NCBI GenBank assembly: GCA_947493165.1
Contig: CANLPY010000001.1
Location: 1,712,501 to 1,776,500 of the forward strand
Direction: 5' to 3'
Source: an uncultured Erythrobacter sp.
Lineage (GTDB): Bacteria; Pseudomonadota; Alphaproteobacteria; Sphingomonadales; Sphingomonadaceae
DNA: 64,000 bases
The position numbers and the translations under genes were made by a program. Below, one piece after another: positions 1-64,000 of the stretch. Below the pieces are notes generated by a model. It searched no databases and was not told the origin of the DNA. It saw only the letters and a program-made list of their open reading frames with translations. Each line of letters opens with the position of its first letter. The first letter of the stretch is position 1.

Positions 1-2
1 AC

Positions 3-800
3 ATGATGTCGATGGTTGAACCGGGCAGCCAAGCCGAACAAGTCGGGCGATTGGTGCTGGCTGTTGTGGTGATCCTTTTCCTGCCCGCGTTGCCGTTTGG
101 CAATTACCTCATTTACCCATTCTCGATCCTGACCACTTGGTTTCATGAAATGGGCCACGGCATGACCGCGATTGTGATGGGTCAGGATTTTGAACGCCTG
201 TTGATTTTTGCCGATGGGTCAGGCGTTGCTGAGAGCACACTGGACAGCGAAGCCGGCGCGCTCACCCGTGCAGCGATTGCCGCTGGCGGACCGCTTGCAC
301 CAAGTGTCGCCGGCTCGCTGTTGATCCTTGCCAGCGCCAATGACAAATATTGGCGCCCCACTCTGGTTGGACTGGCGGCGGTCATCGCAGCATCAACATT
401 GTTCTACGTTCGCTCTGGCGTAGGGCTGGCAATGCTGCCGCTGGTCGGCGCATTGATCGGTCTGGTTGCATGGCGCGCGTCCGATGGGTTTGTGCGCTTT
501 ACGCTGCAATTCTTGGGCGTGCTCGCGGCGATGAGTATGCTGCGCGACTTCGATTATCTCTTCACCGAACAGGCGGTCATCGGCGGGCAAAGCATGCTGT
601 CAGACACGGGCGCAATCGAAGCGGCGCTCTTCCTGCCGCATTGGTTCTGGGCAGCGATGATCATTATCGCATCAACGTTGATGATCGGGGCGAGCCTGAA
701 ATACGCGCTGCGCGATCAGAGGAGACCGCCGAAGCCGCCCCGCAAGCCCAACTTGCGAAAGCCCGATAATGTGCTGCAGTTTCGGGATCGGAACCACTAA
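3..800 (+). CDS. M50-like membrane zinc metallopeptidase
   Basis: A 265-residue multi-pass membrane protein. The first hydrophobic segment spans about residues 15-35, and a HEMGH zinc-protease motif (His48, Glu49, His52) follows directly, as in the intramembrane M50 family. At least four more hydrophobic stretches follow, and the C-terminus is basic and proline-rich (PPKPPRKPNLRKP). The second M50 metal-ligand motif (NPDG-like) is not evident, so this may be one of the small M50-related proteins of unknown substrate. The ATG lies three bases inside the window, with in-frame Met codons at residues 2 and 4, so the true start could lie further upstream. It is convergent with the TetR gene that follows. 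The family call is fairly safe; the role is unknown. Confidence 0.7.
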   Translation: MMSMVEPGSQAEQVGRLVLAVVVILFLPALPFGNYLIYPFSILTTWFHEMGHGMTAIVMGQDFERLLIFADGSGVAESTLDSEAGALTRAAIAAGGPLAPSVAGSLLILASANDKYWRPTLVGLAAVIAASTLFYVRSGVGLAMLPLVGALIGLVAWRASDGFVRFTLQFLGVLAAMSMLRDFDYLFTEQAVIGGQSMLSDTGAIEAALFLPHWFWAAMIIIASTLMIGASLKYALRDQRRPPKPPRKPNLRKPDNVLQFRDRNH

Positions 801-821
801 GGTTCAAAGATCGACGGCTGG

Positions 822-1460
822 TTAGGTCGCTATCCGCATGGTGTTAACACCGCCGGCGGCCTCACCGGCTTCGCCCGACAATCCAGCAAAAATCGTATCG
901 ATAATCCGCGCGAGTTTCTGCTCGGTCAGCTTTTCACCCATCATAACCAGAGCATCTGGCATGATATAAATGCTGACCATCTGATTGATCATCGACAGTG
1001 CCTCATCAATCTCCAACCCAGGGAAGAAACCTTCGGCCTGAGCCTCTGCAATCAATTCGCACAGATAGTGGTCGGCTAGGTCAATGTTGGATCGAATGCG
1101 TTCAAAGTTTGCCGCACCCATTTCGCACACGATCGCAAAGTAGACTGGATTTTCGCGGAAGCGGTCACGCTGGATCACAAAGCGGCGCCGGAAAAATTCA
1201 TAGATTTTACGATTGGGCGGCAGATCGGTCTTCATCACCTCTTCCATCGCGGCGGTGTTGGGTTTTAACCAATGCGCCGCAACAGCATCAAACACATCGT
1301 CTTCATTTTCGAAGATTTCACCGAAGCGCGCGCGCGACAGACCGCTTTCGGCGATCACGCTTTGGATTTCGATGCTGCTGCCGCGCTGATCTACCAAATC
1401 AAGCGCAAGTTGTGCGATGCGCTCGCGCTCGCTGGCGATCGCTTCTTGGGTTAATGGCAT
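822..1460 (-). CDS. TetR/AcrR family transcriptional regulator
   Basis: 212 residues with the usual TetR layout. An N-terminal helix-turn-helix (about residues 12-58) contains IAESGLSRARFGEIFENEDD, followed by an all-helical ligand-binding and dimerisation part. The ATG is preceded by a strong GGAGG ribosome binding site. It lies downstream of, and on the same strand as, an acyltransferase and mccB/ivd, so a link to lipid or leucine catabolism is possible. However, a gap of about 110 bp separates it from the acyltransferase, so it probably has its own promoter. The ligand cannot be read from the sequence. Confidence 0.85.
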   Translation of the reverse strand: MPLTQEAIASERERIAQLALDLVDQRGSSIEIQSVIAESGLSRARFGEIFENEDDVFDAVAAHWLKPNTAAMEEVMKTDLPPNRKIYEFFRRRFVIQRDRFRENPVYFAIVCEMGAANFERIRSNIDLADHYLCELIAEAQAEGFFPGLEIDEALSMINQMVSIYIMPDALVMMGEKLTEQKLARIIDTIFAGLSGEAGEAAGGVNTMRIAT

Positions 1461-1574
1461 ATATAACCACCCTCCTGACCTGGCGCCAATGTAGGAGGCA
1501 CGCCGGCTGTCTTAAAGGCGCAAAATAGCGATTTTATGCGGCTTGAAGTCGAATTCTCTGCAGGCGGCCGCTAA

Positions 1575-2219
1575 TCAAATGTCGTTGCGCCCAGCGATGA
1601 TATCCTTGGCTTGTTGCTCTAGCACTTTGTAGCGATCAAGATCAGGAATCTTTGATCGAAACCATTGGGCGATCTGAAGCAGGTCTTCGCCGTAATTCCC
1701 GCTTGGCATGATGGGAGAGCTAAAGCCGATGGTGCGTTTGTCGTTATCAGCATAGGCAAGGACGATAGGCACGCCTGCGGCTTTGGCGATGTTGTAAAAG
1801 CCTGATTTCCACTTGCCGTCTGAGTTACGTGTGCCCTCGCACGCAATGACGAGGTTTAGCTCCTCGCGCGCGTCATATTCGTCTTTAAGCTGTTCAATCG
1901 TGCCGCCCGACTTTCGGCGGTCCACCCCAATGCCGCCCATATCGAGCATGAAATTGCGCATCATGCCTTGGAACAGAGTGTGTTTGCCCATGAAATTGGG
2001 CTGCACTTTCTCATGATGAGTGGCGCCTGCAAAGAAAACGAAGTCCCAATTGGACGTATGCGGCGCACCAGCAATGACACATTTTTTCACGTCGATCGGG
2101 AAAGGCTCTACCACCTTCCAGCCCATGAGCCGGTAGAAGATCAATATGATCCGGTTCACAATTCGCGAAAGCAAGCCGACAGTTCGGGTCTCATTGTGTT
2201 TCAAGTGCGTCTCCGTCAC
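1575..2219 (-). CDS. lysophospholipid (PlsC-like) acyltransferase
   Basis: A 214-residue protein with the glycerolipid acyltransferase signature. The catalytic H-x4-D box is HTSNWD (His54, Asp59), with a phosphate-binding EGTR at about 129-132. Such enzymes transfer an acyl group from acyl-ACP or acyl-CoA to a lysophospholipid or related acceptor at the inner membrane. A short hydrophobic stretch near residues 20-33 could act as a membrane anchor. It is short for a PlsC, closer to the small acyltransferases of unassigned acceptor. The start is GTG; no better in-frame ATG was found. It lies 55 bp downstream of mccB on the same strand. Confidence 0.82.
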   Translation of the reverse strand: MTETHLKHNETRTVGLLSRIVNRIILIFYRLMGWKVVEPFPIDVKKCVIAGAPHTSNWDFVFFAGATHHEKVQPNFMGKHTLFQGMMRNFMLDMGGIGVDRRKSGGTIEQLKDEYDAREELNLVIACEGTRNSDGKWKSGFYNIAKAAGVPIVLAYADNDKRTIGFSSPIMPSGNYGEDLLQIAQWFRSKIPDLDRYKVLEQQAKDIIAGRNDI

Positions 2220-2274
2220 GCATATGTGCGTGCTTAGAGGTAGTTACGCAAGGGAAAGGCTGTGGGTTTCGCCT

Positions 2275-3882
2275 TCACATCCTAAACACGCCAAAGCTTG
2301 GGCGCTCTGGGATCGGCGCTTCGAGCGTCGCGGCGAAGGCCAGGCCCAGCACGTCGCGGGTTTGCGCGGGGTCGATCACCCCATCATCCCACAGCCGCGC
2401 AGTGGCGTAATAGGGGTTGCCCTCGTCCTCATATTTTTGGCGGATCGGGGCCTTGAATTCTTCAGCCTGCTCCTCGGTCCAGCTATCTGCATCGCGGTGG
2501 ACCGTGGCGAGAACGGATGCCGCCTGCTCCCCGCCCATCACGGAGATGCGCGCGTTGGGCCATGTGAACAGGAAGCGCGGGGAATAGGCGCGCCCGCACA
2601 TTCCGTAATTGCCCGCGCCAAATGACCCGCCGATCACAACCGTGATTTTGGGCACGCTGGCGGTGGCAACAGCCGTCACCAGCTTCGCGCCGTGTTTGGC
2701 GATGCCCTCCGCCTCATATTTGCCGCCGACCATAAAGCCGGAGATATTCTGCAGGAACAACAAAGGTATGCGGCGTTGCTGCGCGAGTTCAATGAAATGC
2801 GCACCCTTTTGTGCGCTTTCGGAAAACAGGACGCCATTATTCGCCAGGATCGCGACCGGCATACCCCAGATATGCGCAAAGCCGCACACCAGAGTGTTGC
2901 CATAATGCGCTTTGAACTCGTGAAACTCGCTGCCGTCGACCAGCCGCGCGATGATCTCTTTCACATCATAGGGCGCGCGCACATCGTCGGGAATGACGGA
3001 GTACAGCTCTTCTGCGTCAAACTTCGGCGGGCGCGGGTCTTTCAGCGCAACATCCGCCGCCGCACCCGTATTCTCGCCCAGATGCGACACGATATCGCGC
3101 ACTATCGTCAGCGCGTGTTCGTCATTTTCGGCCAAGTGATCGACGACGCCCGATTTCTTGGCATGCAGATCGCCGCCGCCCAGATCCTCTGCGGTGATTT
3201 CCTCACCCGTCGCGGCCTTCACCAGCGGAGGCCCGGCGAGGAAGATCGTACCCTGCTCGCGCACGATCACGGTCTCGTCAGACATGGCGGGCACATAGGC
3301 CCCGCCCGCGGTGCAGCTGCCCATAACGCAGGCGATCTGCGGTATGCCAAGCGCGGACATATTCGCCTGATTGAAAAAGATGCGGCCAAAGTGATCGCGG
3401 TCTGGGAAAACCTCGGCCTGATGCGGCAGGTTCGCCCCGCCGCTATCGACGAGGTAGATGCACGGCAGGCGGTTCTCCATCGCGATCTCTTGCGCGCGAA
3501 GGTGCTTCTTGACCGTCATCGGATAGTATGTGCCGCCTTTGACCGTCGCATCATTGCACACGATCATGACTTGGCGGCCCGACACGCGGCCAATACCGGC
3601 GATCATGCCTGCGCCGGGAATATCCGCATCGTAAAGCCCGTTGGCGGCAAGCTGACCGATTTCGAGGAAGGGCGAGCCGGGATCAAGCAACCGCTCCACC
3701 CGCTCACGCGGCAGCAATTTGCCGCGCGACACATGGCGCTCGCGGCTGCGCTCGCTGCCGCCCAGTGCGGCCTTGGCCACATGCGCACGCAGCTCGTCTG
3801 CCAGCGACTTATTATGCTGGAGGCGCGCCTTTGCATCGGGCGCTTCGCGATCGAGCGTGGAGGTGAGGGTGGGTGCGGTCAT
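2275..3882 (-). CDS. mccB: methylcrotonyl-CoA carboxylase carboxyltransferase (beta) subunit
   Basis: A 535-residue carboxyltransferase that moves CO2 from carboxybiotin to 3-methylcrotonyl-CoA in leucine and isovalerate breakdown. The sequence is typical of MCC-beta, with a tandem crotonase-like fold, the [11 protein letters not shown] segment, [16 protein letters not shown], and a second-half glycine-rich loop ([19 protein letters not shown]). The ATG at 3882 overlaps the stop codon of the upstream membrane-protein gene as ATGA, so the longer TTG extension is rejected. The biotin-bearing alpha subunit, methylglutaconyl-CoA hydratase and HMG-CoA lyase are absent from this window. The liu pathway is therefore split or lies elsewhere in this genome. 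Confidence 0.93.
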
Positions 3883-4247
3883 AAGACTGTCTTTTCTTTT
3901 TTGTTCTCTGGCCAATGGCTCCAAGCGGTCCAGAATACAAACATAGCGAACATTGCTTGGAGCATCAGGGGTCCAAGAAACTCATCGTAGCCGAGCGAGA
4001 GGGTGTAGCCATTCACGCCGATGTTTGAGCACATGATCGCTACCCCAAGATATATTCCGGGTCGTGGTTTGAACCAAATCAATATCGCTGCAAGAGGGTC
4101 TAGGAAGGTTAGGCTGGTCCAATAGAGGTTCCACGGCAGCGGGCGAAATTCGTACGGAAGCCAGCCATAATTTATCAGATCCAATGAATGCGTGGTCGTC
4201 CCGATCAGAAAGCCTATCGTCCAGATCACCTTCAGAGCAGTTGGCAT
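3879..4247 (-). CDS. small multi-pass membrane protein of unknown function in the liu operon
   Basis: A 122-residue hydrophobic protein with about three to four membrane segments (near residues 5-20, 40-58, 65-80 and 90-108) and a short basic tail ending KKEKTVL. I do not recognise a named family. It lies 8 bp downstream of ivd, and its TGA overlaps the mccB ATG as ATGA, so it is translationally coupled inside a leucine-degradation operon. That placement suggests a role linked to isovalerate or leucine catabolism, or a neutral insertion. No catalytic motif is visible. Confidence 0.75.
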
Positions 4248-4255
4248 TCCGGTTT

Positions 4256-5425
4256 TTACCCCGCCGCCCCGATCAGCTCGCGCCCGATCAGCATGCGGCG
4301 GATTTCGTTGGTGCCAGCACCGATATCGAGCAGCTTTGCATCGCGCATATAGCGTTCGACCGGCCAGTCGAGCGTGTAGCCCGCTCCGCCCAGTGCCTGC
4401 ACGCTTTCGGCTGCCACGCGAAACGCGTTTTCGCTCGACAGCAGAATCACACCCGCCGCATCAAACCGCGTTGTGTTTCCCGCATCACATGCGTTGGCCA
4501 CCGCATAGGTGTAGGCGCGCGCCGATTGCAGCGCGACATACATATCGGCCACCTTGGCCTGCATCAGCTGGAAGCTGCCGATAGGTTTGCCGAACTGTTT
4601 GCGCTCGCGCAGATAGGGAATGACCGTGTCGAGGCAAGCCTGCATAATGCCCAGCTGCAATCCGGCGAGCACCACACGCTCGTAATCCAGACCGCTCATC
4701 AACACGCCAACCCCGCCATTCACCGGCCCCATCACCCGGTCCTCCGGGATATGGCAATCGTCGAACACCAGCTCCGCTGTGGGTGAGCCTCGCATACCGA
4801 CTTTCTCGATCTTCTGCCCGATGGAGAAGCCAGCGTCGCCCTTCTCGATCAAGAACGCGGTGATGCCGCGCGATCCGGCATGGCCATCGGTCTTGGCATA
4901 GACGACTAGAGTGTCAGCATAAGGTGCATTGGTGATCCAGAATTTGGTGCCATTAAGCACATAGCCGCCCTGAACAGCCTCGGCCTTCAGCTTCATCGAG
5001 ACAACGTCTGACCCGGCCGACGCCTCTGACATGGCGAGGCTGCCAACATGCTCGCCGCTGATCAGACCCGGCAGATATTTGGCCTTCTGCTCATCATTGC
5101 CCCACCGGCGGATCTGGTTGAGGCACAGGTTTGAATGCGCGCCATAAGACAGTCCCAGCGAAGCGCTCGCCCGGCTCACTTCCTCAACGGCAATCACATG
5201 CTCCAGATAACCCAGCCCTAGCCCGCCGTCCGCTTCCTCAACCGTGATTCCATGCAAGCCCAGTTCGCCCATTTGCGCCCAAAGTTCGTCTTTGGGGAAG
5301 TAATCCTCACGATCGATCTTTTCAGCCAGCGGCGCGATTTGCTCATCAGCAAAGCGGCCGACGCTGTCACGGATCATCTCCGCCGCTTCGCCAAGCTGAA
5401 AATCGAAATCGGGGGTGCTGCGCAT
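4256..5425 (-). CDS. ivd: isovaleryl-CoA dehydrogenase
   Basis: A 389-residue flavoprotein of the acyl-CoA dehydrogenase fold that oxidises isovaleryl-CoA to 3-methylcrotonyl-CoA. The catalytic glutamate in isovaleryl-type enzymes sits in a DxERVVLAG motif, here DYERVVLAG with Glu249. This separates it from short- and medium-chain enzymes, whose glutamate lies near the C-terminus. FAD-binding segments AMSEASAGSD and KFWITNAPYA are present, and the C-terminal IGAGTNEIRRMLIGREL is typical. It is the first gene of the operon ivd, membrane protein, mccB, and is divergent from the histidine kinase gene. Confidence 0.94.
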   Translation of the reverse strand: MRSTPDFDFQLGEAAEMIRDSVGRFADEQIAPLAEKIDREDYFPKDELWAQMGELGLHGITVEEADGGLGLGYLEHVIAVEEVSRASASLGLSYGAHSNLCLNQIRRWGNDEQKAKYLPGLISGEHVGSLAMSEASAGSDVVSMKLKAEAVQGGYVLNGTKFWITNAPYADTLVVYAKTDGHAGSRGITAFLIEKGDAGFSIGQKIEKVGMRGSPTAELVFDDCHIPEDRVMGPVNGGVGVLMSGLDYERVVLAGLQLGIMQACLDTVIPYLRERKQFGKPIGSFQLMQAKVADMYVALQSARAYTYAVANACDAGNTTRFDAAGVILLSSENAFRVAAESVQALGGAGYTLDWPVERYMRDAKLLDIGAGTNEIRRMLIGRELIGAAG

Positions 5426-5574
5426 TTATTCCAGTCCTTTGAAATATTCGTATCTTGATACCTCTTATCAGGGCAGAAGCTCCGCGCAAACAGGCACGCC
5501 TGATCTGGGCGCGAAATCGCCGGGTTGGGTCCAATTCCAAGAGCGTAAGCGGAATTTGTGCTTGCCGCGCTTTA

Positions 5575-7116
5575 ATGTATGAGCGGCCCAGAGAGGATCG
5601 AATCCTGCCCGTCGTTGATCTGCCCCCTTGGCCATCAGACCAGTCACCCGCGAACGACTTTCGCGATGAAGCCGCGCGGCTGCGTGTGCTCGCCAGCTTT
5701 GACGCCGATGGATTGGAAGGGGACCCAGAACTTGCACGTCTTGCGCGGTTTGCAGCCAAGCTGTGTGAAGCACCATCGGCTGCGATTAGTCTGGTAGAAG
5801 AGGAACGGCAGCGATTTATTGCCGGTGAGAACCTGCAATCGGCTGAGACTCCGCGTTCAACCAGTATTTGCGCTCATACAATGGGCGGGAGCTCGCTGCT
5901 CGAAGTCCTCGACGCCTCGCATGACCCACGCTTTGCAAATTTCGAAATAGTGCGCGGAGATACACATCTACGCTATTATGTCGGCGCGCCGCTGATCTCT
6001 TCGGAAGGCGCCTCGCTTGGTGCGCTTTGCGTAACGGACACCTCACCTCGCCAGCACGGTCTCAATTCGCTGCAACGCGAAGGGCTGATGGTTCTGGCTG
6101 AGTCGGTCAAGCGGCGGCTTGAAGCGCATCGGCAATCCCACCTTGCCATCTTTGAGCTCAAAGAAAGCGCGCAGCGGGTCCAATTTATGCTGGACAGCGT
6201 GCCCGATATCGCTTGGTCCGCCGCACCCGGCCCAGTGTTTGATAACTTCAACGCACGCTTTGAGGAAGTGACTGGTAAAACGCCGCCGCGCGAAGCGGAT
6301 GATTGGCGGACCTTTATTCATCCAGAAGACTTCGAAGCAACGCTCGCAAAATTTCAATACGCGCTGGAAAATGCGCGGCCATTTGAAGACGAATGGCGTT
6401 TGCGCCTCGCAGATGGCTCTTATCGTTACGTCGTTTCGCGTGCAGTCCCATCGTCTGATGATCCAGAAACCGCCCGCTGGTTCGGAACTTTGACGGATAT
6501 TGATGAGCAATATCGCATCTCTCAAGAACGCGAATTGCTAGCAGGAGAGCTGGCGCACAGGATCAAGAATATCTTCTCGGTCATCACGGGGCTGATATCG
6601 CTGCGTTCACGCGGCAATCCAGATCAGGGGGCATTTGGCGATGCTCTCAACGATAATATTCGGGCGCTTTCACGCGCTCAGGAATATGCCTTGCCAACCT
6701 CGAATCGATCCGGTGAAAACCTGCAAGATTTGCTCGGAATTATGATGGCGCCCTATGGTGCCGATGGTTCGGGGAAAGTCGCAATTAGTGGTGATGCGGC
6801 AAAGTTTGGCCCCCGCGCGGCCACACCTTTGGCGCTCGTATTTCACGAACTGGCAACCAATGCCGTCAAATATGGCGCGCTGAGCACGGCAAAAGGCAAA
6901 GTGTCCATCACGGTAAAAGCGCTCAAAGATACAGTCACAATCGACTGGCATGAAACCGGCGGACCTGCCATCGAAGAGCCAGAGGCAACCGGATTTGGCT
7001 CACGGCTCACTTCAATGGCCGTCGATCACCAGCTCGGCGGGGCTTTGACGCGAAATTGGCGCGAGACTGGACTTGCCGTATCGCTTACCTTGCCGCGAGA
7101 AAGACTGGAGCAATAA
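5575..7116 (+). CDS. GAF-PAS HWE-family sensor histidine kinase
   Basis: About 513 residues from the ATG at 5575. Domain order is GAF (about 30-190), PAS/PAC (about 200-320), a HWE-type dimerisation/phosphoacceptor domain and a HATPase domain. The phospho-accepting residue is His328 in GELAHRIKNIF. The HWE-type N-box reads FHELATNAVKYGAL, and the WHETGG and GFGSRL motifs follow. There is no transmembrane segment, so it senses a cytoplasmic cue, perhaps light or redox as for many alphaproteobacterial HWE kinases. No receiver gene is adjacent. A longer reading from a TTG at 5455 adds a low-quality N-terminus and is not preferred. No strong ribosome site is visible at the ATG. Confidence 0.88.
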   Translation: MYERPREDRILPVVDLPPWPSDQSPANDFRDEAARLRVLASFDADGLEGDPELARLARFAAKLCEAPSAAISLVEEERQRFIAGENLQSAETPRSTSICAHTMGGSSLLEVLDASHDPRFANFEIVRGDTHLRYYVGAPLISSEGASLGALCVTDTSPRQHGLNSLQREGLMVLAESVKRRLEAHRQSHLAIFELKESAQRVQFMLDSVPDIAWSAAPGPVFDNFNARFEEVTGKTPPREADDWRTFIHPEDFEATLAKFQYALENARPFEDEWRLRLADGSYRYVVSRAVPSSDDPETARWFGTLTDIDEQYRISQERELLAGELAHRIKNIFSVITGLISLRSRGNPDQGAFGDALNDNIRALSRAQEYALPTSNRSGENLQDLLGIMMAPYGADGSGKVAISGDAAKFGPRAATPLALVFHELATNAVKYGALSTAKGKVSITVKALKDTVTIDWHETGGPAIEEPEATGFGSRLTSMAVDHQLGGALTRNWRETGLAVSLTLPRERLEQ

Positions 7117-7127
7117 GGTTGCTGATT

Positions 7128-7625
7128 ATGCGAACCATCACGCACCCTATTTGGGCCCTAGCGCCCTTGGCATTGATGGCCCTCGGCGGCTGTGACGCAG
7201 CTAAAGAGGGTGACGGCGAGGGTGCCGAAGCGCCAGCTGCAAAAGGAAGCGATAGCAGCACGGGCGAAAGCGCCTCCTCCAGCAATGTGCCAATGGCAGA
7301 GACTGGCTGGCTCACTGTCTCAGAAGATGGCGCAGTCTTCACCACCTTCCTTGATGCAGGCGGAACCTACCGCGATTTCCGCAATGGCACCCCTATGCAA
7401 TCAGGCACGTGGCAACGACGCGAAGACGGGCGCTTGTGTTTCGTGCCAGAGGCAACCGACCGCGTCGGTGGCTGTTGGAGCACCGGTGAGTTGGAGAATG
7501 ATGGCACAATGCGCGCAACCGATTCAGAAGGTCGCGCAATTAAGCTAAAACGCGTCACCTATCTTGCTCCGCAGGCGACAGATGCAGACGCCGAGCAATC
7601 TGCGCAAGCCGCCGAAGAGAGCTGA
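7128..7625 (+). CDS. predicted lipoprotein of unknown function
   Basis: 165 residues from the ATG at 7128. A signal sequence ends in a lipobox (LALMALGGC, lipidated Cys22), followed by an acidic, Ser/Gly/Ala-rich linker and a compact domain. That domain contains GTWQRREDGRLCFVPEA and GGCWSTGELENDGTMRATD, with two cysteines that could form a disulphide. It is probably anchored in the periplasm. It starts 11 bp after the kinase stop and overlaps the 5' end of the ABC ATPase gene by about 44 bp, so it may be co-expressed with either. I do not recognise a named family. Confidence 0.72.
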   Translation: MRTITHPIWALAPLALMALGGCDAAKEGDGEGAEAPAAKGSDSSTGESASSSNVPMAETGWLTVSEDGAVFTTFLDAGGTYRDFRNGTPMQSGTWQRREDGRLCFVPEATDRVGGCWSTGELENDGTMRATDSEGRAIKLKRVTYLAPQATDADAEQSAQAAEES

Positions 7626-8394
7626 AGCTATCTCCACCGCGCCGCTGCTCACATTTGATGCCACCACCCGCCATTACGGCGATGTCATCGCGGTCAGCGC
7701 AGTAAGCTGTGAGATTGCCGAAGGTAGCTTCGTCGCATTGGTCGGCGCCTCCGGCTCTGGCAAGTCAACTTTGCTCAAAATGGTCAACACGCTGGAGGCA
7801 CCGAGCGCTGGCAGAGTGCTGTTTACAGGCGATGATGTCACCAACCAGCCGCCCGCGCAGCTGCGCCGCCGGATCGGCTATGTATTCCAAGGCATTGGCC
7901 TTTTCCCGCATATGAGCGTGGCTGAAAACATCGCGATTGGTCCGCGCCTTGCCGGTGAAAGCCTTACCGCCGGCCGGATCGGCGAACTGCTTGAACAAGT
8001 CGAAATGGAAGCCGATATGGCCGCGCGTATGCCAGATGAATTGTCTGGTGGTCAGCGGCAGCGCGTTGGTGTTGCGCGTGCTTTGGCGATTGAGCCAGAA
8101 TTGCTTTTGATGGATGAGCCGTTCGGCGCGCTCGACCCGATCACCCGCGATGCCTTGGGCGAGACGGTTCGCGACCTGCACGACCGCCTTGGCCTAACAA
8201 CGATCATGGTTACACATGATATGGCAGAGGCATTGTTGCTGGCTGACCGCGTGATCGTGATGGATGCGGGCGCCATCGTCGCTGATTGCTCCCCGCATGA
8301 TCTGCTGGCGGGCCAAGGCGGAGAGATCGCACAAGGCCTGGTCGCGGTGCCGCGCCAGCAAGCTGAAAAGCTCGCCGCGATGGAGCGGGAATGA
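7582..8394 (+). CDS. osmoprotectant-type (QAT family) ABC transporter ATP-binding protein
   Basis: A 270-residue ABC ATPase. Walker A is GASGSGKST (about 55-63), the Q-loop is VFQGIGLFPHM, the signature is LSGGQRQRVGVARAL, Walker B is LLLMDEPFGALD, and the H-loop is MVTHDM. It resembles OpuCA/ProV/YehX subunits that power uptake of glycine betaine, choline or related compounds, but the C-terminal CBS domains of OpuCA are missing. Its stop overlaps the start of the fused permease as ATGA, so the two form one importer. The start is uncertain: ATG 7582 lies inside the preceding lipoprotein gene, but no later ATG or GTG precedes the conserved domain. Confidence 0.88.
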   Translation: MQTPSNLRKPPKRAEAISTAPLLTFDATTRHYGDVIAVSAVSCEIAEGSFVALVGASGSGKSTLLKMVNTLEAPSAGRVLFTGDDVTNQPPAQLRRRIGYVFQGIGLFPHMSVAENIAIGPRLAGESLTAGRIGELLEQVEMEADMAARMPDELSGGQRQRVGVARALAIEPELLLMDEPFGALDPITRDALGETVRDLHDRLGLTTIMVTHDMAEALLLADRVIVMDAGAIVADCSPHDLLAGQGGEIAQGLVAVPRQQAEKLAAMERE

Positions 8395-9932
8395 GCGATT
8401 TCGCAGAGATACTGTTTGGACTTGGTGACAAGCTGACGGCGCATATTGTGCTCGCCGCGAGCGCAATTGGCCTTGGCATTGCAGTTGCTTTGCCGCTTGC
8501 GGTGTGGGCCAGCCGCTCTCGCACAGTTGCGAAAGTTGCGCTGGGTTTTGCCAGCCTGGTGCAAACCATACCGGCATTGGCGCTGCTGGCGCTTTTTTTC
8601 CCGATCCTACTATCCTTGCGCGCAGTTTTTGGAGAGGGGCTGCCGACGCTCGGCTTCCTTCCCGCGCTGCTGGCGCTGGCGCTTTATGCTCTGCTGCCGA
8701 TCCTGCGCAATGCGGTCACCGCGCAGGCCAATCTTGACCCCGGTGTGCTCGAAGCAGCGGACGGCGTAGGCATGACCGGCTGGCAAAAATTGCGTCTGGT
8801 CGAAGCGCCGCTGTCCGCGCCCTTCATCATGGCCGGTATCCGCACTGCGAGCGTGTGGACCATTGGCGCAGCGACACTTTCAACCACAATCGGCCAACCC
8901 AGCCTTGGCGATCCCATATTTGCTGGATTGCAAACGCAAAACTGGACGCTGGTTCTGGCTGGGTGTTTGGCCAGCGCTGCCCTCGCGCTGATCGTGGATG
9001 CTTTGTTGGGCCTGATCGAACGCGGGCTGGCAACCCGCCAGCGCTGGCAATGGATCGCGGGTTTGATCGCCGTAGCTCTGGGCATAATTGGCGCGCTCAC
9101 CTATCAATCAGGGGGAGACGATGAAGACACGATCATCATCGCATCCAAACAATTTTCTGAGCAATATATCCTTGCGCAATTGATCGGATCACAGCTCGAA
9201 GCGGCAGGATTTGTCGTTGAGTACCGCGACGGACTTGGCTCTGCCGTGGTTCACAATGCTGTCGCCAGTTCTGCAATTGATATCTCGGTTGATTACACCG
9301 GCACGATCTGGACCAACAATCTGAAGCGCACCGACAATCCGGGTCGCGAGGAGATGTACCAAATCATCAAAACGTGGGAGGCTGAGGAGAACGGCGTGCG
9401 CGTGCTCGGGCGGCTTGGGTTTGAAAATGCCTATGCCTTTGCCATGCGTGAAGACCGCGCAGCCCAACTTGGCCTTACTTCGCTGGATGATCTGGTGACA
9501 GTCGCTCCGCAGCTAACAGTCGGCGGCGACCCAGAGTTTTTTGAACGACCGGAATGGATCGCAGTGCGTGAAGCCTATGGTATGCGTTTTGGCGAAACAC
9601 GCAATTTCTCGCCCACATTCATGTACAATGCGCTAACCTCTGGCGAGGCCGATGTGATCAGCGCCTACACCTCAGATGGGCGGATCGCAGCAGACAAGCT
9701 GGTGGTGCTTGAAGACCCACGCGAAGCGCTGCCAAGTTACGATGCGATGCTTATGATATCGCCGCGCCGCGCCAATGACGCAGAATTGATTGCCGCGCTA
9801 CAGCCGCTCATCGGAGCAATCAATGTCGAGCAAATGCGCGAGGCGAATTTCGCTGTCGACCGTGAAGGAGAAGGCAAACTCAGCCCGAAAAGGGCAGCGG
9901 CGCAACTGGCTGAGGAGATCGGTCTGAATTAA
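8391..9932 (+). CDS. fused osmoprotectant-type ABC permease and substrate-binding protein
   Basis: 513 residues in two parts. Residues 1-240 form a BPD permease with about six membrane segments and the EAA-type loop LEAADGVGMTGWQKLRLVEAPL. Residues about 250-513 form an OpuAC-type binding domain beginning IIIASKQFSEQYILAQLIG and including DISVDYTGTIW. The fusion displays the binding domain on the periplasmic side of the membrane. Such fusions occur for glycine betaine/choline importers and for the ergothioneine importer EgtU, so the substrate is open. It is translationally coupled to the ATPase (ATGA). Confidence 0.9.
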   Translation: MSDFAEILFGLGDKLTAHIVLAASAIGLGIAVALPLAVWASRSRTVAKVALGFASLVQTIPALALLALFFPILLSLRAVFGEGLPTLGFLPALLALALYALLPILRNAVTAQANLDPGVLEAADGVGMTGWQKLRLVEAPLSAPFIMAGIRTASVWTIGAATLSTTIGQPSLGDPIFAGLQTQNWTLVLAGCLASAALALIVDALLGLIERGLATRQRWQWIAGLIAVALGIIGALTYQSGGDDEDTIIIASKQFSEQYILAQLIGSQLEAAGFVVEYRDGLGSAVVHNAVASSAIDISVDYTGTIWTNNLKRTDNPGREEMYQIIKTWEAEENGVRVLGRLGFENAYAFAMREDRAAQLGLTSLDDLVTVAPQLTVGGDPEFFERPEWIAVREAYGMRFGETRNFSPTFMYNALTSGEADVISAYTSDGRIAADKLVVLEDPREALPSYDAMLMISPRRANDAELIAALQPLIGAINVEQMREANFAVDREGEGKLSPKRAAAQLAEEIGLN

Positions 9933-10354
9933 CGTGCTTTGCGCCAAATTTGAGTTTGGCAAAACGGGCCTAAACAACCCTTAACTTCGAGCTCATTGGC
10001 ACTTTTTCGGCGTACGACGGAACGATAGTCCTTCCCGCTTTTCGGGTCGTAAATCCGACCTCTCCAAACATCTCCATTCTTCTGAAAGTTGAACAGCACT
10101 GGCAAGCCGAGCAGTTTGCGATTGCGTTTCGAGCGGTCCGGATTGTTGATGTCGCGCTGGTCTACACCTTCTGGTGGAGCGACAATAAAGCGTGAAATCT
10201 TACCGCAGGTAGAAGGGCCGCATTTGCTAACAGTAACGACTGCATCCTTATCCTGTGTGACCCAGCGACCATTGATCGGATCAGCGGCTAAGGCAGGGCT
10301 TGCGCTGGCTATCGTCGCTAGGATTGCGGCGGTCAAAAAGGTGCGGATTTTCAT
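9929..10354 (-). CDS. secreted DUF2147-family protein
   Basis: 141 residues from the ATG at 10354, which has a GGAGAG ribosome site. A signal peptide (MKIRTFLTAAILATIASASP, cleavage after ALA-A) precedes a DUF2147 domain with GRWVTQDKDAVVTVSKCG, the NPDRSKRNRKLLGLPVL segment, and the closing LEVKGCLGPFCQTQIWRKAR. Four or more cysteines suggest disulphides in the periplasm. Family function is unknown. It is convergent with the ABC permease fusion, and the coding ends overlap by 4 bp. Confidence 0.86.
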   Translation of the reverse strand: MKIRTFLTAAILATIASASPALAADPINGRWVTQDKDAVVTVSKCGPSTCGKISRFIVAPPEGVDQRDINNPDRSKRNRKLLGLPVLFNFQKNGDVWRGRIYDPKSGKDYRSVVRRKSANELEVKGCLGPFCQTQIWRKAR

Positions 10355-10422
10355 CAAGCTCTCCAAAACATCTCTATACGTATTCGCCGAAAGTTGTTGA
10401 ATGTTACAACGCGCGGTTCCGT

Positions 10423-11481
10423 CTATCCAAACCCGCCGCCACTATTTGGCCAACCGCCGCCGGAAAGCCCCATCACCTTGAACAGTTTGCCCATTTGGTC
10501 AGGTTCAACCAAGCGGTCTCGCTGACGCTTCAACTTGGCCGCGTTCTCCGGTGATGCTTTTTGCAAAGCCTCCAGCCGCGCATCAATACCGAGTATTTTC
10601 AGCCAGCGCCCCTGCGGCGTAACACCTATCACTCGGGCAGCGTGTTTTTCAGCAACGTTGCCGAGCGTCGCGAAATCAACATGCGCGGTCAGATCAATCT
10701 CTCCCGGCGTGCTGAACACATCGACTTGCTTGTGGGCGCGCACCGCTTGCAATGATGATCCGACTTGCAGAGACGTTGAGCCATAATCGAGCACTAACCC
10801 GGCCCCGCCTTGGCTTGCGAAACGGCTGGCAATCTCGCCCATGACCGTGGCCGCCGCCGGGCAGGCTTCAATAATGGTGCCTTCGTCAGCGCCGCGCAGA
10901 TTGTCAGGCACGGCATCGTCCATCGGCTTATCGCCCGAGGCAAACACGAAAGTTTCCCCATCAAGTCCAACCATGCGTTCGCGCCAACCGGCAGCGGTGC
11001 GAACCAATTGCCGGATCGGCAAGGCATCGAAGAATTCATTGGCAACCAGCAAAATCGGCGCGTCTTCTGGCAAAGTCGCCAAGTCATCGTGATGGACAAC
11101 GCCAGGCATCGTGCCGCTTTGTATCGCGCGAAGGTTCACCGACCCTTCGACAAAATGGACCTGCGGATCGAGGCCAAAGCGCGCCGCCGTGCGCAGCGCA
11201 TCACTGGCCAAAGTTCCGCGCCCCGGACCCAGTTCGACATAGTGAACCTTGGCCGGACCATCCATTTGCGCCCACATATCCGCCAGCCACAAGCCGATCA
11301 GTTCGCCGAACATTTGGCTAATCTCAGGCGCAGTAATGAAGTCACCGCTCGCGCCCAACGGATCGCGGCTGGTGTAATAGCGCGCGTTGCTCTCCCCCAT
11401 ATACTGCGCAAGGCTGATCGGTCCCGTCTCGCGGATCAGGCGGCGAAACATTTCGGCTATGTCTTGGTTGGGCGCAGGCAT
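10423..11481 (-). CDS. MidA/NDUFAF7-like SAM-dependent methyltransferase
   Basis: A 352-residue class I methyltransferase of the COG1565 family. The SAM-binding loop is VELGPGRGTLASD (about residues 80-92). The conserved N-terminus includes ISLAQYMGESNARYYTSRDPLGASGDFITAPEISQMFGELIG, quoted here as its start and end features only: a YY..RDP..GDF..APE pattern. A mitochondrial relative (NDUFAF7/MidA) methylates an arginine of a complex I subunit; whether the bacterial protein does the same is inference. It lies 38 bp downstream of lgt on the same strand, a common pairing in this bacterial group. Confidence 0.88.
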   Translation of the reverse strand: MPAPNQDIAEMFRRLIRETGPISLAQYMGESNARYYTSRDPLGASGDFITAPEISQMFGELIGLWLADMWAQMDGPAKVHYVELGPGRGTLASDALRTAARFGLDPQVHFVEGSVNLRAIQSGTMPGVVHHDDLATLPEDAPILLVANEFFDALPIRQLVRTAAGWRERMVGLDGETFVFASGDKPMDDAVPDNLRGADEGTIIEACPAAATVMGEIASRFASQGGAGLVLDYGSTSLQVGSSLQAVRAHKQVDVFSTPGEIDLTAHVDFATLGNVAEKHAARVIGVTPQGRWLKILGIDARLEALQKASPENAAKLKRQRDRLVEPDQMGKLFKVMGLSGGGWPNSGGGFG

Positions 11482-11519
11482 TTGGGCGAGCTTATTTTGC
11501 GTTTAGATTGCCGAGACGA

Positions 11520-12404
11520 TTAAGCCGAAGATGCCATGCTGCCGCCTGTGCCAACAGGCTTACGCATGACCGCAATGACGGTAACAGCCAAGCCGAACAG
11601 AATGATCGGAATGGTGAGCCACTGCCCTTGGCTAAGGCCGGTTTCAGCCACCCGAAATTGCCAGCCTTCGTCGGGTGCGCGGAAAAATTCATTGACGAAG
11701 CGTGCCATGCCAATGCCAAGCAGGAAAACACCAGACAGCAATCCGCGGCGATAGCGCGCGCCGGTCTTCCAGAATAACAGCAGCAGCACGATCAGCAGCA
11801 GCAAGCCTTCAAGGCCCGCCTGATAGAGCTGGCTTGGGTGGCGGACCACGTCTCCGCCGCCGGGGAACACCATCCCCCATGCAACATCGGTTGGGCGGCC
11901 CCACAATTCGCCATTGTTAAAATTGGCAAGGCGGCCAAGGAACATGCCCATCGGCACCGTGGTGCAGACGTAATCAGCGACCCGCACGAAATCGAGCTTA
12001 CCCTGCCATGACACCCAAACCATCGCCGTTAAAACGCCAAGCAGTCCGCCGTGGAAGCTCATCCCGCCATCCCACAATCGCAGCAGCTTCCAGCTTACAA
12101 AGCCGTCACCGCTGAAATCAGTGAACAGGTCAGGCTGGTAAAACGCTGCATACCCCAGCCGTCCGCCTAGGATCACGCCCAAAGTGCAATAGAAGAACAG
12201 GTCATCCGCGTGGCGCTGAGCCATCGGTGCGCCGGGCTGCTTCAGCATCTTGGAAACATGCCAATAGGCAAAGATCACGCCCAGCAGATAAGCCAACGAA
12301 TAATAGCGCAAAGTGAAAAAGCCGAGATCTATACCAGGCGTAAAGCCCAGGTTTTCCCAATAGATCGGGTCGGCGGCGCCGCTGGCGGCGAGTAGTGACA
12401 GCAC
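11520..12404 (-). CDS. lgt: prolipoprotein diacylglyceryl transferase
   Basis: A 294-residue inner-membrane enzyme that transfers diacylglycerol from phosphatidylglycerol to the lipobox cysteine, the first step of lipoprotein maturation. Hallmarks are the HGG motif (GGMSFHGGLLG), the signature NFNNGELWGRPTDVAWG with its essential Asn and Glu, and HPSQLYQAGLEG near the C-terminus. About seven membrane segments are visible. The start is GTG with a GAGG site 8 nt upstream. It serves the several lipoproteins encoded in this window, such as PstS, PhoA and the two at 46 kb. Confidence 0.95.
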   Translation of the reverse strand: MLSLLAASGAADPIYWENLGFTPGIDLGFFTLRYYSLAYLLGVIFAYWHVSKMLKQPGAPMAQRHADDLFFYCTLGVILGGRLGYAAFYQPDLFTDFSGDGFVSWKLLRLWDGGMSFHGGLLGVLTAMVWVSWQGKLDFVRVADYVCTTVPMGMFLGRLANFNNGELWGRPTDVAWGMVFPGGGDVVRHPSQLYQAGLEGLLLLIVLLLLFWKTGARYRRGLLSGVFLLGIGMARFVNEFFRAPDEGWQFRVAETGLSQGQWLTIPIILFGLAVTVIAVMRKPVGTGGSMASSA

Positions 12405-12602
12405 GAAGCGAACCTCTTATTTACCGGATGATTCGTCAGATGCGGGTGTTCCGCCCCTGCGAATTGGCTTTTGGCACAGCGAACGGTTCGGGGGAACCCT
12501 CTCGCATCACCCTGCATTAAGGCCATATAAAAGAGATTGCACGACACCGGCCTCGTCAACGAGCGTAGGCTGTAACAAATTGATATTTGGAGAGACCACG
12601 GC

Positions 12603-14309
12603 ATGCCAACACAGCTCGACCTAGCGCTGGAAAAAATCATCGGTGAATTGACCAAGGAAGGTCAACCATTCGCCACTGTGCCGTTTGAACGCGGGGGCGT
12701 TGAAATGCCCGCTTTCCAAATGGCGCCGCCAACGCTCGCCCATTACTTCGCGCATTTCTGCAACCAGCATAAAGATCTCGAATTTCTGGTCGATGGCGAC
12801 ATTCGCCTGACCTTTGGCGAATGCTGGCATGCCGCGACCCATGTCGCGCATGGTCTGGCCACAATCCACGGCGTGGAAAAAGGCGACCGTATCGGCATTG
12901 CTGCGCGCAATTCTGCCAATTGGATGATTGCCTATATGGGCATTACCCTAGCAGGCGGCTGCGCCACTTTGCTCAATGGCTTTTGGTCAGGCGATGAGCT
13001 TGCATACGGCGTACGGCTTGCCGAATGCAAAGCCGTGATTGTTGATGCTGGCCGGGCAAAACGCCTCGAAGGTACAGACCATTCAGCAAAATTGATCATG
13101 ATGGAACACGATTGTGCGCCATCTGAAGGGTTGAAAGATATCTGGGCCGAAGGGCCAACCGCAATGGCGATGCTGGGCGAATTGGGCCCTGATGATTTGG
13201 CGACGATCCTCTACACCTCAGGTTCAACCGGCAATTCGAAGGCGGCCTATTCCGATCATCGCGGCGTTGTTAGCGGTACGATGAACTATGTCGCGCAAAG
13301 TGCGATGGCGAAGATCCTGCTCGAAAGTCAGGGTGAAACAATCGCAGATCAGCCTTGCGCTCTAATTGCAGTGCCGCTGTTCCACGTAACCGGTGAGGTG
13401 CCGCTGTTCCTCCAATCTTATGCCATCGCCCGCAAATTGGTGCTGATGCCGAAATGGGATGCGGAAGAAGCGCTGCGCCTGATGGAAGCGGAAAAAGTCA
13501 GTTATTTTGTTGGTGTGCCGCTGATGAGCTATGAAATCGCGACACACCCTAACAAAGACAAATATGATCTTTCGGCTTGCAAAAGCTTTGCCGCTGGTGG
13601 CGCTCCGCGACCGGTTGAACACGTCAACAAGATCAAAGAAGCCTTCCCCGGCGGCTTCCCATTGCTCGGCTATGGCCTAACCGAGACCAATGCTGTCGGC
13701 TGCGGAAACTTCAACGAAAACTACATGGCAAAGCCCGGTTCAACCGGAAAAGCGAGCCTGCCCATGGTGGATCTGCGCATCCTCAACGATGATGGCGCGG
13801 AATTGCCGCAGGGCGACGTGGGCGAGGTCTGCATCCGCACAGTTGCAAACTTCCGCGGCTATTGGAAAAATGACGAAGCGACCGCAGCGGCCTTCACTGA
13901 CGACCAGTTTTTCCGCACTGGCGATCTCGGCTATCTGGACGACGATGGCTATCTCTTCATCGTCGACCGCAAGAAAGACATCATCATTCGCGGCGGTGAG
14001 AACATCACTTGCATCGAAGTGGAAGATGCCATCTATGCCCACGCCGACATTTCCGAATGCTCCGTCTTCGGCCTGCCGGATGAGCGCATGGGCGAAGTGC
14101 CCGCAGCCGTCTTCCGCGTGAAAGATGGTGCAGCGGCGATGGATGCAGCAGGTCTGCGCGAGTTTCTGCTGAGCCGGATCGCTCCGTTCAAAATACCACT
14201 GGCAGAGCACATTTTCATCGAAACCGCACCGTTGCCGCGGCTCGGTACGCAAAAGATTGATAAAAAGAGCCTGCGCGAGCGGTTCACTGCAGAAATGGAA
14301 AACGCCTGA
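12603..14309 (+). CDS. acyl-CoA synthetase (AMP-dependent ligase)
   Basis: A 568-residue ANL-superfamily enzyme. The P-loop is LYTSGSTGNSK, the A5 motif is GYGLTETNAVG, and the A7/A8 region is FFRTGDLGYLDDDGYLFIVD followed by RKKDIIIRGGENI. The catalytic lysine is in the C-terminal RLGTQKIDKKSL. It activates a carboxylic acid to acyl-AMP and then acyl-CoA. The substrate cannot be read with confidence; medium/long-chain or carnitine-like acids are possible. It has a GGAGAG ribosome site. It is divergent from lgt across 198 bp that contain no other gene, and lies upstream of glnD with a 25-bp gap. Confidence 0.9.
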   Translation: MPTQLDLALEKIIGELTKEGQPFATVPFERGGVEMPAFQMAPPTLAHYFAHFCNQHKDLEFLVDGDIRLTFGECWHAATHVAHGLATIHGVEKGDRIGIAARNSANWMIAYMGITLAGGCATLLNGFWSGDELAYGVRLAECKAVIVDAGRAKRLEGTDHSAKLIMMEHDCAPSEGLKDIWAEGPTAMAMLGELGPDDLATILYTSGSTGNSKAAYSDHRGVVSGTMNYVAQSAMAKILLESQGETIADQPCALIAVPLFHVTGEVPLFLQSYAIARKLVLMPKWDAEEALRLMEAEKVSYFVGVPLMSYEIATHPNKDKYDLSACKSFAAGGAPRPVEHVNKIKEAFPGGFPLLGYGLTETNAVGCGNFNENYMAKPGSTGKASLPMVDLRILNDDGAELPQGDVGEVCIRTVANFRGYWKNDEATAAAFTDDQFFRTGDLGYLDDDGYLFIVDRKKDIIIRGGENITCIEVEDAIYAHADISECSVFGLPDERMGEVPAAVFRVKDGAAAMDAAGLREFLLSRIAPFKIPLAEHIFIETAPLPRLGTQKIDKKSLRERFTAEMENA

Positions 14310-14334
14310 TGCGTGGCTGCGCGGCGTTTAAAGC

Positions 14335-17115
14335 ATGACGGCCCTTCCCGGTCCGGCAAACGCGCCGCGCATCCCGCGCCAGCGAGCTATCATTGATCGG
14401 CGCTTGCTCGCTGAGCAGATTTCTTCGCTTGCCGAAAGCCAAGGCGAAAATGCGCGCCCGGCGGTTATCGAAGCCCTGCGGGAGGCGCTGGACGCTGGCC
14501 GAGCAGAACTGTCAGAGCGACTTCAGCAGAAACCAGCTGCGGGATATGAATGCGTTCACGGCCATTCGTTTCTAATCGATCAACTGGTTCGCGTGATCCA
14601 CGATTACGTCACCGCCCACGTCTATCCCGTGGCCAACCGCTCGACGGCCGAACGCCTCTCCATTCTGGCGGTCGGCGGCTATGGCCGCGCGGAAATGGCT
14701 CCGCACTCCGACGTCGATATCGGCTTTATCACCCCCATGAAACGCGCCGCATGGTGCGAACAGGTGATCGAAGCGATGCTCTATCTCATGTGGGATTTGG
14801 GCCTCAAAGTGGGCCATTCCAGCCGCACCATCAGTGACACTTTGTCGATGGCGAAAGAGGATTTGACGATCCGCACGGCTCTGCTTGAAAGCCGCTTTAT
14901 CTGGGGCGATCAAGAGCTTTACGATGAGCTGCGCACCCGGTTCTGGGGTGAAGTGGTGAGCGGAAGTGAGCGGCAATTCTTGACGCAAAAATTGGCCGAG
15001 CGCGATGATCGGCATAAGCGCATGGGCGATAGCCGCTATGTCGTAGAGCCCAATATCAAAGACGGCAAAGGGGGCCTGCGCGACCTGCAAACGCTGTATT
15101 GGATTGGCAAGTATATTCACCGCGCTCGCAATGCGGCTGAACTGGTCGATGTCGGCTTGCTCACCAAACAGGAATATCGCAGTTTTCGCCGGGCAGAAGG
15201 ATATTTGCTGGCGGTTCGCTGTCACATGCACGATCTCACTGATCGGGCCGAAGATCGCCTCACCTTTGACCTGCAACGCCAAGTAGCGCAGCGTATGAAT
15301 TTCGCAGACCGTCCAGGCAAAAGCGCGGTCGAACGCTTCATGCAATTCTATTTCTTGCAAGCCAAGCGCGTCGGCAGCCTTACCGGCGTGTTCCTCGCGC
15401 ATCTGGATGAAACCCACGCCAAAAAGCGCGCCAGCACAGGCTTTTTCGCTGGATGGGGCCAAAAAGCGCGCACGCTTAAAGGCTTCACTGTGTTCGGCGG
15501 CAAGATCAAAGCGCCAACGGACAATTGGTTTCGCGATGATCCGGTGCGCTTGATTGAGCTGTTCAAACTGGCCGAGGAACACGGCCTAGAGGTGCATCCC
15601 GACACCATGCGGCAGGCCGACCGCGACAGCCGCCTGATCAACGCGGCGGTTCGCAAGGACAAGCGGGCGAACGCTTTGTTCATCGATCTGCTTAGCGGCC
15701 GCAATGATCCTGAAATGGTTTTGCGCTGGATGAATGAAGCCGGCGTGTTTGGCCGCTTTGTGCCAGATTTTGGCCGGGTCAACGCTCAGATGCAGTTTGA
15801 CATGTATCACCATTACACCGTCGATGAGCATACGATCCGCGCGATTGGCCTGCTGAACAAAATCGAGAAGGGTGAACTGAAGACAGACCACCCGCGCGCC
15901 ACTCGCATCATTCACAAGCTGGCGTCGCGCCGAGCGCTTTATGTCGCTGTGCTGTTGCATGATATCGCCAAGGGGCGCGGCGGAGATCACTCTGTTCTGG
16001 GCGCAGAAGTGGCCGAGAAACTGTGCCCGCGCTTTGGCCTCAATGAGGATGAAACCGATCTGGTTGCGTGGCTGGTGCTGCAGCACTTGCTGATGAGCTC
16101 AACAGCACAAAAGCGTGACCTAACCGATCCCCAAACGATCGAAACCTTCGTTGCAGAGGTCCAAAGCCTGGAACGGCTCCGCAATCTCGCCATCCTTACA
16201 GCGGTTGATATTCGCGCAGTTGGGCCGGGCACTTGGAATAGCTGGAAAGGTCAGTTGCTGGGTGAGCTGTTCGACGGTGCGCAAGAGCGTCTGCGTCTTG
16301 GCCATATGCGACAGGGACGCAAGCAGCGCGTTGCGGCTAAGAAGGCAGCAGTAAGCGATCTGCTGGGAGAAAAATCTGCTTTGGTCGCAGAGGTTGGCGA
16401 TCTTTTGGGCGATGCCTATTGGATTGCAGAACCGGAAGATGTGATCGCACTAAATTTCGTCCAATATGACGTCGCGCAGGCCATCGAAGAAAACCTTTCG
16501 ATCCATTGCGAAGTCTATGAGGCACGCGGAGCCACCCTAGTCAGTGTGATCGCCGCAGATGACGCAGGCCTGTTTTACCGGATCGCTGGCGGCATTCATT
16601 TGGCCGGAGCCAACATCATTGATGCGCGCATTCACACGGCAAAAAGCGGCTATGCGGTAGATAATTTTCTTGTTCAGGATGCCCGCGGCGAAGCCTTTAG
16701 CGAAGAGACCCAAATAGCCCGGCTGAAGACCGCGATCACCGATGCACTTACCGGCAGAACTGCGCTCGTACCCAAACTTGCTGCCCGGCCATTGCCGCAC
16801 AGCCGGTCAAAAGCCTTTAAAGTCGCGCCGCGTGTGAATTTCGACAATCAGGCTTCAAACCGCTTTACCGTGATCGAAGTGAGCGCGCGCGATCGCCCGG
16901 CCTTGCTCAATCGCTTGGCCCATGCGCTCTACCAGTCGAACCTGATTGTTCAATCGGCCCACATCACCGGATATGGTGAGCGCGCGGTCGATACTTTCTA
17001 TGTCACTGACCTAACGGGTGCGAAGGTGGTGGCGAAAGAGCGCCTTAGTGAAATCCGATCGGCATTGGTTGACGCTGCGAGCGATAAGAAACAGCGGCAG
17101 TTGGAAGAGGTTTAA
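14335..17115 (+). CDS. glnD: bifunctional PII uridylyltransferase / uridylyl-removing enzyme
   Basis: 926 residues, full length for GlnD. The N-terminal nucleotidyltransferase has GGYGRAEMAPHSDVDIGF (about 113-130, Asp pair). A central HD hydrolase contains HHYTVDEHTIRAIG and LLHDIAKGRGGDHS (about 541). Two C-terminal ACT domains (about 715-790 and 845-915) sense glutamine. It uridylylates or de-uridylylates PII proteins and so sets the nitrogen status signal. It follows an acyl-CoA ligase gene and is convergent with a small unknown gene; an inverted repeat covers both stop codons. Confidence 0.96.
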   Translation: MTALPGPANAPRIPRQRAIIDRRLLAEQISSLAESQGENARPAVIEALREALDAGRAELSERLQQKPAAGYECVHGHSFLIDQLVRVIHDYVTAHVYPVANRSTAERLSILAVGGYGRAEMAPHSDVDIGFITPMKRAAWCEQVIEAMLYLMWDLGLKVGHSSRTISDTLSMAKEDLTIRTALLESRFIWGDQELYDELRTRFWGEVVSGSERQFLTQKLAERDDRHKRMGDSRYVVEPNIKDGKGGLRDLQTLYWIGKYIHRARNAAELVDVGLLTKQEYRSFRRAEGYLLAVRCHMHDLTDRAEDRLTFDLQRQVAQRMNFADRPGKSAVERFMQFYFLQAKRVGSLTGVFLAHLDETHAKKRASTGFFAGWGQKARTLKGFTVFGGKIKAPTDNWFRDDPVRLIELFKLAEEHGLEVHPDTMRQADRDSRLINAAVRKDKRANALFIDLLSGRNDPEMVLRWMNEAGVFGRFVPDFGRVNAQMQFDMYHHYTVDEHTIRAIGLLNKIEKGELKTDHPRATRIIHKLASRRALYVAVLLHDIAKGRGGDHSVLGAEVAEKLCPRFGLNEDETDLVAWLVLQHLLMSSTAQKRDLTDPQTIETFVAEVQSLERLRNLAILTAVDIRAVGPGTWNSWKGQLLGELFDGAQERLRLGHMRQGRKQRVAAKKAAVSDLLGEKSALVAEVGDLLGDAYWIAEPEDVIALNFVQYDVAQAIEENLSIHCEVYEARGATLVSVIAADDAGLFYRIAGGIHLAGANIIDARIHTAKSGYAVDNFLVQDARGEAFSEETQIARLKTAITDALTGRTALVPKLAARPLPHSRSKAFKVAPRVNFDNQASNRFTVIEVSARDRPALLNRLAHALYQSNLIVQSAHITGYGERAVDTFYVTDLTGAKVVAKERLSEIRSALVDAASDKKQRQLEEV

Positions 17116-17139
17116 GGGCTCATTACAGCCCGCCCTTAA
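17112..17139. terminator. inverted repeat spanning two convergent stop codons
   Basis: A perfect 8-bp inverted repeat (TTAAGGGC and GCCCTTAA) with a 12-nt loop. The left arm carries the TAA of glnD and the right arm carries the TAA of the opposing gene. It could terminate both transcripts, but there is no U-tract on either side, so the terminator call is tentative. Confidence 0.4.
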
Positions 17140-17615
17140 TCCCGCGCCATCACCAACAGCAGCGCAATTTTGCGGTCATCAAACCCCACAAATGCCCATT
17201 CAAAAGTCGAAGGCGAAATTGGGTTCCACAGGCCATCAAACCGATTGCTCAGCACAGTGCGGCGGTCCGGGCGGAACGCAGCGACGAACTCGTTTGCGCA
17301 GTTGAGAGCACGCTCTTCTCCCAGCCAATCCTGCTTTGATAGCACCATATCGCGGGCGAATGCATCGGCAATTACCACCGCCGCTGATCTAGCCCCAGAT
17401 GCACCAGGCGCTGCATCCAGCATCTCCCAGTTAAATCCTATTGGTGTGAAGCCAAAATGAGCGACAAAGTCATCAGCCACTTGCTGAGGCGGGTCAAAAC
17501 TGGGGTCGATCTCTGCGCAGTGAAAAACAAACGTAGCTCTGCTCGCCAGCGCATCACGCCATCGGTCCGTGAAAGCTTTAAGCGGTTGAAGTTCTGCAGA
17601 GCCAGCGCCGCTCAT
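17136..17615 (-). CDS. conserved-looking protein of unknown function, coupled to yggS-like gene
   Basis: A 159-residue soluble protein with no signal peptide. It has a mixed alpha/beta look, with segments TFVFHCAEIDPSF, WLGEERALNCANEFVAAFRPD and the C-terminal STFEWAFVGFDDRKIALLLV. I do not recognise its family. Its start overlaps the stop of the YggS-like gene by 4 bp, so it is translationally coupled to a PLP-homeostasis protein. Its codon use looks like that of its neighbours. Confidence 0.7.
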   Translation of the reverse strand: MSGAGSAELQPLKAFTDRWRDALASRATFVFHCAEIDPSFDPPQQVADDFVAHFGFTPIGFNWEMLDAAPGASGARSAAVVIADAFARDMVLSKQDWLGEERALNCANEFVAAFRPDRRTVLSNRFDGLWNPISPSTFEWAFVGFDDRKIALLLVMARD

Positions 17616-18268
17616 CCGCGCTCGCCGAACAAGGCCGTGCCGACGCGCACATGCGTCGCACCCAATTGAACTGCGGTTTCATAATCGCCGCTCATACCCA
17701 TGGAGAGGCCCATCAGCCCGTTATCCCTCGCCAGCTTATGCAGCAGCGCAAAAAATGGCGCAGGCTCAATATCGGCTGGCGGCAGGCACATCAGACCGGC
17801 GATAGGAATGCCTGCCTCACGCGCTTTGACAATCATATTGGGGACATCGGAGATTGCGCAGCCGCCCTTTTGCTCTTCCTTGCCGATGTTGACTTGGATG
17901 AAACACGGCACGCGCTTGTCAGCCTTGTCCATCGCTTTAGCCAGCGCCTTGAGCAAACTCATGCGGTCCAGCCCGTGGATGCAATCAAACAGCTCCACCG
18001 CATCATCGGCTTTGTTGGATTGCAATTGCCCGATCAGGTGCAGCTCGGCATCGGGAAATTGTTCACGCAGCGAGGGCCACTTGTCCAGTGCTTCCTGAAC
18101 GCGGTTTTCACCGAAAACACGCTGTCCCTGCTCCAGCAAAGGCATGATGCGCTGCGCCGGATGGGTCTTGCTTACAGCAATCAAAGTGATCTCATCGGCT
18201 TCACGCCGGGCGATCTTGCACATTTTCGCAATTTTGCCGCGCACTTCGTCGAGTGGATTGTCTGCCAT
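17612..18268 (-). CDS. YggS/PLPBP family pyridoxal-phosphate homeostasis protein
   Basis: About 218 residues of a single TIM-barrel PLP-binding protein. The PLP lysine is in LIAVSKTHPA (Lys36 of the longer reading), and other family motifs are FGENRVQE, LHLIGQLQSNK, FIQVNIGKEEQKGG and LSMGMSGDYETAVQLGATHVRVG. The family buffers PLP and affects amino-acid metabolism, and shows no classical enzyme activity. Two in-frame ATGs lie at 18274 and 18268; the second gives the usual family length. It is divergent from the ThiE-like gene by only about 10-30 bp. Confidence 0.93.
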   Translation of the reverse strand: MADNPLDEVRGKIAKMCKIARREADEITLIAVSKTHPAQRIMPLLEQGQRVFGENRVQEALDKWPSLREQFPDAELHLIGQLQSNKADDAVELFDCIHGLDRMSLLKALAKAMDKADKRVPCFIQVNIGKEEQKGGCAISDVPNMIVKAREAGIPIAGLMCLPPADIEPAPFFALLHKLARDNGLMGLSMGMSGDYETAVQLGATHVRVGTALFGERG

Positions 18269-18296
18269 TTCCATATTCGTGCGCTATAGCGAGCGC

Positions 18297-18857
18297 GTGA
18301 GCGATGCAAAGACCCTGCCTGATCTGTGGTTGATTTCTGATGAGCGCAATGATGCGCGGTTAGAGGCTTCTTTGCGCCGGTTACCGCGCGGCAGCGGCTT
18401 CATCTATCGCCATTACCACCTGAATGATCCAGATCGTTACCAGCGATTTCGAGAGCTTTTGTGCATAGCAAAAGGCTGTGACCACACGGTAATACTCTCA
18501 GACAGTGCGCTGACTGCGCGCGAATGGGGCGCAGATGGCATTTATGGATCGCCCCGCGCGCTTTATCCGCGCCGGCGGGACTTGTTGCACATCGCGACCG
18601 CGCATAACATGCGCGAAATCGGACAAGCCAATCGCATCGGTGCTGATGTCATTATGCTATCGCCAGTGTTTCCCACCAAGTCGCATCCGGGGTCGGGTAC
18701 ACTGGGTCCAATGCGTTTCTTGATGATGGCAAAATACGCGGGCGTACCTGTAATTGCACTGGGTGGTATGGATCAGCAATATTCGAAGCAATTGCGGTGG
18801 AACCGCTGGGCCGCAATTGACGGGCTTTCGGCCGGGCATCTGCGACCTGAAGCTTGA
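18297..18857 (+). CDS. ThiE/TenI-like thiamine phosphate synthase family protein
   Basis: About 186 residues from a GTG at 18297; another in-frame GTG is at 18279. The TIM-barrel family pattern is clear: LPDLWLISDERND at the start, GADVIMLSPVFPTKSHPGSG at the phosphate/pyrophosphate loop, and VPVIALGGM near the end. It is short for ThiE and the middle is divergent (RHYHLNDPDRYQRF), so it may be a TenI-like or degenerate relative. A longer reading from 18144 runs antisense to the YggS gene and is not credible. It is divergent from yggS-like and precedes ftsK. Confidence 0.8.
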   Translation: MSDAKTLPDLWLISDERNDARLEASLRRLPRGSGFIYRHYHLNDPDRYQRFRELLCIAKGCDHTVILSDSALTAREWGADGIYGSPRALYPRRRDLLHIATAHNMREIGQANRIGADVIMLSPVFPTKSHPGSGTLGPMRFLMMAKYAGVPVIALGGMDQQYSKQLRWNRWAAIDGLSAGHLRPEA

Positions 18858-18914
18858 CCCAGACTCGCCAAAGATTCATGGTGTGTTCTTAAAGGAGTGA
18901 CGGGGCAGCCTGAT

Positions 18915-21287
18915 ATGGCAACACGAGCAGTAAACATGCGGAAAAACAGCGGAGACTGGCGCGCAGCGTTCCGTCGATCCATGCGCCGATTTGCGCAAAT
19001 GACGGGGGCGGGCGTTTTGGTCGTAACCCTCGGATTTCTTGCGCTTTCATTGGCCAGCTACACCCAGACCGATCCCAGCCCTTCAACCGCTGCTTCGGGT
19101 ACCGAAATCAGCAATTGGATGGGCGCTTGGGGTGCATGGGCGGCAGACAGAGTTTTGTTCGCATTCGGGCTGACAGCCATATTGCTTCTGCCGTTGCTTT
19201 ACATTTCAGCCCGCAAATTATGGCTTGATGTAGAAAACGGCGATGAGCCGGAGAACACGCGGTGGTGGCTGCCGACTGGCATGTTGCTGGTAGCGATGAT
19301 CCTGCTGTCGACTGTGCTCGCGCTGGTGTTTGAAGGCCCCGGCGGCACATTGCCTGCGCAAATGGGCGGCGTTTCTGGTTTGCTCGGCGCATCTGCGATT
19401 GAGGCAATCGCTGGCCGTTTCGGAGAAGGCGCACAGGGGTGGCTCATTATGGGCCTTGCGCTTGTATCCTTGGCAGGAGGCGTCGCGCTGCTCACCCGAG
19501 TGTTTGCAATTGACTGGCGCGCATTGTTGACGCTGCCTGACTTCGTGCGCGAAAAAGTGCTCTCGCGCATCCCCGGCTTGCCTAAGATGCCGAAAGCACC
19601 CGCCTTGCCGATGGCTGGTGCATCTGCGCCCGCGCGACCAAAAACAAAAGCGACCGATGTAGCTGAGGCAATGCCTGAACCGGCACAGCGCCGGGCACCG
19701 GAGATAACAGACCCATCAGCTCCACCCAAGCGAGCCAATCCGGCCAAGGCCAAGCAAAGCGACATGTTCGCCGATTACAGTTTACCGAGTCTTGATCTGC
19801 TGGAAAACCCACCGGCCGACGACGCGCCAAAACTCGATAAGCTCGCGCTCGAGCGTAATGCGCGGCTGCTCGAAAACGTGCTCGATGATTTCAATGTGAA
19901 GGGTGAGATTACCGCGGTGCGCACCGGCCCGGTCGTGACCATGTATGAGCTAGAGCCTGCTCCCGGTATCAAAGCCAGCCGCGTGGTTGGCCTTGCCGAA
20001 GACATTGCCCGCAACATGTCTGCCATTTCTGCCCGCGTCTCGCCCATTCCGGGCAAGACGGTGATGGGCATCGAATTGCCCAATGCCGACAGGCAGATGG
20101 TAATGCTGAAAGAGCTGGCCGCGTGTGCTGACTTCGCAGAGAGCAAAGGCAGCCTACCGATCATCCTGGGTAAGGACATTGCGGGCGAACCGATTGTTGC
20201 TGACCTTGCCGCCATGCCTCACTTGCTGGTGGCGGGCACGACCGGCTCCGGTAAATCGGTTGGCCTCAACTGTATCATACTATCGCTGCTGTACCGCTTT
20301 ACGCCTGCCGAATGCCGGATGATCCTGATCGATCCCAAGGTGCTGGAACTGGCGAGCTATGACGATATTCCGCACCTGCTCTCGCCTGTGGTCACTGAGC
20401 CGCACAAGTCAGTGCGCGCGCTCAAATGGGCGGTTGAAGAGATGGAGCGCCGCTATCGCATGATGTCGAGCGTGAACTCACGCAATATCGCCAGCTTTAA
20501 CGACAAGGTTTCAACCGCCGCCGCCAAGGGCAAACCGCTGGGCCGCCGGGTACAAACCGGCTTTGACCCTGAAACTGGCGAGGAGCTGTATGAGGAAGAA
20601 CAGCTCGATTACGAACCGCTGCCGCAGATCGTTCTGATCGTCGATGAGCTCGCCGATTTGATGGTCACTGTGGGCAAGGAAATCGAAGTGCTGATCCAAC
20701 GTCTCAGCCAGAAATCACGGGCCGCTGGCATTCACCTGATCATGGCGACGCAGCGACCATCGGTCGACGTCATCACCGGCGTGATTAAAGCCAACCTGCC
20801 AACCCGGATCAGCTTTAAGGTCACCAGCCGCATCGACAGCCGCACCATTTTGGGCGAGCAAGGCGCAGAGCAACTGCTGGGCAAGGGCGACATGCTCTAT
20901 AAGCCAAACACTGGAGCAATGGTGCGCGTTCACTGCCCATTCGTCTCCGATGAAGAGGTCGAATCGGTCGCGGATTACTGGCGCGAGCAAGGCAAGCCAG
21001 AATATGTGGATGCTGTCACTGAAGAGCCCGAAGACGGCGGCGGTTTTGCCTTCGAAGACGAAATGACCGCGAGCGATGACCCGGCTGAGCGAAAATATCG
21101 CCAGGCTTGCCAAGCCGTATTCGAGGCGCAAAAGGCCAGCGGATCATGGCTGCAACGTCAAATGGGCGTGGGCTATAACACCGCTGCGAAATGGATTGAG
21201 CGGATGGAAAGCGAAGGGCTTGTTGGCCCTGCCAACCATGTCGGTCGCCGCGAAATCTTCCGCGATCAGGACGGGAATCCAATCTAG
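18915..21287 (+). CDS. ftsK: DNA translocase FtsK
   Basis: About 790 residues. Four hydrophobic segments in the first 200 residues anchor it at the septum; a Pro/Ala-rich linker follows, then the alpha/beta motor with Walker A GTTGSGKS (about 442) and Walker B IVLIVDELADLM. The C-terminal gamma winged helix (SGSWLQRQMGVGYNTAAKWI...) reads KOPS sequences. It pumps chromosome ends during division and dimer resolution. The start is uncertain: an AAAGGAG lies at 18891-18897, overlapping a GTG at 18897 and 17 nt before ATG 18915, with another ATG at 18936. Confidence 0.95.
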   Translation: MATRAVNMRKNSGDWRAAFRRSMRRFAQMTGAGVLVVTLGFLALSLASYTQTDPSPSTAASGTEISNWMGAWGAWAADRVLFAFGLTAILLLPLLYISARKLWLDVENGDEPENTRWWLPTGMLLVAMILLSTVLALVFEGPGGTLPAQMGGVSGLLGASAIEAIAGRFGEGAQGWLIMGLALVSLAGGVALLTRVFAIDWRALLTLPDFVREKVLSRIPGLPKMPKAPALPMAGASAPARPKTKATDVAEAMPEPAQRRAPEITDPSAPPKRANPAKAKQSDMFADYSLPSLDLLENPPADDAPKLDKLALERNARLLENVLDDFNVKGEITAVRTGPVVTMYELEPAPGIKASRVVGLAEDIARNMSAISARVSPIPGKTVMGIELPNADRQMVMLKELAACADFAESKGSLPIILGKDIAGEPIVADLAAMPHLLVAGTTGSGKSVGLNCIILSLLYRFTPAECRMILIDPKVLELASYDDIPHLLSPVVTEPHKSVRALKWAVEEMERRYRMMSSVNSRNIASFNDKVSTAAAKGKPLGRRVQTGFDPETGEELYEEEQLDYEPLPQIVLIVDELADLMVTVGKEIEVLIQRLSQKSRAAGIHLIMATQRPSVDVITGVIKANLPTRISFKVTSRIDSRTILGEQGAEQLLGKGDMLYKPNTGAMVRVHCPFVSDEEVESVADYWREQGKPEYVDAVTEEPEDGGGFAFEDEMTASDDPAERKYRQACQAVFEAQKASGSWLQRQMGVGYNTAAKWIERMESEGLVGPANHVGRREIFRDQDGNPI

Positions 21288-21300
21288 GTTGGTGCGTGAT

Positions 21301-21346
21301 GGATGATCCCGCTCCGCAGCGTGAGAGTGATCATCCGATCATTTTA
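21301..21346 (+). terminator. possible ftsK terminator hairpin
   Basis: GGATGATC (21301-21308) and GATCATCC (21329-21336) form an 8-bp stem enclosing a nested CGCT/AGCG hairpin. The T-rich GATCATTTTAT follows. It lies 14 bp after the ftsK stop. The stem is imperfect overall and the T-tract is short. Confidence 0.4.
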
Positions 21347-21400
21347 TAAGATGCCGAATGCGTGCGAGGCCCAGCCAGTCGGCAATTTGGTTCATTTTAG

Positions 21401-21435
21401 GGGCAGGCTCTGGCCGATTGGACCAGAACCTGCCC
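21401..21435. terminator. inverted repeat between convergent ftsK and pstS
   Basis: GGGCAGG-C-TCTGG pairs with CCAGA-A-CCTGCCC: 12 base pairs with one C/A mismatch and a 9-nt loop. It lies about 20 bp beyond the pstS stop codon, in a 168-bp stretch between convergent genes that holds no gene. A/T-rich flanks on both sides make it a plausible bidirectional terminator. Confidence 0.55.
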
Positions 21436-21455
21436 TTATAATGCATGTGCGCTGA

Positions 21456-22517
21456 TTATTCGCCAGCGGGCGCTTCAAGTTCCGCTTTGGTAAGAGCAAT
21501 CTGCTCATTCACTTTGGCTTCATTGGACGCCATCACATCCGCAGGTGATGCCACCAAACCGATCTCTGCAAGCGGGCCGCCCGCTTTCCAGTTCTTCACC
21601 CATTCAGCGAGATACAGATCGAGGCCTGGGATCGCATTCATGTGCGCTTTCTTGACGTAGACATAAAGAGGACGCGCGCCAGGATAAGCGAAGCTTGCAA
21701 TATTGTCATAGGTTGGGTCTACGCCATTCATCGACAGGCCTTGAACCTTATCCGCGTTTTCATCGAGATAAGAGAAGCCGAACACGCCAACAGCGCGCGG
21801 GTTGCTCTCAATCTTTTGAACGATCAGATTGTCTTGCTCACCTTGATCAACATAGGCGCCGTCAGAACGCACTTCAGTGCAGACTTGCTGGTGCTTATCT
21901 TTGTCTTGTTCTTTGAGCGCTTTCATCTCAGGGTTGCTGTCGCAGCCCGCTTCCAGCACCAATTCCTTCAGGGCGTCGCGCGTGCCTGAGGTCGATGGCG
22001 GACCATACACGAGGATAGGCTCTGCTGGCAGCGATGGATCAACATCAGCCCAAGTCTTTGCAGTTTGTTCGCCGCCATATGGGTTTTTAGCGAGCGCCTC
22101 ATAAACGATTTTCGGTGAAAGGCTCAGCTGGATGCCGCTGGATGCCGAGGCAAATGCGATGCCATCGAGGCCAACCTGTAATTCGATGATTTCTTCGACA
22201 CCATTTGACTGGCATGTCTCAAACTCGCTGACTTTCATCCGACGCGAAGCATTGACCATGTCTGGGGTGTCAGCACCAACGCCCGAACAAAAAAGCTGGA
22301 CGCCGCCGCCTGTGCCGGTCGATTCAATCAACGGCGAGGTGTAGCCAGAATTTGAGCGCACGAAGCTCTCAGCGATCTGCTTTGCGAATGGAAATACAGT
22401 CGAAGATCCAACAGCCCGGATCGATTCACGCGTAGCGCCGCCACCAGCGGTATCGCCGCAGCCCGCAAGCGCGACCGAAGCCATAAGAGAGAATGTAAGT
22501 GTTTTGGTCAGTTTCAT
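21456..22517 (-). CDS. pstS: phosphate ABC transporter substrate-binding lipoprotein PstS
   Basis: A 353-residue periplasmic phosphate-binding lipoprotein with lipobox VALAGC (Cys20). PstS-type ligand segments are RAVGSSTVFPFA, ESTGTGGGVQLF and the later PSTSGTRDAL. A lysine- and acid-rich insert with two cysteines (GCDSN...VCTEV) looks like a disulphide loop. It captures phosphate for a PstCAB transporter, whose genes are not adjacent. It lies 105 bp downstream of the phosphate porin and has its own candidate Pho box at 22566-22583, so it is likely induced by PhoB under phosphate limitation. Confidence 0.9.
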   Translation of the reverse strand: MKLTKTLTFSLMASVALAGCGDTAGGGATRESIRAVGSSTVFPFAKQIAESFVRSNSGYTSPLIESTGTGGGVQLFCSGVGADTPDMVNASRRMKVSEFETCQSNGVEEIIELQVGLDGIAFASASSGIQLSLSPKIVYEALAKNPYGGEQTAKTWADVDPSLPAEPILVYGPPSTSGTRDALKELVLEAGCDSNPEMKALKEQDKDKHQQVCTEVRSDGAYVDQGEQDNLIVQKIESNPRAVGVFGFSYLDENADKVQGLSMNGVDPTYDNIASFAYPGARPLYVYVKKAHMNAIPGLDLYLAEWVKNWKAGGPLAEIGLVASPADVMASNEAKVNEQIALTKAELEAPAGE

Positions 22518-22565
22518 CAGAATGATCCTTGATCAGTGAAATTGGTTGCCGCTTAAAAAGGTCGT

Positions 22566-22583
22566 GTGACAAGCCCGTGACAA
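22566..22583 (-). promoter_or_regulatory. candidate Pho box upstream of pstS
   Basis: On the minus strand TTGTCAC-GGGC-TTGTCAC: two direct heptamers at the 11-nt period of PhoB sites, each 6/7 to the consensus CTGTCAC. The proximal edge lies 49 nt upstream of the pstS ATG. A weak -10-like TTTAAG follows a few bases downstream. Confidence 0.7.
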
Positions 22584-22622
22584 GCGGTGGATTGCCGAGC
22601 AGCATGCCCGGTTGATGCAGGA

Positions 22623-23993
22623 TTAGAAATCGATTTGAGCGCGCACCCCGAAGGCATCGACACCGTAAGACGTGTCACCATTGGCAGTTGGGAAGACCGC
22701 GTCTTCATATTGCAATCGGCCATAATTGGCGAGCAGCATGGTGTAATCCGTCGGCTTCCACACGAGTGAGACAAAGTACCCGTCCTGCTTACCGCCTAGA
22801 ATTCCGGCATCATTAAGATCGAGATGATCGTAGCGCAGGTTCACCTGGAGTGAGCCCATGCCCCCTTCGCCGACCGGATTGGCGGGCTTGGTGCGATCAA
22901 ACTTGCCCCCTTTATATCCGCGCGTATCCCCTTTTGTCAGAAAATAGCCGACCTCTGCGTAACCGCCGAAGAAATTAGGATCATCCATGCCAACCGGCAT
23001 CTCAAGGTTTTGCCAGCGGCCTTCAACGACAGCGTGGAAAGGCCCAGAAATGACCGCGCTTTCGAGACCAAAGCCGGTTTCACTTTCCGCGTCCAGATTG
23101 CCGGTGTTGATGAAGCGTTCGCTGGTAAAGCCGACCAATGGACGCTGGCGATAGCGCACGGTGCTGTCATCTTCGTAAGAGCGATAATGCAGAGATCCGC
23201 CTAAGTGCAGCTGTGCATCGCCAAGCTTCGGCATGAACACAACGCGTCCATTGCCGCTCCAGTTTTGGTTAGAGAGACGGTCCATATTGTCAGTGAAGAC
23301 GCCGCTTTGGACCAGCACATCGCCCTTGCCGTAAGTCACACCCACACCGACACGGCGAATAAAGCCGAACGCATCGGTAAAGGCTGCGCGTTCAATAAAC
23401 GATGTGTGCAAGCTGCTGGTGAGTTCTTCCAGCCCTTGAAAATTGTTGAATTGGCCGACCTGAATATCAACGTCGCCAGCCTCATATGAAATCAGCGCGT
23501 CGGTAACCGTGAGGTCACTGTTTGCGAAATCGGCTTCAAACTTGTAGCCAAAGCCGCCGGGAATATCGCCTGACACACCTAAGCGAGCACGGCGAACATC
23601 GTTGCCAAAACCATCTTCGCGTCCGGTCGAATCCGGCGCGTTCACGAATCCTGCATCATATTGCAGCCGTCCGCGTGGTTTAAAGCTCCAGCCGCCATCG
23701 GCTTTGATTTCTGGCGAACCTTTGAAAGCGATCTGCGCGTCTGAATTTTCCTGCGCCGCTGCGGCGGCCCCTTGTGCCACTTGCGAAGCGGTAGCAGCCT
23801 GTGTGCTCGCAGCTTCGGCTTCGGCCTCAACGCTTTCCAGCTCTGCTTCGAGCGTGTCGATCCGCTCTGCCATTTTGGCCATCATAGCCCGCATTTCAGC
23901 AAGCTCGTGCTGCATCGCTTCAGAATCTTGAGCTGCAAGCGGGCTAGCGGTGGCGGCCAAGGCGCCAATAAACGCAACTTTGGAAATTTTCAC
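22623..23993 (-). CDS. OprO/OprP-type phosphate-selective porin
   Basis: A 456-residue outer-membrane porin. A signal peptide (MKISKVAFIGALAATASPLAA) is followed by a coiled coil at about residues 25-75 (EMRAMMAKMAERIDTLEAEL), typical of trimeric OprP-like porins. The beta barrel begins near GWSFKPRGRLQYDAGFVN and ends in a terminal aromatic (QIDF). It would admit phosphate or polyphosphate. A candidate Pho box precedes it and pstS follows on the same strand, which supports a phosphate role over a general anion role. Confidence 0.88.
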   Translation of the reverse strand: MKISKVAFIGALAATASPLAAQDSEAMQHELAEMRAMMAKMAERIDTLEAELESVEAEAEAASTQAATASQVAQGAAAAAQENSDAQIAFKGSPEIKADGGWSFKPRGRLQYDAGFVNAPDSTGREDGFGNDVRRARLGVSGDIPGGFGYKFEADFANSDLTVTDALISYEAGDVDIQVGQFNNFQGLEELTSSLHTSFIERAAFTDAFGFIRRVGVGVTYGKGDVLVQSGVFTDNMDRLSNQNWSGNGRVVFMPKLGDAQLHLGGSLHYRSYEDDSTVRYRQRPLVGFTSERFINTGNLDAESETGFGLESAVISGPFHAVVEGRWQNLEMPVGMDDPNFFGGYAEVGYFLTKGDTRGYKGGKFDRTKPANPVGEGGMGSLQVNLRYDHLDLNDAGILGGKQDGYFVSLVWKPTDYTMLLANYGRLQYEDAVFPTANGDTSYGVDAFGVRAQIDF

Positions 23994-24055
23994 AGTCGTG
24001 CCTCACTACGGTTTGATAAAGTGGGCCTGCCTTATGGTTGGCGTAAGACGGGTTC

Positions 24056-24084
24056 GTGACTGTAAAGTTTCAATTCAATGACAG
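24056..24084 (-). promoter_or_regulatory. candidate Pho box (three heptamers) upstream of the porin
   Basis: Minus strand CTGTCAT (24084-24078), then TTGAAAC, then CAGTCAC (24062-24056), all spaced 11 nt. The first is a perfect consensus heptamer, the third matches 6/7 and the middle is weak. It lies 63 nt upstream of the porin ATG. Confidence 0.7.
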
Positions 24085-24130
24085 TGGAAAAGTATTCGGT
24101 GGCCGCCTGCAACGACACGGCGAGCCGGCA

Positions 24131-25393
24131 TTAACCAGCCGCGCGCCATTGGCGATATCTCTTCGCGCGTTTGGCGGCGCGATATTGATCCGCCAGCAGC
24201 GCCACAACAGGTGATCCACCATCGCCTGGCTCTTTGTCTTTCGCCATCCGCTCCAATTGAGCTTTGGTAAGTGCCATCGTGGCCAGCGCTTTCAACGTAT
24301 CACTGGACCAATTTGCTTCTGGTAATACGACATCACGGTTCTGCTGGGCTTGCCAGTGCTTGGGCAGCGCCGGGTCAGCCGCGAGCGCGCGGGCAATGCC
24401 GAGGATTTGCACGCCAAAGCCGTGCTCGTCTTGCGCCAAAGCGGCCTCTGCCACTTCCAGCTTAGTAATACCGCCGGTCACCATGATCGGCAAGGAGGCC
24501 ACCTTGGCGATGTCGCGGGCAAAATCGACAAAATAGGCCTCGCGCTTTTCGGTGGAAGATGCTGGCGCTTCGTCTTGCGGATTGCCTTGCATCGCCGGGC
24601 TTTCATAGCTGCCGCCCGACAATTCGACAAAATCGACGCCCTTGCCATCGAGCCATTGGACGACTTGGCGCGCGTCCTCAAATTCAAACCCGCCGCGTTG
24701 GAAATCAGCGGAGTTAAGCTTGATGCCAACGCCGAATGTCTTGCTCACTCGCTCGCGCACCGAGGCTACGATTGCCATCAAGAAGCGGGCCCGGTTTTCG
24801 AGCGATCCGCCCCACTCATCATCGCGCTTGTTGGTCAGCGGCGACAAGAACTGGCTGACCAGATATCCATGCGCGCCGTGGATTTGCACGCCGTCAAAAC
24901 CCGCTTCCTCAGCCTGCTGAGCGGTGTCAGAAAAACGGGCGATGATCGCATTGATCTCGTCCGCTTCTAAAGCCCGCACGGGCGCGAACAACGAGGAGAA
25001 TTTGCCGAGGTTCAACTCCACACCCGATGGTGAGACGGCGGTTTCACCCATGCTTTTGTAGAGCTGGCGTCCCGGATGGCTGATCTGCAGCCAGAACTGC
25101 CCGCCGCCAGCCTTGCCTAGCTTTGCCCAATGTTTGAACGGGGTAAGATCAGTGCCCTTTTGCAGCACCACGCCGCCCGGCCCGGTCAGCGCGGATGGGT
25201 CAACCATGACATTGCCTGACAGGATCAGGCCCGTGCCGCCTTCTGCCCACTGGCGGTAGAGGTTGAACAGCTTCTCTCCGGGAGTTTGGCCCGGCTGAAC
25301 CGCCAGGTTCTCTTCCATCGCCGCTTTGCAAATACGGTTCGGAATGATCGAACCATTGGGCAAGGTCAGCGGTTCAAAAAGCGCAGATGTCAT
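24131..25393 (-). CDS. Old Yellow Enzyme family NADH:flavin oxidoreductase
   Basis: A 420-residue FMN-dependent TIM barrel. Motifs are FEPLTLPNGSIIPNRICKAAM at the N-terminus (first 20 residues matter: P-L-x-L-x-NG...NR), GVQIHGAHGYLVSQFLSP with the substrate-binding His, NKRDDEWGGSLENRARF, and a phosphate loop near IMVTGGITK. It reduces activated C=C bonds; the true substrate is unknown. It lacks the C-terminal Fe-S/FAD part of 2,4-dienoyl-CoA reductase. Its ATG overlaps the thioesterase stop (ATGA), and the thioesterase in turn overlaps the peptidase gene, giving a tight three-gene operon. Confidence 0.88.
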   Translation of the reverse strand: MTSALFEPLTLPNGSIIPNRICKAAMEENLAVQPGQTPGEKLFNLYRQWAEGGTGLILSGNVMVDPSALTGPGGVVLQKGTDLTPFKHWAKLGKAGGGQFWLQISHPGRQLYKSMGETAVSPSGVELNLGKFSSLFAPVRALEADEINAIIARFSDTAQQAEEAGFDGVQIHGAHGYLVSQFLSPLTNKRDDEWGGSLENRARFLMAIVASVRERVSKTFGVGIKLNSADFQRGGFEFEDARQVVQWLDGKGVDFVELSGGSYESPAMQGNPQDEAPASSTEKREAYFVDFARDIAKVASLPIMVTGGITKLEVAEAALAQDEHGFGVQILGIARALAADPALPKHWQAQQNRDVVLPEANWSSDTLKALATMALTKAQLERMAKDKEPGDGGSPVVALLADQYRAAKRAKRYRQWRAAG

Positions 25394-25830
25394 TCGTTGT
25401 TGTCCTGTTGGAAGGGCGCCATCACTTCGGGGCGCACGCGCGCCAAACGTTGGGATGCGCGTTCAAGCATAGCCCATGTGGTCCGGGCAGAGACGATCAC
25501 TTTGCCGTCTGACCCGCAAAATTCGACGAGGCGATCAGACTTCGCGCCTTTGGCCCCATCGGGAATCCAGGTGGTGCCCTCGCAGCTCTCGCCCTCAGCA
25601 ATATTGCCGCGATAATCGATCTCATGCCGGATCACGACCCAGAAGAACTGCTCGACATGCGCAGGATCAGCCGCCGCCTCCCAATGCGCGGTCGCCATGT
25701 CCTGAATCCACTGGACCCAAACCGAATTGTTCACATGCCCAAGCTCATCAATGTGCTCAGGCGCGGCGATGAATGCCTTGGAAAAACGAGCGGTCAATCT
25801 GCCGCCTCGTCCGTCATCCCCATCTGCCAT
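25390..25830 (-). CDS. 4HBT-type hotdog acyl-CoA thioesterase
   Basis: A 146-residue single hotdog domain. DELGHVNNSVWVQWIQDMA matches the active-site region of YbgC/FadM-like thioesterases (Asp followed by GHVNN), and EIDYRGNIAEG follows. It hydrolyses an unidentified acyl-CoA. Two starts are possible: ATG 25830, overlapping the peptidase gene by 37 bp, or TTG 25797, giving a 4-bp TTGA overlap like those of its neighbours. The conserved domain begins after both. The gene is coupled to the Old Yellow Enzyme gene downstream. Confidence 0.86.
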   Translation of the reverse strand: MADGDDGRGGRLTARFSKAFIAAPEHIDELGHVNNSVWVQWIQDMATAHWEAAADPAHVEQFFWVVIRHEIDYRGNIAEGESCEGTTWIPDGAKGAKSDRLVEFCGSDGKVIVSARTTWAMLERASQRLARVRPEVMAPFQQDNNE

Positions 25831-27989
25831 AGAATGAACGCGAATTCCTCCGCCGTTTCATAAAGCGAATTCCAACGGCCCGATTTGCCGCCGTGCCCAG
25901 CGCCCATATTGGTTTTTAGCAGCAGAACATTATCGTCCGTCTTGACCTCGCGCAGCTTGGCGACCCATTTGGCGGGTTCCCAATAGGTAACGCGCGGATC
26001 GTTGAGCCCTGCGGTGACCAGCATTGGCGGATAATTCTGCGCTGAAACCTGATCATATGGCGAATAGTGCAGGATGTAAGCAAACGCCTCTTTGCTCTCA
26101 ATCGGATTGCCCCATTCCTGCCATTCACCCGGCGTCAGCGGCAAGCTTTCGTCCAGCATAGTGTTGAGCACATCCACAAACGGCACGTGGCTCACCACGG
26201 CGCCATATTGCGATGGGTCTTGATTGACGATTGCCCCCATCAACTCGCCGCCTGCCGAACCGCCGCTGGCGGTCACTTTGCCTTCCGCAGTGTATCCTTT
26301 GGCGATCAAAGCGCGTCCCGCATCCACGAAATCGTTGAACGTGTTTGTGCGTTCGAACAACTTGCCTTGCAGATACCAGCGCCGTCCCAAATCATCGCCG
26401 CCGCGCGCGTGGACAATGCCATAAGCGAAACCGCGATCAATCAGACTTAGGCGCGTCGTCGAAAAGCCCGGAGGCACGGCATAACCATAAGATGCATAGG
26501 CATAAAGGTGCATAGGACCACCAGCTGGCCGATCCTTGCGCATCACGATGCTGACAGGAACTTTTGTGCCATCGCGCGCGGTGATCTCCACCCGCTCGGT
26601 CGCGTAGAGATCGGCATCATAACCGCTCGGGATTTCCTGTTGCTTTAACAACTCCAGCGCGCCGGTCGCGACGTTGTAATCATAAACGGAATCCGGCGTG
26701 ACCATGCTCTCATAAGATAGCCGCAGTTTCGTCATGTCATATTCGGGATTGTTAGAAAGGCCGGCGTTATAGCTCGCCTCTGGAAAAGCGATTGGCTTCG
26801 CGGCTTGCGGAGCGTCATATTGGCGCAGCTGGATTTGGTCCAAGCCATTAAGTCGCCCTTCGGTTACGAAGAAATCCTTGAACAGATCAAATCCAGTCAG
26901 GTAGAATTCGTCTGACCCGGCGATCACCGTTTCCCATGTGCCGGGCGTATCAACGCTCGCCTTCGCAAGACGAAAATTGATGTGATCGTCATTGGTCCAA
27001 ACGAAAATGTCGCCGTCACGCACATCGACGCTGTATTCAACGCCCTTCGTGCGCGGCTTAATCAAGATTTGCTCGCCAGTGGGATCATCCCTGCGCACCA
27101 GCCGCACTTCGCTGGTTTCATTGTCGCCGCTGGCAATCACCAGCCAGTCTTCTTGCGCAGTCAGACCTGTGCCGACGCTGAAACTCTCATCTTCCTCTTT
27201 ATAGAGAACAACGTCGTCTTCGCTCGGCGTGCCGATAACGTGCAGCTTCGCCTCTAGCGTGCGCCATTCCTCGGTAGAGGGACCGTAAACCAGCGCTGTA
27301 TCGTTCGCGGCCCATGTTAAGCCGCTGCGCAGGTTAGGAATCTCATCGCTCAGCAATTCGCCGGTCTGCAAATCCTTGATCACGCCAGTGTAGCGTTCCG
27401 CTCCGCTGGTGTCGGTAGAATAGGCAAGATACCGGCCGCTTTCGCTGACCGAGGCTGTACCAAGGCGGAAATATTCCTTACCCTCAGCCAGCGCGTTTTC
27501 ATCGAGAATCAACTGAGGTTTGTCCGTTTGAAGCGCATCCACCGGCTTGCGGTAATGCTTGCGATATTGCGCACCCTCTTCAAATTCAGACCAATAGACA
27601 AAGTCGCCATCTTTCTGCGGAACTGTGCTGTCGTCTTCCTTGATGCGAGCGCGCATTTCAGCAAACAATTCTTCGGTGAGCGCTTCTTGGCCGCCCATCT
27701 GCGCTTCGAACCAGGCGTTCTCAGCCTTCACATAATCCAGCACATCCTCATCATCGATTGTGGGATAGGATTGGTCTTTCAACCAGTGATACGGATCAGA
27801 GATAGTGATCCCATGATGGGTATAGCTATGTTCGCGCTTCTCAGCGACGGGCGGAGCGGCGGGGGCCGTTTGGCTGGCCTCTTTTGTCACGGTGTCAGCT
27901 TCCTCTTGTATGGCTGCGCTCACTGGTTGAAGCGCAGCAAATGCGAGCCCAGTGGCCAGCGCAAATGACGATAGGGCGGTGTTTTTCAT
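25794..27989 (-). CDS. S9 family peptidase (oligopeptidase B / prolyl oligopeptidase type)
   Basis: About 731 residues from the ATG at 27989. A signal peptide (MKNTALSSFALATGLAFAAL...SA) suggests a periplasmic or membrane-associated enzyme. An N-terminal beta-propeller begins at ISDPYHWLKDQSYP. The C-terminal alpha/beta hydrolase has the nucleophile in VTASGGSAGGELMGA, with downstream Asp (GLNDPRVTYWEPAKW) and His (NMGAGHGGKSGR) as the rest of the triad. These features fit oligopeptidase B-like enzymes that cleave after basic residues, though the specificity is inferred. It heads the operon with the thioesterase and Old Yellow Enzyme genes. Confidence 0.92.
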   Translation of the reverse strand: MKNTALSSFALATGLAFAALQPVSAAIQEEADTVTKEASQTAPAAPPVAEKREHSYTHHGITISDPYHWLKDQSYPTIDDEDVLDYVKAENAWFEAQMGGQEALTEELFAEMRARIKEDDSTVPQKDGDFVYWSEFEEGAQYRKHYRKPVDALQTDKPQLILDENALAEGKEYFRLGTASVSESGRYLAYSTDTSGAERYTGVIKDLQTGELLSDEIPNLRSGLTWAANDTALVYGPSTEEWRTLEAKLHVIGTPSEDDVVLYKEEDESFSVGTGLTAQEDWLVIASGDNETSEVRLVRRDDPTGEQILIKPRTKGVEYSVDVRDGDIFVWTNDDHINFRLAKASVDTPGTWETVIAGSDEFYLTGFDLFKDFFVTEGRLNGLDQIQLRQYDAPQAAKPIAFPEASYNAGLSNNPEYDMTKLRLSYESMVTPDSVYDYNVATGALELLKQQEIPSGYDADLYATERVEITARDGTKVPVSIVMRKDRPAGGPMHLYAYASYGYAVPPGFSTTRLSLIDRGFAYGIVHARGGDDLGRRWYLQGKLFERTNTFNDFVDAGRALIAKGYTAEGKVTASGGSAGGELMGAIVNQDPSQYGAVVSHVPFVDVLNTMLDESLPLTPGEWQEWGNPIESKEAFAYILHYSPYDQVSAQNYPPMLVTAGLNDPRVTYWEPAKWVAKLREVKTDDNVLLLKTNMGAGHGGKSGRWNSLYETAEEFAFILWQMGMTDEAAD

Positions 27990-28114
27990 TGCGATGTCCA
28001 CATCCTGCAAAGCGTAAGCGCATGGGTAGAAACCAAGCGCGCAGCAAACTATGGTAGTCTCATAGCTGATAGACCAAGCGCGGCAAGCGCGTGCCCCGAT
28101 TAGGAACTGACCAA

Positions 28115-29932
28115 ATGCTAATGCAAACCCATGAAGCCCGACTTTCTGCCCTGCGTGAAGAGTTGAAACGCCGCGATCTCACCGGATTTGTCGTGCCGAT
28201 TTCTGATGAACATATGTCCGAATATGTCGGGGAATATGCGCAGCGGCTCGGCTGGCTTACCGGGTTTGGCGGATCGGCTGGATTCGCGGTTGTCACGCTC
28301 GATCAGGCGGCGATGTTCGTTGATGGCAGGTACACTGTGCAAGTGCGCGATCAGGTTGACGCATCACTTTATGAATATCGCTCTATTCCCAGCGATAGCC
28401 TTGGTGAATGGCTAAAGCAGAACACACCAAGCGGCTCCCGGATCGGCTATGACGCATGGCTGCACACGTGGAAATGGGTCGCCGCGGTTGAGAATGTAGT
28501 CGAACCTGCCGGCATTGCGATGGTCCCGGTGGATAGCAATCCGATTGATGCGGTATGGCAGGATCAACCCGAACCATCGCCTGAAGTTGCCATAGTCCAT
28601 CAAGATGAATTCGCCGGACGCAGTTCGGCTGAAAAGCGCGCAGAGATAGCGGATTGGCTGGTGCAGGAAGGCCACGATGCGGTGGTTGTCCCAGCGCTCG
28701 ATTCGGTTGCATGGCTGCTCAATATCAGAGGCAATGATGTGACCCATACGCCTGTCGCACTGTCTTATGTGATCGCGCATAAGGATGGCCGCGCCGACCT
28801 GTTCATCGCGCCGGAAAAAGTGACCCCGGAACTGACCCAGCACCTTGGCAATGCCGTGACGATCCGGGATCGCGATCAGTTTGACGCAGCGCTAAGCGAG
28901 TTTTCCGGCAAAAGCGTCAGCGTGGACCCTGATTTTGGCGCGGTGGCGATTGCTCAAAAACTGCGCGCAGGCGGTGCCAATTTCGTATTCAAGCAAGACC
29001 CAACAATCCTTGCCAAAGCGGTTAAGAACCCCGCTGAACAGCAGGGGCACCGTGATGCGCAGGCGCGCGATGGCGCAGCGGTTTCTCGCTTTCTACGCTG
29101 GCTCGAATTGACAGCGCCCGGCGGTGAGGTTGATGAATTGACTGCAGCTGCCAAACTTGCAGAGTTTCGCGCAGAAACAGGCGTTTTACGTGATCTGTCA
29201 TTCGATACGATTTCGGCGGCTGCCGGTCACGCAGCGCTGCCGCATTACAAGGTTGACGAAGACAGCAATATTCCGATCCCACCGGGCAGTATCTATCTGG
29301 TCGATTCAGGCGGGCAATATTCAGACGGCACAACCGATATCACCCGCACGGTGTGGATTGGGTCTGCCGATGGCAGCGCTCAGCCGACAGATGAAATGCG
29401 CGACCGCAATACGCGCGTTCTAAAAGGGCATATTCAGATCGCCAAGGCCATCTTCCCGCAAGGGACGAACGGCGGCCAATTGGACATCCTCGCTCGCCAA
29501 TATCTATGGGAAGCAGGCGTCGATTACGCTCATGGCACGGGCCACGGGGTGGGCAGTTTCCTCGCCGTTCACGAAGGGCCGCAGCGGATTGCAAAGCCAA
29601 CAGGCGGACAGGCTGGCACCAATCAGGAACTGCATGCGGGCATGTTCCTCTCGAACGAGCCGGGCTATTACAAACCAGACGCATTTGGCATTCGGATTGA
29701 AAACCTGGTGCTGGTCGAAGATCGGGAAATTGCAGACGCAGAAGGCAAGTATCTTGGGTTTGAAACTCTGACCTTCGTACCGCTGGACCGCAAATTGATC
29801 GATGCATCTCTACTGACCACGAGCGAAATTGCATGGGTGGACGCCTACCATGACCAGGTCCGCGCGTTGCTTTCCCCGCAATTACAAGGCGATGATTTGG
29901 CTTGGCTGGAGCGAGAATGCGCACCGCTCTAA
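28115..29932 (+). CDS. M24 family Xaa-Pro aminopeptidase
   Basis: About 605 residues from ATG 28115 (AGGA ribosome site 9 nt upstream). Two creatinase-N-like domains precede a pita-bread catalytic domain. The metal ligands are visible: Asp in LVDSGGQYSDGTTDITRT, His in HGTGHGVGSFLAVHEG, Glu in LSNEPGYY and Glu in RIENLVLVED. This long three-domain form resembles eukaryotic-type aminopeptidase P and releases N-terminal residues next to proline. It is divergent from the S9 peptidase across about 125 bp, so both peptide-degrading genes may share a control region. Confidence 0.93.
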   Translation: MLMQTHEARLSALREELKRRDLTGFVVPISDEHMSEYVGEYAQRLGWLTGFGGSAGFAVVTLDQAAMFVDGRYTVQVRDQVDASLYEYRSIPSDSLGEWLKQNTPSGSRIGYDAWLHTWKWVAAVENVVEPAGIAMVPVDSNPIDAVWQDQPEPSPEVAIVHQDEFAGRSSAEKRAEIADWLVQEGHDAVVVPALDSVAWLLNIRGNDVTHTPVALSYVIAHKDGRADLFIAPEKVTPELTQHLGNAVTIRDRDQFDAALSEFSGKSVSVDPDFGAVAIAQKLRAGGANFVFKQDPTILAKAVKNPAEQQGHRDAQARDGAAVSRFLRWLELTAPGGEVDELTAAAKLAEFRAETGVLRDLSFDTISAAAGHAALPHYKVDEDSNIPIPPGSIYLVDSGGQYSDGTTDITRTVWIGSADGSAQPTDEMRDRNTRVLKGHIQIAKAIFPQGTNGGQLDILARQYLWEAGVDYAHGTGHGVGSFLAVHEGPQRIAKPTGGQAGTNQELHAGMFLSNEPGYYKPDAFGIRIENLVLVEDREIADAEGKYLGFETLTFVPLDRKLIDASLLTTSEIAWVDAYHDQVRALLSPQLQGDDLAWLERECAPL

Positions 29933-30011
29933 CGTCGCTTGCGAGCACATTCATGTTCTTGTAATGTTCCACTTTGCGAGTCGCAATCACCAAGTGAGAG
30001 GGAAGTGGACA

Positions 30012-30398
30012 ATGATCGGATATGTAACACTGGGAACCAATGATCTGCCACGCGCGGCGCAGTTTTATGACGCTGTCGCCGGGGCCATGGGGTATGGCCG
30101 CATGATGGGAGAGGGCGAATTTATCGCTTGGGGCAGCTTTGAGGACGGAACCGCTGGTATCGCCGCGACGAAACCGTTCGATGGCGAAAAAGCCAGTATC
30201 GGCAATGGCGTTATGGCAGCCTTGCAAGTGGACAGCCCAGAAAAAGTGCAAGCCGTCTATGATGTTGCGCTGGCAAAAGGTGGCAGCGACGAAGGTGCGC
30301 CGGGACCACGCGGCGATGATGGATTTTATGCAGGCTATTTCCGCGATCCGGATGGCAACAAGTTGAATGTGTTCTGCATGACGGCACCGCCTGCCTGA
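30012..30398 (+). CDS. VOC (glyoxalase/bleomycin-resistance fold) family protein
   Basis: 128 residues from ATG 30012, preceded by a GA-rich ribosome site. MIGYVTLGTNDLPRAAQFYD is the first beta-alpha unit and GYFRDPDGNKLNVFCM is the closing unit with a conserved Glu-like position replaced by Asn. The fold binds a metal and a small substrate, but the function is not identifiable. The reading frame extends upstream to 29829, but that part runs inside the aminopeptidase gene and is not credible. Confidence 0.84.
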   Translation: MIGYVTLGTNDLPRAAQFYDAVAGAMGYGRMMGEGEFIAWGSFEDGTAGIAATKPFDGEKASIGNGVMAALQVDSPEKVQAVYDVALAKGGSDEGAPGPRGDDGFYAGYFRDPDGNKLNVFCMTAPPA

Positions 30399-30464
30399 TA
30401 AGAGCTACGCGCGCCGGCTAAGCCTTGCGGCCAGCTGAACGCCTTGCGCTGTGCGATACAAAGC

Positions 30465-30493
30465 GCGACAATTCTCCGAAATCGCGGGATAAT
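30465..30493 (+). promoter_or_regulatory. candidate sigma-70-type promoter of the EF-hand leader
   Basis: GCGACA (30465-30470), a 17-nt spacer, then GATAAT (30488-30493): 4/6 and 5/6 to the consensus. Transcription would start near 30500, about 160 nt before the EF-hand gene, which allows for the structured leader. Confidence 0.5.
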
Positions 30494-30524
30494 TCTGCGA
30501 CATATGCGCTCTAGAACAGGTCTC

Positions 30525-30605
30525 ATGAGCTGCGGCGGATGTAGCATTGGACACTCCGCTCTGAAATACCCATTCAGGGGCCCGGCTGGCCATGCCTCTC
30601 CCTGA
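30525..30605 (+). CDS. possible 26-residue Cys-rich leader peptide
   Basis: An ATG at 30525 preceded by CAGGTCTC opens a 26-codon frame ending in TGA at 30603-30605. The peptide begins MSCGGCSIGH (a CxxC pair) and later has KYPFRGPAGHASP. Its first codons form the 5' arm of the 12-bp leader stem, so its translation would compete with RNA folding. Only sequence inspection supports this. It may be chance, since the frame is short and the region is mainly notable for secondary structure. Confidence 0.35.
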   Translation: MSCGGCSIGHSALKYPFRGPAGHASP

Positions 30606-30637
30606 TTGTGCCAGTCGGCACGCCGCCGCAGCTCTTT
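30527..30637 (+). ncRNA. structured 5' leader of the EF-hand gene (candidate cis-regulatory RNA)
   Basis: The outer stem is a perfect 12-bp pair: GAGCTGCGGCGG (30527-30538) with CCGCCGCAGCTC (30623-30634), followed by TTTT. Inside are TCAGGG...CCCTGA (30574-30605), a GTGCC-AGTC-GGCAC hairpin (30608-30621) and a weaker AGC/GCT plus GGA/TCC hairpin near 30543-30560. Together they make a branched, cloverleaf-like junction. The ribosome site GGAG (30653-30656) lies just downstream. The 265-bp gap between the VOC and EF-hand genes contains nothing else. It could be a riboswitch, an attenuator or an independent small RNA; no known class is recognised. Confidence 0.6.
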
Positions 30638-30663
30638 TGGATTGAACTCGATGGAGACTACAA

Positions 30664-31401
30664 ATGCGCAAACTTACCCTGACACTCTCAGCTGCTGCCT
30701 TAGCCCTTGGCGTTGGCGGTGCGGGCGCTGCCCTGGCGGATCATCATAGCGGCAAAGGCGGCGGCATGATCAAAGCAGACGCCGATGGCGATGGCGTTGT
30801 ATCCTTAGCAGAAGCCAAAGCGCATGGCGCTGAGCGCTTCACCAAAATGGACGCGAATAGCGATGGAGTGGTGAACGCCGAAGATAGAGCAGCGAGACGA
30901 GCACAGCGGTTTGCAACAGCTGATACGAATGGCGACGGTGAACTTTCGCAAGCTGAAATGACTGCAGCGCGCGAAAACCGAAATGCCAAACGCGCAGAAC
31001 GACGCGCCGAACGCCAAGCCAATCGCTTTACCCGTCTCGACACGGACAACAGCGGCGGCGTGAGCGAGGCGGAAATGACCGCAGCCAGAGAAGCGCGGCA
31101 GGAAGCGCGCGGTGAACGACGCGGCGGAGGCAAGCGCGCAAAACGTGGCGGTAAGCGCGGCGGCAAGATGATGCGAATGATGCGCCGGGCTGATACCAAC
31201 GGCGATTCTGCCGTTAGCCGGACCGAGTTCGATGCGGCCATCGAAGCACGCTTTGCGCGGGTCGATACCGACAGCTCAGGCACCATCACCGCTGAAGAGC
31301 GCGAAGCAGCCCGCGAAGCGCGGCGCGCGCAGCGTAGTGAGCGCCGCAGCCAACGACGCGATGAACGTCGCGGTCAGATGGAACGCAGCGGTTCGCGCTA
31401 A
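30664..31401 (+). CDS. secreted EF-hand calcium-binding protein with Arg-rich linkers
   Basis: A 245-residue protein with a signal peptide (MRKLTLTLSAAALALGVGGA...ALA). Six EF-hand-like loops are readable: DADGDGVVSLAE, DANSDGVVNAED, DTNGDGELSQAE, DTDNSGGVSEAE, DTNGDSAVSRTE and DTDSSGTITAEE. The fourth and fifth deviate at ligand positions. Between loops lie long Arg/Ala-rich helices such as REARRAQRSERRSQRRDERR. It is probably periplasmic, and the role could be calcium sensing or buffering. It precedes an OmpR-type regulator and kinase by about 100 bp on the same strand. Confidence 0.88.
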   Translation: MRKLTLTLSAAALALGVGGAGAALADHHSGKGGGMIKADADGDGVVSLAEAKAHGAERFTKMDANSDGVVNAEDRAARRAQRFATADTNGDGELSQAEMTAARENRNAKRAERRAERQANRFTRLDTDNSGGVSEAEMTAAREARQEARGERRGGGKRAKRGGKRGGKMMRMMRRADTNGDSAVSRTEFDAAIEARFARVDTDSSGTITAEEREAAREARRAQRSERRSQRRDERRGQMERSGSR

Positions 31402-31430
31402 GACTGTCTAACAGCTGACGGATCTGCTGG

Positions 31431-31465
31431 CCCGCTCGCATCCCGCAAATAGGTTGCGAAGCGGG
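31431..31465 (+). other. stem-loop between the EF-hand gene and the response regulator
   Basis: CCCGC (31431-31435) pairs with GCGGG (31461-31465), and inside it CGCAA-ATAGG-TTGCG forms a perfect hairpin. There is no T-tract after it, so it may be a weak terminator, an mRNA processing site or a leader element of the regulator gene 34 bp downstream. Confidence 0.4.
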
Positions 31466-31499
31466 TCAGGGCGCGTCATGCCAGCACAAGACCGCACTA

Positions 31500-32264
31500 A
31501 TGACTGATATTGTCCCCGCCTCGATCCTGCTTGTCGATGATGAGCCTAGCCTGCGCGAGCCGCTTGCCGAGTATCTGGCCGGTCAGGGCTTTGCCGTCAG
31601 TGAGGCAGAGAGCGCAGCTGCAGCGCGCTCTCAATTGGTCACGGCGACGCCAAATATTGTTCTGCTTGATGTGATGATGCCGGGCGAAGATGGCCTGTCA
31701 TTGTGCCGCCATCTGGTCGAAACGAAAGAACTGCCTGTCATTCTGCTGACGGCGCGCGGTGAGCCGACAGATCGCATCGTGGGCTTGGAGCTTGGCGCAG
31801 ACGATTACATCGTCAAACCGTTTGAGCCTCGCGAGCTGGTTGCCCGCATCAGATCTGTGCTCAGGAGAGCGCAGCGGGGCGGAACCACAAGGGCGTCTCT
31901 GCCTGATGAGCGAGATTGGCTCTATGGCTTCGAGGGTTGGCTGCTGGATCCTCTAAAACGCAAACTCATTGATCCTGAAGGTATCACCGTGCCTATTTCT
32001 ACGGCGGAGTTTCGGCTCTTGCGAGCGCTGCTCGACAATCCGCGAAAGGTGATGGACCGCGATCAATTGCTCGACATGGTCCAGGGGCGAGAGGCGCATT
32101 TGTTTGACCGAGCAGTCGACAATCAAGTCAGCCGGTTGCGCCGAAAGATCGAAGCAGACAGCCGGGACCCCATGCTCATCCAAACCGTTCGCGGCGGCGG
32201 CTATCGTTTCGCAGTCAAAGTCAAACGCATTGCCCCTTCGCCAGATGGCGCTGGTGAAGCGTGA
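31500..32264 (+). CDS. OmpR/PhoB family response regulator
   Basis: 254 residues. The receiver domain has acidic pocket residues in LLVDDEPS, phosphoacceptor Asp57 in IVLLDVMMPGEDG, and the KPF switch motif. A C-terminal winged-helix DNA-binding domain runs from about residue 150 to 245 and ends DPMLIQTVRGGGYRFAV. It is coupled to the kinase gene by a GTGA overlap. Nothing links it to phosphate specifically, so it is not called PhoB. The neighbouring EF-hand gene is a candidate target. Confidence 0.92.
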   Translation: MTDIVPASILLVDDEPSLREPLAEYLAGQGFAVSEAESAAAARSQLVTATPNIVLLDVMMPGEDGLSLCRHLVETKELPVILLTARGEPTDRIVGLELGADDYIVKPFEPRELVARIRSVLRRAQRGGTTRASLPDERDWLYGFEGWLLDPLKRKLIDPEGITVPISTAEFRLLRALLDNPRKVMDRDQLLDMVQGREAHLFDRAVDNQVSRLRRKIEADSRDPMLIQTVRGGGYRFAVKVKRIAPSPDGAGEA

Positions 32265-33706
32265 AACGACTGCTGCCAAACAGCCTCTTGGGACAAGTCA
32301 TGCTGGTGCTTGCCCTTGGCCTGATGGTTGGGCAAGCGATCTCTGCGATCTTGCTCTATCAGGCGGCGGAGCAGCGGCGCGAAACCGCGCTGGTCAGCTC
32401 GGTCGCCTTCCGCCTTGTGACAGAAATGGATGGGCCGCGCTCTGAAGAGAGGCGGGCACGGCGCGAAGCGAGACGCGCCGAACGCCGCGCAGCACGCCGC
32501 GAGCTTGGCGCCCCGGTGGGGGACCGCCCTCCTCCACCCTTTGCGCGGCGCCTTCGGTTTAGTGTTGAACAAACGGACGTTCTGCCGATCACTGTCGATG
32601 AGGATCGCTTTCCTGACTATGAAACAGCCTTGCGCGAAGTGTTCACCCAGCAGGATATTGTCGTGGGTTCCATCGCCATAACAAAGCGCCTCGCTGGCAA
32701 TGATCCGTTTGTCCGCAAGATGGTCGACGAACGGCCTCGGCTGAATGGGCCGGGCTGGCAAGACCGGGAAGTTCTTGTTGCAGCGGTGCAGCGCGCCGAT
32801 GAAACGGGCTGGATGATCGCGCGCACGACTTTACCAAAGGCTCCCCGAAATGCGCTGAGTTCGATCATGCTGCAAACACTCCTGATCTTCGCGATCCTGT
32901 TTGCGCTGCTCTATTTTGTGTTACGCCGGATTACTCGCCCACTCGCCAAATTGACCACTCGCGTTGCAGACTTCTCACGCCAGCCTGATCAAGCCATCGC
33001 ACTAGAGGAAAGCGGACCGGGCGATATGCGGAGATTGATCGCCGCGCATAATGCTATGGAAACGCGGATCGCCGCCTTGCTCGATGAAAAGGACGTAATG
33101 CTGGGCGCGATCGGGCATGACTTGAAGACACCGCTCGCGGCACTGCGTGTGCGGATCGAAAGTGTGCCTGACGAAACCCAGCGTGATCGAATGGCCGATA
33201 GTATTGATGACATTTCCACCACGCTCGACGATATTCTGTCGCTCGCACGGGTCGGCAAAGCTGGCGGTGTGAGCGAAAATGTTGATCTAGGCGCATTGAC
33301 CAGCGGCGTGGTTGAGGAGTTTGAAGACCTCGGGCAACCGGTAAGGATTGTACAAACGTCTCGCTTGGTGGCGCCGGTCCAGGTAAGCTGGTTGAAGCGC
33401 GCTCTGCGCAACTTAGTCAGCAATGCCATACGCTACGGTAACGAAGCACAGGTCTCCGTGTTCGAGGAAGCTGATACGATCATCTTTACCGTCGATGATA
33501 CAGGTCCCGGCATTCCTGACAGCGCAATTGAAGCAATGATGGAGCCCTTCACTCGTGGTGAGGGTTCTCGCAACCGAGCGACAGGCGGTGCCGGCTTAGG
33601 CCTGACCTTGGCGCGCGCAATTGCGGAGCAGCACGGCGGAACCCTATTGCTTTTCAATCGTAATGAGGGCGGACTTCGCGCTCAGATTGTTCTTCCAAAG
33701 AGCTAA
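32261..33706 (+). CDS. membrane sensor histidine kinase, partner of the upstream regulator
   Basis: 481 residues from a GTG that overlaps the regulator stop (GTGA). A first membrane segment (about 10-32) is followed by a periplasmic part of about 165 residues with a strikingly Arg/Ala-rich stretch near 60-88 (RARREARRAERRAARREL). A second membrane segment is near 205-225, then come HAMP, HisKA with His286 in IGHDLKTPLAALR, and HATPase (NAIRYGNEA, DDTGPGIP, GAGLGLTLARAIAEQHGG). It is an EnvZ-like architecture. The signal is unknown; the adjacent EF-hand protein with similar Arg-rich tracts is a candidate partner. Confidence 0.92.
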   Translation: MKRLLPNSLLGQVMLVLALGLMVGQAISAILLYQAAEQRRETALVSSVAFRLVTEMDGPRSEERRARREARRAERRAARRELGAPVGDRPPPPFARRLRFSVEQTDVLPITVDEDRFPDYETALREVFTQQDIVVGSIAITKRLAGNDPFVRKMVDERPRLNGPGWQDREVLVAAVQRADETGWMIARTTLPKAPRNALSSIMLQTLLIFAILFALLYFVLRRITRPLAKLTTRVADFSRQPDQAIALEESGPGDMRRLIAAHNAMETRIAALLDEKDVMLGAIGHDLKTPLAALRVRIESVPDETQRDRMADSIDDISTTLDDILSLARVGKAGGVSENVDLGALTSGVVEEFEDLGQPVRIVQTSRLVAPVQVSWLKRALRNLVSNAIRYGNEAQVSVFEEADTIIFTVDDTGPGIPDSAIEAMMEPFTRGEGSRNRATGGAGLGLTLARAIAEQHGGTLLLFNRNEGGLRAQIVLPKS

Positions 33707-33750
33707 GACGCCGGGTTAGGTGTGGGACAACATCGAAATTGGAGCCTGAT

Positions 33751-34848
33751 TTGTCCCACACCCTCTACGCCGCCCCGCTCTCGCTTTATTCAGGCAAGGC
33801 ACGCGCCTACCTGGATTGGAAAGGCGTCAGTTACACCGAAGTGCTCTCCACGCCTGACGTTTACCGCGATGTAATCGTCCCCAATGTTGGCCGCCCGGTT
33901 ATCCCAGTGTTGCAGACGAGCGAAGGTGCGATCCTGCAAGACACGACTGTTATCATTGATCACTTTGAATCGAGCGAAGACGGTCCCAGCATCTACCCCG
34001 ACAGTCCACGCCAACGCTTGGCCGCATTGCTGCTTGAATGCTTCGGTGATGAGTGGTTGGTCATCCCCGCGATGCACTATCGTTGGAATTACAACGAGGA
34101 ATGGGTTTACGGCGAGTTCGGCAAGACCGCGCTGCCCGATGGGACCCCTGAGGAACAACACGCGATCGGCAAAAAGCGCGGCAGCACTTTTCGCGGCTTT
34201 GTTCCGATGCTTGGAATCAATGAATCGACAATTCCCGCAGTTGAGGCCAGCTATGAAACGCTGCTCGCTCATCTCGATGCGCATTTCGATTGCAGCTCAG
34301 TAGGGCAACCGTTCCTGCTGGGCTCACGCCCGTCAATCGGTGATTTCGGCCTAATCGGGCCGCTATATGCGCACCTCTATCGCGACCCAGCATCTGGTGA
34401 AATCATGGAGCGGCTTGCTCCAAATGTCGTAGAATGGGTGCAGCGGATGGTGGAAGTGAAAGAACCGCTTTCGGGCGAATTCTTGGCCAATGATGTCATC
34501 CCTGACACGCTGTTGCCTGTGCTCGCCCGGATGATGCACGAGCAAGTCCCCTATCTTGAGAAAGTCTCAGCAATGTTGGGGGAATGGCACACTGCCAACC
34601 CCGGTGCTGACCTGCCGCGCGCCATTGGTATGGCTGACTTCTCAATTGAAGGCGTAAGCGGACAGCGAATTGCCGTGCCATTCAGCCTTTGGATGCTACA
34701 GCGCGGATTGGATTATCTTGGCTCACTCAATGCAGATGACCGCGCATCTTGCAACGAGATGCTGCGCGCCTGCGGCGGTGATGCGCTGATCGACTTCGAT
34801 ATGCCCGTGCGCCTCAGCTTTAAGGATCATGTGCTGCAAGCGGAGTGA
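33751..34848 (+). CDS. glutathione S-transferase-like protein, long form
   Basis: About 365 residues. The thioredoxin-like N-terminal domain starts SHTLYAAPLSLYSGKARAYL and contains the GST cis-Pro region NVGRPVIPVLQT and ILQDTTVIIDHFE. A helical C-terminal domain holds GSRPSIGDFGLIGPLYAHL (the conserved N-capping Asp). The extra 120 or so residues at the C-terminus are unusual for a GST and are not recognised. The start is a TTG at 33751 with GGAG six bases upstream; another TTG at 33739 is less likely. Confidence 0.82.
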   Translation: MSHTLYAAPLSLYSGKARAYLDWKGVSYTEVLSTPDVYRDVIVPNVGRPVIPVLQTSEGAILQDTTVIIDHFESSEDGPSIYPDSPRQRLAALLLECFGDEWLVIPAMHYRWNYNEEWVYGEFGKTALPDGTPEEQHAIGKKRGSTFRGFVPMLGINESTIPAVEASYETLLAHLDAHFDCSSVGQPFLLGSRPSIGDFGLIGPLYAHLYRDPASGEIMERLAPNVVEWVQRMVEVKEPLSGEFLANDVIPDTLLPVLARMMHEQVPYLEKVSAMLGEWHTANPGADLPRAIGMADFSIEGVSGQRIAVPFSLWMLQRGLDYLGSLNADDRASCNEMLRACGGDALIDFDMPVRLSFKDHVLQAE

Positions 34849-34888
34849 GCGAGGAGAGTCAAACACGCGCGGGCGCTTCAGGCCCATC

Positions 34889-36463
34889 CTAACGCATCAA
34901 TCCGCCGATCAGGTTTCTGACAAACCGCCCTGCAATGGGGCCTGCAAGATCAGTTGCGATTGATCCAACCGCCGACTTAACGCCGGATTTCATCGGATTG
35001 GCGCGCGATTTCTTGCCAAGAATGGCAGAAGCCGCAGCACCCGCCATGCCGCCGGCAGCCACTTTGGTGCCGCGCGAGATTGCCTTTTCCCACATGCTCT
35101 TAGTCTTGCGCGGGCGCTTACGAACTTCTTCTTCGCCTTTTGCGTCCACCTCCTCTGCAGTTTCAGCTGCGTCAGCGGCTTTGGCGGCGAGCACTTCTTC
35201 TGCGCTCTCGCGGTCCACCGCCTCGTCATATTTGCCTTCATGCGGGCTGATCGATTGAATGATCGCGCGCTCTTTCTTGGTCACTGGGCCAAGGCGCGAA
35301 CGCGGCGGCTTGATCAAAGTGCGCTGGACGATTGTGGGCGCGCCGTCCTCATCAAGGGTCGAAACCAGCGCCTCACCCACCTTCAGCTCAGTGATGGCTT
35401 CTTCAACGTCAAGATCGGGATTGATACGAAAAGTCTCTGCCGCTGCCTTGATCGCGCGCTGATCACGCGGTGTGAAAGCGCGCAAAGCGTGCTGCACCCG
35501 GTTGCCAAGCTGACCAGCGACTTCCTCCGGAATGTCGATCGGGTTCTGGGTGACGAAGAATACACCAACACCTTTGGAACGGATCAAGCGGACAACCTGT
35601 TCAATCTTGTCTTCCAAGGCCTTTGGAGCGTCATCGAACAGCAAGTGTGCTTCATCGAAGAAGAACACCAGGTTCGGCTTTTCCGGATCGCCCACTTCTG
35701 GCAGCGTTTCAAACAGCTCGGCCAGCAGCCACAGCAGAAATGTCGCATACAGCTTTGGGCTGCGCATCAATTTATCAGCGGCAAGCACATTCACGATACC
35801 GCGCCCCTGCCCATCACATTGCAGAAAATCATCAATTTCCAGCGCTGGTTCACCAAAGAAGTAATCCGCGCCTTGCGCTTCAAAGCTTAGCAATTGCCGC
35901 TGGATCGCTCCGACCGACTGGCGTGAGACATTGCCGTATTTGCCTGACAATTCTTTGGCGTTTTCATTGGCCCATTGCAGCATGCTTTGCAGATCGCCGA
36001 AATCAAGCAACAGCAGGCCATTGTCATCAGCGTAACGGAAGATGATCTGCAGCACGCCTTCCTGCGTATCGTTCAGGTCGAGCAGTCGGGCCAACAAAAG
36101 CGGGCCCATTTCGGAAATCGTGGTGCGGATCGGGTGGCCTTGCTCGCCGTACAAATCCCAGAACACGACCGGATTGTCGGAGTATGCATAGTCCTCCATC
36201 CCCAATTCCTTGGCCCGGCCCTCCAGCTTGTCTGCGTGCTTAAAGGTGGGGCTGCCCGGCATAGCAATGCCTGACAAATCGCCTTTCACATCAGCAACAA
36301 ACACCGGCACACCATTAGCCGAAAAGCTCTCGGCGAGCCCCTGCAGCGTCACCGTCTTACCTGTGCCGGTTGCGCCTGCGATCAAACCGTGGCGGTTGGC
36401 CCGGCTCAATGCGAGGTGCTGGTTTTCGCCATTTCCGGCTAGCCCAAGGAAAATTTCACTCAT
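34889..36463 (-). CDS. YjgR/DUF853-type HerA-like ATPase
   Basis: 524 residues. Walker A GATGTGKT (about 30-37) and Walker [18 protein letters not shown] are those of HerA-like/DUF853 ATPases. Further segments are [26 protein letters not shown] and a C-terminal region with an acidic/basic linker and glycine-rich patches. The family is widespread in proteobacteria and its role is poorly known. Relatives in the HerA group act on DNA, but a partner nuclease gene (NurA) is not nearby. It is divergent from pabBC across about 110 bp. Confidence 0.9.
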
Positions 36464-36572
36464 GATTGGATGATGCCCTCTTTCATCATTTTTCTTTGAA
36501 TTTTGTGTGCAGCGCCCAGCCTATGCGGTCAAGGTCTCGACTTGCGCGGCGCATGCTCTAAGGCTGATTGTC

Positions 36573-38402
36573 ATGGGCGAGGACACCCCTTTCATTCTTT
36601 TGGACGATGCGCGCGCTCCCGCAGACGGGATCAGCGCCCCTGCACCTGCACTTTTCTACGAGAAGCCACGCGCAGTTTTCGCAGCCTATCGCGCTGGCGA
36701 GGTTGCAGAGGTGCTGGAGGCGGCAAGCGCCGCGCAGGCAGAAAAGGGCGGATCGCTAGCTGGCTATATCGCTTATGAAGCAGGCCTTGCGTTGGAGCCG
36801 AAAACGTTTGAGCTGGCGCGGGCGCGCAGCGGCGCCAGCGGTCCGCTGGTTTGGCTTGGATTATTTGATGAGCCGCAGGAAGTTTCCGCCCCTGATGTTC
36901 CAGACTGGCTAGCTGCCCGCTCGCAAGGCGATGCCAGCATCGGCCCGCTTGATCCGCAGCTGTCACCCGGAGCCTACGCGGAGGCGTTTGAAACCTTGCA
37001 AGCGGCGATCCGCGCGGGCGACATCTATCAAGCCAATCTCACCTATCCGCTGGCTGGTTCATACAAGGGTGATCCGCTTTCGCTTTATGCGCAGCTGCGC
37101 GAAGCAGGGAGCGCGGGCTATGGCGGCGTGATCTATGACGGGGCGCATTGGCTGCTTAGCTTTTCGCCAGAATTGTTCTTCGCGCTTGAAGATGGCGCGG
37201 CCAAGGTCAAACCAATGAAAGGGACAAGACCGCGTGCCGCCGACCCATCTGCAGATCGCGCGATGGCGCAAGACCTGGCAACTTCCGTCAAAGACAAGGC
37301 GGAAAACCTGATGATCGTTGACCTGATGCGCAACGATCTCAGCAGAGTGTCAGAGCCGGGCAGTGTGCGCGTCGATAAGCCATTTGCGGTCGAAAGCTAT
37401 CCGACGGTGCATCAAATGGTCTCAACCGTTCGCGCAAGGCTCTCATCCGATAAAGGCCCCAGCGACTTGGTGCGCGCACTGTTCCCCTGCGGATCTATCA
37501 CCGGCGCTCCAAAAATCCGCGCTATGGAATTGATCAACGAGGTAGAGCGTGATGCGCGCGGGCCTTATTGCGGCGCGATTGGGCGGATCGACGCTAATGG
37601 AAACGCTGCGTTCAATGTTGCGATCCGAACGCTTCGGCTCAGTCCGATTGAAAACGGTCAAGGCAGTGCGGTGCTGGGCGTTGGCTCTGCGATTGTTGCT
37701 GATAGCGATATGATGGCCGAGCGGCGCGAGTGCGAGGTAAAAGCCGGGTTTGTGCGGCGCGCCTCGCGCGATCTTACCGCTCCCCAGTTCGATCTGATTG
37801 AGACCATGCGGTTTGAACCTGCCAGCGGGATCGATATGCTGGAATTGCATCTTGCGAGGCTTAAGAAAAGCGCAGCGGAACTTGGCACCAGTTTTGATCG
37901 CCACGCGGCCCGCAATCAAATTCAGGCGCTTTGCTTTGATCTTGAGAACGCCTGCAAAGTGCGGCTGCTCGTTTCGCGCAGCGGAGCGCTGGCGCTTGAG
38001 ACCGGCCCGCTGCCGCAAACCATTAATACAAAGGCGGCCTGCATCGCGCTTCCTCACCCGCTCGATCCATCTGATTGGCGCTTGTCGCACAAATCATCTG
38101 ATCGCAGTTTCTATGAAAATGCGCTCGATACCGCCAAACAAGCGGGCGCGCATGAGGCCTTGCTGGTGCGCGCAGATGGGCTTGTGACTGAAGGCAGCTA
38201 TACCAATATCTTTGTTGAACAAGATGATGGGGCCTTGCTCACACCGCCAGCCAAATTGGGCCTGTTACCGGGCATTTTGCGCGAACATTTGATAATTGAG
38301 GGCCGCGCGCGAGAAGCGGAACTAACGCTCAATCACCTTAAGAACGGCTTTTGGCTCGGCAATGCCCTGCGCGGCCTTATGAAAGCACAGCTAAAGCCAT
38401 GA
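36573..38402 (+). CDS. pabBC: fused aminodeoxychorismate synthase component I and 4-amino-4-deoxychorismate lyase
   Basis: About 609 residues from ATG 36573. The first 380 or so residues are chorismate-utilising PabB: KVKPMKGTRPRAADPSADRA, LMIVDLMRNDLSRVSEPGSV, LFPCGSITGAPKIRAMELI and a C-terminal metal-binding ERRECEVKAGF. The rest is a class IV aminotransferase fold (PabC) with the putative PLP lysine in LSHKSSDRSFYENAL and EGSYTNIFVEQDDG. Together they make p-aminobenzoate for folate. The glutamine amidotransferase PabA is not in the window. The stop overlaps the next gene as ATGA, giving an operon with the pseudouridine synthase and arfB. Confidence 0.92.
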   Translation: MGEDTPFILLDDARAPADGISAPAPALFYEKPRAVFAAYRAGEVAEVLEAASAAQAEKGGSLAGYIAYEAGLALEPKTFELARARSGASGPLVWLGLFDEPQEVSAPDVPDWLAARSQGDASIGPLDPQLSPGAYAEAFETLQAAIRAGDIYQANLTYPLAGSYKGDPLSLYAQLREAGSAGYGGVIYDGAHWLLSFSPELFFALEDGAAKVKPMKGTRPRAADPSADRAMAQDLATSVKDKAENLMIVDLMRNDLSRVSEPGSVRVDKPFAVESYPTVHQMVSTVRARLSSDKGPSDLVRALFPCGSITGAPKIRAMELINEVERDARGPYCGAIGRIDANGNAAFNVAIRTLRLSPIENGQGSAVLGVGSAIVADSDMMAERRECEVKAGFVRRASRDLTAPQFDLIETMRFEPASGIDMLELHLARLKKSAAELGTSFDRHAARNQIQALCFDLENACKVRLLVSRSGALALETGPLPQTINTKAACIALPHPLDPSDWRLSHKSSDRSFYENALDTAKQAGAHEALLVRADGLVTEGSYTNIFVEQDDGALLTPPAKLGLLPGILREHLIIEGRAREAELTLNHLKNGFWLGNALRGLMKAQLKP

Positions 38403-39121
38403 TCGAGATCTTATTTGAAGACGGCGAAGCTCTGGTGATCAACAAACCGGCAGGCCTTTCTGTCGACCGCCCGCGACGCGGCGGCCCGTGCCTTGCCGAT
38501 CATTGGGAACAGCTAAAGCTCGGCTTTCAGCGCCCGCCCATGCCAGCCCACAGGCTCGATACCGATACCAGCGGCTGCCTGCTGCTTGCGCGCAATCCCA
38601 AGGCTTTGAAGCGGTTTAACAAGACGTTTGAAGATCGCGCGGTTGGCAAAAGCTATCTTGCCGTGCTTGACGGTCATCCCGCGGGCGAGGCAGGCCGGAT
38701 AGAAATGGCCCTTTCCAAGATTAGCTCTGCGGAAAAAGGCTGGCGCATGATCGCAGCAAAAAAGGGCAAGAACGCGATTTCGCATTGGGAATTGCTCGAA
38801 AAGATCGGAGAGGGCGACCGCACGCGCTCGCTCATCCGGTTCCACCCCGAAACAGGCCGCACCCACCAATTGCGCGTCCATGCGCTGCAAGGGCTTGGCA
38901 AACCGCTGCTCGGCGACCCTGTCTATGGCCCAGTGCGCGGCGAGAATCGCGGCGCGGGCCGCACGATGCTGCATGCCGAAACCATCACGATTGAACGCGA
39001 AGGCAAGCCGGACATTACCGCTTATGCACCTTTCCCCGAAGACTTCGTTCGCGCTGGATTGAGCGCGCCAGAGCAGCCTCCCGCGCCGCCAACGCGCGCT
39101 ACGCTAGCTGAAGATGGATAA
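38399..39121 (+). CDS. RluA-family pseudouridine synthase
   Basis: 240 residues from the ATG of an ATGA overlap with pabBC. The catalytic Asp is in HRLDTDTSGCLLLA, and RLIRFHPETGRTHQLRVH-type motifs (here IRFHPETGRTHQLRVHA) and LLGDPVYG are present. An N-terminal S4 domain is absent, so it is a short RluA/RluE-like enzyme. The target uridine in rRNA or tRNA is unknown. It overlaps arfB by 8 bp. Confidence 0.92.
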   Translation: MIEILFEDGEALVINKPAGLSVDRPRRGGPCLADHWEQLKLGFQRPPMPAHRLDTDTSGCLLLARNPKALKRFNKTFEDRAVGKSYLAVLDGHPAGEAGRIEMALSKISSAEKGWRMIAAKKGKNAISHWELLEKIGEGDRTRSLIRFHPETGRTHQLRVHALQGLGKPLLGDPVYGPVRGENRGAGRTMLHAETITIEREGKPDITAYAPFPEDFVRAGLSAPEQPPAPPTRATLAEDG

Positions 39122-39530
39122 AGACCTGCTTGATCGCGCTCATGCGCTGGCGGATGAGAGTTTCCTAGCCGGTTCAGGGCCGGGCGGCCAAAACGCGAAT
39201 AAGGTCGCGACAGAGGTTCAGCTGCGGGTCAACATCTACGCCTTGCGCCTACCGCCGCCAGTCTTCGCTCGGCTCCGCACGCTTGCCGGCAGCAAGCTAA
39301 CATCAGCGGGCGAATTGCTGATAACCGCGCGTGAACATCGCACACAAGAGGCCAATCGCACGCTTGCCCGGACCAAATTGGAAGAACTGCTGGAGGAAGC
39401 CCATCGCCAGCCCAAGCGGCGAGCGAAAACGCGGCTAAACCGGATTGGCAAAACCAAGCGGCTAAAATCGAAAAAGGCGCGCGGAGCCGTTAAGGCCAAT
39501 CGCGGCAAGCCAAGCCGGTCTGATTGGTGA
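39114..39530 (+). CDS. arfB: ribosome-rescue peptidyl-tRNA hydrolase
   Basis: 138 residues. The catalytic GGQ motif is in FLAGSGPGGQNANKVATEVQ (the GSGPGGQ..NK.A pattern of ArfB/YaeJ and RF domain 3). A long basic C-terminal tail (RRAKTRLNRIGKTKRLKSKK) is what ArfB threads into the empty mRNA channel of stalled ribosomes. It overlaps the upstream pseudouridine synthase gene by 8 bp and is followed by a terminator-like hairpin. Confidence 0.93.
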   Translation: MDKDLLDRAHALADESFLAGSGPGGQNANKVATEVQLRVNIYALRLPPPVFARLRTLAGSKLTSAGELLITAREHRTQEANRTLARTKLEELLEEAHRQPKRRAKTRLNRIGKTKRLKSKKARGAVKANRGKPSRSDW

Positions 39531-39578
39531 GAATTGCTTGACTCTCACCCTTGAATCGCTCATTGGCGCGCCCTTGCG

Positions 39579-39610
39579 AGGCGATGCGTGTGCGTCGCCT
39601 TATATTTTTC
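39579..39610 (+). terminator. intrinsic terminator after arfB
   Basis: AGGCGA (39579-39584) pairs with TCGCCT (39595-39600) around a 10-nt loop, followed by TATATTTTTC. It closes the pabBC-rluA-arfB operon. The same TATATT could alternatively serve as a -10 box for rpmG. Confidence 0.55.
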
Positions 39611-39659
39611 GGCTCACCCTCCTTTGGGGCGGCCCACCAGATAGATTTAGGAAACTGCG

Positions 39660-39827
39660 ATGGCGAAGCCCGCAACCGTCAAGATCAAGCTCGTCTCGAC
39701 CGCCGACACGGGCTTTTACTATGTGACCAAAAAGAACCCACGCAACATCACTGAAAAGATGGTGTTCCGTAAGTACGATCCGGTCGCTCGCAAGCACGTT
39801 GAGTTCAAGGAAGCCAAGATCAAGTAA
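39660..39827 (+). CDS. rpmG: 50S ribosomal protein L33
   Basis: A 55-residue protein starting [20 protein letters not shown] and ending [10 protein letters not shown], full length for L33, with the family core [14 protein letters not shown]. It lacks the cysteine pairs of zinc-binding L33, so it is the Cys-minus form typical of proteobacteria. The TTTAGGAAACTGCG before the ATG gives an AGGA site. It is transcribed alone, between arfB and lolA. Confidence 0.96.
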
Positions 39828-39838
39828 GACTTGGCCGG

Positions 39839-39878
39839 TTGCGCGCCTTGCGGTTTCTCGCGGCGAATGCGCAAATTT
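39839..39878 (+). terminator. possible rpmG terminator hairpin
   Basis: TTGCGC (39839-39844) pairs with GCGCAA (39869-39874), with a nested GCC/GGC pair. The sequence after it (ATTTG) is only weakly T-rich. Confidence 0.4.
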
Positions 39879-39956
39879 GCTGAGTTTTGATCCTGCACAC
39901 TTGCAAACCGATCAATTCAGCCGCAGTTCAACGCTTGAGCGCTAACAGCTGAAAGC

Positions 39957-40637
39957 ATGAACATGCGAATTTTCTCGAACACCAAGCCAGCGCTTGCCCT
40001 TGCGGCGAGCGCGTTGGCCGTCACCACTGCATTGGGTTTGCCCGCGCCGGCCAGTTTGGCGCCCGCGACCCCGGCATATGCGCAGCAATCGAGCGATCTC
40101 GATAAGGCTGCTGGCGCGCTGCGTGCAATTTCAACGATGCGTGCAGATTTCTCGCAGATTGATCGCCAAGGCAACTCTGTTTCTGGCAAAATGACGCTTA
40201 AGCGCCCTGGCAAGATCCGCTTTGAGTATGAGAAGGATGCAAACCTTCTAGTAGTGTCCAATGGCCGCTCAATGTATCTTGTCGACTACGACGTGAAGCA
40301 GGTTGAACGCTGGCCAATCAAGAACTCGCCGCTTGGCGCGCTGCTAGATCCCAACCGCGATGTGAAAAAGTACGGTAAGTCGATCCCAACCGGGAACGAC
40401 GACGTCCTAAGCGTGGAAGTGCGCGATCCCAAGCGGCCAGAGTTTGGCGTGATTAACATGATTATGGTGCGCGACGCATCGGCCCCTGGTGGATGGCAGC
40501 TAACTCACTGGGTGGCGCTTGATTCGCAGAATCACCGGACGACCGTACGCCTCGCGAATCACCGTTATGGAATGTCGGTTTCTGACAGTGCTTTCCGCTT
40601 CAAAGATCCGCGCCCATCATCTCGTCGACCGAGGTGA
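39957..40637 (+). CDS. lolA: LolA-family outer-membrane lipoprotein carrier
   Basis: 226 residues. A signal peptide runs through SALAVTTALGLPAPASLAPA to PAYA-QQ. The LolA beta-barrel half-cone follows, with MRADFSQIDRQGNSVSGKM, LKRPGKIRFEYE and GRSMYLVDYDVKQVERWPI. It carries lipoproteins from the LolCDE complex across the periplasm. In many sphingomonads lolA lies between ftsK and xth; here ftsK is about 19 kb away and phoA separates lolA from xth. Confidence 0.92.
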   Translation: MNMRIFSNTKPALALAASALAVTTALGLPAPASLAPATPAYAQQSSDLDKAAGALRAISTMRADFSQIDRQGNSVSGKMTLKRPGKIRFEYEKDANLLVVSNGRSMYLVDYDVKQVERWPIKNSPLGALLDPNRDVKKYGKSIPTGNDDVLSVEVRDPKRPEFGVINMIMVRDASAPGGWQLTHWVALDSQNHRTTVRLANHRYGMSVSDSAFRFKDPRPSSRRPR

Positions 40638-40690
40638 ACGGCTGGTCCGCGTAAAGTTGTAGGAATACGACAAACTCCGGCACATATTCA

Positions 40691-40719
40691 TTTACCTGAA
40701 AGGGTAATGCGCGTAATTT
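40691..40719 (+). promoter_or_regulatory. candidate promoter of the intergenic small RNA
   Basis: TTTACC (40691-40696), an exact 17-nt spacer, then TAATTT (40714-40719). The predicted start near 40726 coincides with the first base of the structured RNA. Confidence 0.5.
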
Positions 40720-40725
40720 TCTTAT

Positions 40726-40848
40726 GCAAATCAGTTGAAGGCGGGTTTCCCCCCTGTTGCCCCAACCTTCAATCAAGCTGATTTGTACAAGCGTGACGAA
40801 CGCTCACAAGAGGCCCTCACCCCATTGCCCCCGGGGTGGGGGTTTTTT
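40726..40848 (+). ncRNA. candidate trans-acting small RNA with C-rich loop
   Basis: About 123 nt between lolA and phoA. Hairpin 1: CAAATCAG-TTGAAGG (40727-40741) pairs with CCTTCAA and CTGATTTG (40766-40785) with a 5-nt bulge; its 24-nt loop is C-rich (TTTCCCCCC, CCCC) and complementary to Shine-Dalgarno sequences. Hairpin 2: AGCGT-GACGA-ACGCT (40790-40804). Hairpin 3 is a strong terminator. A promoter-like pair precedes it. It contains no meaningful ORF. C-rich, anti-ribosome-site loops are known in several alphaproteobacterial sRNA families, but I cannot assign this one. Confidence 0.65.
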
Positions 40849-40854
40849 GTTTTT
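40814..40854 (+). terminator. strong intrinsic terminator of the small RNA
   Basis: CCCTCACCCC (40814-40823) pairs with GGGGTGGGGG (40833-40842), ten pairs including one G-U, loop ATTGCCCCC, followed by TTTTTTGTTTTT. Confidence 0.85.
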
Positions 40855-40874
40855 GGTTGCCTGCGTGCCATTCT

Positions 40875-40945
40875 GCGCGCGACTTCCTCGCTCTCGCGAT
40901 CAAAGATCGCATCGCTGCGGGCGGCCAGTCGGCCTTGCGAGACCT
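40875..40945. repeat. intergenic hairpin repeat, copy A
   Basis: About 70 bp nearly matching copy B at 47978-48045. It contains two hairpins: GCGATC-AAA-GATCGC and GGCC-AGTC-GGCC, joined by the invariant GCATCGCTGCGGGCGG block (in both copies). The second copy keeps both stems with different bases. It lies just after the small-RNA terminator, in the gap before phoA (which reads toward it). The rest of the gap to 40999 (GGCTTGG, CGAAAC) may belong to the element. Confidence 0.75.
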
Positions 40946-40999
40946 GCGGCCTCGGACCATTTCAAGCCATCGGCTTGGTCGCGAAACTAAATCCTCAAC

Positions 41000-42439
41000 T
41001 CACTCCCAGCCAAAAGCCTTGCGAATAATGTTATAGATCACATTCTGTTCAATCACGCCGCGCGCGGCATCTGCACCAGGTCCTTGAGCATAGAGCGCAA
41101 CATCTTCGCCAGCATGTGTCTCACTGCCAAGCGGTATTGCTGCCTGCTGGCGCGCATCAACGCCTGTTTCGGGAACAGGTCTGCCGTTTTCGTGATTATG
41201 CTCAATCGCGCCCGGCCCATTGGCGTAACCCAGCGTTGTGTATGGCTTTCCATCCTTCGCCTTTGCCGCTTCGGCAACTTCGCTTCCACCATCTGATGGC
41301 GGCACAACAAGCCCTAGAATATCGTTCCCGCGGCGCGGGTAACCAGCGATGGTGAATACGTGGCTGTGATCAGCGGTGACTAGAATCAGAGTTTCTTCAG
41401 GGTCAGTGCTGATGATGGCCGCTTCAATAGCATTGGCAAACTCAACCGCGTCTTCCAAGGCCAAGCCAGCTTTGCCCGCATGGTGTCCGTGATCAATCCT
41501 TCCGGCCTCCACCATCAAGTAATAGCCTTGCTTATTCTCGCGCAGACGTTCGATGGCGGACATCGTCATTTGTGTAAGCGTCGGCTCATTATTATGCGCT
41601 TCAGTGCGTTCAGCGGTGTAAGTCATGTGGCTGGGGGTGAAGAGACCCAGAACCGGCTTGTCGACATCAGCGACAGACAATTCGTCTCGTGTGGTAACAT
41701 AAGTGCCGCCCGTTCGCGCGGCCCACCGCGCAGGAAGATTGGCGTCGGCCTGCAAACGCCGCCCCCCGGCATCGCTGCCAAAGAAAGCGCCAAGACCGCC
41801 GCCAAGCGCGACGTCCCAGTCTGCGTTGACCATCTGTGTAGCGATATCTTCGCAACCCTTTCCGCGCTCCTCTTCGGGGATGGCTGCATCCGCCTCCCAG
41901 TTGCGATCAGCGCTGCGCGCATACACGCTTGCAGGTGTGGCATGAGTAATCCGCGCGGTTGATACGAAGCCAAGTGCAAGACCGCGTTGCTTCACTTCTT
42001 CACCAAGCAGTGGGAGCGGGTTGGCAAGCCCTGATGCGCAGTCGCCGCGCGTCACGCTTGAGCTAACGCCGAGCACGCCAATCTTGGTCTTTTCGCCTGA
42101 ATGCATGGCGGTCGCTGTGCCGGCGCTATCGGCAACCTGAGCATTGGTGTTGTAAGTCTTCACCAGCGCGACATTGTCAAACTTCTCAAACGGAAGGACA
42201 TATTCTTCTCCCGTTTGCCCGCGCTTTTGCCCAGCGTAAATTCGTGCGGCGGTGATCGTCGAAATGCCCATGCCATCGCCAATAAACAGGATAACGTTCT
42301 TGGCCTTTGCTGAAGCCGCCTCCTCGACCGCTGGCGCGGGCGTGCTGGCGAGATTTCGGCCAGCATCTACATATGTGCAAGCGCCCAAAGGTAATGTGGC
42401 GCATGCAAAAGCGAGGGGTAGCGTTCGGTTGAGTTTCAT
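41000..42439 (-). CDS. phoA: alkaline phosphatase, lipoprotein
   Basis: About 479 residues from ATG 42439. A signal sequence ends in lipobox LPLGAC (Cys near 21), so the enzyme is anchored in the periplasm. Metal and catalytic motifs of the PhoA superfamily are present: NVILFIGDGMG with its Asp, the nucleophile serine in VADSAGTATAMHSGEKT, GRIDHGHHAGKA, and TLILVTADHSHVFTIAGYP. It releases phosphate from phosphomonoesters. A weaker Pho-box-like sequence lies 47 nt upstream. A longer reading from 42526 overlaps the divergent xth region and is not preferred. Confidence 0.92.
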   Translation of the reverse strand: MKLNRTLPLAFACATLPLGACTYVDAGRNLASTPAPAVEEAASAKAKNVILFIGDGMGISTITAARIYAGQKRGQTGEEYVLPFEKFDNVALVKTYNTNAQVADSAGTATAMHSGEKTKIGVLGVSSSVTRGDCASGLANPLPLLGEEVKQRGLALGFVSTARITHATPASVYARSADRNWEADAAIPEEERGKGCEDIATQMVNADWDVALGGGLGAFFGSDAGGRRLQADANLPARWAARTGGTYVTTRDELSVADVDKPVLGLFTPSHMTYTAERTEAHNNEPTLTQMTMSAIERLRENKQGYYLMVEAGRIDHGHHAGKAGLALEDAVEFANAIEAAIISTDPEETLILVTADHSHVFTIAGYPRRGNDILGLVVPPSDGGSEVAEAAKAKDGKPYTTLGYANGPGAIEHNHENGRPVPETGVDARQQAAIPLGSETHAGEDVALYAQGPGADAARGVIEQNVIYNIIRKAFGWE

Positions 42440-42485
42440 CTGTAGGTCTCCGGCCAATCGTGCAGTCTCGCTATCGGCTTTCTTT

Positions 42486-42503
42486 GCGACGGTAAAATGA
42501 AAG
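42486..42503 (-). promoter_or_regulatory. weak candidate Pho box upstream of phoA
   Basis: Minus strand CTTTCAT-TTTA-CCGTCGC: heptamers 11 nt apart, the first matching CTGTCAT at 6/7 and the second at 4/7. The distance to the ATG (47 nt) is nearly identical to that at pstS (49 nt). Confidence 0.45.
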
Positions 42504-42541
42504 CGTAGATTTTGTCCCCAGCGCACCCTAAGTCTGCGCCC

Positions 42542-43339
42542 ATGATTTCAATTGCTACATGGAACATCAACTCGGTGCGTCTGCGCCTGCCCTTGGTCGA
42601 GCGATTTCTTAAAGAAGAAGCGCCTGATGTCTTGTGCTTGCAAGAGATCAAATGTCAGGAGCATCAGTTCCCTGCTGAAGCGCTTGCGGCGCTCGGTTAT
42701 GAGCATCAGGCCGTCCATGGGCAAAAGGGCTATCACGGGGTTGCTACGGTCAGCCGAGTTCCGCTGCGCGAATACGCGCGCCACGATTGGCAGGCGAATG
42801 GTGAAGCGCGCCATGTCGGGGTGGAGCTGCTGAAGAATGGCTCTGCGGTCATGGCGCTCGACAATGTTTACGTGCCCGCGGGCGGCGATGTGCCCGACCG
42901 CGAAGTGAATGCCAAGTTCGGCCAAAAGCTCGATTTTTTGGATCGAATGATCAATTGGGCGAGCAATATCAGCCAGCCGACTATGATCGTTGGCGATTTC
43001 AACATCGCCCCGCTGGAAAGCGACGTCTGGGGTCACAAACAATTGTTGAAGGTCGTCAGCCATACGCCGCTAGAGGTGGACACGCTGGACACATTCAAGG
43101 CCGCGCACGACTGGGTCGATGTCGGGCGCGAGTTTATCAAAGATCCAGAACGTTACTACAGTTGGTGGTCTTATCGCTCGCCTGATTATCGCAAGAATGA
43201 TCGCGGGCGCAGGCTCGATCATATGTGGGCGAGCCCGCAATTGGCAAAGCAAGCCAGCGGTCACCGGATCGTAGAAGATGCGCGAAGCTGGGAAAAGCCA
43301 TCGGACCACATCCCGCTGATCACGGAGTTTGACCTCTGA
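42542..43339 (+). CDS. xth: exodeoxyribonuclease III / AP endonuclease
   Basis: 265 residues of the endonuclease/exonuclease/phosphatase fold. Motifs are ISIATWNINSVR, the metal Glu in LCLQEIKCQ, VYVPAGGD, the catalytic Asp/Asn in VGDFNIAP, RRLDHMWAS and the final Asp-His in KPSDHIPLI. It cuts abasic sites and degrades DNA 3' ends in base-excision repair. The ATG at 42542 is chosen over an earlier alternative start at 42512. Its stop overlaps the probable start of ribA. Confidence 0.94.
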   Translation: MISIATWNINSVRLRLPLVERFLKEEAPDVLCLQEIKCQEHQFPAEALAALGYEHQAVHGQKGYHGVATVSRVPLREYARHDWQANGEARHVGVELLKNGSAVMALDNVYVPAGGDVPDREVNAKFGQKLDFLDRMINWASNISQPTMIVGDFNIAPLESDVWGHKQLLKVVSHTPLEVDTLDTFKAAHDWVDVGREFIKDPERYYSWWSYRSPDYRKNDRGRRLDHMWASPQLAKQASGHRIVEDARSWEKPSDHIPLITEFDL

Positions 43340-44415
43340 GCGAGGCCCCCTCACCTGCCCCTTCGTCCGCTAGACGCGCAGCCCAGGCCATCGATGCCTT
43401 GCGCCATGGCTGGCCGCTGGCCTTTGAAGGGGGGCCGGTATTGCTGCCGGTTGAAACATCAATCGCGCGCGAGGCAACGGCAGATCACATGCTGATCTCT
43501 GCTGCGCGCGCCGCCACGCTAAAACTCGCCAACCAGCGCGAAGCAGCCGTCCCTCATGCTCCGGTGCTGATCTGCGGCGGCGAACCGTTTGATATGGCGA
43601 GCGCCTTGCCGATTGCTGATCCTGCGCTTGATTTGCGCAATCCGCTGAAAGGGCCGTTCCGGGCAGAACCGATTTGCTGGGAGGGCATCGCAGAGGCGGC
43701 GCTGGAAATGGCGCGGATTGCTGGTATTCTACCCGCGTTTCTCGTCGATCCGAAAGACGCCGGAGAAGCGCAGCCTGTGGCAGCAGATGACTTGGCGCAT
43801 TATACCGCCACCGGCGCGCTGCGCATTGCGACCCGTGCGCGGTTGCCCATTACCGCCAGTGAAGGCGCGGAAATTATCGCTTTCCGCTCCAACGCCGACA
43901 TACGCGAACATGCGGCGCTGATCATCGGCGAGCAATCAGGCGATAGGCAACCGCTCGTCCGGCTCCATTCCGAATGCCTTACCGGCGATGTGCTATCCAG
44001 CCTCAAATGCGATTGCGGGCCGCAATTGGACGCAGCGCTCCAAGCCATCGCTGATGAAGCGAATAACGGCGGATGGGGCGCATTGCTGTATCTTCGCCAA
44101 GAAGGGCGCGGCATCGGTCTCATCAACAAACTGCGTGCTTACAGCCTGCAAGATGCCGGGTTCGACACGGTTGAGGCGAATGAACGCCTAGGCTTGCCTG
44201 ATGAAGCGCGCGATTTTCCTGTAGCAGCGCGCATGTTGAAGCTGATCGGTGCGCGAAAAATCCGTTTGATGACGAACAATCCGCGCAAAGTCGATGCGCT
44301 GGAAGCCGCTGGGATTGAGGTTAGCGAGCGCGTTGCCCATCAATTGCCAGACAACCCGCACAACGCGCGCTATTTGGCGACAAAGCGCGACAAATCAGGA
44401 CATTTGCTGAAATGA
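43336..44415 (+). CDS. ribA: GTP cyclohydrolase II
   Basis: About 359 residues if started at a CTG (43336) that overlaps the xth stop as CTGA. The zinc site is in SECLTGDVLSSLKCDCG (three cysteines), with the catalytic LRQEGRGIGLINKLRAY and TNNPRKVDAL downstream. It opens GTP for riboflavin synthesis. The N-terminal 190 residues are not a DHBP synthase and look like the extended form found in sphingomonads. The only other start is TTG 43399, which would cut a protein-like N-terminus (ARRAAQAIDALRHGWPLAF) and lacks a ribosome site. CGGAG lies 8 nt before the CTG. Confidence 0.88.
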   Translation: MSEAPSPAPSSARRAAQAIDALRHGWPLAFEGGPVLLPVETSIAREATADHMLISAARAATLKLANQREAAVPHAPVLICGGEPFDMASALPIADPALDLRNPLKGPFRAEPICWEGIAEAALEMARIAGILPAFLVDPKDAGEAQPVAADDLAHYTATGALRIATRARLPITASEGAEIIAFRSNADIREHAALIIGEQSGDRQPLVRLHSECLTGDVLSSLKCDCGPQLDAALQAIADEANNGGWGALLYLRQEGRGIGLINKLRAYSLQDAGFDTVEANERLGLPDEARDFPVAARMLKLIGARKIRLMTNNPRKVDALEAAGIEVSERVAHQLPDNPHNARYLATKRDKSGHLLK

Positions 44416-44912
44416 CGGCCATCACCATTCGGCCCGAAGCGCCCGGCGACGAGGGCACAATCTACGCAATCACAGAGCTGGCATTTCGCCCCATGCCGTT
44501 CAGCGATGGTGACGAGCAGGACCTCATCGATCGCTTGCGCGCCGATGGAGACCTGACACTGTCGCTCGTGGCGGAGGACGCTGAGCGGATTGTCGGCCAT
44601 ATCGCGATCTCGCCAGTGACAATCAGCGACGGGACAAACGGCTGGTTTGGACTTGGTCCGGTCTCAGTCACACCAGAACGGCAACGTCAGGACGTTGGCG
44701 GGCGGCTGATCCGCCGCGCGATAGCGGACATGCGCGAGCGAGGAGCCAAGGGCATAGTCTTGCTCGGCAGCACCGACTATTATCCGCGCTTCGGTTTCAA
44801 ACACGAGCCTCAACTCACATATGCCGGAGGGCCGGCGAAATACTTCCAGAGTCTGGTCTTAGATGGCGACCTGCCGAGCGGCGAAGTCAAATTCGCGCCC
44901 GGCTTCGGCTAG
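44412..44912 (+). CDS. GNAT family N-acetyltransferase
   Basis: 166 residues. The acetyl-CoA loop reads LGPVSVTPERQRQDVGGRLI, and GIVLLGSTDYYPRFGFKHEPQLTY is the C-terminal core. It resembles the YhbS group of predicted acetyltransferases, substrate unknown. It starts with an ATGA overlap on ribA and ends five bases before the convergent beta-helix gene. Confidence 0.88.
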   Translation: MTAITIRPEAPGDEGTIYAITELAFRPMPFSDGDEQDLIDRLRADGDLTLSLVAEDAERIVGHIAISPVTISDGTNGWFGLGPVSVTPERQRQDVGGRLIRRAIADMRERGAKGIVLLGSTDYYPRFGFKHEPQLTYAGGPAKYFQSLVLDGDLPSGEVKFAPGFG

Positions 44913-44917
44913 AACGC

Positions 44918-45871
44918 TTACCGCTGCTCGTATTGCGTCAATCCATCCATTAACCGGTTACCGCTCATCACCACTCGTGAGCTGGTCCAATCGGCTAGAA
45001 ATGTGCTGGAACGACGCAAACCTGGCACAAAGCGGGCCTCATTTTTCTCTACCCGCAGGCCGTCAGACGGATGCAAAATGCCTTCTGCGCCCAACGCGAT
45101 GAAGGCCGAATAATTTTCCTTATCGCGCCCCTGCATGAAAACATTTCCAGTGATCGTCCCACGTGCGCCAGCTGGCAGATCAATCATGTAATTCGTGCCG
45201 CGCCCGCTCGCATCGTCAAACGAATTGCCGCGAATCATCACCTTGCCAGCGCGCGCCTTTACGTAATGTCCGCCTGTGCCGCGCTCAAACCGGCTGTCTA
45301 CCACTGACAATTCGCCATAATTACCGACATAGATCGAATGCGCGCACCCTGCTGAATGTTCGCATGTGCCAAGTCCGCTGAACGTTGATCGGGCTATGTA
45401 AATGAAGCCATTGGCATCATCTGCCGTCAAAATGCCCTGCTGACTGTCTTCAAAGCGCGAATAGGCAATGTTGAGACTGCCACGTTCAAGCCGGATTCCT
45501 GCGCCATTGCCATCGGAAACAGCAATACCGCGAAAGGTCAGCCCGCGAACCTCCGCCCCTGTTCCGCGCAAAACCAAAGCCGCCTTGCCTTCACAAGCGC
45601 TGCGTTCAAACACCACGCTGCCCGCTTTTTCCGCCGTGTACGTGATTACGCCCGCTTCCTGCACAGCGCATTGGCGATAAACGCCTGGCGCGACTGAGAT
45701 TGTTGCCTTGCGCGACCCCACGGCGCTTACAGCGGCCTGCAGCGAATTGTAGGATCGTCCGGTTTCGACGATCATAAAGTCGCCCTTCGGGCTTTGAGCC
45801 ATCGCCGACGGTCCTAAGAGGGCGAGTGCCAGTGCCGGGGCGAGCGCGGATGAAGCGAGTTTGTATGTCAT
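44918..45871 (-). CDS. secreted right-handed parallel beta-helix protein
   Basis: 317 residues from ATG 45871. A signal peptide (MTYKLASSALAPALALALLG...AMA) precedes an N-terminal cap and successive coils of about 22 residues: VLRGTGAEVRGLTFRGIAV, SLNIAYSRFEDSQQGI, GFIYIARSTFSGLG and KVMIRGNSFDDASG. Such NosD/pectate-lyase-like solenoids bind or cleave polysaccharides, but no catalytic signature is clear. Cysteines (CEHSAGC) may form a disulphide. It stands alone, convergent with the GNAT gene. Confidence 0.82.
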   Translation of the reverse strand: MTYKLASSALAPALALALLGPSAMAQSPKGDFMIVETGRSYNSLQAAVSAVGSRKATISVAPGVYRQCAVQEAGVITYTAEKAGSVVFERSACEGKAALVLRGTGAEVRGLTFRGIAVSDGNGAGIRLERGSLNIAYSRFEDSQQGILTADDANGFIYIARSTFSGLGTCEHSAGCAHSIYVGNYGELSVVDSRFERGTGGHYVKARAGKVMIRGNSFDDASGRGTNYMIDLPAGARGTITGNVFMQGRDKENYSAFIALGAEGILHPSDGLRVEKNEARFVPGLRRSSTFLADWTSSRVVMSGNRLMDGLTQYEQR

Positions 45872-46061
45872 GGCTATCCAATTAGCAGAGCTGGACCTTG
45901 CTATGGCCGTGCAAATCACTGCGTCCCCCAGCGGCACAGTTCACCTCTGCAAAAGTTAATTGGTGCTTGGCGAGTCGCTATTCACAAGGCTAAGCAGCTG
46001 CAGGGCCAGGGTGGGGCAGCGCCCTGCCAACTGAATTTGGGTCAACCAGGAGGACACACCC

Positions 46062-46430
46062 ATGAAGAAATTTGCAAACACACTTGCTATCGCGGGCGCA
46101 ACTTTCGCGCTTGCCGCATGTGGCAGCGCTGATGATGCATCAGTAGAAGCCAGCGCCGACACGGTTGAAATGCCAGCTGACGAAGCGCTTGAGCCAGTCG
46201 CAGATGAACCGGTTGAAGATGCAGCTGCAGTAGCTGCTGGCGACGGTGCAGAAGCCGCCGATCCAGCTGATACTGCTGTGACTCAGGAAACCGCAGAAGA
46301 CGCAGCAGATGCTGCGGCTGCAGTTGCTGATGAAGCGGCCGCAGCTGCTGAGGCTGCTGAAGAAGCAAGCGCCAACCTTCAGGACGTAGTCGAGGCAGCT
46401 GAGAATGCTGCTGATGCGGCCACTGAATAA
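46062..46430 (+). CDS. small Ala/Glu-rich lipoprotein
   Basis: 122 residues. The lipobox is FALAAC (Cys20). The mature part is about 100 residues of low-complexity, acidic and alanine-rich sequence (repeated AADAA, EAAEEA) that should form a long helix or coiled coil, like a small Lpp-type or stalk-like lipoprotein. A very strong AGGAGG ribosome site lies 8 nt upstream, suggesting high expression. No family is recognised. The gene is followed 9 bp later by a second small lipoprotein. Confidence 0.78.
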   Translation: MKKFANTLAIAGATFALAACGSADDASVEASADTVEMPADEALEPVADEPVEDAAAVAAGDGAEAADPADTAVTQETAEDAADAAAAVADEAAAAAEAAEEASANLQDVVEAAENAADAATE

Positions 46431-46439
46431 GGATATTGG

Positions 46440-46739
46440 ATGACGGAGAAGCGGGCCTCTACGATGCATCGCCAGTTTGCTGGTCAAACTGGCAGATCGC
46501 AAGCCCGCTTCTCCCATTTGCTCATGCCATTCGGCTTGCTGTGCCTATCCGCTTGCAGCAGTTCAGAACCTGAGAGCGGGCTTGGCGCGGTGAGCGAAGG
46601 TGAAGCCCAGGCCTTGGATGATGCCGCTGAAATGCTCGATGCGCGCACGCTTCCGCCAAAGGTTCTTCCAGATGTTGGCAGCACGACCGCAGCCCCGCCC
46701 GAAGACGGGGCCGCTTCGCCAGTTGAGGCGAACGACTAA
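46440..46739 (+). CDS. small predicted lipoprotein
   Basis: 99 residues ending a short signal in LLCLSAC (Cys39), then a disordered acidic/proline part. The N-region before the lipobox is long; starts at 46440 or at the Met at 46464 are both possible. Nothing marks a function. It lies between the Ala-rich lipoprotein and the acyl-CoA dehydrogenase (21 bp), possibly in one transcript. Confidence 0.65.
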   Translation: MTEKRASTMHRQFAGQTGRSQARFSHLLMPFGLLCLSACSSSEPESGLGAVSEGEAQALDDAAEMLDARTLPPKVLPDVGSTTAAPPEDGAASPVEAND

Positions 46740-46760
46740 AAATCAAGGACAATTGATACA

Positions 46761-47951
46761 ATGCAAGCTGCGCCTGCCAATCCAGGAATGGATGCCGAAA
46801 CGTTTGAACAATTCGCTGAGCAGCTGACGCGCTATGTCAATGAACGTCTGATTCCAGCCGAAAGTGACCTCATCGAAAATGACGCGATCCCGCCTGAGAT
46901 CGTCGATGAAATGCGTGATATGGGCCTTTTCGGGATTTCCGTACCCGAAGAATATGGTGGCGCGGGCCTAAACACGGCCCAATATGCGCGGGTGGTGAAC
47001 ACAATGAGCTATGCAGCGCCCGCATATCGCTCAATCTTCTCAATAAACGTTGGCATGTTTGCGAGCGCGCTGAAAAATGGCGCGACCGAGGACCAGAGAG
47101 CGCGCTGGTATCCGCAACTGGCCCAAGGCAAAATCGCCTGTTTTGGCCTCACCGAGCCGGGCTCAGGCAGCGACAGCGCCGGCTTGCAGACGACCGCAAC
47201 GCCCGATCCCGATGGCAATGGCTGGGTTTTGAACGGCACGAAACGCTATATCACCAATGCGCCCCATGCCGATGTCGCGCTGATCATGGCTCGCACGGAC
47301 AAGGACAACCTGCCAAAGAACGCGCATGTCAGCGCGTTTCTCGTGCCGATGGAAACTCCCGGCGTCTCAACCGGATCGCCTGATAAGAAAATGGGCCAAG
47401 CCGGATCGCATATTTCCGACATCATGCTCGATGATGTGAAGGTGCCGGGCGATGCTTTGTTGGGCGGAGAAACTGGCAAGGGTTTCCGCTTTGCCATGCA
47501 GAGCCTCGACAATGGCCGCATTTCAGTGGGCGCGGCGGCAACCGGCTATGCCCGGCGCGCGCTCAATTCCGCCCTGCGCTATGCCAATGAGCGGCAAGCC
47601 TTTGGGGAACCGATCGCACGTTTCCAGCTGATCCAAGCGATGCTGGCGGACAGCGAAACCGAGATTTACGCCGCTGAATGTATGATGCGCGATGTGACCG
47701 CGCGCGCCGACCGGGGCGAGAATATCATTACCAAGGCCGCCGCGTTCAAAGTCTTCGCATCGGAAATGTGTGGCCGTGTAGTGGACAGAGTTGTGCAGAT
47801 TTATGGCGGCGCGGGCTACCTCGCGGAATATGACGCAGAGCGCTTCTACCGCGATGCGCGGATTTACCGAATTTACGAGGGCACCACGCAAATTCTCCAG
47901 CTTCAGATTGCCAAGCATATGCTGCGCGAGTGGGAAAGTCTGAATGGTTGA
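46761..47951 (+). CDS. acyl-CoA dehydrogenase
   Basis: A 396-residue FAD enzyme. The usual medium/short-chain glutamate is Glu373 in RIYEGTTQILQLQIAKHML. FAD segments are CFGLTEPGSGSDSAGL and RYITNAPHADVALIM, and the C-terminal QIYGGAGYLAEYDAERFYRD is typical. It desaturates an acyl-CoA and passes electrons to ETF. It is first in a run of acyl-CoA genes with a CoA-transferase, thiolase and hydratase, after 141 bp that contain a repeat element. Confidence 0.91.
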   Translation: MQAAPANPGMDAETFEQFAEQLTRYVNERLIPAESDLIENDAIPPEIVDEMRDMGLFGISVPEEYGGAGLNTAQYARVVNTMSYAAPAYRSIFSINVGMFASALKNGATEDQRARWYPQLAQGKIACFGLTEPGSGSDSAGLQTTATPDPDGNGWVLNGTKRYITNAPHADVALIMARTDKDNLPKNAHVSAFLVPMETPGVSTGSPDKKMGQAGSHISDIMLDDVKVPGDALLGGETGKGFRFAMQSLDNGRISVGAAATGYARRALNSALRYANERQAFGEPIARFQLIQAMLADSETEIYAAECMMRDVTARADRGENIITKAAAFKVFASEMCGRVVDRVVQIYGGAGYLAEYDAERFYRDARIYRIYEGTTQILQLQIAKHMLREWESLNG

Positions 47952-47956
47952 GTTTT

Positions 47957-48068
47957 TTGTTTCCGCACGCCATCCGGTGCGCGATTTCCTCGCTCACGCG
48001 ACCTGAAGGTCGCATCGCTGCGGGCGGGCAGGCGCCCTTGCGGCTCACAAGCGAGCCGATCGAAACAA
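47957..48068. repeat. intergenic hairpin repeat, copy B, with terminal inverted repeats
   Basis: The core 47978-48045 matches copy A. Its hairpins are GCGACC-TGAA-GGTCGC and GGGC-AGGC-GCCC, each differing from copy A by paired changes. The whole element is bounded by TTGTTTC (47957-47963) and GAAACAA (48062-48068), a 7-bp inverted repeat. It fills the 141-bp gap between the acyl-CoA dehydrogenase and CoA-transferase genes. Confidence 0.75.
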
Positions 48069-48092
48069 GACATAGGATGAAGCTCTAACCCG

Positions 48093-49337
48093 ATGTACCA
48101 ACTCCTCAATGACCTCTCGATCATCGAAGTCTCCAGCTTCGTCGCATCGCCAACCGCCGGGCTATATTGCGCGCAGATGGGCGCGGAGGTGATCCGCGTG
48201 GATCACAAGGCGGGCGGGCTCGATTACGACCGCTATATGCTGACCGAAGAAGGTCGCAGCCTGTCTTGGGAGAACCTCAACCGCGCCAAGAAATCAGTCG
48301 CGCTCGACCTGCGCTCCGGCGAAGGGCGCGAGCTGTGCGTGGAGCTGGCCGCGAAGACCGGGCAGTGCATCACAAATCTGCCGGAAAAGAGCTTCCTTAG
48401 CCACGCGGCGATGCAGGCCAAACGCGATGACATGGTCTCGGTCCGCATCATGGGCTGGCACGATGGCAGGCAAGCGATGGATTTTACTGTCAACGCTGCT
48501 GCTGGATATCCGCTGATGACAGGGCCGGAGGAGTGGGATGCCAAGACCGCGCCGCCGGTCAGCCAGCCGCTGCCTGCATGGGACTTTATCACTGGCGCGT
48601 ACTCAGCCTTTGCTTTGATGACGGCACTTCATAACCGCGCAGCGACCGGGCAAGGCGCAGAGATGCGCGTGCCCTTGGGCGATGTCGCGATTGGGACGAT
48701 GGCAAATTCGGGCACGATGGCCGAAATGCTCTATCGCGGATCGGACCGGGAGCGGCTGGGCAATGCGATCTGGGGCGCGTTTGGGCGTGATTTTCAGACC
48801 AAATGCGGCACTCGCTTTATGGTGGCCGCACTCACGCCTAAGCAATGGGCTGGTCTGGTCAAGGCATTCGATGTGGCGGCGCAAATCACCGCGCTTGAGA
48901 CTGAGCTGGGCGTTGACTTCAACGCCGGTGATCGGCCTAGGTTTGAGAACCGCCACCGCCTGTTCGATCTGTTCCAAAGCGCGGCGGAGACCCAAGACTA
49001 TGCGGCGCTTTCCGCCCGCATGGCGGCCGAGGGTTGCACCTTTGAAAAGTACCGCTCTCACCATGAAGCCTCAACCGATCCGGTGCTGGTGGACGACAAT
49101 CCGCTGTTCGGCCCCTCACCCGCGAACCCATCGGGCTTCAAATATCCGGCGACCCGGAGTTTTGCGAATATGCCGGAGCATGAGGCAGGAGACCCCGCGC
49201 CTGCGCCTTTCCTTGGGCAACATTCTGAAGAAGTTCTCGCTGAGCGGCTCGGCCTGTCATCAGGCGCTATTGCTAAGCTGGTGGATGCAGGAACCGTCGC
49301 TTTGTCCGATTCAAACGCCAATTACGAGAACCGCTAA
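48093..49337 (+). CDS. CaiB/BaiF-type (class III) CoA-transferase
   Basis: 414 residues of the formyl-CoA transferase family. The N-terminal Rossmann half has LSIIEVSSFVASPTAGLYCA and GAEVIRVDHKAGG. The catalytic Asp candidate is in LPAWDFITGAYSAFALMTAL. It would move CoA between carboxylates, or racemise alpha-methylacyl-CoA, as in AMACR relatives. The substrate is open. Its TAA overlaps the thiolase ATG (TAATG). Confidence 0.89.
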   Translation: MYQLLNDLSIIEVSSFVASPTAGLYCAQMGAEVIRVDHKAGGLDYDRYMLTEEGRSLSWENLNRAKKSVALDLRSGEGRELCVELAAKTGQCITNLPEKSFLSHAAMQAKRDDMVSVRIMGWHDGRQAMDFTVNAAAGYPLMTGPEEWDAKTAPPVSQPLPAWDFITGAYSAFALMTALHNRAATGQGAEMRVPLGDVAIGTMANSGTMAEMLYRGSDRERLGNAIWGAFGRDFQTKCGTRFMVAALTPKQWAGLVKAFDVAAQITALETELGVDFNAGDRPRFENRHRLFDLFQSAAETQDYAALSARMAAEGCTFEKYRSHHEASTDPVLVDDNPLFGPSPANPSGFKYPATRSFANMPEHEAGDPAPAPFLGQHSEEVLAERLGLSSGAIAKLVDAGTVALSDSNANYENR

Positions 49338-50563
49338 TGACCCGCCGCGCAGCCATCGTTTCCCCTCTTCGCACCCCCGTGGGCAAGTTCCTGGGAGGCC
49401 TCTCTAGCCTGAACGCGGGCGAGTTGGGCGCGATTATTCTGAAAGCGTTGATTGCACGCAGCGGGATTGATCCGGCGCGCGTCGATGACGTCGTCTTCTC
49501 CCAAGGATATGGCAATGGCGAAGCGCCCGCGATCGGGCACTGGTCGTGGCTCGCGGCGGGCCTGCCGCTTGAAGTACCCGGATACCAGCTTGACCGGCGC
49601 TGCGGCTCAGGCCTCCAAGCCGTCGCCAATGCAGCAATGATGGTCGAGACCGGTATGGCCGACGTTGTGGTCGCGGGCGGTTGTGAAAGCATGTCGAACG
49701 TCGAACATTACACGCTGCAAGGGCGCGGCGGCGCGCGCATGGGCGATATCACCCTGCATGATCGCCTGTCACGCGGGCGCTTAATGAGCCAGCCAATTGA
49801 TCGCTTTGGCGTCATCACCGGTATGATCGAGACGGCAGAAAACCTCGCCAAGGATTATCAAATCACCCGTGAGCAGGCCGACGCCTATGCCGTGCGCAGC
49901 CACCAAAATGCCGCCGCCGCATGGGAAGCTGGCAAGTTTGCCGACCAACTCGCCACGGTGGAGGTTCCTCAGAAACGCGGCGATCCGGCGGTTTTTGACC
50001 GCGACGAAGGATACCGTGCTGATGCCTCACTAGAGAGCTTAGGCTCGCTGCGCCCGATTGATGGCAGGCGCGACCCGGACGCTATCGTCACGGCAGGCAA
50101 TGCCAGCCAACAGAACGATGCAGCAGCGGCGTGTCTCGTCGTTGCCGAGGACAAGCTGCAGGACTTGGGACTAACTCCTTCGTTGTGGTTCGGCGGATGG
50201 GCCGCTGCCGGCTGCGATCCTTCGCGGATGGGCATTGGCCCGGTACCGGCGGTAGAGCGCCTGTTCGAACGGCGCGGCTACACATGGGATGATATTGATC
50301 TGGTCGAACTCAACGAGGCCTTTGCCCCGCAAGTGCTCGCAGTCCTCAAAGGTTGGGGCTGGAGCGCAGATGACAGCCGACGCGAGATGCTCAACGTCAA
50401 TGGGTCAGGCATTTCGCTGGGCCACCCAATCGGCGCGACAGGCGGACGTATCCTAGCCGATATGGCGGCTGAAATGCACCGGCGGGAGGCCCGCTTTGGG
50501 CTAGAGACCATGTGCATTGGCGGCGGGCAAGGTATCGCGGCGGTGTTTGAGCGCGCGGTCTAA
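49337..50563 (+). CDS. acetyl-CoA acetyltransferase-like thiolase
   Basis: A 408-residue thiolase. The acyl-accepting Cys is in LDRRCGSGLQAV, the second active-site residue His in NGSGISLGHPIGATGGR, and the general acid/base Cys in CIGGGQGIA. It cleaves a 3-ketoacyl-CoA or condenses acetyl-CoA. It starts with TAATG on the CoA-transferase stop and ends with TAATG into the MaoC-like gene, so the three genes are one coupled unit. Confidence 0.93.
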   Translation: MTRRAAIVSPLRTPVGKFLGGLSSLNAGELGAIILKALIARSGIDPARVDDVVFSQGYGNGEAPAIGHWSWLAAGLPLEVPGYQLDRRCGSGLQAVANAAMMVETGMADVVVAGGCESMSNVEHYTLQGRGGARMGDITLHDRLSRGRLMSQPIDRFGVITGMIETAENLAKDYQITREQADAYAVRSHQNAAAAWEAGKFADQLATVEVPQKRGDPAVFDRDEGYRADASLESLGSLRPIDGRRDPDAIVTAGNASQQNDAAAACLVVAEDKLQDLGLTPSLWFGGWAAAGCDPSRMGIGPVPAVERLFERRGYTWDDIDLVELNEAFAPQVLAVLKGWGWSADDSRREMLNVNGSGISLGHPIGATGGRILADMAAEMHRREARFGLETMCIGGGQGIAAVFERAV

Positions 50564-51411
50564 TGTCGCAATGGCAAGCATGGGTTGGCCGCGAACAGCG
50601 CAGTTCAGACCGGCTGGATGAAGGCCTCGCCGCGCGGTGGTTGGCAACCTTTGAGTTGGAGCAGCCTGAGCCAGCGCTACTGCCTCAGGGCATCCATTTT
50701 GCCCTTTGCACCCCTCACACGCCAACATCCGCTCTCGGCGAAGATGGGCACCCCCTTCGCGATGATAGCACCGCCAATTTCCTACCGCCAATTCCGATGC
50801 CGCGCCGAATGTGGGCGTCAAGCGCAATCAAGTTCGTCTCTCCCATACCGCTGGGTGCAAGCATTGCGCGCATCAGCCGCATCGCGTCGATCAATGAAAA
50901 GTCTGGCAACTCAGGCCAGCTCGCATTCGTCAATGTGGAACATGAGACAAGCGCCAACGGTACGCTCGCTGTGCGCGAGACGCAGACTCTCGTCTATCGT
51001 GAGGCAGCACCATTTAACGCGCCGCTTTCGCCGCCAGAATTGACGAAGAGCGTGTTCAATCCGTCCGAATGGGACGCCCACCAAACTTTGACGCCTGATC
51101 CTCGCCTGCTGTTTCGCTACTCTGCACTAACATTCAACACGCACCGCATTCATTACGATGCGCCTTATGCTGAGCAGCAAGAGCGTTATCGCGGACTGGT
51201 GGTGCACGGTCCGCTTACCGCAAGCCTACTGTTGCAGCTGGTGGCCCGTGAACTTGGCGACAATCGCTTGCGCACTTTCGAGTTTCGCGGCGTGTCGCCT
51301 GCCATTGCTGGTGAACCTTTGCACCTTGTCATGCGGCGCGCACAGGGCGGTTTTGAGCTTGCAACTTTTGCCAAGGACGGGAGGCAGGTGACCATAGCAA
51401 GTGCTAGCTGA
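50563..51411 (+). CDS. MaoC/FAS1-like acyl-CoA hydratase
   Basis: A 282-residue double-hotdog protein. The active-site segment TFNTHRIHYDAPYA, with His and Asp, matches the hydratase-2/mesaconyl-CoA hydratase group. An N-terminal hotdog carries PMPRRMWASSAIKFVSPI. It would hydrate an enoyl-CoA, following the acyl-CoA dehydrogenase and CoA-transferase of this cluster. The substrate could be a branched or dicarboxylic acyl-CoA; this is inferred from family resemblance only. Confidence 0.85.
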   Translation: MSQWQAWVGREQRSSDRLDEGLAARWLATFELEQPEPALLPQGIHFALCTPHTPTSALGEDGHPLRDDSTANFLPPIPMPRRMWASSAIKFVSPIPLGASIARISRIASINEKSGNSGQLAFVNVEHETSANGTLAVRETQTLVYREAAPFNAPLSPPELTKSVFNPSEWDAHQTLTPDPRLLFRYSALTFNTHRIHYDAPYAEQQERYRGLVVHGPLTASLLLQLVARELGDNRLRTFEFRGVSPAIAGEPLHLVMRRAQGGFELATFAKDGRQVTIASAS

Positions 51412-51429
51412 TCCGGGCGGAACACCAGG

Positions 51430-51690
51430 TTAGTCGTCAGCACCTGATCGCCAGCGCCAACCGCCGCGTGTCCGCGCCTTACAGAGTAAGACGAAGCCAA
51501 TTGTTGACGCTAAAAACACGGGCGCAGCCGCGATCAACCCAACATCCTCATCCCACTCTATGATGCCCGCACATAGCAACACGATTGCGATGTAGCCTCC
51601 CAGCAAAGCCCAGCCCTGCCACGCAATAGGCAGACCGGCGCCATAACCAAAGCGCTTGGCCGCGAACCATGGTTTGGATTGCTCACTCAT
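51430..51690 (-). CDS. small two-segment membrane protein of the SPFH operon
   Basis: 86 residues from ATG 51690. Two hydrophobic segments (about 25-45 and 50-70) separate a basic N-terminus (SEQSKPWFAAKRFGYGAGLP) and a basic C-terminus (KARTRGGWRWRSGADD). It starts 8 bp inside the ribbon-helix-helix gene, so it is co-translated. No named family is recognised. It may act with SPFH at the membrane. Confidence 0.7.
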   Translation of the reverse strand: MSEQSKPWFAAKRFGYGAGLPIAWQGWALLGGYIAIVLLCAGIIEWDEDVGLIAAAPVFLASTIGFVLLCKARTRGGWRWRSGADD

Positions 51691-51898
51691 TTTGATTCTC
51701 CTTTTGCTTTGGAGGACGCCCACGTTTCGCTGGTTTGGTGCGCTCCACCTCAATCCCGCGCGCCTTCAAAGCTTCACGTAGCAATATCTCAATCTCAGCA
51801 TTGGCAGAGCGCAGTTCGGCAGCCGCCAACCGCTCAATTGCAGCATGGACCGCCGGATCGAGGCGGAGCGCGAAAGCCTTTTTTGAAGATGCAGCCAT
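51683..51898 (-). CDS. Arc/MetJ-type ribbon-helix-helix DNA-binding protein
   Basis: 71 residues. The RHH core AASSKKAFALRLDPAVHAAI supplies the N-terminal beta strand, followed by the helix LAAAELRSANAEIEILLREAL; the tail is basic (TKPAKRGRPPKQKEN, AT-hook-like RGRPPK). It should bind DNA as a dimer of dimers. It lies 21 bp downstream of the SPFH gene, whose start is preceded by a long dyad, so autoregulation is the natural hypothesis. Confidence 0.83.
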   Translation of the reverse strand: MAASSKKAFALRLDPAVHAAIERLAAAELRSANAEIEILLREALKARGIEVERTKPAKRGRPPKQKENQNE

Positions 51899-51919
51899 GG
51901 CTGCCTCCTAAAGTGCGAG

Positions 51920-52837
51920 TTATTGATAGAGTGTCCCGGCGTTCACCACGGGTTGGGCTTCGCGATCACCGCAAAGCACGACCATGAGGTTCGAAACCAT
52001 TGCAGCGCGGCGCTCATCATCAAGTTCAACGATGCCGTCCTTAGACAGTTTTTCTAGCGCGTCTTCAACCATGCCGACCGCGCCGATTACCACTTTCTTG
52101 CGTGCGGCGATCACTGCGTCGGCCTGTTGGCGGCGCAACATCGCGCCGGCGATTTCAGGCGCATAAGCGAGGTGGGTAAGGCCCGCCTCATCCACTAGAA
52201 TCCCAGCGACTTGCAAACGATCATTCAGCTCTTCGCGTAGCTCTCTAGCGATAACGTCAGCGCTACCTCGAAGCGTTGTTTTATCCTCTTCCGACATATC
52301 ATCATAAGGGTGGCGCGCGCCGACAGTTCGAAGGCCCGCCTCGATCTGGATATTCACGAACTCTTTGTAATCATCGACATCGAACACAGCTTGGGCAGTG
52401 TCCTCAACGTGCCAAACCACATTACAAGCAATCTCAATTGGATTGCCGCGCAGATCGTTGATCTTGACCTTTTCGGAATGGATGTTGTGCGCCCGCACGC
52501 TGATTTTATTCTTCATCATCCACGGCCAGACCCACTGCAGACCTTCTTTGCGAGAGGTGCCGCGATATTCTCCAAACATTGTTATGACGACAGCCTGGTT
52601 GGGCTGAACCATGAAGAAGCCGATTGAGAGTATGAGCGGCAAGATGATTCCGCCCACAATCGTCGCGAGGAAAAGCAATTTGTCGCTCTTATCAGCCCCG
52701 CTTTGAGGGAAGTTGCCGGCTACCGCCCATAGCGCCACCACAATAAGTCCGAGCAGGATTAGCAGCATCACATAGCCGTTATACGAGCTTGCCGGCCGCT
52801 CTTGGCTAGAATTGATCGACGGTTTGCGATCAGTCAT
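51920..52837 (-). CDS. SPFH/Band 7 domain membrane protein
   Basis: 305 residues. Two hydrophobic segments (about 20-42 and 53-75) anchor it, then the SPFH domain runs from [17 protein letters not shown] to about 230 and a coiled-coil part with [25 protein letters not shown]. The family forms membrane microdomain scaffolds. Three genes (SPFH, RHH regulator, small membrane protein) read in one direction behind one dyad. An AAAGGAG ribosome site precedes the start and the dyad abuts it. Confidence 0.88.
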
Positions 52838-52849
52838 GACGAATCTCCT

Positions 52850-52881
52850 TTGATATATTTATGATATCATATTTATATCAA
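52850..52881 (-). promoter_or_regulatory. 32-bp AT-rich dyad, probable operator of the SPFH/RHH operon
   Basis: The centre is a perfect 12-bp palindrome TATGATATCATA (52860-52871), flanked on both sides by TT and then inverted arms TTGATATA and TATATCAA. TGATAT half-sites repeat at about one helical turn, as expected for cooperative RHH binding. The dyad ends right beside the ribosome site (52843-52849). A TTGACG (52898-52893) and TATAAA (52877-52872) pair, 15 nt apart, suggests it covers the promoter. Confidence 0.7.
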
Positions 52882-52894
52882 CTTGGAGTTATCG

Positions 52895-53668
52895 TCAATC
52901 CTTTAGGTCGTAGTCCTCAATCGGTTCTATCACGTCATAGCTTTCCTTCAGCGGTTTGGTCTCAAGCTCAGGAAACTCGATTTTGGGCGGCTCAACCTCA
53001 GTATCAGGCAAACGGTCCAACAGGTTACGGATCAAGGTCAACCGGCCCAACTTCTGATCATTGAAATCGACCAGTGTCCAAGGCGCATGGTCAGTATGGG
53101 TTGCCCGCAACATCGCCTCTCTCGCCCTAGTGTAATCATCATATTTTGTGCGTGCGGCCAAATCGATCGGCGACAGCTTCCAGCGCTTCAAGGGGTCCTT
53201 CAAGCGCTCGCTTAACCGTTCTTCTTGCTGCTTTTGATCCGTCGTCAGCCAATATTTAAACAACAAAATACCGTCATCTGTCAGCATTTTTTCAAAAGCA
53301 GGAGTTTGCTCAAGGAAGCGCGCCACCTGATCCTTATCAGCGTAAGCCATGACCCGTTCTACACCGGCACGGTTATACCAGCTTCGATCAAACAACACGA
53401 TTTCGCCTGCTGTCGGCAGATGCTTAATGTAGCGCTGAAAATACCATTGGCCTTGCTCATCCTCGGTCGGCTTGGACAGCGCGACCGTTCGGCATTGACG
53501 CGGATTCAACCGTTCGCCAACTGCACGGATTGCCCCGCCTTTGCCAGCTGTATCGCGCCCTTCAAACAGAACCACGATCCGCGCACCCGTCGCGCGGGCC
53601 CAGCGGGCCATCCCCACCAGCTCTTCTTCAAGTGGCTCTAGCTCCTCGCGATATTGCTTACCCTTCAC
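52895..53668 (-). CDS. ppk2: polyphosphate kinase 2
   Basis: About 257 residues from GTG 53668, which gives the usual family N-terminus (VKGKQYREELEPLEEELVGM). Walker A is FEGRDTAGKGGAI and the Walker B region is IVLFDRSWYNRAGVERVM, followed by the lid segment with conserved Arg residues. PPK2 transfers phosphate between polyphosphate and nucleoside di- or monophosphates. The longer TTG start at 53725 is not supported. It is divergent from phhA by about 60 bp. Confidence 0.93.
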   Translation of the reverse strand: MKGKQYREELEPLEEELVGMARWARATGARIVVLFEGRDTAGKGGAIRAVGERLNPRQCRTVALSKPTEDEQGQWYFQRYIKHLPTAGEIVLFDRSWYNRAGVERVMAYADKDQVARFLEQTPAFEKMLTDDGILLFKYWLTTDQKQQEERLSERLKDPLKRWKLSPIDLAARTKYDDYTRAREAMLRATHTDHAPWTLVDFNDQKLGRLTLIRNLLDRLPDTEVEPPKIEFPELETKPLKESYDVIEPIEDYDLKD

Positions 53669-53730
53669 AGCTACCCCAGCCTCCCTTTGCCGATTTGTCC
53701 TTGCGTTTGCGTGATGGTAGGCCAATTTCG

Positions 53731-54675
53731 ATGAATATGGCTACTCTAAGCGAACCCGAAACCGACTTTTCCCGGCTGCCTGAATTGCCGCGCGATGTAT
53801 TCACCGCGCCGTTGCAGAGGCCTGGGCATTTGAAAGAGGATTGGATTGAGCCAATCCAGACGCAATATTCAAGCGAGGATCACGGCGTTTGGAATGACTT
53901 GTTCAAGCGTCAAATGAAGGTACTGCCCGGCCGGGCAGCTAGCGCGTTTTTAGCGGGCCTCGAGAAACTTGACTTGGGGCGCGGCGGCGTGCCTGAATTT
54001 GGAAAAATGTCAGAGGAATTGGACGCGCTAACCGGATGGACCGTCGTGCCCGTTCCGATGCTAATCCCTGATCACGTATTTTTCTGGCACTTGGCCAATC
54101 GACGTTTCCCCGCGGGCAATTTCATCCGCACGCGAGAAACCTTCGACTATATTCAGGAACCTGATGTGTTCCACGATGTGTTCGGCCACGTCCCAATGCT
54201 GACCGATCCAGTTTTTGCCGATTACATGCAGGAATATGGCCGCGCCGGATGGAAGGCGATGCGTTACAACCGACTGAAAGCCTTGGGCGCACTGTATTGG
54301 TACACAGTCGAATTTGGGCTGATCGAGGAAGCCGATGGGCTCAAGGCTTACGGCGCAGGAATCCTTTCAGGGCCGACAGAGGTCGTCTTTGCGACAGAGG
54401 CCAAGAGCCCCAATCGCATCATGCTAAACGTAGATCGGGCGATGCGGACAGATTATGTCATCAGCGATCTACAGCCGACCTATTTCGTGATTGAAAGCTT
54501 TGAGGATCTGTATCGTCAGACTGTTGAGCGCGATTTTGACCGGCTTTACCGCAGCCTTGCCGCCAGCTTCACCTATGCCAATAGCGCGGTGATCGATGTC
54601 GACAACGTCGTTAATCGCGGGACGCAGGAATATCACCTGCGCGGCGGACGCGGAAGCAATGCCACGCCTGTCTAG
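53731..54675 (+). CDS. phhA: phenylalanine 4-monooxygenase
   Basis: About 314 residues from ATG 53731. Iron ligands are the two His of VFHDVFGHVPML and the Glu of LYWYTVEFGLIEE. The pterin and substrate loops include VPVPMLIPDHVFFWHLANRRFP. It hydroxylates phenylalanine to tyrosine with tetrahydropterin; it lacks the N-terminal ACT domain of animal enzymes. The reading frame extends back to 53530 but through the antisense of ppk2, which is rejected. Confidence 0.94.
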   Translation: MNMATLSEPETDFSRLPELPRDVFTAPLQRPGHLKEDWIEPIQTQYSSEDHGVWNDLFKRQMKVLPGRAASAFLAGLEKLDLGRGGVPEFGKMSEELDALTGWTVVPVPMLIPDHVFFWHLANRRFPAGNFIRTRETFDYIQEPDVFHDVFGHVPMLTDPVFADYMQEYGRAGWKAMRYNRLKALGALYWYTVEFGLIEEADGLKAYGAGILSGPTEVVFATEAKSPNRIMLNVDRAMRTDYVISDLQPTYFVIESFEDLYRQTVERDFDRLYRSLAASFTYANSAVIDVDNVVNRGTQEYHLRGGRGSNATPV

Positions 54676-54700
54676 TTTGCAGTTAAGCGGCCTTGCAAAC
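54675..54700. terminator. weak hairpin between phhA and the GlsB gene
   Basis: GTTTGCA and TGCAAAC (7 bp) with a 12-nt loop, starting at the last base of the phhA stop. No T-tract follows. Confidence 0.3.
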
Positions 54701-54711
54701 CCAAGCCCGAC

Positions 54712-54963
54712 CTAAAACCGCACCACAAAGACGAGCTTATAAGCTGCCAATACCATTGCTGCTGAAGCCGCAGCTACGCCCAGCGCCAACCATTCAATCG
54801 CGCCGAACAGCATAAATCCATTCATGATCAGGCCGCCAATTGCGCTGGCTAGAGCGCCGATCCCGATGCTTTTGAATATCCCGCTAGCGTCCTCTGTGCG
54901 GGTTACAATTGATGCGAACCAGCCAATCAAGAGCCCGGTTAGGATGAAGATCAAGATAGCCAT
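54712..54963 (-). CDS. GlsB/YeaQ/YmgE family small stress membrane protein
   Basis: 83 residues with three hydrophobic segments and the family's glycine-rich GLLIGWFASIV and SIGIGALASAIGGL patterns. The family is stress-induced and of unknown biochemical role. It follows uppP on the same strand with a 20-bp gap. Confidence 0.88.
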   Translation of the reverse strand: MAILIFILTGLLIGWFASIVTRTEDASGIFKSIGIGALASAIGGLIMNGFMLFGAIEWLALGVAAASAAMVLAAYKLVFVVRF

Positions 54964-54983
54964 ATTATGCCCCCTTGTGCTGG

Positions 54984-55829
54984 TCAGAACAACGCCAAGA
55001 GCGCAACGCCCATCGCCACGCGGTAGATCACGAAAACCAGCATGGATGCTTTCTTGAGGAAGTTCATAAGGAACGCCATCGTCAAAAAGGCTGAGATAAA
55101 GGTCAAAACGCCAGCGATCAGCGCGTCCCAGGCAAGCGTGGCACCTGCTTCAAAAATCTCAGGGACGATCAAGACGCCCGCCCCGGCAACCGCTGGGATC
55201 GATAGCAGAAACGAGAAGCGCGCAGCCTCAACCCGCTTGTAACCGAGCGCACGCGCGGCAGTCATGGTGACACCGGAACGCGAAGTCCCTGGGATAATCG
55301 CCAGCGCCTGAGCAAGGCCGACAATCAGCCCGTCGCGCCAACTCATATCCTCAAACGCTTTAACCTCTTTCCCAAGATAGTCCGCGAGGCCAAGCAGCAG
55401 GCCATAGAAAATGAGGTTCACCGCGATCAGATCGGTGAAGCGAATTGAGCTCATCAAGTCGCCGTCTATGATTTGAACGCCAAAGACGTTCTCGGCAACG
55501 CCGTTGAAGAGGCCCATCTTGATCGAAAGGCCAAAGGCAACTGCCGGGATAGTACCCAGCACGATCCACCAGAACAACTGGCGCTCTGACGGCGCGTTTC
55601 CAATGCCTATGCTGGCAAAGCCGCCCCGCGCCAGAACCACCACGTCTTTGAAGAAATAGACGATGATTGCGAGCAATGAGCCCACGTGCACCGCGACATC
55701 GATCAGCGGGCCCTGATCAGAAAACTCCGTGAGGTATGGAATTAAGATCAGATGCCCTGACGAAGAAATCGGCAGGAATTCGGTGATCCCTTGGACAACC
55801 GCGATCAGGAGTAATTGCAAGAATGTCAT
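54984..55829 (-). CDS. uppP: undecaprenyl-diphosphate phosphatase
   Basis: A 281-residue polytopic membrane enzyme that recycles the cell-wall lipid carrier. Signatures are GITEFLPISSSGHLIL (Glu-rich active site) and IPGTSRSGVTMTAARALG (Ser/Arg motif). It would confer bacitracin tolerance. A 10-bp hairpin lies between the M13 gene stop and this gene's ATG, and its arm contains the A of the ATG, so start access may be controlled. Confidence 0.94.
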   Translation of the reverse strand: MTFLQLLLIAVVQGITEFLPISSSGHLILIPYLTEFSDQGPLIDVAVHVGSLLAIIVYFFKDVVVLARGGFASIGIGNAPSERQLFWWIVLGTIPAVAFGLSIKMGLFNGVAENVFGVQIIDGDLMSSIRFTDLIAVNLIFYGLLLGLADYLGKEVKAFEDMSWRDGLIVGLAQALAIIPGTSRSGVTMTAARALGYKRVEAARFSFLLSIPAVAGAGVLIVPEIFEAGATLAWDALIAGVLTFISAFLTMAFLMNFLKKASMLVFVIYRVAMGVALLALF

Positions 55830-55860
55830 GGCCCGCGCTCAATGGCTGATGCGCGGGCCA
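55829..55860 (-). promoter_or_regulatory. 10-bp hairpin ending at the uppP start codon
   Basis: Perfect 10-bp stem TGGCCCGCGC and GCGCGGGCCA, 12-nt loop. On the mRNA the second arm ends on the A of the uppP ATG. No separate ribosome site or T-tract is visible. Confidence 0.55.
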
Positions 55861-55870
55861 AGTCAATCCC

Positions 55871-58066
55871 TTACCAAATACGGACGCGCTCTTCCGGTGG
55901 CAGGTAGAGCTCATCATCCGCCGTTACATTGAACGCTTCATACCAAGCGTCTTGATTGCGGACCACGCCGTTGACCCGGTATTCTTCTGGGCTGTGAGCG
56001 CCAGTGCGCAACCGCAGGCGATAGTTCTCTTCGCGCTGAGCAGAGCGCCAAACCTGTGCCCATGCCAAGAAGAACCGCTGATCGCCTGTGAAGCCATCAA
56101 TCACCGGCACATCCATATCCTTAGTGGCAATTTTGTAAGCGCGGTAGGCGAGTGACAATCCGCCAACGTCGCCGATATTCTCACCCAGGGTCAGGCGGCC
56201 GTTCACGCAAGTCGCACCCTCATCAAACGGACAGAATGAGCTATACTGCGCGGCCAACCTGTCGCCGCGCTCATCAAAGGCGGCGCGATCTTCATCGGTC
56301 CACCAATTGCGCAATTTGCCAGTGCCGTCTGACTTGGAACCCTGATCGTCAAAGCCGTGACCAATCTCATGCCCAATCACGCCGCCGATCGCCCCGTAAT
56401 TCACAGCGATATCTGCGGTGAGGCCAAAGAACGGCTGCTGCAAAATGGCTGCAGGGAACACAATCTCATTCTTGGTCGGGTTGTAATAGGCGTTCACCGT
56501 CTGCGGCGTCATGAACCACTCAGTCCGGTCAATCGGTCCGCCCAATTTTGACGCATTGTCAGCCAAGCCCCATGCCTCTGCCGCGATCTCGTTAGCGAGC
56601 GGATTATCCGCGCTCACCTCTAGGCCAGGATAAGTCTCAAGGTTATCACGGTAGCCGATCTTCGGATCGAAGCTGTTGAGCTTGGCCCGCGCCTCTTCCT
56701 TGGTTTCATCGCTCATCCAATCGATCTCATCGATCGATTGCCCCATGGCGACGCGCAGATTGGCCACCAACTCATCCATCGCAGCCTTGTTCTCTGCCGG
56801 GAAGTTGCGTTCGACGTAGAATTTGCCAACCAGCTCTCCAAGAGCGCCCTCAGTCGCAGCAATCGCGCGCTTCCAACGCGGGCGCTGTTCAGGCGTTCCG
56901 CGGAGCAGTTTGCCGTAAAACTCAAACTGCGCTTCATCATATTTTGCGGGCAGCACCTGAGCGCGGTCAGACAAAAATTCCTTGATTGACCATGCCTGCA
57001 GCGTCGCAAGCGGTGTTTCATTGATAAGATCGAACATGCCGGGCAGGCCTTTGCCGATCTTTGCCAATGTCGCCTCATCAAGGCCTAGTTCTTTAGCCTT
57101 CTCATCGCTCGGCGGGATGGAGCCAACCACGTAGATTGGCGACGCCGCCCAGCCAAGTTTTTCAAGCATAGCCTTGGCGGGGAAGTCACCCGCCATCTCT
57201 GCGAGTTCATCAGCGGTAACCGCATTATACGTCAGGTCACGATTGCGGCTGACCGTACGGTCCCAACTAATCGTGCGCGCGATTCTATCTTCAAAAGCAT
57301 AGACCGCCTCGGCTGCTGCGGCTGGATTTTCATACCCCGCCGCGCCCAGAAACAGCGTCATATATTCTTTGTATTTGGCTTGAATATCGCGGCCCTTCTC
57401 GGTCTCATCGAGGTAGTAGTCACGATCCGGCAGGCCAAGCCCGCCAGAGCCCAGATAAGTCACATAGCGCGTAGGCTGTTTGGCATCGACGTTGACAAAG
57501 CCGCCAAATGGACTGGCATAGCCAGGCTCTGACCACAGCGTTGCCAGCTCGGAAAGCGATCCCACGCTCGCTAGCGCGTTGACGTAAGGCATGGCTGGGG
57601 CAAGTCCGGCAGCCTCAATCGTGTCAGTTTCCACGAAAGCCTGATAGACTGAGACGATCCGTCGCTGGTCGTCGCTAAGGCTAGCGGGATCTTGTGCGAC
57701 CAATTCATCAATCAACTCTTTCACATCTGCGGTCGATTTCTCACGCAGCAGGTTGAAGGCGCCAAAGCGGCTATATTCCGCTGGCAGAGGATTCGCATCG
57801 AGCCATTTCTGATTGACGAATTTGAAGAAATCATCGCCCGGATCGACATTTTGCGAAATCAGGTCGGGATCGACGCCCCACGTGCCAAAACTCATTGTTG
57901 GTGTGGCCGGTGCAGCCGATACTTCAGGCGTGCTTGCTTCGGCATCGTCAAGCAATGTGTCGATCTGCGCGCCAGTCGTTTCAACATGAGTGGTGCCCGC
58001 CAATGCCGGATTGGCGATAGCAAGTGCGGCGAGCCCCACACTCAGGAGAGCGGTTGTCTTAATCAT
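55871..58066 (-). CDS. M13 family (neprilysin-like) zinc metallopeptidase
   Basis: About 731 residues from ATG 58066; another in-frame ATG at 58081 is possible. A signal peptide (MIKTTALLSVGLAALAIANP) exports it. The zinc site is VIGHEIGHGFDDQGS (HExxH), with the third ligand Glu downstream in GENIGDVGGLSLA; the N-terminal oligopeptidase cap begins at WGVDPDLISQNVDPGDDFF. It degrades small peptides in the periplasm. It reads in the same direction as uppP. Confidence 0.94.
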   Translation of the reverse strand: MIKTTALLSVGLAALAIANPALAGTTHVETTGAQIDTLLDDAEASTPEVSAAPATPTMSFGTWGVDPDLISQNVDPGDDFFKFVNQKWLDANPLPAEYSRFGAFNLLREKSTADVKELIDELVAQDPASLSDDQRRIVSVYQAFVETDTIEAAGLAPAMPYVNALASVGSLSELATLWSEPGYASPFGGFVNVDAKQPTRYVTYLGSGGLGLPDRDYYLDETEKGRDIQAKYKEYMTLFLGAAGYENPAAAAEAVYAFEDRIARTISWDRTVSRNRDLTYNAVTADELAEMAGDFPAKAMLEKLGWAASPIYVVGSIPPSDEKAKELGLDEATLAKIGKGLPGMFDLINETPLATLQAWSIKEFLSDRAQVLPAKYDEAQFEFYGKLLRGTPEQRPRWKRAIAATEGALGELVGKFYVERNFPAENKAAMDELVANLRVAMGQSIDEIDWMSDETKEEARAKLNSFDPKIGYRDNLETYPGLEVSADNPLANEIAAEAWGLADNASKLGGPIDRTEWFMTPQTVNAYYNPTKNEIVFPAAILQQPFFGLTADIAVNYGAIGGVIGHEIGHGFDDQGSKSDGTGKLRNWWTDEDRAAFDERGDRLAAQYSSFCPFDEGATCVNGRLTLGENIGDVGGLSLAYRAYKIATKDMDVPVIDGFTGDQRFFLAWAQVWRSAQREENYRLRLRTGAHSPEEYRVNGVVRNQDAWYEAFNVTADDELYLPPEERVRIW

Positions 58067-58209
58067 CGGTACCTGTCCCATTGAATTTCGCGAATTTTTC
58101 TTAATTTGACGCCCGGTCTCTAGACGGTCTGCATCGCCAGAGTCGACGTTTGTCTACTTATAGTCGCGATTTGTCGAAAAAAGTGCAGCATTGCGAAGGT
58201 TTGTTGCGC

Positions 58210-60051
58210 CTAGACAGTTTGCTCGCTTGCGAATTGCAACTTGGCGAGCCGTGCATACAACCCTTCGTTCTTGACCAGCACTTTATGAGTGCCTTGCTCA
58301 ACGATTTTACCGCCATCTAGCACGATAATCCGATCCGCTTTGCGCACAGTTGCCAGCCGGTGAGCGATCACCAAAGTCGTCCGATCCGTCATTAAGCCAT
58401 CAAGCGCCTGCTGCACCAATTGCTCGCTTTCCGCATCAAGCGCACTTGTCGCCTCATCGAGCAGCAGAATTGGCGAATCGCGAAGCAGCGCGCGAGCGAT
58501 AGCCAAGCGTTGTTGCTGCCCGCCGGAAAGCTGCGCGCCGCCTTCGCCAAGGTCAGTGTCCAGTTCGTGCGGCAAGTCGCGCAGGAAACCTTCTGCATTG
58601 GCAGCGCGGGCAGCATCCCAAATTTCGGCGTCGCTGGCATCCCAGCGTCCATATCGCAGATTATCGCGAGCGTTCCCGCTGAACAGCACGCCGTCTTGCG
58701 GCACGAAAGCAAGCCGTTCGCGAATATCTGCCGGATCAGCCTTTGTGAGCGGAACACCGTCCAACCGGATCGTACCCGTCTGCGGGTCATAAAACCGCTC
58801 TACCAGTTGGAAGATCGTCGACTTGCCTGCCCCTGAAGGGCCAACAATCGCAACGGTCTCACCCGGTTCAACCTCTAGCGTGAAACCACTAAGCGCAGCG
58901 GTTTCTGGGCGGCTCGGATAGCGAAAGGTGACATTGCGAAAGGACAGACCTCCGCGCGCTGGATCCGGCAGTTGTTCAGGTCGCGCTGGCGGCGCAATGC
59001 TGGGCTTTGCTTCCAACAATTCCGCCAAGCGACTGGCCGCGCCCGCCCCGCGAAGAAGATCGCCATATACCTCAGTCAGCGCCCCAAACGCACCCGCTAC
59101 AAGCCCGCCTGTGATCACAAAAGCGGTAATTGTGCCTTCGCTGATTGCCCCATCATTGACCGCGATTGCACCACGCCACATGACTAATGTTATCCCGCCG
59201 AATACCAACGTGATGACGATTGTGGTCATGGCCGCACGCAGCATGATACGCTTCTTGGCAGTATCGAAGGTCGCCTCGACCACTTCGCCAAAACGGATCG
59301 CCTCGCGCGCCTCTTGGCCAAAGCTTTGAACGATCTTCATTCCCGATAAGACTTCGGAAATGCGCGATCCGACATCTGCTACTCTGTCTTGGCTGGAGCG
59401 TGAGACATTGCGAATTCGGCGCCCAAAGAACGCTATCGGTAGAACCGTCACAGGAATACCAATCAGCAAACCAAGCGTGAGCGTTGGAGCGAGATAGAGC
59501 AGCAATAACGTGCCGCCAATCACGGTCACGCTGTTGCGCAAAGCGATCGAAACGGTCGTACCAACTACAGTTTCGATGATTGCCGTATCAGACGTCATCC
59601 GGCTCGAAATTTCTTTGGGGCTGTTCTCCTCATAGAAACTCGGGCTTAGTCTGAGCAGGTTGCGCTGAACCTTGAGGCGGATATCGGCCACGACGCGCTC
59701 ACCGATCCAGCTTACGAAATAAAATCGCAACGCTGTGCCAAAACCAAGAGCGACAACGATAAGAAACAAGAATTGAAATTTGCCATTGATATCAGCGCGC
59801 GTCACTGAATCGCCAAATGCGCCATCAACAATCTCTTTAAACTGCCACGGGATCGCCAATGTCGCGCCTGCTGTGATCAGTAAAGAAATCAGCGCAAGGC
59901 CAATCTGCGTAGGGTATTGCGCGGCCGCGGCATAGACCATGCGCAGCGGGGCAAGGCTGCGCGCCTTGGGCGGCTTGGCATCTTCAATCACAGCGCCAAT
60001 ATCGGGCGCGTGATCGTCGGCAGCTTCTATCTGATGCGTATCCCCAGGCAT
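58210..60051 (-). CDS. ABC exporter (transmembrane-ATPase half-transporter)
   Basis: 613 residues. Six membrane helices in the first 330 residues are followed by an ATPase domain with Walker A GPSGAGKST, signature LSGGQQQRLAIARAL, Walker B ILLLDEATSALD and H-loop VIAHRLATVRKADRI. It resembles MsbA-like, homodimeric lipid or drug exporters. A charged N-terminal tail of about 30 residues precedes the first helix. The cargo is unknown. It is divergent from phaZ across a region with a TGTGCA palindrome. Confidence 0.9.
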   Translation of the reverse strand: MPGDTHQIEAADDHAPDIGAVIEDAKPPKARSLAPLRMVYAAAAQYPTQIGLALISLLITAGATLAIPWQFKEIVDGAFGDSVTRADINGKFQFLFLIVVALGFGTALRFYFVSWIGERVVADIRLKVQRNLLRLSPSFYEENSPKEISSRMTSDTAIIETVVGTTVSIALRNSVTVIGGTLLLLYLAPTLTLGLLIGIPVTVLPIAFFGRRIRNVSRSSQDRVADVGSRISEVLSGMKIVQSFGQEAREAIRFGEVVEATFDTAKKRIMLRAAMTTIVITLVFGGITLVMWRGAIAVNDGAISEGTITAFVITGGLVAGAFGALTEVYGDLLRGAGAASRLAELLEAKPSIAPPARPEQLPDPARGGLSFRNVTFRYPSRPETAALSGFTLEVEPGETVAIVGPSGAGKSTIFQLVERFYDPQTGTIRLDGVPLTKADPADIRERLAFVPQDGVLFSGNARDNLRYGRWDASDAEIWDAARAANAEGFLRDLPHELDTDLGEGGAQLSGGQQQRLAIARALLRDSPILLLDEATSALDAESEQLVQQALDGLMTDRTTLVIAHRLATVRKADRIIVLDGGKIVEQGTHKVLVKNEGLYARLAKLQFASEQTV

Positions 60052-60136
60052 TGAGCGATTGATTTAGGCATGATCGCGCAGGTTTACACGTGCAAAAACC
60101 ACACTCACCCACGGAAAAGATCGCGAACGTAAAGTT

Positions 60137-60151
60137 TTGTGCATTGCACAA
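60137..60151. promoter_or_regulatory. candidate PhaR-like palindrome upstream of phaZ
   Basis: TTGTGC-ATT-GCACAA, a perfect 6-bp palindrome with a 3-bp centre, between the divergent ABC exporter and phaZ. PHA regulators of the PhaR type in related bacteria bind TGC-N3-GCA palindromes. Confidence 0.5.
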
Positions 60152-60243
60152 TTGTTCATACACGCCCACCTATAGCTGTAACGGGATCGACATTTACAAC
60201 GAATTGCAGAGCATCCGCACTGCTTCGCCTTGAAGGGGGTAAA

Positions 60244-61500
60244 ATGCTCTACCACGCCTATGAACTGCAACGCAGCTGGCTTAACAGCGCAAGCGCTTGG
60301 GCTGCGATCAGCTCCGAAATGCTTTCCAACCCTGCCAACCCAATGGGGTATAATGGGATGAGCTCTATGGTCGCAAATGCGCTTGATGTGTTCGCACATG
60401 CAACGGCGACTTATGGCAAGCCTGCATTTGGCATCGAAGACATCGCGGTTGATGGAAAAATCTATCCGGTGATCGAATCCACAGTGGTGAACCGCCCATT
60501 TGGCGACTTGAAGCGCTTTCGCTTGGACGGTGTAGATACCGCCGATGGCCAAGCGACCCATGATCGTCCGAAAATGCTTATCGCCGCACCGATGAGCGGC
60601 CATTATGCAACATTGTTGCGCGGCACGGTTGAACGGATGCTGGAAAGCTATGAGGTGTACATTACTGATTGGGCGGACGCGCGCACTGTGCCGTTACACG
60701 AAGGTGATTTCGACCTGGATGACTATATTGATTATCTGACCGCGTTTCTTGAACATATTGAGGCGCAAAACCCGGGGAAGCGACCGCATATGATGGCGGT
60801 CTGCCAACCTTCTGTACCGGCCTATGCCACCGCGGCGATTCTTAATGGGCACAAATCTCCTGCGGCGCCAGCAACGCTGACCATGATGGGTGGGCCAATC
60901 GATACGCGTGAAAGCCCCACTTCGGTCAACAACATGGCGATGGACCGCCCGATTGAATGGTTCCGGCAAACGGTGATCGCGACTGTACCGATGAATTATC
61001 GCGGTGCAGGCCGCCGCGTCTATCCCGGCTTTATGCAGCTTTCTGCGTTCATGAGCATGAACCTCGGCAGCCACATGATGAGCCATTATGAGATGTTCAA
61101 ACACTTGACCGCAGGCGATGATGACAGCGCCAATGCGACCAAGGATTTCTACGACGAATATCGCAGCGTATGCGATATGACAGCAGAGTTTTATCTGCAA
61201 ACGGTCGAGGAAGTGTTCCAGAATCATTCCATCCCCAATGGCACCTTCCGCCACCGGGGCGAGGTGGTTGACGTGACCGCGATTAAGCAGACCGCCTTGC
61301 TTGCCATCGAAGGGGAGCGCGACGATATTTCAGGTCTAGGCCAAACGAAGGCCGCGCTGAAACTCGCAACCGGCCTGCCTGAGAAAAAGAAGCGCTACTA
61401 CATGGCCGAAGGCGCCGGGCACTACGGCATCTTCAACGGCAGCCGCTGGCGCGAGAAGGTTGCGCCTGTGGTCGAGGAGTTTGTTGCGGAGCATAGTTGA
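60244..61500 (+). CDS. phaZ: intracellular polyhydroxyalkanoate depolymerase
   Basis: 418 residues from ATG 60244 with a GAAGGGGG ribosome site. It is the PhaZ1-type depolymerase of native PHB granules: the nucleophile is Cys187 in MMAVCQPSVPAYA, in place of Ser in a lipase box. Other typical segments are LYHAYELQRSW, LIAAPMSGHYATLLRGTVE, VYITDWADAR and the His in GAGHYGIFNGSRWR. It lets the cell reuse carbon stores. No phaC or phasin gene is in the window. Confidence 0.94.
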   Translation: MLYHAYELQRSWLNSASAWAAISSEMLSNPANPMGYNGMSSMVANALDVFAHATATYGKPAFGIEDIAVDGKIYPVIESTVVNRPFGDLKRFRLDGVDTADGQATHDRPKMLIAAPMSGHYATLLRGTVERMLESYEVYITDWADARTVPLHEGDFDLDDYIDYLTAFLEHIEAQNPGKRPHMMAVCQPSVPAYATAAILNGHKSPAAPATLTMMGGPIDTRESPTSVNNMAMDRPIEWFRQTVIATVPMNYRGAGRRVYPGFMQLSAFMSMNLGSHMMSHYEMFKHLTAGDDDSANATKDFYDEYRSVCDMTAEFYLQTVEEVFQNHSIPNGTFRHRGEVVDVTAIKQTALLAIEGERDDISGLGQTKAALKLATGLPEKKKRYYMAEGAGHYGIFNGSRWREKVAPVVEEFVAEHS

Positions 61501-61535
61501 CGAGGCATCTCTTTTCTAACTCAATAGAGGCAGTG

Positions 61536-62291
61536 ATGGCTTCACGCGACTTGCTAGATTCCGTAACCGCCAAATGGATAATCCGTACGGCCCAAGAATG
61601 TTTGAAAAGCCGCGCCAAATTCTGCGCGATTAATACCTGGCAACACCTTGAGCATGCCGCAAGAATCGCAGACATTGCTCCCACTGTTTCTTTTTTCTGT
61701 TCGACACATGCTGTCGAGGAAGCTGTTGCTGGGTTCGTTTGCTCGGCAAAGGTAAACGGCTTCCAGAAAGAGGCAAAGACGGTAAACATCAAAGATCATT
61801 ACCAGAAAGCAATGGTCGCGGCATTTGCGCGATTAATTGCTGATCGTGCGAAAGACATAGAACTTCATTTTGCTTATTATCCTGAAAAAGAAGATTTATT
61901 CGCTCGTATTCCGCGTGGTGATCGGCAAGAATATCATAGGCTGACCCTAAGCTTGCTGTCCTATAATCCCGTCGGAGGAGACAAATCAGCCGACAACGCG
62001 ACAGACGATTTTTTGTCTCAGTTTGCAGATATAACCGCGATGAAAAAAGCACTTCGGAAGCATGCGGACTTACGAAATAAAGCGTTATACGCGAGCGAGG
62101 AGGGCACCCCCGCAATGAAATCTGGGGACTTGAAAGATGCACTTCGAAGCAACACTATCACCGCGCTAGGCCTGATATGGGCCTCCGCAGATCTAGCTCG
62201 GCATTCGTCTGAAAAACCTCCGCTGGTATGTCAGCTCTTTGGCGCGATGAATCGTATCGAGGGCGCTTCAAGCTGTACGAAAAATCAGTGA
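61536..62291 (+). CDS. orphan protein of unknown function, lower-GC, possibly AbiV/HEPN-like
   Basis: About 251 residues from ATG 61536 (GAGG site 5 nt upstream). It is mostly helical. An N-terminal segment with ...VSFFCSTHAVEEAVAGFV, a later IKDHYQKAM and a C-terminal LRKHADLRNKALYASEEG loosely recall AbiV-type HEPN proteins, but this is resemblance by eye only. Base composition is visibly richer in A/T than its neighbours. It sits alone between phaZ (35 bp upstream) and DUF4126, as an acquired cargo gene would. Confidence 0.65.
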   Translation: MASRDLLDSVTAKWIIRTAQECLKSRAKFCAINTWQHLEHAARIADIAPTVSFFCSTHAVEEAVAGFVCSAKVNGFQKEAKTVNIKDHYQKAMVAAFARLIADRAKDIELHFAYYPEKEDLFARIPRGDRQEYHRLTLSLLSYNPVGGDKSADNATDDFLSQFADITAMKKALRKHADLRNKALYASEEGTPAMKSGDLKDALRSNTITALGLIWASADLARHSSEKPPLVCQLFGAMNRIEGASSCTKNQ

Positions 62292-62307
62292 ATGTCTTTT
62301 TTAGCAC

Positions 62308-62907
62308 TTAGCCCTCAATCTTCGGCGTTCTGAAAAACAGCCGCTTGATCACGCGCCGCGCCCATAGCAGCAGCAGGACCACCAGCACCAGCAGAACCAG
62401 CGCGATCCCGCCTGCCACCAGCGGATATTCATAGGCGACATAGAGCAGTCCTACGGTCGCGACGTCCTCTGCGCTGGAGGCCATCACATTGCTGACCGGC
62501 TCGGGTGAGGTGTTGACCACGGCCCGCGCGCTCGCCTTGCCGCCATGCGCCAAGAAGCTCGCTCCGCCGCCCAGCAGAAACGCCACCACTTGCATCGCCG
62601 GGTCCGAGGGATCAACAATCGCCAGCGCCAGCAATGCCCCACCAACCGGTCGCACCAAAGTGTGCACCGTGTCCCAGATGCTATCGAGCCACATCACCTT
62701 ATCGGCAAAGAACTCCGCCAGCGCACCAAGCGCGGCGATGCCCATCACCCATGGATTTTCAAGCACGCCAAGGCTGGCCAAATGCTCCGGGATCGGAATT
62801 GCATCCAGCCGCATGGCCAGGCCCGTTGCAAACACACACAGATAAAGGCGCCAGCCGCTCAGCAGACTGACACTTCCCGCAATCCCGATGATTTCCATTA
62901 TGCCCAT
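62308..62907 (-). CDS. DUF4126 membrane protein
   Basis: About 199 residues from ATG 62907; an ATG at 62898 is an alternative. Family segments are SGWRLYLCVFATGLAMRLD, ALAEFFADKVMWLDSIWDT and VAFLLGGGASFLAHGGKASAR, with membrane segments throughout. The function of the family is unknown. It ends 17 bp from the convergent orphan gene. The longer reading from 62967 starts inside a terminator and is rejected. Confidence 0.86.
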   Translation of the reverse strand: MGIMEIIGIAGSVSLLSGWRLYLCVFATGLAMRLDAIPIPEHLASLGVLENPWVMGIAALGALAEFFADKVMWLDSIWDTVHTLVRPVGGALLALAIVDPSDPAMQVVAFLLGGGASFLAHGGKASARAVVNTSPEPVSNVMASSAEDVATVGLLYVAYEYPLVAGGIALVLLVLVVLLLLWARRVIKRLFFRTPKIEG

Positions 62908-62935
62908 GACGCGAGTGTAGCCCGAAACGCTCGCA

Positions 62936-62971
62936 AAGAAAAAGGCGGTGCAGGATTGCTCCCACACCGCC
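62936..62971 (-). terminator. intrinsic terminator of the thiolase gene
   Basis: On the minus strand GGCGGTG pairs with CACCGCC (7 bp, inner GGA/TCC), and TTTTTCTTT follows. It lies about 60 bp after the thiolase stop and just before the DUF4126 start. Confidence 0.75.
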
Positions 62972-63029
62972 CGTTTCGTCTAGAGTTCCTTGGCCGCGAG
63001 AAGGCCCATCGGCATCCTCGCTCCAAACA

Positions 63030-64000
63030 CTACAACACTTCAAACATGCCCGCTGCGCCCATGCCTCCGCCGACGCACATGGTCACTACGACATATTTTG
63101 CGCCGCGGCGCTTGCCTTCGATCAATGCGTGACCGACACAGCGTGCGCCGGTCATGCCGTATGGGTGGCCAATGGAGATTGAGCCGCCGTTGACGTTCAA
63201 GATATCGTTATCAAGTCCGAGCTTATCGCGGCAGTAGAGAACCTGAACAGCGAACGCCTCATTCAGCTCCCAAAGGCCAACTTCGTCTTGCTTGATGCCG
63301 GTTTGCTTGAGCAATTTCGGGATCGCATAGATCGGGCCAATGCCCATCTCATCAGGCTGTGTGCCAGCAACCGCCATACCGACATAGCGGCCCAGCGGGG
63401 TCAGGCCTTTTTGCTCAGCCAGCTTCGCTTCCATCAGAACGCTTGCCGAAGAACCATCGGAAAGCTGGGATGCATTACCCGCTGTGATCACCTTGTCCGG
63501 GCCCATCACTGGGTTGAGCGATTGCAGACCCTCCAAGGTAGTCGAAGGACGGTTGCCTTCGTCCTTTGTCAACGTGTGCTCAACTTGGCTGACTTCACCG
63601 GTTTCCTTGTCCTTCACGTTCATGGTGGTGGTGACAGGGATGATTTCATCGTCGAACTTGCCGGCTTCTTGGCCAGCAGCGGTGCGCATTTGGGATTGCA
63701 GCGCATATTCGTCTTGCGCTTCGCGGCTGATGCCATAGCGGGCGGCAACCGTTTCCGCGGTTTGCAACATAGGCATGTAGACATCTTTGTGCATGGCAAG
63801 GAGTGACGGATCCATCTGGACCCGCATTTCCGGGGTTTGAACCATTGAAATGGAGTCCTGGCCACCACCGACGACGATATCCATATTGTCGACAATGATT
63901 TGCTTTGCAGCGGTGCTGATCGCCATCAAACCCGACGAACATTGGCGGTCAATGGTTTGAGCTGCGACAGAAACCGGAGCGCCGCCGCGAAGGGCAACTT
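63030..64000 (-). CDS. acetyl-CoA C-acetyltransferase (thiolase), 5' end cut by the window
   Basis: At least 323 residues, continuing beyond base 64000 without a stop, so its N-terminus is outside. The catalytic Cys is readable just before the first internal Met, in [17 protein letters not shown], with His in [20 protein letters not shown] and the second Cys in [18 protein letters not shown]. It resembles the fatty-acid oxidation thiolases (FadI/FadA-like) rather than the biosynthetic PhaA type, but this is not certain. An internal ATG at 63929 is not the start. Confidence 0.92.

Follow-up and report, generated by a model that had tools for sequence, protein, structure and literature searches.

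Among the known kinds of bacterial regulator are leader-peptide attenuators and upstream ORFs with cysteine codons that sense metals. A different arrangement is seen in the Agrobacterium small RNA PmaR, which is described as a long stem with a single-stranded loop containing C-rich regions, a spoon-like shape, and whose C-rich stretch is reported not to be an anti-Shine-Dalgarno. The Caulobacter small RNA GsrN has a C-rich 5' loop that pairs with mRNA. For the decay of mRNAs from the 5' end, a review gives a requirement of Bacillus RppH for at least two unpaired 5' nucleotides and a preference for three or more.

We analysed a stretch of 64,000 nucleotides from an uncultured Erythrobacter sp. 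(the window), in which an earlier note had pointed to a structured leader before an EF-hand gene and a two-component pair. This arrangement was confirmed. When 65 loci were tested, the response regulator gene was found downstream of the leader in 63; in L028 it was absent from the stretch covered and in L093 it lay beyond the contig end. The genes of the locus in the window are the following.

30012-30398: glyoxalase-like gene, the upstream flank of the leader region
30653-30657, forward strand: Shine-Dalgarno GGAGA of the EF-hand gene, read from the sequence, outside the outer stem P1
30664-31401, forward strand: EF-hand protein gene (Pfam EF-hand models), product of the secreted type, N terminus judged by eye
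31500-32264, forward strand: OmpR/PhoB-type response regulator (Pfam Response_reg and Trans_reg_C; nearest NCBIfam model OmpR, below cut-off)
32261-33706, forward strand: sensor histidine kinase (Pfam HATPase_c and HisKA; nearest NCBIfam model EnvZ, below cut-off)

Among named relatives of the EF-hand gene, the three close ones come from uncultured Erythrobacter, and the fourth match is from Anderseniella with 39%. Its product has a sub-threshold NCBIfam similarity to lanmodulin and XopAW, a likeness that most likely comes from the EF-hand repeats alone. Near the N terminus of the histidine kinase there is a very arginine-rich stretch, RSEERRARREARRAERRAARRE, which echoes the arginine-rich EF-hand protein. 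Between the EF-hand stop codon and the start of the response regulator lies a GC-rich hairpin (31427-31469), which may determine how much EF-hand mRNA there is relative to regulator mRNA. Judged by eye, this intergenic stem is strong in many, not all, relatives of the same genus and often reads GGCCCGG...CCGGGCC followed by CTTTCATG.

The leader is closed by a perfect 12-bp stem, as the earlier note had stated, and comprises these parts.

30527-30538, forward strand: 5' arm of the outer stem P1, GAGCTGCGGCGG, supported by covariation and a register control
30539-30622, forward strand: variable interior with inner hairpins, in other genera a short C-loop hairpin
30595-30603, forward strand: C-rich unpaired tract CCTCTCCCT, the loop of the last inner hairpin, predicted unpaired 0.88, kept in relatives
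30623-30634, forward strand: 3' arm of P1, CCGCCGCAGCTC, pairing with 30527-30538, supported by covariation and a register control

In the minimum-energy fold the last inner hairpin spans 30583-30617. The region marked out in the note folds with -73 kcal/mol (z = -2.52), a value equalled or surpassed by 4 of 200 dinucleotide shuffles, so that the folding energy, taken alone, is a modest signal.

Covariation in homologous leaders, the check proposed in the note, was analysed with orthologues of the EF-hand protein. A search of 120 whole genomes gave 91 with a match at E 0.001 or better, and the window plus the 37 other genomes of the genus whose matches were strongest (E 1e-28 or better) were taken as the orthologue set, in which L024, at a contig end, was swapped for L040. 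The stem was found directly before the EF-hand gene in 36 of these 38. In L025 and L027 the promoter is kept and the stem is absent, leaving a leader of about 30 nt before the EF-hand ATG. Since the promoter is kept there without it, the hairpin is dispensable in these two, and both are useful natural controls with promoter boxes and no hairpin. The 36 leaders, located via the EF-hand protein and not via the stem, were aligned with MAFFT. Standard pairs occupied 98.6% of the 432 cells of the 12 P1 pairs, and compensatory double changes were observed in 9 of the 12. None of 500 shuffles reached any of five measures. When the partner was slid by 1-3 columns, the pairing fell to 38-59%, and RNAalifold returned exactly the same 12 pairs from the 36 leaders. 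The register of the stem was the one with the best 9-bp match; the same choice made on shuffled sequence scored 4.80 versus 8.41 observed, and pairs 10-12, which lie outside this choice, were standard in 104 of 108 cells versus 44.1 in the shuffles. Both leader sets together, these 36 and the 29 described below, contained 117 G-U cells versus 2 A-C cells, therefore it is the sense-strand RNA that is kept. The sequences thus show that compensatory changes in the sense-strand RNA maintain the stem.

The distribution of the leader was followed with R1, a covariance model built from the 36 leaders. In the window's own genome R1 gave 1 match and no second copy of the leader was found. In the genus, 41 of 114 genomes matched, one match each, a lossy search since 11 of the 36 genomes whose leader was already known were missed, and in the order 26 of 346 genomes matched, all in one family and distributed over 7 genera. 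All 31 matches outside the R1 set were inspected, 16 in the genus and 15 in other genera. Promoter boxes were present in 29 and an EF-hand ORF was visible in 28 of these, L093 being cut by the contig end, whereas L095 and L097 were false matches, with boxes and EF-hand ORF absent by eye. The 29 further leaders had 331 of 348 pair cells standard, a figure that is partly selection because R1 itself scores these pairs, and 6 pairs showed double changes. The inner pairs 10 and 12 failed in 7 and 9 of the 29, which leaves about nine outer pairs as strict ones.

A second covariance model, R2, represents the short form of the leader. It matched 92 of 397 family genomes in 29 of 96 genera, with 95 matches in total, of which 11 were already known, 40 more were inspected and 44 were left outside the count. 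The 20 best new matches all had the boxes and an EF-hand-type ORF; among 20 others, picked to include weak and second matches, 12 were genuine (L128 and L139 included) and 8 false. Ten matches from the genus and family were dropped before counting, since by eye they had no boxes and no EF-hand ORF (L095, L097, L127, L129-L134 and L137). The accepted leaders number 97 in 22 genera of one Sphingomonadales family, a family identified by its Erythrobacter records. An EF-hand-type ORF follows in 96, the remaining one being cut by a contig end; as boxes and ORF had been used for acceptance, the position before an EF-hand gene is an independent result only for the strong matches. When the search was extended to the class, 7 of 385 genomes matched, and the 5 outside the family were weak and showed neither a GCGACA box in the 90 nt upstream nor a visible EF-hand ORF.

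Rfam 15 gave no match at the gathering threshold in the 64 kb window. When L001 was searched at E up to 10, only 5 weak matches appeared, one of which (FAM13A-AS1_2, E 8.5) overlaps the leader. The remark in the note that no known RNA class fits is thus upheld in that no Rfam family matches the leader. In the titles and abstract openings of the open-licence literature searched, no description of the leader was noticed. The leader seems to represent a structured RNA family that has not been described before; it shows strong covariation, occurs in 22 genera of a single family and is tied to a single operon.

The promoter had been read earlier as the pair GCGACA-17-GATAAT (30465-30493). This pair is found by a scan, but conservation suggests assigning its sequences to regulator boxes, with TAGAAC as the -10 element.

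30455-30471, forward strand: tandem regulator-type boxes GATACAA and GCGACAA, 10 bp apart, consensus GatACAAa.cGCGACAA in 97 leaders
30486-30502, forward strand: third conserved box GGGATAATTCTGCGACA, consensus CGGGAtAATcCtGCGACA in 97 leaders, covering the expected -35 region
30512-30517, forward strand: probable -10 element TAGAAC, from the conservation of a -10-like element in relatives
30525, forward strand: putative transcription start, a purine after a pyrimidine, with 7 nt between the -10 element and the start

Upstream, the 97 leaders have in common the boxes GatACAA, GCGACAA, GGGATAAT and TGCGACA, and the GCGACA of the third box lies 32 bp after the first GCGACA. When the box pair was searched in the window's own genome, 8 matches were obtained, one of them this promoter, versus 3 for a reversed control. 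In 53 of 64 leaders a -10-like element starts 14 or 15 nt upstream of the stem; 3 have it at other distances and in 8 none was matched. A purine occupies position +1 in 94 of the 97 leaders, and position -1 is a pyrimidine in 90. Because the -10-like box has a near-fixed distance and a pyrimidine/purine step follows, we placed the start at 30525, and two nucleotides of the transcript would precede the stem. With their spacing of about 10 bp, the tandem boxes look like sites of OmpR/PhoB-type regulators, which makes control of the promoter by the downstream OmpR-type regulator likely, with putative binding at the boxes. A scan of 30400-30720 for terminator-like sites, limited to loops of 3-8 nt and blind to this stem, found none, and in 13 of 64 leaders a TTTT lies no more than 12 nt beyond the stem.

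In the other genera the leader is 53-72 nt long in 46 of 47 cases (L084 has 90 nt), and the Erythrobacter form varies from 56 to 165 nt, the long ones having added inner hairpins. The motif CUCCC was present in 87 of the 97 interiors versus 29.0 expected from mononucleotide shuffles, and in 1 on the opposite strand. Pyrimidine runs of at least 8 were found in 88 of the 97 versus 37.9 expected. The longest pyrimidine tract had a mean predicted unpaired probability of 0.83 in the 97 leaders, in which the 5' arm of P1 was paired with 0.98; for 64 leaders the tract had 0.79 versus 0.37 for the rest of the interior. Plain C density (mean 7.15 C per 9 nt versus 6.21 in shuffles) gave a weak signal because the interior is C-rich throughout; tract length, unpairedness and motif counts were used in its place. 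These counts and fold predictions show that the loop is a C-rich tract, predicted to be unpaired.

The loop motif CUCCC can pair with sequence of the Shine-Dalgarno kind. The pairing of the loop with the Shine-Dalgarno was calculated, with start codons set by rule, so that a few Shine-Dalgarno windows, such as that of L076, may be shifted. The Shine-Dalgarno region had a mean predicted unpaired probability of 0.60 in 64 leaders. The loop paired with its own Shine-Dalgarno at -9.12 kcal/mol versus -9.08 kcal/mol with those of other genomes (permutation P = 0.41), showing no coevolution, and a coevolving switch between the two found no support. With the 3' tail of the stem, the own Shine-Dalgarno was slightly better than swapped ones (permutation P = 0.022), a weak effect that we do not claim as pairing. 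A riboswitch or thermometer sequestering the Shine-Dalgarno does not fit either, since this site lies outside P1, is predicted to be mostly unpaired and shows no coevolution with the loop. Given a loop that fits its own Shine-Dalgarno no better than those of other genomes, a mostly open site and the small effect of the tail, the partner of the loop may be this ribosome site, another RNA or a protein.

Taken together, we favour, with somewhat better than even confidence, that the leader is a conserved 5'-terminal hairpin of the EF-hand mRNA which would act after transcription, both as a shield of the 5' end and, through its CUCCC loop, as a platform for pairing with G-rich or Shine-Dalgarno-like sequence. 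In this model RNA synthesis would begin two nucleotides ahead of the stem, controlled by boxes to which the OmpR-type regulator encoded downstream would bind. The hairpin would then act post-transcriptionally on the EF-hand mRNA: its base would shield the 5' end from 5'-end-dependent decay, whereas the CUCCC-rich loop would pair with a G-rich, Shine-Dalgarno-like sequence, either the own ribosome site or a partner RNA. As the outcome, the level of the EF-hand protein would be set relative to the regulator pair. Since the overhang of two nucleotides equals the minimum given for Bacillus RppH in the review, the shielding may be partial. The leader lends itself to testing whether the C-rich loops known in small RNAs also serve as fixed 5' ends of mRNAs.

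It was considered whether the leader is mainly a trans-acting RNA, with a hairpin that outlives the processing or decay of the mRNA and a C-rich loop that pairs with the Shine-Dalgarno regions of other mRNAs; the two-component system would thereby gain a small-RNA arm. An accessible C-rich loop on a stable stem is predicted for the 97 leaders, the long stem with a single-stranded C-rich loop has the shape called spoon-like for PmaR, a C-rich loop works in trans in GsrN, and the absent coevolution with the own Shine-Dalgarno fits targets elsewhere. However, there is no sign of an independent transcript with its own terminator: TTTT after the stem is infrequent in the 64 leaders, the short-loop scan of 30400-30720 gave no terminator-like site, and an EF-hand-type ORF lies close downstream in 96 of the 97 leaders. 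The own genome yielded no second copy. That all 96 accepted copies with a visible downstream gene precede an EF-hand-type gene also argues against it, though this gene helped to accept the weak matches. We regard a mainly trans-acting leader as unlikely. Similarly doubtful is a dual-function RNA, in which the OmpR-type system induces an mRNA whose 5' hairpin serves as an anti-Shine-Dalgarno 'spoon' on other envelope mRNAs. If this were true, one transcript would carry an exported EF-hand protein and a family-wide riboregulator.

The favoured 5'-terminal hairpin could also be reduced to its stem, being only a stabiliser of the ompA/papA type with a loop that is C-rich merely to stay unpaired. 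The stem begins about two nucleotides from the putative start, and the RppH requirement given in the review fits such a role, but A- or U-rich loops would presumably stay open just as well, and the specific CUCCC make-up in most leaders makes a stabiliser alone quite improbable. Even less probable is a protein site, for example for an RNA chaperone or an autoregulating product, recognised via the C-rich loop, although a short, unpaired and sequence-constrained loop on a covarying stem would be the usual layout for one.

The earlier note had proposed that translation of a short ORF melts the stem and so attenuates or senses metal.

30525-30605, forward strand: 26-codon ORF MSCGGCSIGHSALKYPFRGPAGHASP, judged coincidental, start triplet and frame not conserved

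The ORF exists in the window, but its ATG is located two bases before the 5' arm and not inside it, and its stop codon (30603-30605), placed before the last hairpin in the note, sits within the C-rich loop of this hairpin. The ATG is composed of the presumed +1 A, the +2 U and the first G of the stem. At the corresponding position the 97 leaders have ATG in 28, GTG in 30, ACG in 25, AAG in 6 and others in 8. Thus 39 have no ATG, GTG or TTG, which is the loss of the small ORF under a persisting stem that the note had named as speaking against its idea. In the 58 ATG or GTG cases the frame runs from 7 to 278 codons, in some in frame into the EF-hand gene. Cys3 is common (54 of 58) since it is spelled by the stem (AGT TGC GGN), but Cys6 occurs in only 3 of 58. 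In L003, which has the EF-hand protein most like that of the window (82%), the frame has 13 codons and looks unrelated after codon 5. With neither start triplet nor frame kept and Cys6 rare, a cysteine-containing leader peptide is extremely improbable. The small ORF looks like a coincidence that plays no part, and a plausible reading is corrected in that it is what the presumed transcription start and the stem happen to spell. Equally improbable is a DNA operator, for although the inverted repeat adjoins the conserved promoter region, a DNA palindrome is not expected to prefer G-T over A-C mismatches, as seen in the 117 versus 2 cells.

Compared with leader-peptide attenuators and cysteine-containing upstream ORF sensors, the leader shares a short ORF that overlaps the stem in the window, but unlike in these the ORF is not conserved, and neither the short-loop scan nor the TTTT count gave a sign of a terminator. 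The leader resembles PmaR and GsrN in having a C-rich loop, which in PmaR is single-stranded on a long stem; these are trans-acting small RNAs, whereas the leader forms the start of a single mRNA and the own genome yielded no other copy. With the stabilising stem-loops of ompA and papA it would have in common a helix within about two nucleotides of the presumed 5' end. Unlike those, the leader, for which stabilisation is putative, keeps a C-rich loop and belongs to the same single operon throughout the family.
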